A stretch of DNA of 34,205 nt from the NCBI GenBank assembly GCA_001725415.1, contig MEGH01000063.1, forward strand, positions 1 through 34,205. The letters run 5' to 3'. Every line of letters begins with the position of its first letter. Position 1 is the first letter of the stretch. The stretch is from Pseudonocardia sp. SCN 73-27 (GTDB lineage: Bacteria; Actinomycetota; Actinomycetes; Mycobacteriales; Pseudonocardiaceae). Shown piece by piece: positions 1-34,205 of the stretch. Under the pieces are notes generated by a model, which searched no databases, was not told the DNA's origin, and saw nothing but the letters and a program-made list of their open reading frames with translations. The translations under genes and the position numbers were made by a program.

Positions 1-256
1 GTGGACTCACAAGGTCCGATGTCATCACTCACAGTGCCCATCCCGCCGGAACCCAGCCCGGCGTGTCGGGCCGGAAACACCGATCTTGAAACAGTCCCGT
101 GTGATCAGCGCACCTTGGACCGCTCTCATGCCACGCTCGCGGTGGCCGGGTCTCGCACAGCCGGTTCCGCACGTCCGGGTCTCAGCGGGACGGCGCCGGG
201 GGCGTTCGGCGTTGCGGGACAACGGGGTCGCGTGGTTGATTCCCGGGGTGTCGATG

Positions 257-1369
257 ATGACCAGGGGCGCTGTGCTGCGCGAGGTACCGGGACGGTTCGA
301 GGTCGTCGAGCTGGAGCTCGACGACCCACGACCCGGTGAGCTGCGGGTCCGGATGGTGGCGAGCGGGCTGTGCCACTCCGACGACCACCACGCCACGGGC
401 GACCTGAAGGTCGGGCGGCTGCCGTTCGCGGGCGGCCACGAGGGTGCGGGCGTCGTCGACGCCGTCGGTCCGGGGACCACGGGTTTCGCCGAGGGTGACC
501 ACGTCGTGTTCACGTTCCTGCCCGTGTGCGGGCGCTGCCGCTGGTGCGCCCACGGCATGCAGAACCTCTGCGACCTCGGCGCTTCCCTGGCCACGGGCGC
601 GCGGTGGGAGGATCCGACGTCGTTCCGGCTCTCCCTCGACGGCGAGCCGGTCGCGCAGATGGCCGGCATCTCGACGTTCTGCGAGTACACGACGGTGTCG
701 ACGTCGTCGGCGGTGAAGGTGCCGTCGGACATTCCGCTGGAGGTCGCCTGTCTGACCGGCTGCGGCGTCGGCACCGGTTGGGGTGCGGCGGTCAACTCGG
801 CCGAGGTGCGCCCGGGCGACGTCGTGATCGTGATGGGCGTCGGCGGGATCGGGATGAACGCGGTGCAGGGCGCGGCGCACGCGGGCGCGGCCGTCGTCAT
901 CGCCGTGGACCCGGTGGAGTTCAAGCGCACCTCGGCACTGACGTTCGGCGCGACCCACGCCGTCGCCGACATCAAGGAGGCCGCCGAGCTGGCGCGGTCG
1001 ATGACCAACGGGCAGGGCGCCGACTCCTGCATCGTCTGCCCGGGCGTGATCACGGGAAAGCATGTGGGGCAAGGGGTACGGGCCGTCCGCAAGGCCGGGA
1101 CGTGCGTCGCGGTCGGGGTGGGTGACGTCCGCACCGGCGACGGCGACATCCCGCTCGCCGAGCTCGTCCTGTTCCAGAAACGCCTGCAGGGCAGCCTGTT
1201 CGGGGCCAGCGCCCCGACCGCCGACATCCCCGCCCAGCTGGAGCTCTACCGGCGCGGCATCCTCAAGCTCGACGAGCTCGTGACCCGCCGCTACACCCTC
1301 GACGAGGTCGCCCAGGGATTCGACGACATGCACGCCGGCCGCAACATCCGCGGCGTCGTCGTCTACTGA
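257..1369 (+). CDS. NDMA-type zinc alcohol dehydrogenase (probably mycofactocin-linked)
   Basis: Zinc-containing medium-chain dehydrogenase of about 370 residues that should oxidise alcohols to aldehydes in the cytoplasm. Seen: the catalytic-zinc segment GLCHSDDH (Cys39, His40), GGHEGAG (His61, Glu62), a structural-zinc lobe with Cys91, Cys94, Cys97 and Cys105, a GVGGIG nucleotide-binding turn, and the C-terminal LDELVTRRYTLDEVAQGF typical of the actinobacterial NDMA-dependent subfamily. In that family the NAD(H) is held tightly and re-oxidised by the mycofactocin system; no mycofactocin gene lies here, so the link is family knowledge. Start: two adjacent ATGs (254 and 257), and I take the second. 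The frame stays open upstream to a TTG at 86, but that stretch looks non-coding. No strong ribosome site is visible. The gene converges on prfC, with 12 bp between the stops. Confidence 0.88.
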   Translation: MTRGAVLREVPGRFEVVELELDDPRPGELRVRMVASGLCHSDDHHATGDLKVGRLPFAGGHEGAGVVDAVGPGTTGFAEGDHVVFTFLPVCGRCRWCAHGMQNLCDLGASLATGARWEDPTSFRLSLDGEPVAQMAGISTFCEYTTVSTSSAVKVPSDIPLEVACLTGCGVGTGWGAAVNSAEVRPGDVVIVMGVGGIGMNAVQGAAHAGAAVVIAVDPVEFKRTSALTFGATHAVADIKEAAELARSMTNGQGADSCIVCPGVITGKHVGQGVRAVRKAGTCVAVGVGDVRTGDGDIPLAELVLFQKRLQGSLFGASAPTADIPAQLELYRRGILKLDELVTRRYTLDEVAQGFDDMHAGRNIRGVVVY

Positions 1370-1381
1370 GACCGGACCCGG

Positions 1382-2986
1382 TCAGTCGGTGACGGTCCCC
1401 GCCAGGAGTGGCTCGAACGGGATGTCGGGGAACTTGCGGATGATCACTTCCATCCGCCATTTGTTGCTGAACACAGCCAGCCGCACCCCGTCGCTGCGCA
1501 CCAGGACCTCGCACTCGGACTGGGCCGACAGGGCGGCCTCGCCGGCCTCGTCGGTGACCCGCGCGATCTGGTAGGGCAGGACGTCGAGCCGGATCGGCGC
1601 CGAGAACTCCGACGCCATCCGGGCGGCGACGACGTCGAACTGCAGCGGCCCGACCGCGGCCAGCACGGGCGCCTGGTCGCCGCGCGCGTCCGAGCGCAGC
1701 ACCTGGATGACGCCCTCGCCGTCGAGCTGCTCGATGCCCCGACGGAACTGCTTGGTCTTGCCGGCGTCGGCGGTGCGCGCGACGGCGAAGTGCTCCGGCG
1801 CGAAGCTCGGGATCGGGGGGAACGTCACGGCGTCGTCGGCGTAGAGGGTGTCGCCGGGGCGCAGCGCGTTGGCGTTGACCAGGCCCACGATGTCACCCGG
1901 GAACGCCTCCTCGACGGTGGTGCGCTGGTTGCCGAAGACGGACTGCGCGTACTTGGTGGCGAACGGCTTGCCCGTGGCGCCGTGGGTGAGCACCATGCCG
2001 CGCTCGAACCGCCCGGAGTTGATGCGCAGGAACGCCATCCGGTCGCGGTGGGCCTTGTCCATGCCCGCCTGCACCTTGAACACGAGCCCGGACAGCGGCG
2101 CGTCGAGCGCGCGAGGGCGGCCCTCGGCGTCCTCGCGTTCCGACGGCGCCGGAGCCAGCTCGACCAGCGCGTCGAGCAGCCGGGCCACCCCGATGTTCGA
2201 CAGCGCCGCCCCGAACAGCACCGGGGTCGCCTTGCCCGACAGGAAGTCCTTCTCGTCGAACGTCGCGCCGATCTCGGCGAGCAGCGCGATCTCGTCCTGC
2301 GCCGTCGACCAGAAGTCGGGCTCCTCGGCGGCGATGACGTCGGGCGCGACCTTCTCGGCCGACGCACGGGTGGCGCCACCGGCGGCGCGGGTGAAACGGG
2401 TGAACTCGCCCGTCGACACCTCGATCAGCCCGCGCAGCTCGCCGGCCACACCGAGCGGCCAGGTGACGGGCATGGGGCGCAGCCCGATCGTCTGCTCCAC
2501 CTCGTCGAGCAGCTCGAGGGCCTCACGGCCCGGCCGGTCCCATTTGTTGACGAACGTGATGACCGGGATGTGCCGGGACCGGCAGACGTCGAACAGCTTG
2601 AGCGTCTGCGGTTCGAGGCCCTTCGCGGCGTCGAGCAGCATCACCGCGGCGTCGACCGCCGCGAGCACGCGGTAGGTGTCCTCGGAGAAGTCGCCGTGGC
2701 CCGGGGTGTCGAGCAGGTTGATGACGGCGCCGGAGTACTCGAACTGCAGCACGGCGCTGGACACCGAGATGCCGCGCTGGCGCTCCATCTCCATCCAGTC
2801 GGACGTGACGCCCTTGCGGCCGGACTTGCCGTGCACCGCACCCGCCGAGTCGATCACCTGCGCGTGCAGCGCCAGCGCCTCGGTGAGCGTCGACTTGCCC
2901 GCGTCGGGGTGGCTGATCACCGCGAACGACCGGCGGCGGTGCGCCTCGTCGACGATGCGGTCGGGGGTGGTGGGGGTGTCGCTCAT
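1382..2986 (-). CDS. prfC: Peptide chain release factor 3 (RF3)
   Basis: Translational GTPase of 534 residues, the usual RF3 length. Family role: it releases RF1/RF2 from the ribosome after peptide release. Seen: the P-loop HPDAGKST at residues 26-33, the switch II segment DTPGHGDFSEDTYR near residue 95, and a G4 motif written NKWD (more often NKLD in other bacteria). The GTPase domain is followed by the beta-barrel domain 2 and an RF3-type C-terminal domain ending in a WRMEVI segment. The start is the ATG at 2986, divergent from the methyltransferase; 159 bp separate the two starts. The frame is intact with no sign of decay. RF3 is non-essential in bacteria that have it. Confidence 0.95.
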   Translation of the reverse strand: MSDTPTTPDRIVDEAHRRRSFAVISHPDAGKSTLTEALALHAQVIDSAGAVHGKSGRKGVTSDWMEMERQRGISVSSAVLQFEYSGAVINLLDTPGHGDFSEDTYRVLAAVDAAVMLLDAAKGLEPQTLKLFDVCRSRHIPVITFVNKWDRPGREALELLDEVEQTIGLRPMPVTWPLGVAGELRGLIEVSTGEFTRFTRAAGGATRASAEKVAPDVIAAEEPDFWSTAQDEIALLAEIGATFDEKDFLSGKATPVLFGAALSNIGVARLLDALVELAPAPSEREDAEGRPRALDAPLSGLVFKVQAGMDKAHRDRMAFLRINSGRFERGMVLTHGATGKPFATKYAQSVFGNQRTTVEEAFPGDIVGLVNANALRPGDTLYADDAVTFPPIPSFAPEHFAVARTADAGKTKQFRRGIEQLDGEGVIQVLRSDARGDQAPVLAAVGPLQFDVVAARMASEFSAPIRLDVLPYQIARVTDEAGEAALSAQSECEVLVRSDGVRLAVFSNKWRMEVIIRKFPDIPFEPLLAGTVTD

Positions 2987-3145
2987 GGCTCCCCGACTCT
3001 ACCTGCGGGGACGGACGGGCCCGACGCCCGCCGACAGCTGCGGGAACGACCCGCACCCTCGTTCCTGCTCAGCGGAAGGGCTCTTGATCCCGAACGTCCG
3101 GATGCGCAGGCTCGGGGACGGCGTCGACGCGTCCCGGAGGTTCCA

Positions 3146-4177
3146 GTGCCCGATTCCCGCGCCGACGCCGCGCGCCTTCTCGAGATCGTCAACAGTGCCT
3201 GGATGCCGCAGGCCCTGCGAACGGCCGCCGAGCTCGGCGTCCCCGACCTGTTGGCCGACGGTTCCCGCACCGCCGCCGACCTGGCTTCTGCAAGCGGCGC
3301 GCACACGGCGTCGCTGCACCGGCTGCTCAGGGCACTGGTGACGATCGACGTGCTCGTCGAGGACGACGACGGTGCGTTCGCGCTGACCCCGATGGGCGGG
3401 CTGCTGCGCGCCGACGTCGACGGCACGGTGCGCGCGTGGACGATCTACCAGGGCCGCGACGTCTGGGACGAGTGGGGCCTGATGCGCGAGGCGATCCTCA
3501 CCGGGCGCAGCGGCCGCGAGATCGCGCACGGTGAGGGCGGCTTCGAGCCGTTGCGCGACGACCCCCGCCGTGCCGCGACGTTCAACTCCGCGATGGCCGA
3601 GCTGACCCGCCTCTCCGCCCGGGCGGTCGTCGCCGGCTGGGACTTCGGCCGCTACCCGCGCATCGCCGACATCGGCGGCGGCTACGGCGAGCTGCTCGGC
3701 GCGGTCCTGGGTGCGAACCCCGGCTGCCGCGGCATCCTGTTCGACCTGCCGCACGCCGTCGAGGCCGCCGGGGGGCACCTCGACAAGATGGGTGTGCGGG
3801 AGCGCTGCGAGATCGTCGACGGGAGCTTCTTCGAGGAGGTCCCCGGAGGCGCGGACCTGTACGTCCTCAAGAGCGTCCTGCACGACTGGGACGACGGCCG
3901 CGCCGCGGAGATCCTCGCGACGGTCGGCCGCGCGATGGGCCCGGACGCGCGGCTCCTGCTCGTCGAACGGCTGATGCCCGAACGCATGCAGGCCCGGCCC
4001 GAGCACCGGCTGCTCGCCCGTGCCGACATGAACATGCTGGTCGCGCATGCCGCCCCTGAGCGGACCGAGCGTCAGTGGCGGGACCTGTTGGGCGGCAGCG
4101 GGTTCGACGTCGTCACGATCACCCCGATCCCGGGCGCGGCCACGGCGATCGAGGCGGTGCCGGTCAGCGCAGGGTGA
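3146..4177 (+). CDS. SAM-dependent O-methyltransferase, dimerisation plus catalytic domain
   Basis: A 343-residue methyltransferase of the plant-COMT / hydroxyneurosporene-methyltransferase type. These enzymes have an N-terminal winged-helix dimerisation domain and a C-terminal Rossmann domain that methylates a hydroxyl of a small, often aromatic, substrate. Seen: N-terminal helices with AAELGVPDLLADG, SAM motif I as ADIGGGYGEL near residue 174, and the family catalytic segment LKSVLHDWDD with the His near residue 246. The start is GTG at 3146, five bases after a GGAGG at 3136-3140. The reading frame extends far upstream, but that part is antisense to prfC. The 3' end overlaps the convergent MOSC gene by 14 bp. 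The substrate cannot be read from the sequence. Confidence 0.85.
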   Translation: MPDSRADAARLLEIVNSAWMPQALRTAAELGVPDLLADGSRTAADLASASGAHTASLHRLLRALVTIDVLVEDDDGAFALTPMGGLLRADVDGTVRAWTIYQGRDVWDEWGLMREAILTGRSGREIAHGEGGFEPLRDDPRRAATFNSAMAELTRLSARAVVAGWDFGRYPRIADIGGGYGELLGAVLGANPGCRGILFDLPHAVEAAGGHLDKMGVRERCEIVDGSFFEEVPGGADLYVLKSVLHDWDDGRAAEILATVGRAMGPDARLLLVERLMPERMQARPEHRLLARADMNMLVAHAAPERTERQWRDLLGGSGFDVVTITPIPGAATAIEAVPVSAG

Positions 4178-4967
4178 CCTCGTCACCGACCCGGATCGTG
4201 CCGCCCTGCACCACCTCGGCGTAGCAGCCCGCGCACGGCAGCACCCCGAACCCGGGCACGTCGACGCGGTTGCGGGTCAGCACCGCTCGCACCGCCCGGG
4301 GTGACCGGGGCAGGTCGCCGTGCTCGAGGGTCGGCACCGAGCAGCGCGGCGTCGGCACCGAGATGCGCAGGACCGTCCACTCGCCGACGTGCAGCTCGCG
4401 GCCCACCCAGTCGTTCTCGACGAACGGCGGCGTCCCCGGCGGCGTCTCGAGCACCAGGTTGGGGCGGTAGCGGACGTGCTCGACGCCGACCTCGTCGAGG
4501 GTGGCGCTGGTGATCAGGTGCAGCGGCGCGTAGTCGACGAACGTCGTCCCCGGCGTGCCCATCCCGATCTCCAGCGTCGCCGCGGGCACGGCGGCCTCGA
4601 CGCCCTCGGCGAGCACGTCCTCCGGGTCGGGACGCTCGACGGTCGCGCCGTCGGGCCGGTCGGTCGCCACGTGCACGACCCGACCCAGCTCGGCCGACAG
4701 CCGGCCGTCGACGTCCGGGGACGCGGCATCGAGCGTCCACCCCGCCGGGGAGGTGATCACGACCTGGCCGCCGTCGACGGTCGCGGAGTACTTCAGCAGG
4801 TCGCGCCACAGCCGCGGGTGCTTGGCGGTGGCGACGAGCCCGGACTCGGCGTCGATGATCGCGACGCCGCGGTCGCGGCGCAGCCCCGCCGCGTCGACCC
4901 GCCCCTCGGAGATCCGCTCGCCCAGCATCGACTTCACCGGGTACCGCCACATCGTGGTGACCTGCAT
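4164..4967 (-). CDS. MOSC domain protein (YcbX/MOCOS-like)
   Basis: A 267-residue protein with an N-terminal beta-barrel (MOSC_N: MWRYPVKSMLGE near the start) and a C-terminal MOSC domain that ends with PCAGCYAEVVQGG. MOSC proteins bind or transfer the sulfur of the molybdenum cofactor, or act with a reductase on N-hydroxylated compounds. One Cys pair near the C-terminus (CAGC) fits the MOSC sulfur-carrier Cys. A molybdenum hydroxylase lies at 11.3 kb, so a cofactor role is possible, but the genes are not adjacent and no link is shown. The start is an ATG 58-67 bp from the divergent winged-helix gene. The 3' end overlaps the methyltransferase. Confidence 0.85.
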   Translation of the reverse strand: MQVTTMWRYPVKSMLGERISEGRVDAAGLRRDRGVAIIDAESGLVATAKHPRLWRDLLKYSATVDGGQVVITSPAGWTLDAASPDVDGRLSAELGRVVHVATDRPDGATVERPDPEDVLAEGVEAAVPAATLEIGMGTPGTTFVDYAPLHLITSATLDEVGVEHVRYRPNLVLETPPGTPPFVENDWVGRELHVGEWTVLRISVPTPRCSVPTLEHGDLPRSPRAVRAVLTRNRVDVPGFGVLPCAGCYAEVVQGGTIRVGDEVTLR

Positions 4968-5034
4968 CGCCGCAGCATAGGTGCCTCACACTTGCGGTCA
5001 GGGCCTGACCGCTACGTGCGCGAGCATGGGCGTC

Positions 5035-6138
5035 ATGCAGAACCGGCTGTCGTCCCGCGCGCTCGGCCGCGCCACGCTCGCCCGGCAGCTCCTGCTCGAC
5101 CGCGCCGACCTGGCCGTCCACGACGCCGTCGCCCATCTCGGCGGGGTGCAGGCCCAGGAGCCGCAGGAGCCGTTCATCGGGCTGTGGTCGCGGCTGCGCG
5201 GGTTCGACCCGGCCGTGCTGTCGGACCTGCTCGTCGACAGGAAGGTCGTACGGACGACCCTGATGCGCCGCACCATCCACCTCGTCACCGCCGACGACGC
5301 GCTGGCCTGGCGGTCCCGGCACGACGCGATGCTGCGCCAGCGGATGCTCGGCGTCTACCGGCAGGACCTGGCGGGGATCGACCTCGACGAGCTCGCCGCC
5401 GCGGGCCTCGCGCTGATGGCCGACGGGGAGCCGCGCACGCAGACCGAGGTCGGCCGGGCGCTGGGTGAGCGCTGGCCGGGACCGGGCCCACGCGTGCTGG
5501 GCGAGGCCGTCGTCGCGACGCTCGTGCCGATGGCGCAGCTGCCCCCGCGCGGGATGTGGCGCGTCAACGCCGGCGTGCGGAACCAGACCCTCGCCGCCTG
5601 GCTCGGCCGCGACGTCGATCCGCCCGTTGCCGACGGGACCGACCCCGTCGGGGAACTGCTGGTGCGTCGCTACCTGGCCGCCTACGGCCCCGCCGCGAGC
5701 GCCGACCTCCGGGCCTGGTGCGGGCTGGCCGGACTGCCCGCCGCCGTTGCGGCCGTGCGGCCGGAGCTGATCGCGTTCCGCGACGACCGCGGCCGTGAGC
5801 TGCTCGACCTCCCCGACGCCGCGCGCCCCGACCCCGACACCCCCGCGCCGGTGCGGTTCCTACCCGCCTTCGACAACGCGATCCTCGGCTACGACGACCG
5901 CAGCCGGATCGTCGACGACGCCCACCGCGGGCTCTCGGTCGCGGGGGAGCGGGCGGTGCTCGTCGACGGGCGAGTGGCGGCGACGTGGATCGTCGCCGAC
6001 GGCGTGGTCGTCGTGACCCCGTTGCGTCGCTTCACGCGCGCCGACCGAGCCGCCGTCGCCGAGGAGGGCCGGCACGTCGCCTCGTTTCTCTCCGACGGCG
6101 AGCACGACCGGGTCCGGGTGGTGGCGTCATCGCGCTGA
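5035..6138 (+). CDS. Winged-helix DNA-binding protein, AlkZ-like DNA glycosylase family
   Basis: Member of the HTH_42 / AlkZ-YcaQ family (about 367 residues), which contains tandem winged-helix folds. Some characterised members are DNA glycosylases that unhook alkylated bases and interstrand crosslinks. Seen: the N-terminal SSRALGRATLARQLLLDR, then GGVQAQEPQEPF with a Gln-Ala-Gln at residues 39-41. This matches the Q-x-Q catalytic motif known in AlkZ. Later come RRTIHLVTADDA and a C-terminal LPAFDNAILGYDDRSRI, both family signatures. The start is uncertain: ATG at 5035 or 5026, with the frame open to a GTG at 4981. I prefer 5035 because the family usually begins a few residues before the LSxRAL motif. 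Divergent from the MOSC gene. Confidence 0.8.
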   Translation: MQNRLSSRALGRATLARQLLLDRADLAVHDAVAHLGGVQAQEPQEPFIGLWSRLRGFDPAVLSDLLVDRKVVRTTLMRRTIHLVTADDALAWRSRHDAMLRQRMLGVYRQDLAGIDLDELAAAGLALMADGEPRTQTEVGRALGERWPGPGPRVLGEAVVATLVPMAQLPPRGMWRVNAGVRNQTLAAWLGRDVDPPVADGTDPVGELLVRRYLAAYGPAASADLRAWCGLAGLPAAVAAVRPELIAFRDDRGRELLDLPDAARPDPDTPAPVRFLPAFDNAILGYDDRSRIVDDAHRGLSVAGERAVLVDGRVAATWIVADGVVVVTPLRRFTRADRAAVAEEGRHVASFLSDGEHDRVRVVASSR

Positions 6139-6241
6139 GCCTTCGCCGTGTGCGGCCGGGACCCTGCACTTTGGTGCACTGACCGGGATCGGAATGCGTC
6201 ATTAACCTCGCCCGACAACGGTCCCGGACAAGGGAGTTCTG

Positions 6242-6718
6242 ATGACCACCACATTTCCGGCGAAGTCTCTCGATCCTGCGCACATCGGCGGCGGAACACG
6301 CCATTGGCATCCGTTCACCCCGTACAGCACCGATGTCGAGCTGAAGATCTTCACCGCGGATCTCGCCCGCAACGAGACCGTCGTGCTGCTGCGCGCGAAA
6401 GCGGGAGCGCAGCTCGGCGTGCACGATCATTTCGGCCGGGTCCTCGCGTACTCGATCGCGGGCCGGTGGAGCTACGCCGAACACGACTGGACCGCCGACG
6501 AGGGCGACTTCGTCTACGAGGTCGCGAACAGCCGGCACACGTTGGTGGCCGACCCGACGGCCGACATCGTCCTGTTCATCTACCTCGAGGGGCCGATCCA
6601 TTTCCTCGACGGCGACGGCAACGTCGTCGGCATCGAGACGGCGAAGACGTTCGCCGATCGCTACCTGCAGTTCTGTCGCGACAACGGGTACCCTGAGCCG
6701 GATCTCGCCCCGTTCTAG
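6242..6718 (+). CDS. Cupin dioxygenase of the 2,4'-dihydroxyacetophenone dioxygenase family
   Basis: A 158-residue single-domain cupin. Seen: HWHPFTPYSTDVELK near the N-terminus, then GVHDHFGRVLAYSIAGRW with His61 and His63, and His99 in ANSRHTL. The spacing His-x-His then 36 residues to the third His matches the iron ligands I recall for 2,4'-dihydroxyacetophenone dioxygenase, which cleaves a C-C bond in an aromatic hydroxyketone. The true substrate is unknown; many relatives are annotated only as cupins. The start is an ATG with GGGAG five bases upstream. A LuxR-type regulator begins 38 bp downstream on the same strand and may control or share the transcript. Confidence 0.8.
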   Translation: MTTTFPAKSLDPAHIGGGTRHWHPFTPYSTDVELKIFTADLARNETVVLLRAKAGAQLGVHDHFGRVLAYSIAGRWSYAEHDWTADEGDFVYEVANSRHTLVADPTADIVLFIYLEGPIHFLDGDGNVVGIETAKTFADRYLQFCRDNGYPEPDLAPF

Positions 6719-6756
6719 GGGCTCGTCACCGGCCACGCGGCGGCGGAGGTGGAACG

Positions 6757-7569
6757 TTGGCCGTTCCCGCCCGGTCCACGATGCGGGCCCGCGACTACGA
6801 CCGTGCCATCGCCGTGCTCGACCGCTGCGTCGACGTCGAAAGCGTCGAGTGCCTCCAGCAGGAACTGCTGGAGGCACTCGGTTCGGTGTACGGATGCCGG
6901 CACACCGCCTTCTTCCGCACCGCGGCGTTCACCCGTACGTTCGCCGATCCCGACCCGGTGATGAACGGCCGCATTCCCGGGATCATCGACGAGTACCGCG
7001 AACGCTGGTTCGGCCACGACGTCATGTTCACCCGCGAGTCGATGGACAGAATTCGTGACTCGGGGGTCAGCGCATTGATCCAGCTCGAGCCGCGTCGTAT
7101 TCCCGACGCGGCCCGTGCGTATCTCGATCATTTCGTGTTCCGCCGGGGCCTGCACTCGGTGTGCGCGCTCGACCTGGACCTGCCGGAGGGCTCGCGCGGC
7201 GTGGTCGGCATCTTCCACGAGGGCGCCGACGAGCTGGCCGCCGCCGACCTCGCCGGCTTCTCCGTGATCGTGCGGCAGCTGTCCGCGGTGTCGCGACGAC
7301 TGCCCGCCGCGCCGCCGGCCGTCACCCTCGACGTGCTCACGCCGCGGCTGCGGGAGGTCGCCGCGCTCGTCGGCGAGGGCGCCACCAACGCGGCGATCGC
7401 CCGCAGGACCGGGTTGACGCTCGACACCGTCAAGAAGTACGTCAGCCAGATCCTGGAGCGGACCGGCTGCGCGAACCGCACGGAGCTGGCGCTGTTGGCG
7501 GTGCGGCCTCAGCGTCGCGACGACTCCACGGCGACCGGACGCCACTCGCAGGCGACGGGGCGCCAGTAG
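6757..7569 (+). CDS. LuxR-family transcriptional regulator
   Basis: A 270-residue regulator with an N-terminal region of about 185 residues (no named domain recognised; possibly GAF/autoinducer-like) and a C-terminal LuxR helix-turn-helix from about residue 194. The HTH reads LTPRLREVAALVGEGATNAA, followed by IARRTGLTLDTVKKYVSQIL. The start is TTG at 6757, with a GGAGG (6745-6749) seven bases upstream. An ATG at 6781 is the alternative. The gene follows the cupin at 38 bp and is a likely local regulator. Its last 60 bp overlap the end of an opposite-strand remnant. The final 18 residues after the HTH look like low-complexity extension, possibly gained when the downstream region was rearranged. 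Confidence 0.85.
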   Translation: MAVPARSTMRARDYDRAIAVLDRCVDVESVECLQQELLEALGSVYGCRHTAFFRTAAFTRTFADPDPVMNGRIPGIIDEYRERWFGHDVMFTRESMDRIRDSGVSALIQLEPRRIPDAARAYLDHFVFRRGLHSVCALDLDLPEGSRGVVGIFHEGADELAAADLAGFSVIVRQLSAVSRRLPAAPPAVTLDVLTPRLREVAALVGEGATNAAIARRTGLTLDTVKKYVSQILERTGCANRTELALLAVRPQRRDDSTATGRHSQATGRQ

Positions 7570-7877
7570 CGGGCGAAAGCGGCGACGGCGATCGGGTCGT
7601 CGCCGAGCAGGTGCAACGCCGGGGCCGGGACCCGGCCGCCCGCGGTCACGACTCGCGGGCGGAGCGCCCGGTCGGCCGTCTCGCGCTCCGCCGGCCAGTG
7701 CCCGACGCTCACCAGGAAGACGACGGTGCCGCCCAGGTCGGTCCTCGCCAGACCCGCGACGACCGCCGGGTCCGGTGCCCCGCCCGACACCGCCGTCCCG
7801 ACGACGACCAGGTCCGGGGTGTCGCCGAGCGCCGCTGCGAGCCGGGCCGCGGCGTCGGCGGCGGGCCCGGGCCCGGC
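7509..7877 (-). pseudogene. Unidentified gene remnant (C-terminal piece, possibly flavodoxin-like)
   Basis: The reverse strand carries an open frame with good actinobacterial codon bias. It begins abruptly next to the end of the thiolase fragment and stops at 7509. The readable product has a DLVVVGTAVSGGAPD segment, then GGTVVFLVSVGHWPAERE and FARYWRPVA near its end. The alternating hydrophobic strands resemble the second half of a flavodoxin or FMN-reductase fold, but I do not recognise a family with confidence. No convincing start exists: the first GTG, at 7790, falls inside a beta-strand-like segment. The frame differs from that of the thiolase fragment, so this looks like the tail of a gene whose beginning was deleted. 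Confidence 0.45.
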
Positions 7878-7879
7878 GG

Positions 7880-8152
7880 TCAGGACTGTCGCGCGTTCTC
7901 GGTGTTGAGGATCGGGATGCCGGCGAGCCCGGTGTCCTTGAGCGCAACCTGCCCGCGGATCATCTCCTGCCCCGACAGCACGCCCGCGGCGGCGTTGGAG
8001 AACACGGCGGACTGCACATCGCGCGGCGTCAGGTCGGCGTCGTCGAGCGCGGCGGCGACAGCCTCGGCGGCCAGGGAGCCGAGCGACCGGTCGAGGTGCT
8101 TGCCGAACGGGGTGGTGGCGATGCCGGTGACGGCGACCTCGCGCAGGCTCAC
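7880..8152 (-). pseudogene. Thiolase N-terminal fragment, truncated before the catalytic Cys
   Basis: The first 87 or so residues match the N-terminus of thiolase/acetyl-CoA acetyltransferase-like proteins: REVAVTGIATTPFGKHLDRS, then QSAVFSNAAAG, then GIPILNTENA. In intact relatives ENA is followed at once by C-A-S, with the nucleophilic Cys. Here the frame continues for only three more codons (Arg-Gln-Ser) and stops at 7880. The start is GTG at 8152, with AAGGAG (8161-8166) eight bases upstream, so the 5' end is intact and probably still translated. The gene lies 24 bp after the CMD gene in the same direction. It cannot be a working thiolase. Confidence 0.8.
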
Positions 8153-8176
8153 TGCTGGGTCTCCTTGTCGGGGGTG

Positions 8177-8749
8177 TTACTGCAGTTCAGAGCCTGCGGG
8201 CCAGTCGGGCAGGTCGGCGTCCTTGACGACGCCGGTGGCGTTGAGGAACCCGGCGGCCATCCGGTAGAAGCCGACGAGCACGACCAGTTCGACGCGCTGC
8301 ACGTCGGTCCAGTCGTCGCCGAGATCGGCCCAGGTGGCGTCGGAGACGTCGACGGTGTCGAGGACCTCGTCGGCGGCGCGGAGCAGGGTGCGGTCGCGCG
8401 GCGACCACTCCTCGGAGTCGCCTGCGACGCGGGCGATCTCCTCGTCGGTCAGGCCCGAGCGACCACCGATCAGGACGTGCTGCGCCCACTCGTAGACGCA
8501 GCCGCACCGCCACGCGGTGCGCAGGACGACGAGCTCGCGCTCGCGGGCGGGCAGCTCGCCGCGGGTGAGGAAGAACCCGCCGAGGACGTTGAACCGCTTC
8601 ATCAGCCGCGGGTGCCGGGCCATCGTCCGGAAGATCGCCAGCGGGACGCCGCGGTCGTCGCCCATCGTCTTGGCGAGCATCTCGGCGACCTCGGGATCGG
8701 GGTCCGCGACCGGCGTGACGCGGGGGTCGGCGGCGTGCGCGAACGGCAT
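8177..8749 (-). CDS. Carboxymuconolactone decarboxylase / AhpD-like protein
   Basis: A 190-residue all-helical protein of the CMD family. Seen: a family core RTAWRCGCVYEWAQHV at about residue 80, with the Glu/His pair and nearby Cys typical of CMD proteins found in steroid and aromatic catabolic clusters. Family functions range from gamma-carboxymuconolactone decarboxylation to peroxidase activity, and the exact reaction is unknown. The ATG start overlaps the stop of the upstream CoA-transferase frame by an ATGA, which means translational coupling in the original operon (CoA-transferase, CMD, thiolase). Because both flanking genes are truncated, expression of this one may depend on whatever now lies upstream. 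Confidence 0.85.
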   Translation of the reverse strand: MPFAHAADPRVTPVADPDPEVAEMLAKTMGDDRGVPLAIFRTMARHPRLMKRFNVLGGFFLTRGELPARERELVVLRTAWRCGCVYEWAQHVLIGGRSGLTDEEIARVAGDSEEWSPRDRTLLRAADEVLDTVDVSDATWADLGDDWTDVQRVELVVLVGFYRMAAGFLNATGVVKDADLPDWPAGSELQ

Positions 8750-9858
8750 CAGCCGACGACCTTCGACTCGCGCAGGGCGGCGATCTCGGTGTCGTCGAGG
8801 CCGAGGCGGGTGCGCAGGACCTCGTCGGTGTGCTCACCGAGCGCGGGCAGCGCCGTGGGCTCCTGGCCGACCAGCGAGCTGGCGACCTTGATCGGGTTGC
8901 CGATCGTGCGGATGGTGCCGAGGTCGCGGTTGGTGGTGTCCTGGCGCATCTGGCGGGCGGTGATCTGCTCGTCGTCGAGCAGGTCCTCGGTGGTGTTGAC
9001 CGGCGCCGACGGCACACGCGCGGCCTGCAGCTCCGCGACGGCCTGGCCGCGGGTGCGCACGCCGGTCCACTCCTCGATCGCGGGCCGGACGATCGTCTCG
9101 TGCGCCTTGGAGCGCATGTGCCCGGTGGCGAGGTCGGGATGGTCGACGAGGTCGGGGCGGCCGATGCAGCCGCACAGCGCGGCCCATTCTCGCGGGTTGA
9201 GGACGGCGATGATCAGGTAGCCGTCGCTCGCCTCGAACGGCCCCCACGGCGACTGCAGAGCGTACTGGCCGCGGCCCATCGACTCGCCCAGGTGCTCCTG
9301 GTAGGCCATCGGCAGGTCGTTCATGAGCAGGCAGGCGTCGAACATCCCGATGTCGACGCGGGTGCCCTCGCCGGTGCGGTCGCGGTCGCGCAGCGCGACG
9401 AGCGTGCCCGCGAACGCGCAGGTGCCGGAGAAGATGTCCGACATCGCGAAGCCCATCCACGCCGGCGGGCGGTCCTTCTCGCCTGCGAGGTGGGTGAGCC
9501 CGGCCATGGCTTCGGCGATGATCGCGTAGGCGGGCTGGTCGCGGTGCGGGCTGGGGAGCACGTCGTCGTGGCCGAAGCCGCTGATCGAGGTGTAGACGAG
9601 CCGCGGGTTGAGCTCGTGCAGCCGCTCCCAGGAGAAGCCGAGGCGGGCCAGCACGCCGGGCCGGAAGTTCTCGACGAGCACGTCGGCCTGGGTGACCAGC
9701 TCGGCGAGGATCTCCTTGCCGCGCTCGGACTTCAGGTCCAGCTCGACGCTCTTCTTCCCGCGGGTGAAGCGCAGGATGTTGAGGTTCGTCGAGCCTCCCG
9801 GGCCGTGCAGCTCGTAGCCGGCCTTGCTGGAGCGCGGTCTGTTCGACAACCTCTTCAT
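8749..9858 (-). pseudogene. CaiB/BaiF-type CoA-transferase lacking its N-terminus
   Basis: Class III CoA-transferase, which moves CoA between carboxylic acids. Seen: RGKKSVELDLKSERGKE, ADVLVENFRPGVLARLG, the catalytic-Asp segment RVDIGMFDACLLMNDLP, and ENFRPG-type and C-terminal motifs through to the end. The usual first 50-60 residues (the LDLTRVLAGP-type segment and the glycine-rich DLGADVIKVE strand) are absent. The homology starts at about 9825. The frame continues to an ATG at 9858, but those extra residues are antisense to the neighbouring monooxygenase, so the start is not genuine. Likely inactive. It lies head-to-head with a monooxygenase that is truncated at the same point. Confidence 0.75.
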
Positions 9859-11041
9859 CGCCGACGTCTACGGCATGCCCGACGTCTACCGCGGCAACGC
9901 CGACGGCGCGCTGCGCAACGGCTCGCAGGCGCCCAGCGTCGACCCGGCCGTCCTCCTCCCCGGCATGGCCGCGGCGACCCGGAACCTCTGCTTCACGATG
10001 ACGGGCAGCGCCACCTACGAGCGCCCCTACCAGTTCGCGCGCCGCCTCTCCACGCTCGACCACCTGCTCGAGGGTCGCCTCGGCTGGAACATCGTCACCA
10101 GCTACCTGGGCAGCGGCGCCCGCGCGATGGGCCTCGACGGGCTCATCCCGCACGACCGTCGCTACGACATGGCCGACGAGTTCTGCGACGGCGTCTACCG
10201 GCTGTGGGAGGAGTCCTGGGGCGAGGGCTCGCTGCCCAAGGACAAGGCGACCCGCGTCTACGCCGACCCGTCGAAGATCCGCCGTATCGACTTCGACGGC
10301 GAGTTCCACCGCTTCAGCGCCATCCACGCCGTCGAGCCGTCGCCGCAGCGCACGCCCGTGCTGTTCCAGGCCGGTGGCTCGACACGTGGCCGGCAGTTCG
10401 CCGCCACCCACGCCGAGGGCATCTACCTCAACGGCACGACGATCGACATCGTCCGCGACAAGATCGCCGTGATGACCAAGGAGCTGGAGGCCACCGGCCG
10501 CCCGCGCGACTCGGTCAAGTTCTTCGCCGGCGTCTCGGTGTTCGTCGACGAGACCGAGGAGCTCGCCCGCGCCCGCTACAACGACTACCTGAAGTACTCG
10601 TCGTTCGAGGGCCTGATCTCGACGATGTCGGGCCTCATGGGCATCGACCTGTCGGAGTACCCCGTCGACAAGCCGATCGAGTACGAGGAGAACGACTCCA
10701 ACCGCTCCGCGCTGGAGATGTTCACCCGCGGCAACAAATGGACGGTCCGCCAGGTCCTCGAGGAGAAGGCCTTGTGCGGCACCAACATGGCGCTGATCGG
10801 CAGCCCCACCCAGATCGCCGACGAGCTCATCCGCTGGATGGACGAGACCGACCTCGACGGCTTCAACATCGCGCGCATCGTGGCGCACGAGACCTACGAG
10901 AACTTCATCGACATGGTCGTCCCGGTCCTGCAGGAGCGCGGCCGGTACAAGACCGAGTACGCGCCCGGCACCTTCCGGGAGAAGCTCTTCGGCACCACCC
11001 GCATCCCGGAGTCGCACCGGGCGGGAACGTTCCGCCGCTGA
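9824..11041 (+). pseudogene. Luciferase-like FMN monooxygenase (NtaA/DszA type) lacking its N-terminus
   Basis: Flavin-dependent two-component monooxygenase of the NtaA/SnaA/DszA group, here about 405 residues against a usual 440-460. Seen: ERGLFDNLFIADVYG, which in relatives sits near residue 45-50; then LEGRLGWNIVTSYL, VLFQAGGSTRGRQFAATHAE and a C-terminal LDGFNIARIV. The first strand and helix of the TIM barrel are missing. In frame, a TAG at 9815 precedes TTG/CTG codons at 9824/9827, with no ribosome site, so translation start is doubtful. The rest of the frame is intact, which points to recent loss. Divergent from the CoA-transferase fragment. Confidence 0.75.
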
Positions 11042-11271
11042 GACGCCACAGGCTCACTCGGTCGGGTGGACTTGGGCCCGCGGCTGTCCTCTCACGAAGA
11101 CATCTTGCGGATGCAAACGCAGGGCCTGACCCGCCGAAATCCTGCGGGTACCGCTGAGTAACCAACAATTCGGTGTCGGCACGTCACGTCACCGTCGAAT
11201 GCTGTCCTCGTTGTCGGGCTCGTACCCGGTCACCCCCCTCCGCCGGGTCGTCCCCAGAGCAGAGGACACGC

Positions 11272-13608
11272 ATGGCCCACCACAGACTCGCGTCCCCACC
11301 GAAGGAGACCGGCCTGAACCGGTCGGTCGGTCGGCGGAAGTTCCTCGGCTACCTGATCGCCGCCCCCACGCTCGTCGTCGCCGCCGAGCTGGCCCGGGAG
11401 CAGGTGTTCGGTGCCTCCGAGGCGTTCGCGACGATCCCGTCCCCGCCGCAGACGCCCGAGGTCTACGACCTCCTCGACGCCCTGCGCGACGCGATGCGTC
11501 CCACTGCCAACCTGATCCGTATCGAGATCAACAAGGACGGCACGGTCTCGTTCGCGCTGCCCCGCTCCGACAACGGCCAGGGCATCATCACCTCGACGCA
11601 GATGATCATCGCCGAGGAGATGGACCTCGACGTCGACCAGGTTCGCGTCACCCTCGCCGACGCCCGCCCGGAGCTGCTGTTCAACCAGATCACCGGCGGG
11701 TCGAGCACCACCTTCACGACGTACACCCCGATCCGCGTCGCCGCGGCGCTGGCCCAGGGCCGGTTGCTGGAGGCCGGCGCACAGCTGCTGGCGCAGGACG
11801 TCCGGACCGTCACCTCGCGCAAGGGCCTCATCCTCGGCGCGGGCGGGAAGAGCATCCCGTTCTCGGCGCTGGCCGAGAAGGCCGCGACCTCGACGACACA
11901 GCAGGTCGAGGTCACGCTCAAGGCGCGCGAGTCGTTCACCGTGATCGGCAAGGCACAGAACAAGACCGACGCCCGCGACATCGTCACCGGCCGCAAGGTC
12001 TTCGCGACCGACCTGCAGATCCCCGACGCGCTGCCGACCGTCATCTGCCGCGCACCCGACCTCAACGGGACCCCGGGTTCGGTGAAGAACCTCGACGACG
12101 TGCGCTCGATGCCGGGCGTCACCGACGTCGAGCTGGTGCCGACGGGCGTCGCCGTCCGCGCGCGGACCTTCGGCCAGGCGATCGACGCCGTCAACGCGCT
12201 GAAGGTCAGCTGGAAGAAGGGCACCGTCGCCGGGGAGAACGACGACTCGGTGCTCAAGCGCGTCAAGGCGGCCGAGCTGCCGATGGCCGTTCCGGCGGGC
12301 GTCGGGAAGACGATCGACCGCTCGTTCACGTTCTACTGGGCGAGCAGCAGCTCCCTGGAGACCAACTGCTGCATCGCCGACGTCCGCAAGGACCGGGCCG
12401 AGCTGTGGGGACCGATGAAGAACCCCATCGCCGCGCAGGGTGACGTCGCCAAGATCTGTGGGCTGCCGGTCGGTGCCGTGACGATGCACGTGACGCAGGG
12501 CGGCGGATCGTTCGGGCGCAAGCTGTTCTACGACGCCGCGCTCGAGGCCGCCGAGTGCTCCAAGGCCTTCGGCAAACCGGTGAAGCTCATGTGGAGCCGC
12601 GCCGACGACTCCCGCCAGGGCCGCGTGCACCCGCTGTCGACCGGCCGGGTCCGCGCACAGTTCAACGGCGACTCGGTGGTCAGCTACGAGCAGCGGCACA
12701 CCAGCGTCGCGACGCAGGTCAACCCCGGTCTCGGCGAGCCCGTCTCGGCCGCCGCGGTGAAGGCCCCGCTGGGCAACCTGACGCTCTCGGAGAGCATCTT
12801 CGAGCTGACCCAGGTGACGCCGTACGAGTTCGGCGTCTCCACCCGGTTCCTCAACGAGGTCGACCTGCGGTTCAACACGACGTCGATGCGCAACATCTAC
12901 TCGCCCAACGTCGCGACCGCCCGCGAGGTCATGGTCGACCAGCTGGCCGACGCGATGGGCAAGGACCCCTACGAGTTCCGGCGCGGGTTCCTCAAGAACG
13001 ACCGGCTGCGCGGGGTGCTCGACGCCGTCGCCAAGGAGGGTCGCTGGGGCCGGTCGATGAAGAGCGGCACGGCTCAGGGGCTCGGCGTCCACACGGAGTA
13101 CAAGGGCGTCTGCGCCGCGCTGGTGGAGATCGACTGCCGGCCCGACACCGTGAACCGGCCCATCCGGGAGGGTGTCACCGGGCCACGCGTCACCAAGGTG
13201 ACGTTCGCCGTCGACATCGGGCTGGTGATCAACCCGCGCGGCCTCGAGGCGCAGATGATGGGCGGGATCAACGACGCCATCGCGCTGATCCTCACCTCCA
13301 GCCTGCACCTGGACGACGGCCACTTCGTCGAGGCCAGCTGGGACAACTACTTCTACACGCGGCAGTGGAACACCCCGCCGGAGCTCAACATCGTCATCGT
13401 CGAGTCCGACGCCCCCGAGCCGGGTGGCGCGGGCGAGTTCGGGCTGGCGGCCACCTGTGGCGCGATCGCCAACGCCTATGCGCGGGCCACCGGGACGGTG
13501 CCGGAGTACTTCCCGATCAACCACAAGGACCCGTTCCCGTTCGAGCCGAAGCCGACGGTGCCGCCGATCCCCGAGTCGCCGACCAACGGCCTCGACTTCA
13601 CGTACTGA
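11272..13608 (+). CDS. Tat-exported molybdenum hydroxylase large subunit (IorB/xanthine dehydrogenase family)
   Basis: Molybdopterin-binding catalytic subunit of 778 residues that hydroxylates aldehydes or N-heterocycles using water. The N-terminus carries a twin-arginine signal (GRRKFLGYLIAAPTLVVAAE at about residue 21), so the folded enzyme should be exported, as in isoquinoline oxidoreductase-like enzymes. Seen: a GGSSTTF segment, GGGSFGRKLFYDAALEAAE, LMWSRADDSRQGRVHP, and the C-terminal GGAGEFGLAATCGAIANA, which holds the expected catalytic Glu. The start is ATG at 11272, with AGAGGA five bases upstream. The frame is open further upstream but lacks features. An operon with the 2Fe-2S subunit (13 bp gap) and a small secreted protein follows. 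No FAD subunit is present, which is normal for this two-subunit type. Confidence 0.88.
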   Translation: MAHHRLASPPKETGLNRSVGRRKFLGYLIAAPTLVVAAELAREQVFGASEAFATIPSPPQTPEVYDLLDALRDAMRPTANLIRIEINKDGTVSFALPRSDNGQGIITSTQMIIAEEMDLDVDQVRVTLADARPELLFNQITGGSSTTFTTYTPIRVAAALAQGRLLEAGAQLLAQDVRTVTSRKGLILGAGGKSIPFSALAEKAATSTTQQVEVTLKARESFTVIGKAQNKTDARDIVTGRKVFATDLQIPDALPTVICRAPDLNGTPGSVKNLDDVRSMPGVTDVELVPTGVAVRARTFGQAIDAVNALKVSWKKGTVAGENDDSVLKRVKAAELPMAVPAGVGKTIDRSFTFYWASSSSLETNCCIADVRKDRAELWGPMKNPIAAQGDVAKICGLPVGAVTMHVTQGGGSFGRKLFYDAALEAAECSKAFGKPVKLMWSRADDSRQGRVHPLSTGRVRAQFNGDSVVSYEQRHTSVATQVNPGLGEPVSAAAVKAPLGNLTLSESIFELTQVTPYEFGVSTRFLNEVDLRFNTTSMRNIYSPNVATAREVMVDQLADAMGKDPYEFRRGFLKNDRLRGVLDAVAKEGRWGRSMKSGTAQGLGVHTEYKGVCAALVEIDCRPDTVNRPIREGVTGPRVTKVTFAVDIGLVINPRGLEAQMMGGINDAIALILTSSLHLDDGHFVEASWDNYFYTRQWNTPPELNIVIVESDAPEPGGAGEFGLAATCGAIANAYARATGTVPEYFPINHKDPFPFEPKPTVPPIPESPTNGLDFTY

Positions 13609-13621
13609 GAGGAGCCAGGTC

Positions 13622-14092
13622 ATGGGTACGCACACCTTCACGCTCAACGGCGAACGCGTCACCGTCGACGTCGAGGACGACGTCCGGCTGCTCTGGGTCA
13701 TCCGCGACATGCTCGGGGTGACCGGTCCGAAGTACGGCTGCGGGATCAACGTCTGCAAGGCCTGCACCAGCCACATCAACGGCAAGGCCTTCAACCCCTG
13801 CTCGGTGCCCGTCGGCGCGATCTCGTCCGACGACGAGGTCACGACGATCGAGGGCCTCGCCGACGGGGAGAAGCTGCACCCCATGCAGGAGGCGTGGCTC
13901 GACCGCGACGTCGCCCAGTGCGGGTACTGCCAGCCCGGCCAGATCATGGCCGCGGTCGCCAAGGTGCGGCAGTGCCAGGAGGAGGGTCGCGACGTCGACG
14001 ACGACGCGATCGAGGAGATCCGCAACATCTGCCGCTGCGGCACCTACAACCGGATCCGCGAGGCCATCAAGGCCGGCGCGGAGAACATGTGA
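13622..14092 (+). CDS. 2Fe-2S subunit of the molybdenum hydroxylase
   Basis: A 156-residue electron-transfer subunit. Seen: an N-terminal plant-ferredoxin-type cluster (CGINVCKAC with a later Cys in NPCSVP) and a C-terminal helical cluster (CGYCQPGQI and CRCGTYNRIREAI). This is the standard two-cluster small subunit of the xanthine oxidase family. The start is ATG at 13622, preceded by GAGAGGAG. It has no signal peptide, so if the large subunit uses the Tat route this subunit is presumably carried out with it (inference). It lies 13 bp after the large subunit and 8 bp before the small exported protein gene. Confidence 0.92.
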   Translation: MGTHTFTLNGERVTVDVEDDVRLLWVIRDMLGVTGPKYGCGINVCKACTSHINGKAFNPCSVPVGAISSDDEVTTIEGLADGEKLHPMQEAWLDRDVAQCGYCQPGQIMAAVAKVRQCQEEGRDVDDDAIEEIRNICRCGTYNRIREAIKAGAENM

Positions 14093-14100
14093 GGCATCCC

Positions 14101-14370
14101 GTGAAGAAGGCGATCATCGCAGCGCTCGCGCTCGGCGGCGCGATGCTGCCCGCCGGTACCGCGTTCGCCGACGAGGCCCCGCCGCCGAGTGACGCGGCGC
14201 AGGCGCTCAGCGCGGTCGGCGCGACGGGCGCAGAGGCGGCGAACGAGTTCGGCCAGGCTGCCACCAGCCGGCCGCCCGGCACGGGCGGCGCGCAGGCGCA
14301 GGTGCCGCAGCCGTCGTTCAACTGGCTGGAGGGCCCGGCCGCCGGCCTGCTCGACGGCCCGTTCACCTGA
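14101..14370 (+). CDS. Small secreted protein of the molybdenum hydroxylase operon
   Basis: An 89-residue product starting at GTG 14101. It begins KKAIIAALALGGAMLPAGTA, then FADE: a typical Sec signal peptide with probable cleavage after Ala-Phe-Ala. The mature part is about 65 residues, rich in Ala, Pro and Gly, with the only distinctive segment near the end (PQPSFNWLEGPAAGLLDGPF). No cysteine, haem motif or known domain is visible. Eight bases separate it from the 2Fe-2S gene, so it should be co-transcribed. I do not recognise a family. Its constant company with a Tat-exported enzyme would suggest an extracytoplasmic accessory role, but this is only context. Confidence 0.65.
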   Translation: MKKAIIAALALGGAMLPAGTAFADEAPPPSDAAQALSAVGATGAEAANEFGQAATSRPPGTGGAQAQVPQPSFNWLEGPAAGLLDGPFT

Positions 14371-14407
14371 GCTGTCCCGTGTCACGCCGGGGACACCCCG
14401 GACCCCT

Positions 14408-14496
14408 CGTGAGTGGCGTTATTGGCCATGGCCAATAACGCCACTCACGGGCCTCGTGAGTGGCGTTATTGGCCATGGCCAATAACGCCACTCACG
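14408..14496. repeat. Two identical 42-bp perfect palindromes in tandem
   Basis: Positions 14408-14449 and 14455-14496 are the same 42-base sequence. Each is perfectly self-complementary (21-base arms, with GGCC-AT-GGCC at the centre), and they are 5 bp apart. Each could form a long hairpin in DNA or RNA on either strand. They follow the molybdenum hydroxylase operon and could act as its terminator, although no T-tract follows. A doubled perfect palindrome with a much lower G+C centre than its surroundings also looks like an interspersed repeat of the REP/MITE kind. The short ATG-containing frames across it are by-products of the palindrome. Confidence 0.9.
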
Positions 14497-14614
14497 GGGC
14501 CCCGCGCTCGACCAACGTTGCCGCGGCCGAACGGGTGCGGGGATCCTGTGAATCCGGCGACGCGCGTCGTCTCCCGTGGTGTCATGGAACGGCACGCGGG
14601 CGAGGTGGATGCGC

Positions 14615-15340
14615 ATGCCGGACGGTGGAGTCGGTCGCCACGGGCACGGGCCCGGCGGACATTCCTGGGGTCATGGCGGCCCGGGAGGCCACGGGCCGCC
14701 CGGCTGGGACGGTCCCGACCTGCACTGGATGCTCGGACCGGTCGCCGTCATCCTGACGGTGCTCGTCGCGATGCTGGTGTTCCGGCTGGTCAAGGCGGTG
14801 TGGGAACGGACCCGACGCGAGCCGGTCCGTGACGACGTCCGCGCCCGCTGGGACGCCGCCGTCACCCGGCACGCCGAGACGTCCCACGCCTACGCGACGT
14901 TCGAGTGCGACCCGGCCGAGGTGCTGGCCCGCCCCGCGCTCTGCGACGTGACGTGGCCCGCGACCGCGCGGTTCGTCGACGCCTTCGCCGAGGCCACCGC
15001 GCTGCACACCGAGTCCTACCCGGGGCCCGCCGCGGCCGCCGACTTCGTCCGCGCCGCCGACGCCGCCGCCCGCGCCTGGACCGCGGCCCGCGACGCCGCG
15101 GAGCGGGCCCGCTGGGCACGCTTCGGGGACGACGAACGCGCCCTGCTCGACCAGGCCGTACGGCTGCTCGACGTCGCCAGGGAGTCACCGTTCGAGGAAG
15201 AGCGCCGCCTCGCCTACCGGCGCCTCGCCCGCCGCCTCGTCGACCTGGAACGCCGCACCGGCTGGGCGGCGCCGCGCCCGGTCACCGCGTCGCTCGCGGT
15301 GCGCGGCCGCCCGGCGCTCGAGTCCCGGGCTGCGCTCTGA
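14615..15340 (+). CDS. Single-pass membrane protein with His/Gly-rich N-terminus, function unknown
   Basis: About 241 residues. The first 35 are rich in Gly and His (GRHGHGPGGHSWGHGGPGGH). One membrane helix follows (LGPVAVILTVLVAMLVFRLV), then a basic stop-transfer stretch (WERTRREP) and a helical, Ala/Arg-rich cytoplasmic domain containing two Cys and many charged residues. No family recognised. The His-rich segment could bind metal, but this is speculation. Start choice: GAGG at 14602-14605 suits the ATG at 14615 better than the ATG at 14609. The frame also reaches a GTG at 14576. Preceded by the palindrome pair and followed by a small membrane protein gene. Confidence 0.65.
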   Translation: MPDGGVGRHGHGPGGHSWGHGGPGGHGPPGWDGPDLHWMLGPVAVILTVLVAMLVFRLVKAVWERTRREPVRDDVRARWDAAVTRHAETSHAYATFECDPAEVLARPALCDVTWPATARFVDAFAEATALHTESYPGPAAAADFVRAADAAARAWTAARDAAERARWARFGDDERALLDQAVRLLDVARESPFEEERRLAYRRLARRLVDLERRTGWAAPRPVTASLAVRGRPALESRAAL

Positions 15341-15360
15341 GCAGAGGTTTTCACTCGTTC

Positions 15361-15385
15361 GTGTGAGAGCGCGTGGAGTGGGGTA
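15361..15385 (+). promoter_or_regulatory. Possible stress-sigma-type promoter before the DUF6328-like gene
   Basis: A GGGTA at 15381-15385 lies 15 bases after a GTGTG at 15361. The pattern resembles the GTTT/GGGTA boxes of actinobacterial SigB/SigF-type promoters, but the upstream box is a poor match. The stretch 15411-15425 then carries a repeated CACGAGGAGG-like ribosome site just before the ATG at 15431. Weak evidence based on motif resemblance only. Confidence 0.25.
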
Positions 15386-15430
15386 GGTACGTCGTCACGC
15401 CACGAGGAGGCGCACCACGAGGAGGTACCC

Positions 15431-16030
15431 ATGGCCGTGCACCGGGACGAGGCCTGGAACACGCGGCATCGCTCGGAAGGTCCGCTCAACCGGGCCGACC
15501 GCAACTTCGCCGAACTGCTGCAGGAGTTGCGTGTCGTCTTCACCGGCGTGCCGATCCTCTTCGGATTCCTGCTGACGCTCTCGTTCAGCGAGCGCTTCCG
15601 GTCACTCGACGGCTTCCAGCACAGCCTGTTCGTCGCCACCTTGGGGTGTGCGGCCCTGTCGGCGACCCTCGTCGTCGCGCCCGTCGCCGCCCACCGCGTC
15701 ACGTTCCAACGCAACCGCAAGCGTGAGCTGGTCCGCCTGGGTCATCGCATGGTCATCGCCGGCCTGGCCGCCTTCGCGCTGACGCTGTGCTGCGGGGTGA
15801 TGCTCGTCCTGGACATCGCGCTCGGGCGGGTCCCGGCGATGATCGGGGCAGGGGTCCTGGTGCTGGTGACGATCGTGCTGTGGGTCGGGATCCCGATGCG
15901 GCTGCGGCACCCGTCGCAGGCCGACGCGAAGCTCCCCGAGCCCGTGCGGAACCTGTCCGACGCCCGGCCCCGCGGGCTGAGCCGCCGGTCCGGCCGCGAG
16001 GTCGCGGGCAAGCTCGGCGCCGAGACCTGA
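15431..16030 (+). CDS. Four-helix membrane protein, DUF6328-like
   Basis: A 199-residue protein with a conserved-looking N-terminal segment NRADRNFAELLQELRVVFTG, then four hydrophobic segments: VPILFGFLLTLSF, FVATLGCAALSATLVVAPVA, MVIAGLAAFALTLCCGVMLV and AGVLVLVTIVLWVGIPM. A basic tail follows (RRSGREVAGK). This matches small actinobacterial membrane proteins grouped as DUF6328. Function unknown. The start is ATG at 15431, six bases after a strong GAGGAGG; a second copy of the same purine-rich site sits 14 bp further upstream. The upstream stress-type promoter pattern, if real, would suggest expression in stationary phase or stress. Confidence 0.75.
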   Translation: MAVHRDEAWNTRHRSEGPLNRADRNFAELLQELRVVFTGVPILFGFLLTLSFSERFRSLDGFQHSLFVATLGCAALSATLVVAPVAAHRVTFQRNRKRELVRLGHRMVIAGLAAFALTLCCGVMLVLDIALGRVPAMIGAGVLVLVTIVLWVGIPMRLRHPSQADAKLPEPVRNLSDARPRGLSRRSGREVAGKLGAET

Positions 16031-16039
16031 CGCCCGAGA

Positions 16040-16066
16040 TTGACCTTCCCCGCGGCGGTGGGGGAG
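16040..16066 (+). promoter_or_regulatory. Possible MerR-type operator/promoter
   Basis: A TTGACC at 16040-16045 runs into an inverted repeat, CTTCCCC (16045-16051) and GGGGGAG (16060-16066), with an 8-bp spacer. A dyad just after a -35-like box resembles MerR-family promoters with long spacers. No good -10 hexamer is visible and no MerR gene is in the window. It lies 38 bp before the NTF2-like gene. Confidence 0.25.
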
Positions 16067-16103
16067 TCTCGCCCCGGGCCCCGACCCGGAAGGTGGGATC
16101 GAC

Positions 16104-16607
16104 GTGGACGTCGCCGAACTGCTTGCGCGCGAGGAGATCCGGGACGTCCTGCTGCGGTACTGCCGCGGCGTCGACCGCGGTGACCTCGACCTGCTGCGCT
16201 CGGTCTACCACCCGGACGCGACCGACGACCACGGCATGTACCGCGGCAACGGCCACGAGTTCGCAGAGTGGATCCTCGCCCAGCCGGCCCGCGACGAGCT
16301 GGTGACGCAGCACCACCTGACGAACGTCGTCATCGAGATCGACGGCGACGACGCGCGCGCCGAGACGTACTTCGTGGCGGTGCACCGGCGCCCCGGCCCG
16401 CCGGTGTCGGTCGGGCAGTTCGGCGGGCGCTACGTCGACCGGCTGTCCCGGCGTGACGGGGTGTGGCGCATCGCCGAGCGCACCGTCGTCCACGACTGGA
16501 GCCTGCGCGAGACGGTCGGCCCGGAGTGGGGTGGGCTCGACGCCTTCGCCCGCGGCGGCCAGGCCCCCGACGACCCCGGCCACCGCCTCCTGGCCGGCGG
16601 TGCCTAG
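16104..16607 (+). CDS. NTF2/SnoaL-like protein
   Basis: A 167-residue protein of the SnoaL-like / nuclear transport factor 2 fold. Seen: EEIRDVLLRYCRGVDRGDLD, then LLRSVYHPDATDDHGMYRGN, a QHHLTNVVIEIDGDDARAE strand, and GVWRIAERTVVHDWSL at the end of the fold. In aromatic and steroid degraders such proteins act as dehydratases, isomerases or ring-hydroxylating dioxygenase small subunits. Here no partner oxygenase is adjacent, so the reaction is unknown. The start is GTG at 16104 with GGAAGG upstream. The C-terminus (about 20 residues after the fold) is Pro/Gly-rich and probably disordered. Confidence 0.75.
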   Translation: MDVAELLAREEIRDVLLRYCRGVDRGDLDLLRSVYHPDATDDHGMYRGNGHEFAEWILAQPARDELVTQHHLTNVVIEIDGDDARAETYFVAVHRRPGPPVSVGQFGGRYVDRLSRRDGVWRIAERTVVHDWSLRETVGPEWGGLDAFARGGQAPDDPGHRLLAGGA

Positions 16608-16744
16608 GGCCCGACCGCATCGAGCGCGCGCACCTCGCGGGGCCGCGATCGTGCCTCGGTCGGCCCTGCGTCGTCGCTCATCGGTTCCTTCGCGGTACGC
16701 GCGTCCGTCACGGGGGCGACGCCGGGCGGGGCACCGACGAGAAC

Positions 16745-17818
16745 TCAGGGGAAGACGACGCACACCGGGTTCGCCGTGTTCAGCGTGCCGAGGTGGGTCA
16801 GCGCGCCGTTGTCGTCGTCGAAGGTGAACGCGACGAGCTCGTCGCTGTTCTGGTTGCCCAGCAACACGATGCGTCCGTCGGGGGAGAGCGCGAGCTCGCG
16901 CGGGTAGGTGCCACGGCCGGGCTCGTTGTGGACGAGCACGGGCTCGTCGGAGTCGTCGTCGACGCGCAGGACCGCGATGCTGTCGTGCCCGCGGTTGGAG
17001 ACGAGCACGTGCCGGCCGGAGGGGCTGACGCGGATCGCTGCGGTCAGGTTGGGCTCGTCGAACCCCTCCGGAAGCGTCGAGACGACGGCGGTGCGTCGGA
17101 ACCCGGTGCCGTCGCGCCGGTGGGCGAGGACGGTGCTGCCGAGCTCGCAGAGGACGTAGACCCGTTCGCCGTCGGGGTGGAAGGCGAGGTGGCGGGGGCC
17201 GGCGCCGGCGGGCGCGTCGATGCGCAGCTCGGGGCGCGCGGTGAGCGTGCCGTCGGGGCCGAGGGTGTAGCCGAGAACGGCGTCCATGCCGAGGTCGGGG
17301 ACGAGGACGTCGCCGGTACGGGGGTCGATCCCGATCATGTGGGCGTGCGCGGCGGTCTGGCGGCGCGGGTGGACGCTGGAGCCTTCGTGCTGAACGACGG
17401 CGGTGGGTTCGCCGATGTCGCCGTCGGCGCCGATCGGGAAGACGGACACCGATCCGGAGACGTAGTTGGCGGCCAGGACGTAGCGGCCGCTCGGGTCGAC
17501 GACGACGTGGCAGGCGCCCGCGCCGGAGGGGCGGCAGGTCTGTGTGGTGAGGGTCCCGGTGGCGGGGTCACGGGTGAAGGCGGTGACGGTGCCGCCGGTG
17601 CGGTCGCCGGCGTCGGCGGACTCGTCGGAGGCGTAGAGGGAGCGGCCGTCGGCGGAGAGGGCGAGGTAGGAGGGGTTGCGGGTGCGAGCGAGCAGCGTGA
17701 CCGGCCCGAACTCGCCGGTCGTGGTGTCGAGGCTCGTGCCGAGGATGCCCTCGTTGTGGCCGTCGACGTGGCCGAGCGTGGTGGTGTAGGTGCCGATGAT
17801 CAGCGGCAGGACGGGCAA
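16745..17818 (-). CDS. Lactonase-family seven-bladed beta-propeller (6-phosphogluconolactonase-like)
   Basis: A 357-residue protein of the Pgl/YbhE lactonase family (PF10282 type). Seen: repeated blade motifs such as RNPSYLALSADGRSLYASDE, ACHVVVDPSGRYVLAANYVS, GAGPRHLAFHPDGERVYVL and the closing RELALSPDGRIVLLGNQNSD. The family includes 6-phosphogluconolactonase and muconate-lactonising enzymes, so the substrate is open. The start is TTG at 17818, five bases after a GGAGGT (complement of 17822-17827), giving exactly the family length. The frame runs further upstream without homology. Divergent from the MFS gene; the 83 bp between the starts hold an inverted repeat. Confidence 0.85.
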   Translation of the reverse strand: MPVLPLIIGTYTTTLGHVDGHNEGILGTSLDTTTGEFGPVTLLARTRNPSYLALSADGRSLYASDESADAGDRTGGTVTAFTRDPATGTLTTQTCRPSGAGACHVVVDPSGRYVLAANYVSGSVSVFPIGADGDIGEPTAVVQHEGSSVHPRRQTAAHAHMIGIDPRTGDVLVPDLGMDAVLGYTLGPDGTLTARPELRIDAPAGAGPRHLAFHPDGERVYVLCELGSTVLAHRRDGTGFRRTAVVSTLPEGFDEPNLTAAIRVSPSGRHVLVSNRGHDSIAVLRVDDDSDEPVLVHNEPGRGTYPRELALSPDGRIVLLGNQNSDELVAFTFDDDNGALTHLGTLNTANPVCVVFP

Positions 17819-17870
17819 GGGGACCTCCGTTGGTCGGGCCGTCGCGGGCGTCACCGTACCCCCGGCTTGT

Positions 17871-17888
17871 TTGCTTAGCAGCAAGCAA
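17871..17888. promoter_or_regulatory. Inverted repeat between divergent lactonase and MFS genes
   Basis: TTGCTT (17871-17876), a six-base spacer, then AAGCAA (17883-17888). The dyad lies 14 bp before the MFS start and 53 bp from the lactonase start, in the most AT-rich part of this intergenic stretch. It has the size of a MarR- or TetR-type operator. No such regulator gene is adjacent, so binding is unproven. Confidence 0.4.
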
Positions 17889-17901
17889 CTACCGTGAGGG
17901 C

Positions 17902-19329
17902 ATGCTGCGCGTCGCTCCCGGTACCCGAACGGCACCCGCCGCGGGATCGGTCCTCTCCGACGAGCCGCTCCCCGGTCGATGGCTCGTCTTCGGCGTCGTC
18001 GGCCTCGCGCTGCTGCTCGGTTCCATCGACCAGACGTCCGTCGCCACCGCACTGCCGACCATGCAGGCCGATCTCGGTGGCTCGCTCGGGTGGATCGGCT
18101 GGACGATCACGATCTACTCCGTCGGCCAGATCGTCGCCCTACCCATCGCGGGCCGGCTCAGCGACCAGTTCGGCCGCCGCACCGTCTTCCTCACCGCCGT
18201 CGCCGTGTTCACCGTGACCTCGCTGCTCGCGGGCCTCGCAGGCAACATCGCGTTCCTCATCGCGGTCCGCGCCGTCCAGGGCATCGCCGCCGGCGCGATC
18301 ATGCCCGCCGCCACCGGCATCGTCGCCGAACGGTTCGGCCGCAACCGCGACCGCGCGATCGGCCTGTTCACCAGCATCTTCCCGATCGGCGCGATCGTCG
18401 GACCGGTCGTCGGCGGCGTGCTCGTCACCTACACGTCGTGGCGTGCGATCTTCTTCGTCAACCTCCCGCTCGGCGTGATCATCGTGATCGGCGGCCTGTT
18501 CCTGATCGGCCGCGGCGGCGCCCGCCGCGTCCAGGCGTCGGCCATCGACTTCGGTGGCATCGGCCTGCTCACCCTCGTCCTCGTCGCCGGGATGACGACG
18601 ATCACCGCCCTCGGCGGCAATGGCGACCCCCTGGTCCGGTGGGGGCTCGTCGGTGGCGCGGCCGCGGTCACCGCGATCGCGGTGTGGCGGTTCCTGCACC
18701 ACGCGCGGGTCAAGGAGAACGCGGTCGTCCCGATGCGACTGCTCCGCGGCCGGGTGTTCGGCCCGCTCAACATCATCAACGTCATGTTCGGCGCCGGCGC
18801 CCTCGGCTTCTCGACGCTCGTCCCGCTGTACGCCGAGCACCGCTACGGGCTCGGCCCGCTCGTCGCCGGCAGCCTGCTCTCGGTGCGGGCGATCGCCATG
18901 ATCGCGACGTCGTCGCTGTCGGTGGCGCTGCTGCGCACCGTCGGCACCCGGCGGCTGATGCTCATCGGCTACACGGGCATGGCCATCGGCACCGGGCTGC
19001 TCGCCGTCCCCCCGCCCGGCGGGATGTCCGCCGAGCTGTGGCTCTCGATCACCGCCGGCATCGCCGGACTCGGCATGGGCACCGCGGCGCCGTCGAGCAA
19101 CAACGCCTCGATGCACCTGGCCAAGCAGGAGATCTCCGCGATCGCGGGGCTGCGGGCCATGTTCCGGCAGTCCGGCGGCATCGCGGGCATCTCGATGACC
19201 ACGGCGATCATCTCGCTCGCCGCCAACCCCGGGGTGGCGCAGGGCTACGCGTTCCTCGGCTTCGCGGTCCTGCTGCTCGTCGCCCTGCCGGTGATCTTCC
19301 GCCTCCCCGACCACCGCGGCTCCTGGTAG
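17902..19329 (+). CDS. MFS transporter, DHA2 (14-helix) drug/H+ antiporter type
   Basis: A 475-residue major facilitator. Seen: a first helix LLLGSIDQTSVATALPTMQA, then GWIGWTITIYSVGQIVALPI, the loop 2-3 motif AGRLSDQFGRRTVFL, RAVQGIAAGAIMPAATGIVA, and antiporter motif C as IFPIGAIVGPVVGGVL. The number of hydrophobic segments fits the DHA2 family, which exports drugs or metabolites using the proton gradient. The start is ATG at 17902 with GAGG upstream. The frame extends to 17830, but without conserved sequence. Divergent from the lactonase and possibly co-regulated by the dyad between them. Substrate unknown. Confidence 0.9.
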   Translation: MLRVAPGTRTAPAAGSVLSDEPLPGRWLVFGVVGLALLLGSIDQTSVATALPTMQADLGGSLGWIGWTITIYSVGQIVALPIAGRLSDQFGRRTVFLTAVAVFTVTSLLAGLAGNIAFLIAVRAVQGIAAGAIMPAATGIVAERFGRNRDRAIGLFTSIFPIGAIVGPVVGGVLVTYTSWRAIFFVNLPLGVIIVIGGLFLIGRGGARRVQASAIDFGGIGLLTLVLVAGMTTITALGGNGDPLVRWGLVGGAAAVTAIAVWRFLHHARVKENAVVPMRLLRGRVFGPLNIINVMFGAGALGFSTLVPLYAEHRYGLGPLVAGSLLSVRAIAMIATSSLSVALLRTVGTRRLMLIGYTGMAIGTGLLAVPPPGGMSAELWLSITAGIAGLGMGTAAPSSNNASMHLAKQEISAIAGLRAMFRQSGGIAGISMTTAIISLAANPGVAQGYAFLGFAVLLLVALPVIFRLPDHRGSW

Positions 19330-19435
19330 TCGACCGATCACTCCGGACGTAACGTTCGGGCGCTCCGCCCCGAGTGGATCTCGGCGATCACCGGCTCGAC
19401 CGGGCCGGCACCCGAGCGAGACGAGGGCGTCCACC

Positions 19436-21094
19436 ATGGGCAGCGGAAGCGCGTACTCCACCGACGTCCTGGTCGTCGGTGCCGGGCCGATCGGCCTGAC
19501 CGCGGCGCTGGAGCTGCGCCGGCGCGGGGTGGCGTGCCGGGTCGTCGACAAGCTCCTGGAGCCGCCGCAGTACGCCAAGGCCGTCGGCGTGCAGGCCCGC
19601 ACCCTGGAGCTGTGGGAGAAGTCGGGCGTGCTGCCCGCGATGCTCGACGCGGCCGTCCCGATGCTCGGCCAGCACGTCTACCGCAACGGCGACCACACCG
19701 CGACGATCGAGATGGCGCTACCGCCCGACATGTCCTACGCGTTCATGGCGCTGCCGCAGTACGAGACCGAGCGGCTGCTGCGCGAGGCCCTGGCCGGCCT
19801 CGGCGTCGTCCCGGAGCGCGGGGTCGAGCTGGTCTCGTTCACCCAGGACGACGACGGCGTCACCGCCGAGCTTGCCGGTCCCGACGGGCCGGAGACCGTG
19901 CGGGCGCGCTACCTCGTCGGCGGGGACGGCGCGCACAGCACCGTCCGCAAGACGCTCGGGCTGAGCTTCGAGGGTGGCGCGTTCGCCGAGGAGTACATGC
20001 TGGGCGACGTCGAGGTCGACTGGTCGATCCCGCGCGGCTGGAGCGTGCGGGCCACGACCGAGCAGGACGGCAAGGTCGTCGACGTGCTCGTCTGCATCCC
20101 CTTGCCCGGGCACAAGCGCTACCGGATGTCGATGCTCGTCCCGCCCGAGCTGTCGACGGCGACGCCCGGCGCGAACGAGATCGCCCACGGCTTCGAGGCC
20201 GGCCGGGCCCCGGAGCTGCACCACATCCAGGCCGTCCTCGACAGGCTCGCCCCCGAACCGACGACGGCGCGGAACCTGCGCTGGTCGTCGGTGTTCCGGA
20301 TCAGCCACCGGATCGCGGGCGCCTACTCCGGCGGCCGCGCGTTCATCGCGGGCGACGCCGCGCACATCCACCCGCCGACCGGCGCCCAGGGCATGAACAC
20401 CGGCATCCAGGACGCCGTCAACCTGGCCTGGAAGCTCGCCGCGGCGGTCGACGGCACCGCCGCGCCCGGGCTTCTCGACAGCTACGACGCCGAGCGCCGG
20501 CCCGTCGGCGAGGAGGTCGTGGGCCGCACGGTGAAGGCCGCCGCGACGGGCATCAGGATCGACTCCACCGACCCCTTCCACGCCGTCCGCCGTGAGGCGC
20601 AGCTGCTGGTGGGCTACCGCGGCAGCCCGATCGTCGGACCGGTCGACGGCACGGTGCCCGACGGTGCCCCGCAGGCCGGGGACCGCGCCCCCGACGCGCG
20701 CGGGCTCGTCCGCGACATCGTGCAGTTCCCGATCCGGCTGTTCGAACTGCTGCGCGCGCCCGGCCACACCGTGCTGGTCTACGCCGAGTCCGACACGACG
20801 GCCGCCACGATCGACGACGTCGTCGCCGCGACGCGGGAGGCCCTCGGCGACGACGTGCACGCCTACGCCGTGCTGACCGGCCTCGTCGACGCCCCCGACC
20901 TGCAGGCCCCGTCGGTGCGCGACGCCGCCGGCGCCTTCCGGGAGGCCTACGCCGCCGCGGACGGGACGGTGCTCCTCGTGCGCCCGGACGGCTACATCGG
21001 CCACCGCGGCACCGTCGCGGACGTCGCCGGGATCGCCGGCTACGCCGCACTCGTGGCCGCTCCGGCCGGGAGCAGGGTGCCCGTCGCGGGGTGA
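19436..21094 (+). CDS. FAD-dependent aromatic-ring monooxygenase (PHBH family)
   Basis: A 552-residue flavoprotein hydroxylase of the p-hydroxybenzoate hydroxylase / MhpA / pentachlorophenol monooxygenase type, which hydroxylates aromatic substrates with NAD(P)H and O2. Seen: the dinucleotide motif VVGAGPIGLTAALELRRRG at residues 13-31, the middle motif LVGGDGAHSTVRKTLG, and the second FAD motif FIAGDAAHIHPPTGAQGMNT followed by GIQDAVNLAWKL. A thioredoxin-fold-like C-terminal extension (about residues 400-552) closes the protein, as in the MhpA group. The start is ATG at 19436 with GAGGG upstream. It lies 89 bp before the peroxiredoxin on the same strand. The substrate cannot be told. Confidence 0.88.
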   Translation: MGSGSAYSTDVLVVGAGPIGLTAALELRRRGVACRVVDKLLEPPQYAKAVGVQARTLELWEKSGVLPAMLDAAVPMLGQHVYRNGDHTATIEMALPPDMSYAFMALPQYETERLLREALAGLGVVPERGVELVSFTQDDDGVTAELAGPDGPETVRARYLVGGDGAHSTVRKTLGLSFEGGAFAEEYMLGDVEVDWSIPRGWSVRATTEQDGKVVDVLVCIPLPGHKRYRMSMLVPPELSTATPGANEIAHGFEAGRAPELHHIQAVLDRLAPEPTTARNLRWSSVFRISHRIAGAYSGGRAFIAGDAAHIHPPTGAQGMNTGIQDAVNLAWKLAAAVDGTAAPGLLDSYDAERRPVGEEVVGRTVKAAATGIRIDSTDPFHAVRREAQLLVGYRGSPIVGPVDGTVPDGAPQAGDRAPDARGLVRDIVQFPIRLFELLRAPGHTVLVYAESDTTAATIDDVVAATREALGDDVHAYAVLTGLVDAPDLQAPSVRDAAGAFREAYAAADGTVLLVRPDGYIGHRGTVADVAGIAGYAALVAAPAGSRVPVAG

Positions 21095-21183
21095 TCCGGA
21101 TCACGATCCGCTCGGTTGTGTCCGTGGCCGCCACAGGAAAGGCTCGTTCGGAAACGATTCCGGCGACCCCGTGAGGAACCAGA

Positions 21184-21669
21184 GTGAGCCTCTCCAGCGG
21201 CGACACGATCCCCGACGTCACCCTGACCACGATGACCAAGGACGGGCCCGCTCCCGTCGCCAGCCGTGACGCGCTCGGCACCGGGACCGTCGTGCTGTTC
21301 GCCGTGCCCGGCGCGTTCACGCCGTCGTGCTCCGACCAGCACCTGCCCGAATACGTGCTGCGGGCCGACGAGCTGCGCGCCAAGGGCGTCGACAAGATCG
21401 CGTGCATCGCGGTGAACGACGCGTTCGTCCTCGACGCGTGGGGCCGCTCCCGCGAGACGGGCGACTCGATCGTCATGCTCGCCGACGGCAACGGCGACTT
21501 CGCCAAGGCCGTGGGCCTCGAGCTCGACGCCACCGGCCTCGGCCTGGGCGTGCGGTCGCAGCGCTACGCGGCCGTCCTGCAGGACGGCGTCGTCCGCGAC
21601 ATCTGGGTCGAGTCCGTTCCCTCCGACGTCACGGTCAGCTCGGCCGACGCGGTCCTCAAGACCCTCTGA
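21184..21669 (+). CDS. Peroxiredoxin, Prx5/redoxin type
   Basis: A 161-residue thiol peroxidase of the Prx5 group. Seen: VLFAVPGAFTPSCSDQHLPE with the TxxC active site (Cys49), a second Cys near residue 74, and the C-terminal strand RYAAVLQDGVVRDIWVESV. It should reduce H2O2 or organic peroxides, possibly protecting against products of the upstream flavin monooxygenase (inference). The start is GTG at 21184, preceded by GTGAGGAACC. The C-terminus (SSADAVLKTL) looks complete. The stop codon coincides with the first recognisable base of the following flavoprotein fragment. Confidence 0.88.
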   Translation: MSLSSGDTIPDVTLTTMTKDGPAPVASRDALGTGTVVLFAVPGAFTPSCSDQHLPEYVLRADELRAKGVDKIACIAVNDAFVLDAWGRSRETGDSIVMLADGNGDFAKAVGLELDATGLGLGVRSQRYAAVLQDGVVRDIWVESVPSDVTVSSADAVLKTL

Positions 21670-22892
21670 GGCCGTTCGACGGCACCCGCCTCGGCGCCGA
21701 GCGCGACCGGCTGCTGGTCAGCCCGCACTTCCCCGTCGGCATCACCTACGCAGAGATGTTCGAGTGGGGCGGCATGTCGAGCAAGACCGAGTGGGACTGG
21801 GACCTGGTGGCGCGCAGGCGCGCCGACGACATCCTCACCTTCGGCACCGGCATCGCGGCGGCGTTCTTCCGCGGGGTGCTCGACCATGGCGTCGACGTCC
21901 GCACCGAGCACGAGGTCGTCGGCCTGGTGTCCGACGGCGACACCGTCGTCGGCGTGCGGGTGCGCGGGCCCAAGGGCGAGGAGACGATCCTGGGCCAGGT
22001 CGTGCTGACGACCGGCGCGCACGACTGGTCGCAGGAGCTGTCGGCGAAGTTCACCGGCATCCCGCCCGAGGACGGCGGCAGCGTCGCCCCCGGCACCCTG
22101 TCCGGCGACGCGATCGCCCTCGTCGAGCCCGTCGGTGGCGCACCGGACTCGCTGCCCGCCTGGGCGGCGCCCGTGCTGCCCGGCTACCGGCTGGAGAACC
22201 CGGCGTTCGACGGCGACACCGGCTTCCGCGCCTGCTACGAGCACTGCCTGCCGCACACGTTCCTGGTCAACGAGCGCGCCGAGCGCTTCTGTGACGACTC
22301 GTTCCACACCCGGATCGTGGCCGCCGCCCTCGCCGACGGGGACCGTGGCGGGAACCTGCCGTTCTTCATGATCTGCGACTCGCGGCACCACCAGCGCTAC
22401 GGCCTCGGCGCCACTGCACCGGGTGGGGAGTACCCGCCGGGGCTGGTGCTGCAGTCGTCGACACTCGCCGGGCTCGCGCATGCCCTCGGACTGCCCGCCG
22501 AGGCCCTGGAGGCGACGGCGGCGCGGTTCAACACCCATGCCGTCGACGGCACCGACCCCGACTTCGGGCGTGGCACCAACCTGTCGGTGCGCAAGTTCCG
22601 CGGCGACGGCAAGCACCAGCCGAACCCGAACGTCGGGCCGGTGTCGGAGGCGCCGTTCTTCGGGATGCGGATGCGGCTGCTCAACACCGGCATCGCTGCC
22701 GCGGGCGTGCGGACCGGCGACAACGGTGCCGTCCTCGACGGGGTGGGCGGGGTCGTCGACGGACTCCATGCGGCGGGGGAGTGCTCGGCCCGTGCGGCGG
22801 CGGGCGTCGGTTACAACAGCGGCTACTCGCTGAGCCGTGCGATGGCCTACGGGTTCCTGGCTGCGAACGCGATCGCGGACACCCGTACGTGA
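21669..22892 (+). pseudogene. FAD-binding dehydrogenase (fumarate reductase/ketosteroid dehydrogenase-like), 5'-truncated
   Basis: The frame encodes the last two-thirds of a flavoprotein of the FAD_binding_2 superfamily. Seen: FDGTRLGAERDRLLVSPH, then FGTGIAAAFFRGVLDHGVDV, GQVVLTTGAHDW, and the C-terminal FAD-contact segment GLHAAGECSARAAAGVGYNS followed by GYSLSRAMAYGFLAANAIAD. Missing is the first 150 or so residues, including the GxGxxG dinucleotide fold that anchors FAD. Homology begins exactly at the peroxiredoxin stop. An open frame continues upstream, but it is the peroxiredoxin gene read in another frame. Internal ATG codons such as 21757 exist, but no protein made from them could bind FAD normally. 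Converges on the decarboxylase gene, 23 bp away. Confidence 0.75.
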
Positions 22893-22915
22893 CCTGCTGA
22901 AAGGCCGCGCGGTGT

Positions 22916-24442
22916 TCAGGCCGCAACCAGCTCGTCCAGGACCGTCACGATCGCCTCACCGATCCGGCGCAGGTCGGAAGCGGGCAGGGCGGCGAGGCAG
23001 ACACGGACGTCCCAGCTCGCGGCGTCGAAACCCGCGCCCGGGAGCACGACGACCCCGTGCGCGTCGGCCAGCCGCACCGCCAGCTCGGAGGGGTCGAGGG
23101 CGTGCAGCCGGTCGGCGCCGTCGGCACCGTGGCGGACCTGCGCGACCGACAGCAGGTCGACGAGGGCGTAGTACTGCGAGTCCTGCCCACCCGCCGGCGG
23201 GACGCCCAGGGGCGTGAGCAGCGCGGCGTGCCGACGCCCGAGCTCGGTACGCAGGGTCGCGGCGTGCGGGGCGCCGTCGGGCACGAGGTGGGCCAGGGCG
23301 AACAGGCCCATCTGGACCTGGTCGGGCGTCGCCAGGCCGGCGATGTTGTGCAGCGCCACCTCGCGGCTCTCGGCGACCATCCGCTCCAGGAACGGCAGCG
23401 ACCGCGGGTCGGCGGTGACGGAGGAGTAGCGGCGGGCGGCGGCGTCCCGCGCGGCGTCGCCGAGTCCGGACAGGATGGTGTCGAGCGCGGTGTCGGCGGC
23501 GACGGCGACGAACCCGAGCCGGTTGCCGGTCGCGCCGAAGTTCTTGGAGAAGGAGTGCAGGCAGATGACATTGCGCGGCACCTCGGCGAGCAGCCCGCGG
23601 AAGCCGTCGACGAACGTCGCGTAGACGGTGTCGGCGATCAGGATCAGATCGGGCCGGTGCTCGGCGACGATGTCGCGGATCTCGCGCAGCCGCTCGGGGC
23701 GCATCGCGCGGGTGTCGGGGTTGCCGGGGTTGATGACGACGAAAGCCTTGATCTTGGGGTCGCGCAGGACCTGGAGGACGCCCTCGTCGAACCGGTAGGG
23801 GGCGTTGTGCGCAGCCCTGACCTCGACGATCTCGACGCCGAAGTGTTCGAGGTCGGGGATCTTCAGGTACGGGGTGAAGACGGGTGAGGCGATCGCGATC
23901 TTGTCACCGGTACCGAGGATCCCGTTCTCGCGCAACGTCCTGAACGTGTACGCCATGGCGGCGGCGCCGCCCTCCGTGGCGAAGACGTGGAACCGCCCGG
24001 GTGGGCCGGTGTCGGCGCCGCAGACGGTCACGGCGTACCGCTCCATGACGAGCTCGAGGTGCTGCAGCATCCGCTGCGGCGTGGGGTAGCCGGCACCGAG
24101 GACGCCGCGGACCAGCTCGCCGACGAACGCGTCCGGGTCCACCCCGAACTCGGTGACCACCCAGTCGACGGCGGCCCGCAGGAAGGAGGGGTCATCGCCA
24201 AGGTCGGCGGCGAGGCGGTCGGCGATGCCGGCGTCGTCGGGGATGCCACCCCAGTAGCCGTCGCCGTCGACAGTGGCGCGTCCGGCGGACTCGGTGACCG
24301 CGAAGGCGCCGAGCCGGAAGAACGCGGCCCGCGGGACGGTGGCGATCCAGTCGGGCTGGCCGCGACCGGCGTCGAGCACCGGCAGCCCCGAGGCGCGGGC
24401 GGCCGCGGTCAGCTCGGGCTGGGTGGGCACACGTGGGGTCAC
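22916..24442 (-). CDS. PLP-dependent aspartate 4-decarboxylase (L-aspartate to L-alanine)
   Basis: Fold-type I PLP enzyme of 508 residues, the length and architecture of bifunctional aspartate aminotransferase/aspartate beta-decarboxylases. Seen (numbering from this start): DAGRGQPDWIATVPRAAFFR near residue 24, INPGNPDTRA with Asn238, LIADTVYATF with the Asp/Tyr pair near 271-274, and LHSFSKNFGATGNRLG with the PLP lysine at 300. The paired GRGxPxWI and SFSKNFGATG motifs separate it from ordinary aminotransferases. The start is GTG at 24442 with GGAGG nine bases upstream; an ATG at 24484 lies upstream of that ribosome site. Divergent from the AlaRS-like gene (142 bp between starts), so it may supply the alanine used there (inference). 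Confidence 0.85.
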   Translation of the reverse strand: MTPRVPTQPELTAAARASGLPVLDAGRGQPDWIATVPRAAFFRLGAFAVTESAGRATVDGDGYWGGIPDDAGIADRLAADLGDDPSFLRAAVDWVVTEFGVDPDAFVGELVRGVLGAGYPTPQRMLQHLELVMERYAVTVCGADTGPPGRFHVFATEGGAAAMAYTFRTLRENGILGTGDKIAIASPVFTPYLKIPDLEHFGVEIVEVRAAHNAPYRFDEGVLQVLRDPKIKAFVVINPGNPDTRAMRPERLREIRDIVAEHRPDLILIADTVYATFVDGFRGLLAEVPRNVICLHSFSKNFGATGNRLGFVAVAADTALDTILSGLGDAARDAAARRYSSVTADPRSLPFLERMVAESREVALHNIAGLATPDQVQMGLFALAHLVPDGAPHAATLRTELGRRHAALLTPLGVPPAGGQDSQYYALVDLLSVAQVRHGADGADRLHALDPSELAVRLADAHGVVVLPGAGFDAASWDVRVCLAALPASDLRRIGEAIVTVLDELVAA

Positions 24443-24584
24443 GACGGCGGGCCTCCTGCGGCAGTGCGGGATACGTCTCCGCATTCGGACTCGGGAAATG
24501 GGTCGGAAGGGTTACGACAGCGGCAGGAATCGGTGGTGACGAATCCTCTTCCGGTCGTCGCCGAGGCGTGGCAGTGTCGGTGAA

Positions 24585-25976
24585 ATGGACGCGCGCGCGA
24601 TTCGCCAGGCGTATCTCGATCTGCTGCGGGAACACGAGCACGTGGTGATCGAGCGCGCGCCGCTCGTCCTGCGTGACGACCCCACGACGCTGTTCACGGG
24701 TAGCGGGATGCAGCCGCTGCTGCCGTATCTGCTGGGTGCCGAACACCCCGACGGCGCGCGGCTGGCCGACGTCCAGCCGTGCCTACGGGCGCAGGACATG
24801 GACGAGGTCGGCGACAACCGGCACACCACGTTCTTCGAGATGCTCGGCAACTGGAGCCTGGGCGACTACTCGAAGGCCGAGCAGATCCCGATGGTGTGGC
24901 ACTTCCTCGTCGACATCGTGGGGCTCGACCCGGAACGCATCTACGTCACGGCGTTCATCGGCGACGAGGCCCACGGGATCCCGCGTGACGAGGAGAGCGC
25001 CGACATCTGGGAGCGGCTGTTCCGGGAGAAGGGAATCAGCTTCGACCGGATCGACCTCGACACCGAGGAGCACGGCAACGAGGTCGGCAACCAGGGCGCG
25101 CGGATCGCGTTCTACGGGCACAAGAACTGGTGGAGCCGGTTCGGCGGCCCGGACGACATGCCGGTCGGCGACCCGGGCGGCCCGGACTCGGAGATCTTCT
25201 ACTACTTCCCGCAGGTCGAGCACGACACCGCGTACGGGCGGTATCCGCACCAGAACTCCGACGGCGGGCAGTTCATGGAGATCGGCAACTCCGTCTTCAT
25301 GACGTACCGCCGCACCGAGACGGGTGTGGTCGACCTGCCCAGGCACAACGTCGACTTCGGCGGCGGTCTGGAGCGGATCGCGGCGGCGTCGATCGACAAC
25401 CCGGACGTCTACCACGTGAGCCTGCTGTGGCCGATGGTCGAGCAGCTGCAGAAGGTCACGGGCAAGAGCTACGAGGACGCGACGACGGCGATGCGCGTCG
25501 TCGTCGACCACCTGCGCGGCGCTGTGTTCCTGGCTGCCGACGGGGTGAAGCCCAGCAACTCCAAGCAGGGCTACGTGATGCGGCGGCTGCTGCGCCGGGC
25601 GATGCGGTTCGGGCTCGATCTCGAGCTGACGGCGGGTGTCGCGGCCGAGCTGGTGCCCGTCGTGGCCTCGGTGTACTCCGACGTCTACCCGGAGATCGCG
25701 GAGAAGGAGACCGAGATCGTCGCGGTGATCGCGAAGGAGGAGAAGCTCTTCGCGCGGACGCTGCGGAAGGGGTTGTCGATGGTGCGCCGGCTGGGTCGCA
25801 CCCAGGCGATCATCACCGGCGCCAACCTGTTCGAGCTGCACGACACGTTCGGCATGCCGATCGAGCTCTCGGTCGAGGAAGCACACCGTCAGGGCATCGC
25901 GCTGGAGGACACCTGGCAGGCCGACTTCGGCGCGCTGATGGACGAGCAGAAGGCACGCTCCCGCGCCGCGGGTTGA
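24585..25976 (+). CDS. Free-standing alanyl-tRNA synthetase core (aminoacylation domains only)
   Basis: 463 residues, about half of a normal AlaRS (about 880). Seen: class II motif 1/2 region with LFTGSGMQPLLPYL (36-49) and HTTFFEMLGNWSLGDYSKAE (80-99), motif 3 as GGGLERI (259-265), then the tRNA-recognition helices. KPSNSKQGYVMRRLLRRAMR puts Asn325, and NLFELHDTFGMP Asp420, where as I align them full-length AlaRS has the two residues that read the G3:U70 pair. The protein ends at LMDEQKARSRAAG, the natural boundary before the editing domain. The editing (AlaX-like) and C-Ala domains are absent, with no remnant downstream. Known: an E. coli AlaRS fragment of 461 residues still charges RNA minihelices. 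No frameshift or decay seen. Start ATG 24585, weak ribosome site. A normal alaS is presumably elsewhere. Confidence 0.88.
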   Translation: MDARAIRQAYLDLLREHEHVVIERAPLVLRDDPTTLFTGSGMQPLLPYLLGAEHPDGARLADVQPCLRAQDMDEVGDNRHTTFFEMLGNWSLGDYSKAEQIPMVWHFLVDIVGLDPERIYVTAFIGDEAHGIPRDEESADIWERLFREKGISFDRIDLDTEEHGNEVGNQGARIAFYGHKNWWSRFGGPDDMPVGDPGGPDSEIFYYFPQVEHDTAYGRYPHQNSDGGQFMEIGNSVFMTYRRTETGVVDLPRHNVDFGGGLERIAAASIDNPDVYHVSLLWPMVEQLQKVTGKSYEDATTAMRVVVDHLRGAVFLAADGVKPSNSKQGYVMRRLLRRAMRFGLDLELTAGVAAELVPVVASVYSDVYPEIAEKETEIVAVIAKEEKLFARTLRKGLSMVRRLGRTQAIITGANLFELHDTFGMPIELSVEEAHRQGIALEDTWQADFGALMDEQKARSRAAG

Positions 25977-26003
25977 GCCCTCCGGGGTGCCGGCCATCCT
26001 CGG

Positions 26004-26066
26004 CGCCGAGTTCGACACCAGGCTGCTCGCGACCATGATCGACGCAGTCTGTCGTCGAACTCGGCG
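26004..26066. repeat. Inverted repeat with 13-bp arms in the convergent intergenic region
   Basis: Arms 26004-26016 and 26054-26066 are perfect reverse complements (CGCCGAGTTCGAC and its complement) with a 37-base spacer. It starts 28 bp after the stop of the AlaRS-like gene and ends 13 bp before the terminator-like hairpin. It could be part of a termination region or a remnant of a mobile repeat; no T-tract follows. Confidence 0.6.
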
Positions 26067-26079
26067 TAGGTCCGGGAAT

Positions 26080-26120
26080 GAAGAAATGGGCCATCCGGAT
26101 TCCGGATGGCCCATTTCTTC
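26080..26120. terminator. Strong bidirectional terminator-like hairpin
   Basis: Positions 26080-26098 and 26102-26120 are perfectly complementary (19 bp, 3-base loop). The stem base is AT-rich (GAAGAAAT paired with ATTTCTTC) and its top is GC-rich, so each strand carries a U-rich end. It lies 103 bp after the stop of the AlaRS-like gene and 6 bases past the CCA end of the mini-tRNA on the other strand, so it suits both converging transcripts. On the minus strand it would leave a short 3' trailer to be trimmed to CCA. Confidence 0.75.
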
Positions 26121-26126
26121 GACGTT

Positions 26127-26180
26127 TGGTGGAGGACTCAGGAATTGAACCTGACAAGGCGTCCCAAGTACGCATCCCCC
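26127..26180 (-). ncRNA. 54-nt miniature tRNA(Ala)-like RNA with G3:U70, T arm and encoded CCA
   Basis: Read on the minus strand. 5' acceptor strand GGGGGAT (26180-26174) pairs with 3' strand GTCCTCC (26137-26131): seven pairs with a G:U at position 3:70 and a wobble at 7:66. Next come a hairpin GCGT/ACGC with a 7-base loop (26173-26159), linker CTTG, and a T arm TCAGG/CCTGA with loop TTCAATT (26154-26138), which has the invariant tRNA T-loop bases. Then A73 (26130) and CCA (26129-26127). The D arm and anticodon arm are not both present: only one 4-bp hairpin stands in their place, so it cannot be an ordinary 73-93-nt tRNA. G3:U70 and A73 are the known identity elements for AlaRS. It lies 49 nt after the MprF-like stop, on the same strand. 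An alternative is a decayed tRNA or an integration-site remnant. Confidence 0.8.
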
Positions 26181-26191
26181 TTGCAGGGCAA

Positions 26192-26220
26192 AACTTACCG
26201 CGATGATCGTCGACAGGCAA
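26192..26220 (-). promoter_or_regulatory. Candidate promoter for the mini-tRNA
   Basis: On the minus strand, TTGCCT (26220-26215), a 17-base spacer, then TAAGTT (26197-26192): a vegetative-type promoter with ideal spacing. Transcription would be expected to start about 7 bases on, four or five bases before the first acceptor-stem base at 26180. It sits wholly between the MprF-like stop and the RNA, so the RNA could be made alone as well as by read-through. Confidence 0.45.
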
Positions 26221-26229
26221 CCCCGGATT

Positions 26230-28380
26230 TCAGTGCTGTTCGTGTCCCCCTGATCGGGTCGCCGCGATCAACTGCCATGCCGTGGCGTCGGGCAGATAGG
26301 CGCGGGTGAGGGCGACGCCGATCCGGGGCAGGTCGGCCTCGTCGCGGAACGCCAGATGCACCGGCTCGTAGCGGGGCTGGAACTTGGCCTTGAAAGCGTG
26401 CAGCGACCGGAACCCGTAGAACGGTTCGAGGGCGCCGCCGAGCCGGTCGAGCAGCCGGTCGGTGCGGTCGAGCTCGGCCGGCGAGACCTCGCCGCGCGCG
26501 AGCGGCGCCCCCGACAGCGACACGAACGCCGCACCCTGCTCCCGGAACTGCAGGCACGCCGACGCGATCATGAACTCCATGACCGACCGGAAGCCGTCGG
26601 TGCGGCGGCGCATGACGTCGAGGGTCCAGCCACGGACCTCGCCGCCCTCCGCGTAGACCGGCAGCCACGACGTGACGCCGTGCAGCGAGCCGGTCGCGTC
26701 GATGGCGATACCGACGCGCACCTTCGGGTCCAGCGCCTCGTCGACCCCGCCGAGGGTGAAGCCCATCTCGGGCAGCTCCTTGTCGCCGACCCACTCCTGG
26801 GAGATGGCACGGACCTGGGCGAGGATCGCGAACGGCTCCTCGGCGAGTGTCACGATCCGGAACTCGATCGACTCCTTGCGCGCCTTGTTCAGCGCCGACC
26901 GGACGTCCTGCCAGGCCTTGCCCTTGAACTCGAGACCCGGCAGGTCGATGAGGGTGTCCTCGGCGATCTGGACGGTGCGCCACCCGGCGGCGCGGGCGGC
27001 GTCGGCGGCGGCGTCGGTGACGGAGAACAGGGCCGGGATGAGGCCGCCGCGCTCGGCCATCGTCGCGAACTCGGTGACGGCGGCGGCGATGGTCGGGTGC
27101 GGGACGACGGGGTCGGCGAGGGCGAGCGCGACGCCGGCGTGGCGTTCGTAGCCGATGTAGCCGCGGCCGTCGGCGGTGAAGAGGTAGCGCATGGCGGGCC
27201 ACGTCGTCATCCACGACATCGTCGAGCCGCCGACGGACTCGAGCATCGCCTTGGCCCGGGCCATGCCCTCGCCGCCGGCGTCGAGCGCGCCGACGCCGCC
27301 GGGCACACGGCGCTTGAACTTCCCGCGGAACGCATGCCGGTTCACGACGAGCAGAGCCAGCTCGCCGAGCCACAGCAGCCCGCCCGCCAGCGAGATGGGC
27401 GCGCCCAGGGGAAGCAGCCCGGAGAAGATCAGGACCAGCGCCACGATCGCGAGGGCGATGTTGAGCAATCCGAGCACGAGCGCAGCCCACCAGGCCCAGC
27501 GCTTGCCGTTGCGCAGCGCGTTGGCCACCAACGCGATCAGGGCCAGCTCGATGAGGACGTCGGCGATGCCGGCCGCCTGGCCCGAGGTCGCGCCGAAGGG
27601 CCCGCGGCCGGGGAAGAGCAGGACGATGAGCTGGGTGAGGCCGATGAGGATCAGCCCGCCGAACGCCGTCATCCGGGTCTCGCGCGGGGTGCGGGGCCCG
27701 AAGCCCGGTTCGACGCCGTAGCGCCACTGCCCGACCAGGAACCCGACGCCGACGGCGACGGCGTGGGAGACGTCGGACAGCGTGCCCTCGAACAGGAACG
27801 CCGCTGTCACGTAGAACGACAGCAGGGCCCGCACCCGCAGCCGCCACGGGGAACGCAGGGTCGCCGAGGTGACGGCGACGACCGTCAGCATCCCGGTGGT
27901 GAAGCCGACGTCGCGGGCGCCGGCGAGGTCGCGGGCCCACACCCACGTCGTCGTCGAGAGTGCCCAGACGAGCAGCGACGCGACGAGGATGCCGCCGACC
28001 TGGCCGGCGATCGCGGTGACCACCGTGCGACGGGTGCCCAGCCGCAGCTCGCACGCCCCGACGAGGACGGCGAACATGATCATGCCGGAGAAGTACTGCG
28101 CCGGGCTGATCGCGAAGAGCCAGCCGGTGAGCAGCGTCCAGACCTTCGCCTCCTGCAGGGCGGGGACGCCGTAGGCGACCTGCGGGAACCAGTCCGCCTG
28201 CCAGATCGGCTCCCAGATCGTCCGCGCGGCCACGCCGACGACGAGCGTCAGACCCACGACGGTCAGCGTGAAGGGGATGCGCCGCAACGCGTGCGGCGTC
28301 GCAGCGGCCACCCGGCTGGCCCAGGCCTCGAACCCGCCGGCCTGCCCCGGCGTGGCGGGCGGAACGGCGGTGGCGGTCAT
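26230..28380 (-). CDS. MprF-like aminoacyl-phospholipid synthase (DUF2156/GNAT-type)
   Basis: A 716-residue membrane protein. Known family role: transfer of an amino acid (Lys, Ala or other) from aminoacyl-tRNA to phosphatidylglycerol or another lipid. Seen: roughly ten hydrophobic segments between residues 35 and 347, the first part rhomboid-like in layout, then a cytosolic C-terminal domain of about 360 residues with FTADGRGYIGYERHAGVALA, GKAWQDVRSALNKARKE (487-503), GWTLDVMRRRTDGFRSVMEF, and GALEPFYGFRSLHAFKAKFQ. The start is ATG at 28380, overlapping the esterase stop (ATGA). The very long frame upstream of this start is antisense and ignored. It is convergent with the AlaRS-like gene and followed on its own strand by the mini-tRNA. 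Alanine as the transferred group is inference from these neighbours. Confidence 0.88.
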   Translation of the reverse strand: MTATAVPPATPGQAGGFEAWASRVAAATPHALRRIPFTLTVVGLTLVVGVAARTIWEPIWQADWFPQVAYGVPALQEAKVWTLLTGWLFAISPAQYFSGMIMFAVLVGACELRLGTRRTVVTAIAGQVGGILVASLLVWALSTTTWVWARDLAGARDVGFTTGMLTVVAVTSATLRSPWRLRVRALLSFYVTAAFLFEGTLSDVSHAVAVGVGFLVGQWRYGVEPGFGPRTPRETRMTAFGGLILIGLTQLIVLLFPGRGPFGATSGQAAGIADVLIELALIALVANALRNGKRWAWWAALVLGLLNIALAIVALVLIFSGLLPLGAPISLAGGLLWLGELALLVVNRHAFRGKFKRRVPGGVGALDAGGEGMARAKAMLESVGGSTMSWMTTWPAMRYLFTADGRGYIGYERHAGVALALADPVVPHPTIAAAVTEFATMAERGGLIPALFSVTDAAADAARAAGWRTVQIAEDTLIDLPGLEFKGKAWQDVRSALNKARKESIEFRIVTLAEEPFAILAQVRAISQEWVGDKELPEMGFTLGGVDEALDPKVRVGIAIDATGSLHGVTSWLPVYAEGGEVRGWTLDVMRRRTDGFRSVMEFMIASACLQFREQGAAFVSLSGAPLARGEVSPAELDRTDRLLDRLGGALEPFYGFRSLHAFKAKFQPRYEPVHLAFRDEADLPRIGVALTRAYLPDATAWQLIAATRSGGHEQH

Positions 28381-29684
28381 GTCGTGAATCCCATCCGTGG
28401 CGAGAGGAAGTCGAGGGCGGGCACGAGTGTGGCCGTAGGGACGCCCCACGAGTGCCCCTGACCAGGGACGATCTGCGTCGTGACGGTCATGCCGGCGTTC
28501 TTGGCCGCCGTCGACACCTCGGTCATCCACTGCTGCGTCGTCGGCTCGTCGCCGCCGGCGGCGAAGAAGCCCCACGAGTCGGGGTAGGTCTTCTGCGACA
28601 ACAGGGTCAGCGGGGTCAGCGCGTCGAACGCCGCGGTGTCGCCGTGGAACGCCTGCTGGATCGTCTGGGTGCGGTCGGCGCTGATGGCGGGCTCGCGCTC
28701 GCCGGCCAGGTCGATGAACGACGGGAACAGGTCGGGGTGGCGCGTCGCCATCTGGATGGAGCACGTGCCGCCGAAGGACCAGCCGCCGAACGTCCAGTGC
28801 GCGTGGTTGGTGTCGACGCCGACGTTGGCCGTGATCCACTTGACGACGTCGACCGTCAGGTAGGTGTCGGCCTTCGCGATGTCGGAGTCCATGCACATCG
28901 TGTTGCCGTCCTCGGCGCCGTTGGGGTCGACGACGACGGTGACGGGGGCGAGCCCGTTGTGGGTGGCGGCGAACCCGTCGAGCAGCTGCTGCAGCCGGCC
29001 GGAGACGATCCAGTCCTGCGGGCTGCCGGGCTGGCCCGACACGAGGACCAGCACGGGCAGCAGCGGCGGCTTCGGGCTGGTGTAGGCGGGCGGCAGGTAG
29101 ATCCACGCGGGGCGGGCGTTGAAGCCGGACACCGTGCCCGGGATCGGCGCCGACTCGACGCGGCTGCGGCCCGGGTTGCCCGTCCACCGGGTCACGACGG
29201 GCGTGGCCTCCGACGCGGACCTGACGCCGGATGCCGCGGCGAACGCGGACACGTCGTTCTCGTCGCTGGACACCAGGGTGCCGACGGTCGGGTACTCCTC
29301 GAAGTACACGTTGATCTGCGACGCGGCGGTGGCGAGCGCGACGACGGTGCACACGATCGCGGTGACCTTGCGGCCCACCGAGGACGCGATCATGCTGCCG
29401 ACCCCGAGCACGAACACACCCACGCCGACGGCGATCCACAACCGGACGGTGCCCGGCAGCGGCTCGGGCAGCAGGTCGAGCACGGTGAGGACGAGCCAGT
29501 TCAGCAGGAAGTACGTGAGCAGCGCGAGGACCGCCGCGACGACGATCGTGATCACCGAGGCGCGGCCGCCACGGGCGAACAGCACGAAGAGCGCGATACC
29601 GCCGAGCACCAGCAGGACTACCGGGAGCCATCCGTTGATCAGCGAGAGATCAGACACGGGGCCGCGCCGTGGATCCGTTGTCAC
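28377..29684 (-). CDS. Membrane-anchored alpha/beta-hydrolase esterase (antigen 85/FrmB-like)
   Basis: A 435-residue protein. Four hydrophobic segments at the N-terminus (for example WLPVVLLVLGGIALFVLFA) are followed by an exported esterase domain from about residue 165. Seen: ARPAWIYLPPAYTS, VLVLVSGQPGSPQDWI, the nucleophile elbow GGWSFGGTCS, GFFAAGGDEP for the acid region and PGQGHSWGV for the His. The fold is the esterase D/antigen 85 type. The stop overlaps the MprF-like start by ATGA, so the two are translationally coupled. Esterases beside aminoacyl-lipid synthases are known in actinobacteria and are thought to hydrolyse aminoacylated lipid, which is a reasonable guess here. The start is GTG at 29684 or the in-frame GTG at 29657; neither has a strong ribosome site. 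Confidence 0.85.
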   Translation of the reverse strand: MTTDPRRGPVSDLSLINGWLPVVLLVLGGIALFVLFARGGRASVITIVVAAVLALLTYFLLNWLVLTVLDLLPEPLPGTVRLWIAVGVGVFVLGVGSMIASSVGRKVTAIVCTVVALATAASQINVYFEEYPTVGTLVSSDENDVSAFAAASGVRSASEATPVVTRWTGNPGRSRVESAPIPGTVSGFNARPAWIYLPPAYTSPKPPLLPVLVLVSGQPGSPQDWIVSGRLQQLLDGFAATHNGLAPVTVVVDPNGAEDGNTMCMDSDIAKADTYLTVDVVKWITANVGVDTNHAHWTFGGWSFGGTCSIQMATRHPDLFPSFIDLAGEREPAISADRTQTIQQAFHGDTAAFDALTPLTLLSQKTYPDSWGFFAAGGDEPTTQQWMTEVSTAAKNAGMTVTTQIVPGQGHSWGVPTATLVPALDFLSPRMGFTT

Positions 29685-29873
29685 CCATGCTCGTTCACGT
29701 CCCCTCGGCGGTGGAGCGCGGTGCGAGCCCCGTCGGCACGGACCGGCCGGACCATGGCGCCGTGCCGGAGGGTCCGTACTCGATTACTCGCCGATGATGA
29801 CCTTGGCGTTTCTCCCTGCTGGCGCGCGAGTCCACCGTCGGGTGATCCTGGAACCGACCCGAGGAGGACGTCC

Positions 29874-30296
29874 GTGACCCGACCCCCGTTCCACCTGGCG
29901 ATCCCCGTCGACGACCTCGCCGCAGCCCGCGCGTTCTACGGTGGGGTGCTGGGCTTCCCGGAGGGTCGATCCGCGCCGCGGTGGGCGGACTGGGACATGG
30001 AGGGCCACCAGGTGGTGACGCACGTGGTCGAGGGGGCGGGGGCGTCGCGGGCGAGGTCGAACCCCGTCGACGGGCACGAGGTCCCGGTGCCGCACTTCGG
30101 GTTGGTGCTCGCCGTCGAGCGGTTCGGTGAGCTGGCCGACCGCCTCCGCGCGGCCGGCACCCGGTTCGTCATCGAGCCGCACGTCCGGTTCCCCGGCGAG
30201 CCGGGAGAGCAGTGGACGATGTTCCTGCTCGACCCGGCCGGGAATGCGTTGGAGTTCAAGGCGTTCGCCGACCTCGAGCAGCTCTTCGCGACGTGA
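29874..30296 (+). CDS. Glyoxalase/bleomycin-resistance fold (VOC) protein
   Basis: A 140-residue single-domain VOC protein. Seen: FHLAIPVDDLAAARAFYGGV, then LGFPEGRS, HFGLVLAVERF, and the metal-side closing motif MFLLDPAGNALEFKAF. His at the start of the first motif, His in HFGL and Glu in LEFK are the expected metal ligands. Family members are dioxygenases, lyases or resistance proteins; the substrate is unknown. The start is GTG at 29874, with GAGGAGG at 29861-29867. The frame continues a long way upstream as antisense of the esterase and is not coding there. Ends 10 bp from the convergent ornithine-cyclodeaminase-like gene. Confidence 0.85.
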   Translation: MTRPPFHLAIPVDDLAAARAFYGGVLGFPEGRSAPRWADWDMEGHQVVTHVVEGAGASRARSNPVDGHEVPVPHFGLVLAVERFGELADRLRAAGTRFVIEPHVRFPGEPGEQWTMFLLDPAGNALEFKAFADLEQLFAT

Positions 30297-30306
30297 CCGG
30301 GCCGCC

Positions 30307-31317
30307 TCAGAGCTCGACGGTCCGCCCGACCCCCCGCTCGGCCGCCGCCCGCAGCACCACCGACGCCGCCGCCACGTCCTGCACCGCGACGCCCACCGAG
30401 CGGTAGACGGTCCGCTGCCGCGGATCGGTGCGGCCGGTCCCGGTGCCCGCGACGAGCTCGCCCAGCTCCACGACGTCCTCGGCGCGCAACGCGCCGTCGT
30501 CGGTGGCGCGTACCAGGTCGGCGGCGCCGATCGGCCAGCCGCGCAACGTCGTGTCCCGGTGCTCGACCGCCACCAGCGACGTCGCGTACAGCGCCGGGTC
30601 GACCTCGCCGCCGTCCGGGACGAACCCGACGGCGGTGACGTGCGCGCCCTCGACGAGGTCGGCGGCTCGCACGATCGGGTCGACGGCGCTGGTCGCCGAG
30701 CACACGACGTCGGCACCCGGGACGGCGTCGTCGAGGCCGCACACGACGGCCTCGATCCCGATCCGGGCCGCGTCGGTGGCGACCTGCTCGGCACGAGCGA
30801 GGTTCCGGCCCGCGATCCGGACCTCGGCGAAAGGTCGCTCCGGCGTCACGAGCCGGAGGTGTTCGAGGGCCTGCGGACCGGTGCCGAGCACGGCGAGCAC
30901 CCGCGCGTCCGGGCGCGCCAGCAGCCGTACCGACAACGCCGACGCGGCCGCGGTCCGCATCGCGGTGATCAGGTCACCGTCCATGATCGCCGTGGGCGCG
31001 CCGGTCACCGGGTCGAACGTCGAGATCGTGGCCTGGTGGACCGGATGGCCGGCGACCATGTTGTCCGGGTAGACGGTGAGCAGCTTGGCCGCCGCCAGCC
31101 CCAGCGACGGGCAGTACGCGGGCATCGCCGCGAGCAGGCCACGGTCCTCGACCGCCGCCCCGATCCGGTGCGGCGCCGACGCCCGGCCCGCACTGAGGTC
31201 GGCCATCGCGACGGCGACCGCGTCGACCAGCGCGGCCGGGTCGAGCAGCGCGGCGACGTCGTCCTTGCCCAGGACCAGCATCGGAGCATGGTCGGGGCCG
31301 GGACGTACGTCCGTCAA
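30307..31317 (-). CDS. Ornithine cyclodeaminase/mu-crystallin family protein
   Basis: A 336-residue Rossmann protein of the OCD/mu-crystallin/alanine dehydrogenase-like group. Seen: LGLAAAKLLTVYPDN with the conserved Lys, ATISTFDPVTGAPTAIMDGD, ITAMRTAAASALSVRLLA, and the NAD-binding turn VLAVLGTGPQALEHLRLV. Relatives form proline from ornithine or reduce cyclic ketimines and other imines, so the substrate is uncertain. The start is probably TTG at 31317, overlapping the upstream PNPOx-like stop as TTGA. The ATG at 31281 is an alternative that would remove 12 residues. It is the last gene of the leftward set that begins with the GrpE-like gene. Confidence 0.82.
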   Translation of the reverse strand: MTDVRPGPDHAPMLVLGKDDVAALLDPAALVDAVAVAMADLSAGRASAPHRIGAAVEDRGLLAAMPAYCPSLGLAAAKLLTVYPDNMVAGHPVHQATISTFDPVTGAPTAIMDGDLITAMRTAAASALSVRLLARPDARVLAVLGTGPQALEHLRLVTPERPFAEVRIAGRNLARAEQVATDAARIGIEAVVCGLDDAVPGADVVCSATSAVDPIVRAADLVEGAHVTAVGFVPDGGEVDPALYATSLVAVEHRDTTLRGWPIGAADLVRATDDGALRAEDVVELGELVAGTGTGRTDPRQRTVYRSVGVAVQDVAAASVVLRAAAERGVGRTVEL

Positions 31318-31709
31318 ACGGGCTGGATCTCCACGCAGTCCGCGGCGCAGCCGCCGTCGACCACCGGCGGCGCGGAGGCGGCCGCGGCCCGGTGCAGCAC
31401 CGCCCGCGTGACGGCCACCGCCAGCATCCCGTCCTCGGCAGCGGAGCCCTCGACGACGCCGGTGCCGTCGACGATCAGCGAGTGCCCGGCCGGGTCGGCG
31501 GGCGGCCAGACGAGCGTGACCTCGGGCCGCGCTCCGGCGTTGGCCCGGGTCCGGCGGCCGATGTCGCCCACCCGCAGGTGCCGGCCGTCCCAGACAGGGG
31601 AGACGGCGGTGACGTGCGGGCGCGCGTCGTCACCGATCGTCAGCAGGTAGGCGAAGCGGAAGTCGGCGAGGGTGCGGCCCAGCTCGTCGGTGGTCACGGC
31701 GATGCTCAC
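31314..31709 (-). CDS. Pyridoxamine 5'-phosphate oxidase-like flavin/F420-binding protein
   Basis: A 131-residue split-barrel protein. Seen: FRFAYLLTIGDDARPHVTAV and LRVGDIGRRTRANAGARPEV, with the strand order of PNPOx-like flavin- or F420-binding proteins, then VTLVWPPADPAGHSLIVDGT. A C-terminal Cys pair (GGCAADCVEI) is unusual for the family. The start is GTG at 31709, 40 bp after the Hsp70-like stop. The stop overlaps the ornithine-cyclodeaminase-like start by four bases, so these two are coupled. The reaction is unknown. Confidence 0.75.
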   Translation of the reverse strand: MSIAVTTDELGRTLADFRFAYLLTIGDDARPHVTAVSPVWDGRHLRVGDIGRRTRANAGARPEVTLVWPPADPAGHSLIVDGTGVVEGSAAEDGMLAVAVTRAVLHRAAAASAPPVVDGGCAADCVEIQPV

Positions 31710-31749
31710 GCAGCCGATGCTACGAGCCCGCGCGGTCTTCCGGGGCTGC

Positions 31750-33633
31750 TCAGCAGAGCCGCGACGGGTCCGTCACGTCCAGCGAGGCCGCGAGCGTCGT
31801 CTCCCGGCTGGTCTTGTCCGAGTAGGCCGAGATCGACCACACGAAGGGCCGGTTGCGGTAGATGAACACGACGAGGTCGACGGGCCGGTTGTCGGTGTCG
31901 GTGTAGCTCGTCAGGTACTCGTCCGCGCAGCCCTGGGTGTCCTGGCCGATCTTGTTCCACGGCGTCGTGAACTTGCGCTTGAGGGCCGCGAGGTACTCGT
32001 CGGGCGACGACGCCTTGTTCTTCATCAGCGACTGCGTGTACTGCGGTTGCGAGCAGATGATCGCCTCGACGTCGAGGTCGGTGAGCCCGGAGCCCTGGGT
32101 GCACTTCTTGTCGGGGTCGAGCAGGATCTCCGACGCCGAGTACGGGCTGGTGTAGCGCGCCGGCGCGGTCGTCGTGGTGCGGCTCGTGGTGCTGGTGGTC
32201 GTCGACGTCGGGCTCGCCGACGTGGTGGTGGTGCCCCCGCCCCCGCCCCCGGCGCCGCCGCCGCGGACCAGCGCCCACACGCCCACACCGGCACCGGCCA
32301 GGACGACGACCGCCGCGAGCGCGACCGCGATCCACCTGGCGCGACCGGAGCCCTTGGGCTGCTGCGCGGCGTCGGCGAAGCCCTGCGGCCCGGTGCCCCA
32401 CGGCGGCTGCCCGCCACCGGCGTGCGCGACCGGCGTGGTCGGGCCCGCGTACCCCGGGGCGCCGTGCCCGGCGTTCGCGTCGACCGGCGGCACCGTCCCG
32501 CCGCTCGCGTACTGCGGCGCGCCGGCGACCGGCTGGCCGACGGTCGGCTGCGCGGCCGCCGCAGCGGACGCCGCCCCGAGCGCGACGACGAGCTTCGGGT
32601 CGTCGAGCGTCGCGGGGGTGCGGCCCAGGACCGCCGCGAGCCGGCGTTGCACCAGCGGGACGAGCGAGGTGCCACCCGTCAGGTAGAAGCCGGCGAGGTC
32701 GTCGGGACCGTGCGTGCCGGCGTCGGCGAGGACCTTCGTCGTCAGCGCGACGGCCCGGTCGACGTCGGGCGCGATGATCCGCTCGAACTCCTCGACGGTG
32801 ATCAGCAACGACGCCGTGCCCTGCACCGTCCGCACCGCGATATGGGCCGACGGGTACTCCGACAGCGCGTGCTTGGCCGCCCGGACCTGGTCGCGCAGGG
32901 TCAGCCAGCCCGCGACCTCGTCGGGCGACTCCAGTCGCTCGGCGATGTCGCTTCGGCCGCTGCGGCGCAGCTCGGCGTCGACCCAGTCGAGCAGCCTGCG
33001 GTCGATGTGCTCGCCACCCAGCTGGTCCTCGCCCGCCGACGCCGCGATCACGAACCCGCTCTGCTCGCTCGGCTCGGTGCGCAGGACGGCGACGTCGAGG
33101 GTGCCGCCGCCGAAGTCGAACACCGCGACGCGGCGGCCCGCGGGCAGCCGGGTGGCGCGCAGGTACCAGCTCGCGGCGGCGACGGGCTCGGACAGCAGGC
33201 TCAGCCGCGTCGGCATGACGAGCTGCGCGGCCTGCGCGAGCTGCTCCCGCCGTCGCGAGCCCCACGCCTCGGGATGGGTCAGCACGACCTGCTCGGGCGG
33301 CGTCCCACCCGCGGTGGCGACCGCCCGCGTCGCGACCTGCCGCAGCACCGCCGCGACCAGGTTGACGACGGGGACCTGCCGGTTGTCGAGCCGGACCGTG
33401 TCGTCGCCGATGCGGCGCTTGGGTGTGGCCTCGAACCGGGTCGGCGCCGACATCGCCCGCGACGCCGCCGGTTGCCCGACGACGATCTCGCGGCCCTCGA
33501 CGAACACGCACGACGGCATCTGGTCGGCGTCACTGGAGAGCCGTACGGAGCGGATCTCGCCGCCCGGCATGCGCACCGCGGCGACGGTGTTGGTCGTCCC
33601 GAAGTCGATGGACAGGATCCAGCCGGCGCTCAT
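31750..33633 (-). CDS. Membrane-anchored Hsp70-like ATPase with an exported C-terminal domain
   Basis: 627 residues. Residues 1-360 form an Hsp70/actin-type ATPase: LSIDFGTTNTVAAV (7-20), VVLTHPEAWG (116-125), AVFDFGGGTLDVAVL (170-184), and FYLTGGTSLVPLVQRRL (316-332). The Hsp70 peptide-binding domain is absent. Instead there are a Pro/Gly-rich linker, one membrane helix (about 433-457), a Gly then Thr/Ser-rich spacer and an exported domain of about 130 residues with four Cys, enough for two disulfides. The layout puts the ATPase inside and the C-terminal domain outside the cell. The start is ATG at 33633 with GGAG upstream, 46 bp after the GrpE-like gene. Role unknown; signalling or cell-envelope functions have been proposed for such proteins. 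Confidence 0.88.
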   Translation of the reverse strand: MSAGWILSIDFGTTNTVAAVRMPGGEIRSVRLSSDADQMPSCVFVEGREIVVGQPAASRAMSAPTRFEATPKRRIGDDTVRLDNRQVPVVNLVAAVLRQVATRAVATAGGTPPEQVVLTHPEAWGSRRREQLAQAAQLVMPTRLSLLSEPVAAASWYLRATRLPAGRRVAVFDFGGGTLDVAVLRTEPSEQSGFVIAASAGEDQLGGEHIDRRLLDWVDAELRRSGRSDIAERLESPDEVAGWLTLRDQVRAAKHALSEYPSAHIAVRTVQGTASLLITVEEFERIIAPDVDRAVALTTKVLADAGTHGPDDLAGFYLTGGTSLVPLVQRRLAAVLGRTPATLDDPKLVVALGAASAAAAAQPTVGQPVAGAPQYASGGTVPPVDANAGHGAPGYAGPTTPVAHAGGGQPPWGTGPQGFADAAQQPKGSGRARWIAVALAAVVVLAGAGVGVWALVRGGGAGGGGGGTTTTSASPTSTTTSTTSRTTTTAPARYTSPYSASEILLDPDKKCTQGSGLTDLDVEAIICSQPQYTQSLMKNKASSPDEYLAALKRKFTTPWNKIGQDTQGCADEYLTSYTDTDNRPVDLVVFIYRNRPFVWSISAYSDKTSRETTLAASLDVTDPSRLC

Positions 33634-33679
33634 GAGAAGTGCTCCACACGTGTTGCTGTCGAGGTGGGGGCCGGGATGC

Positions 33680-34205
33680 TCATTCCGCTGCCTCCACGTA
33701 CACGATGACCTGTGCCGGCCGGATGATCGAGACCCCGTCTGCCCAGCCGTAGCGGACCACGTCGGCGACCGTCCCGACCTCGTCGGGCGAGGTGGCCGGC
33801 GCCGTGCCGACCACTTCGGCGTGGTCGAGCGGGCTGCCCGGCGCCGGGACGACCGGGACGATCCCGGTGCGGCGCAGGACCTGTTCGAGGTGCCGCTGCT
33901 GTGCCTCGTCGGCGGCGAGGTCGTGCGCTCCGATGACGCCGTCGACGAGTGCGATCTCCCGCGTCCCGGGCCGCGGCGGCGGACCCGCGCGGGGCGGGAC
34001 CGGTGCCGTCACCGGGATCGGGCCGGTGCCCGGCTCCGGGCCGCGCGGCGCACGAGCCGGGGGCGGCCCGGTGACGTGCGCGCCCTGCCTCGGCGCCGAC
34101 ATCCGGCCCCCCAGGAACGCGAGCGCCGCGAGGACCACGGCCCCGAGCACGATCCACAGCCGGTCGAGACCGCTCCCGGACCCGGCCGCGGTCGGCTCCG
34201 GCTCG
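33680..34205 (-). CDS. Membrane-anchored GrpE-like protein (5' end outside the window)
   Basis: The frame is open to the window edge, so at least 174 residues are visible and the true start is unknown. Seen: an acidic N-terminal stretch, a membrane helix (LWIVLGAVVLAALAFLGG), a Pro-rich linker, and a C-terminal domain with RHLEQVLRRTGIVPVVPAPG, then SPLDHAEVVG and RYGWADGVSIIRPAQVIVYV. The last parts follow the pattern of the GrpE beta-wing (a Gly-Tyr/Trp turn, then LRPAxVxV). GrpE is the nucleotide-exchange factor of Hsp70, and this gene directly precedes a membrane Hsp70, which supports the reading. The long GrpE coiled coil is not visible. The GTG at 34150 falls inside the membrane helix and is not a likely start. 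Confidence 0.6.
   Translation of the reverse strand, partial: EPEPTAAGSGSGLDRLWIVLGAVVLAALAFLGGRMSAPRQGAHVTGPPPARAPRGPEPGTGPIPVTAPVPPRAGPPPRPGTREIALVDGVIGAHDLAADEAQQRHLEQVLRRTGIVPVVPAPGSPLDHAEVVGTAPATSPDEVGTVADVVRYGWADGVSIIRPAQVIVYVEAAE

Follow-up and report, generated by a model that had tools for sequence, protein, structure and literature searches.

How MprF-type enzymes divert aminoacyl-tRNA to membrane lipids, and not to EF-Tu and the ribosome, is described as an open question (PMC9976931, PMC4052509). The DNA analyzed here, a stretch of 34,205 nucleotides from Pseudonocardia sp. SCN 73-27 (the window), raises it in a concrete form: does the gene for an MprF-like protein, standing beside a truncated alanyl-tRNA synthetase (AlaRS) and a tRNA-like RNA without an anticodon arm, belong to a private alanine route to lipid? 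An earlier note had joined five neighbouring elements (decarboxylase, AlaRS core, RNA, MprF-like protein and esterase) into one such route. All five are where it placed them, and a hairpin lies among them:

22916 to 24484, minus strand: AspDC, aspartate 4-decarboxylase (makes L-alanine), assigned by NCBIfam equivalogs
24585 to 25976, plus strand: AlaRS core, 463 aa (PF01411, 341 bits)
26080 to 26120, minus strand: long hairpin with 20-nt arms and a 1-nt centre, directly 3' of the tRNA-like RNA
26127 to 26180, minus strand: 54-nt tRNA-like RNA (mini-tRNA), assigned by sequence reading, minimum-free-energy (MFE) fold, covariance-model homologues and pair counts
26230 to 28380, minus strand: MprF-like protein, predicted tRNA-dependent lipid aminoacyltransferase (PF09924, LPG_synthase_C)
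28377 to 29684, minus strand: putative esterase, alpha/beta hydrolase (PF00756, 47 bits)

By sequence reading, the RNA has a 7-bp acceptor (GGGGGAU/GUCCUCC), a 4-bp D-arm-like hairpin (loop ACUUGGG) joined through 4 nt of linker to a T arm of 5 bp (loop UUCAAUU), and an encoded 3' ACCA. Its MFE structure is exactly this three-helix fold, which is also the MFE form in six of eight folded homologues (one of the six with a 4-bp T arm) and is not that of the other two (L006 and L128). The idea that the RNA is a chance fold or a decayed tRNA gene could draw on its folding energy, which is no better than that of shuffled sequences (z −0.83) and is uninformative as evidence, and on the absence of an ARAGORN call in the window and of an Rfam 15 match at gathering score. 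The pair counts contradict it: standard pairs fill 98.4% of pair cells in a first set of 12 homologues and 99.3% in 39 homologues (27 distinct; slid controls, 38–71%), where compensatory changes are present; in the alignment of the 27 distinct sequences, 6 of 16 pairs are changed on both sides; and the covariation score was reached by 0 of 500 shuffles. Covariance-model matches outside the genus, with E down to about 1e-13, fall in several families. Thus it is the conservation of the helices with compensatory changes, not folding energy, that lifts the RNA above chance; the mini-tRNA is a real RNA family, and the probability of chance or decay is very small.

The family is 54–56 nt long; an environmental strain, Pseudonocardia sulfidoxydans NBRC 16205, has an RNA identical to that of the window. 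G1:C72, G2:C71, G3:U70 and A73 occur in all 27 distinct homologues, so that the alanine identity set (G3:U70 in a 7-bp acceptor, with A73) is found throughout, the window RNA included; the anticodon arm is absent, only about 4–5 nt linking the D-like hairpin to the T arm. The earlier reading of the RNA as an alanine mini-tRNA by sequence is thereby borne out. The CCA is unencoded in 7 of the 27 and the acceptor is still kept; therefore, CCA addition is expected.

The hairpin at 26080–26120 is likely a transcription terminator, although it went uncalled in a simple scan for terminators. RNA matches in nine genomes (E 7e-4 to 0.008), among them G334 and an odd sequence in G282, were removed before the class-sample count given below. 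The rest of these weak matches were identified by ARAGORN as tRNA-Val (L116, L117) and tRNA-Cys (L121), resembled by eye the 3' part of tRNA-Ser (L133, L135, L136), or had a T arm in common with a neighbouring tRNA-Val (L134). A search of viral contigs with a single exact pattern, to which some members of the family do not conform, gave no phage-borne copy.

Within the genus of the window, the core was present in 10/10 genomes with the RNA and in 0/32 tested genomes without it, a count that, like all co-occurrence counts below, ignores kinship. In a class sample of 394 genomes that includes the window genome, the RNA was found in 8, the core in 8 and both in 6 (Fisher 1.6e-10, kinship ignored); the full-length MprF type was present in 8/8 core-bearing genomes of this sample and in 20/394 overall (Fisher 9e-12, kinship likewise ignored). 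Over all MprF searches, this type was found in 10/10 genomes with core and RNA vs. 2/6 with the core and no detected RNA. The gap between RNA and core matches is 92–135 bp in five genomes (G378, G443, G476, G543 and G360), and MprF adjoins the core in the window genus, Williamsia, G378 and G466, in differing gene orders; the Subtercola copies of the three are each on a contig of their own. Core, RNA and full-length MprF type therefore co-occur far beyond chance and are linked in several genera, the outcome that the co-occurrence survey proposed in the earlier note was meant to look for.

The AlaRS core aligns to PF01411 positions 2–431 of 552, the catalytic and tRNA-recognition region, and at E ≤ 0.001 matches nothing else in Pfam; neither the editing domain (tRNA_SAD) nor C-Ala (DHHA1) is matched. 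Both are present in the full AlaRS of the genome, a 900-aa open frame on another contig. The class II catalytic domain of the core has its aligned active-site residues together with the tRNA-recognition Asn and Asp: Asn325 and Asp420 align with the pair that reads G3:U70, a role described for N303/D400 of E. coli AlaRS (PMC10036535). Among 23 core proteins of 458–470 residues, this pair is kept in 22, and all 23 have the EIGN/ELGN Asn and the NVD Asp; the G378 core lacks both recognition residues, yet the G378 RNA still has G3:U70. A precedent for charging is a natural mini-AlaRS for which G3:U70 acceptor-stem RNA and tRNA-Ala are substrates of roughly equal quality; against it stands the E. 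coli AlaRS fragment N461, whose binding to tRNA-Ala and to the tRNA-Ala microhelix is poor (PMC10036535). The mini-AlaRS of Tupanvirus, which charges G3:U70 acceptor-stem RNA, consists of an aminoacylation domain only, as the core does; it differs in being viral and related to the AlaRS of its amoeba host, in supporting translation in yeast and in lacking the Asn/Asp (PMC10036535), whereas window-type cores are bacterial, of Saccharibacteria type and nearly always keep the pair. A single origin of the cores was rejected (p-AU 0.001, quick tree); they apparently derive twice from a Saccharibacteria-type AlaRS and lack its editing domain, which is present in both such relatives scanned. Some Saccharibacteria live on actinobacteria.

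The MprF-like protein scores 237 bits against PF09924 (cut-off 27.5). Its N-terminus is a rhomboid-like membrane region (the Rhomboid_2 match is weak and below the Pfam cut-off); the canonical MprF flippase N-terminus is not matched, the MprF equivalog NF033480 gives 145 bits vs. 600 required, and no synthetase domain is matched in it, unlike in LysX (LysRS fusion). The esterase frame overlaps its start by 4 bases, and in the neighbourhood comparison such an esterase often accompanies MprF, in keeping with the coupling claimed earlier. AspDC exceeds its equivalog cut-offs (TIGR03801, 477 bits vs. 435; PRK09275, 507 vs. 321), but it lies near the core in only 4/9 loci of the window genus and at 0/13 core loci in other genera; it is an optional neighbour in part of the genus, and we rejected it as a fixed part of the set.

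We consider it fairly probable that the private AlaRS core charges an anticodon-less alanine carrier that feeds an MprF-like lipid alanyl-transferase. The mini-tRNA, which is incapable of decoding and of whose tRNA arms only the acceptor, the D-like and the T arm are left, would be the dedicated carrier; the truncated AlaRS, with residues aligned to those that read G3:U70 and neither editing nor C-Ala domain, would alanylate it; the MprF-like enzyme would move the alanine to a membrane lipid (giving alanyl-diacylglycerol or alanyl-phosphatidylglycerol); and the coupled esterase could take it off again. A carrier that has no anticodon would keep its alanine from translation, and with such a carrier a synthetase without editing would do no harm. 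The invariant T-stem pair A51–U63 may also weaken EF-Tu binding, but its value as a strong EF-Tu signature is lowered because 6/41 ordinary tRNAs of the sampled loci (tRNA-Val, -Ile, -Gln) have the same pair. Charging, transfer, the identity of the lipid and escape from EF-Tu are what we infer from sequence; MprF1 is reported to recognize minihelix-Ala (PMC4052509).

The set is not closed. In family f6, to which the window does not belong, 38/120 genomes have the RNA and 0/38 of these have the core; 8/38 have no PF09924 protein. A second mini-tRNA copy in Williamsia lies away from core and MprF. These cases would suit a general, translation-incompetent alanine carrier that is charged by whichever AlaRS is present and for which MprF is one of several consumers, the housekeeping AlaRS of f6 charging it for another acceptor (e.g. 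cell wall or a secondary pathway). However, the f6 RNA is still tied to MprF-type matches, by genome (28/38 with RNA vs. 20/82 without) and by genus (9/11 vs. 5/21), a contrast made somewhat smaller by the PF09924 protein found in 4/18 RNA-lacking genomes that had no MprF-type match; and in lineages other than f6, core, RNA and MprF go together. We regard a general carrier as rather unlikely. A broader form of our preferred reading, to which we give an even chance, is a translation-orthogonal channel made of an anticodon-less tRNA, an editing-less Saccharibacteria-type core acquired at least twice and a lipid transferase, within a wider carrier family that would also serve unknown acceptors in lineages without core or MprF.

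Conversely, the mini-tRNA was undetected in six genomes with the core (G152, G153, G155, G156, G273 and G466); a search of the six loci with filters off gave no RNA match below E 1. The full-length MprF type is missing in four of the six, two of which (G155 and G156) encode no protein with a PF09924 match. Among the neighbours scanned, no transferase was noticed at the Rhodococcus core loci, where cobalamin genes lie, or at those of Brachybacterium/Brevibacterium, where ribonucleotide reductase lies. G273 and G466 have the core and the full-length MprF type, as would be expected if the core supplied ordinary Ala-tRNA(Ala) to MprF, in the way that AcmD of the ascamycin cluster serves AcmF (PMC12945691), the RNA being a regulator, decoy or tRNA-derived relic. 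Such a role is improbable given the match of RNA and core within the genus, the compensatory pairing, the invariant acceptor and discriminator, and the unencoded CCA in part of the family; the placement of the RNA among its neighbours also takes several forms, which fits a cis element poorly. The alanine-to-lipid interpretation of the earlier note is thus partly supported: the linkage of core, RNA and MprF stands, whereas AspDC falls out and the RNA without core in f6 speaks against one coherent five-part route.

The tRNA-like domain of tmRNA (see PMC3929946) is an alanine-accepting tRNA-like RNA without anticodon, which the mini-tRNA would resemble in both respects; ARAGORN found no tmRNA gene, with its tag-peptide frame, in the window. 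Corynebacterium AlaDAGS/PesT offers an MprF-type transferase in an actinobacterial host, with Ala-DAG and Ala-PG as products and pesT deleted along with alaDAGS in the strain described; C. glutamicum PesT is a suggested parallel of the window esterase, and the private AlaRS and mini-tRNA set the window apart from that system as described (PMC10580965). In mycobacterial LysX, a LysRS fused to MprF, a synthetase is likewise dedicated to an MprF-type transferase (PMC10580965), but it handles lysine in a fused protein, and the accounts in PMC10580965 and PMC9437257 describe no dedicated RNA; LysX and the corynebacterial Ala-DAG/Ala-PG, drawn as parallels in the earlier note, are apt. The non-proteinogenic tRNA-Gly of Staphylococcus aureus is a special tRNA diverted to the envelope and has A51–U63 in its T stem; these are isoacceptors for peptidoglycan (PMC4052509), whereas the mini-tRNA, of 54–56 nt, lacks the anticodon arm, is of alanine identity and has its own putative synthetase. 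AcmD/AcmE/AcmF likewise place an extra AlaRS, a truncated AlaRS-like protein and an alpha/beta hydrolase around an alanylation; AcmF differs in lacking most activation residues and in transferring to a nucleoside, and ordinary tRNA-Ala is used (PMC12945691).

Among the matches listed from the open-licence PMC literature, no paper describes such a system. If our reading is correct, the pairing of a non-decoding carrier with a dedicated synthetase would answer, directly and testably, how MprF-type enzymes divert aminoacyl-tRNA. It would be a natural counterpart of the laboratory system of minihelix and AlaRS fragment, and would add an RNA family uncalled by Rfam 15 and a possible orthogonal RNA/synthetase pair. 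For some soil actinobacteria, it would mean that lipids can be decorated with alanine without robbing protein synthesis.

The earlier note had placed at one locus a decarboxylase, a truncated alanyl-tRNA synthetase (AlaRS; the core), a 54-nt anticodon-less tRNA-like RNA (the mini-tRNA), an MprF-like protein and an esterase, and all five are found in the window:

22916-24484, minus strand: aspartate 4-decarboxylase, scoring above curated cut-offs
24585-25976, plus strand: AlaRS core, a 463-aa protein without an editing-domain match
26127-26180, minus strand: mini-tRNA, starting 49 nt past the MprF stop codon; a long hairpin comes next
26230-28380, minus strand: MprF-like protein
28377-29684, minus strand: esterase, its frame overlapping that of MprF by 4 bases

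Elsewhere in the genome, a different contig carries a second AlaRS frame of 900 aa that has both an editing and a DHHA1 domain. A long inverted repeat immediately downstream of the core (26001-26069) is possibly its terminator.

The mini-tRNA is called neither by ARAGORN nor by Rfam 15 at the gathering score, and its folding energy is ordinary; homologues settle the question, and judged by sequence comparison it is an RNA family. A hand scan found it, identical, in P. sulfidoxydans, and also in a congeneric genome (G004) and Williamsia soli. Under stricter filters, a first covariance model of three sequences matched 8 of the 394 class genomes at E<=1e-6 and 17 at E<=0.01, the additional nine being left out; this model added Subtercola and a second Williamsia copy. 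The latter (L132:9471-9526, Williamsia soli) is not beside core or MprF; its neighbours are a sigma-factor-like gene on one side and an epimerase-like gene on the other. A 12-sequence model found the RNA in 10 of 60 Pseudonocardia genomes and in 38 of 120 genomes (11 of 32 genera) of another family, f6. A 51-nt tRNA-Val-like piece lacking a normal anticodon arm, close to a tRNA-Val gene (L134:9628-9678, plus strand), is probably a remnant.

We aligned 39 mini-tRNAs (27 distinct) drawn from the loci retrieved. Among the distinct sequences, standard pairs fill 99.3% of pair cells, whereas shuffles reach 89.7% and slid controls 38-71%; both sides vary in 6 of 16 pairs. The alignment leans towards structure because it was fitted to the model. 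Folded singly, 6 of 8 homologues adopt the three-helix form as MFE. G1:C72, G2:C71, G3:U70, G4:C69, G5:C68, A6:U67 and A73 are invariant (n=27); 20 of these sequences encode the CCA, and the remaining seven terminate in CTC, CCC, CCG, CAC or CTT. The hairpin loop carries GGG in most members, facing a UUCRA T loop, and might resemble a D-loop feature. Three members from family f39 (L125, L126, L128) have a UGCGA T loop and GAG or AAG in the hairpin loop, a joint change that may be one event.

The co-occurrence of core, RNA and MprF expected by the earlier note is seen in Pseudonocardia and in the class sample: the core occurs in 10/10 RNA-positive vs. 0/32 RNA-negative Pseudonocardia genomes (one of 18 further RNA-negative genomes, G104, was searched for the core, with no match); core and RNA each occur in 8 of 394 class genomes, together in 6; and the full-length MprF type occurs in 20, including all 8 with a core, the RNA being present in 6/8 MprF-positive genomes with a core vs. 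0/12 without. Among 16 core-positive genomes searched for MprF, the full-length type is present in 10/10 with the RNA vs. 2/6 without. RNA and core lie <=4 kb apart in 15 of 17 genomes carrying both; the exceptions have them on different contigs (Subtercola) or separate short contigs (G573). Gene order varies: the RNA lies behind MprF in 8 of 9 Pseudonocardia loci, precedes the esterase in Williamsia and G378, and is divergent from the core in G443, G476, G543 and G360. MprF is <=8 kb from the core in 8 of 9 Pseudonocardia loci and in Williamsia, G378, G476 and G466, and elsewhere in the genome in G443, G543, G360, G273 and Subtercola; the ninth Pseudonocardia locus (G596) has only the MprF membrane half near the core. 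At L255:9112-9897 (plus strand), a rhomboid-like membrane half of MprF alone lies next to core and RNA, adjoined by a 599-aa frame with no Pfam match.

Other results run against this expectation: the core is absent from all 38 RNA-positive f6 genomes, and six core-positive genomes have no detectable RNA, two of them also lacking a PF09924 (LPG_synthase_C) protein. In f6 the RNA occupies a fixed chromosomal place, beside a GNAT gene that we take to be mshD-like (18 of 19 loci; the Pfam match itself is to an acetyltransferase) and a glnR-like gene (15 of 19); L211 matches none of the neighbour genes tested in these 19 loci. At L127, L129 and L193-L210 (f6), the conserved site also lies near ppk, the core being absent. 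MprF-type matches are enriched with the RNA in f6 (28/38 vs. 20/82 genomes, Fisher 4e-7; 9/11 vs. 5/21 genera); 8 of 38 RNA-positive genomes have no PF09924-profile protein (one of the eight only 82% complete), and such a protein is present in 4 of 18 RNA-negative genomes where the window MprF had no match. Thus, the RNA is not everywhere tied to core or MprF. In Rhodococcus (L007, L008), the core sits within a cobalamin biosynthesis neighbourhood with no mini-tRNA nearby.

The cores span 458-470 residues from match start (n=23), and their Saccharibacteria-clade AlaRS relatives 625-659 (n=10); the two relatives scanned (L010, L013) match the editing domain and not DHHA1. A quick tree of 69 rows puts the cores at two places inside the Saccharibacteria-type group: those of Subtercola, Brachybacterium and Brevibacterium adjoin L010 and L011, whereas L009 is the neighbour of the remaining 20. 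As a single grouping of all cores was rejected (p-AU 0.001), at least two captures of the gene are probable, and in both cases everything past the same point is missing. L017, L018 and L020, compared with L010 and L011, would represent the second, separate actinobacterial capture, with the truncation at the matching position. In 22 of 23 cores, Asn325 and Asp420 occupy the alignment positions of the G3:U70-reading residues (roles as described in part of PMC10036535); the G378 core lacks both.

We infer both steps of the most likely mechanism, in which the core would attach alanine to the mini-tRNA, from where the MprF-like enzyme would move it onto a lipid. Passages of PMC10036535 describe G3:U70-dependent charging of acceptor-stem RNA by a natural mini-AlaRS, and poor binding by the E. 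coli N461 AlaRS fragment, which means that the core would have to bind in a way of its own; a section of PMC4052509 has minihelix-Ala reportedly recognised by MprF1. The T-stem pair 51-63 is A-U in 27/27 mini-tRNAs and in 6/41 ordinary tRNAs (0/3 tRNA-Ala) from loci sampled mostly through similarity. The same section of PMC4052509 cites A51-U63 for weak EF-Tu binding by S. aureus non-proteinogenic tRNA-Gly; by analogy it may point to weak binding here, a hint only, because translating tRNA-Val and others share the pair. The core's loss of editing would fit an alanyl product that never arrives at the ribosome.

Lipid alanylation by a Corynebacterium MprF homologue (described in part of PMC10580965), the LysX fusion of a synthetase with MprF, and special envelope tRNAs of S. 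aureus are already known; among the matches listed in searches of open-licence papers, none described a dedicated tRNA that lacks the anticodon and has a synthetase of its own. We call the system new because of its carrier RNA and RNA/synthetase pair, whereas the transferase is of a known kind.
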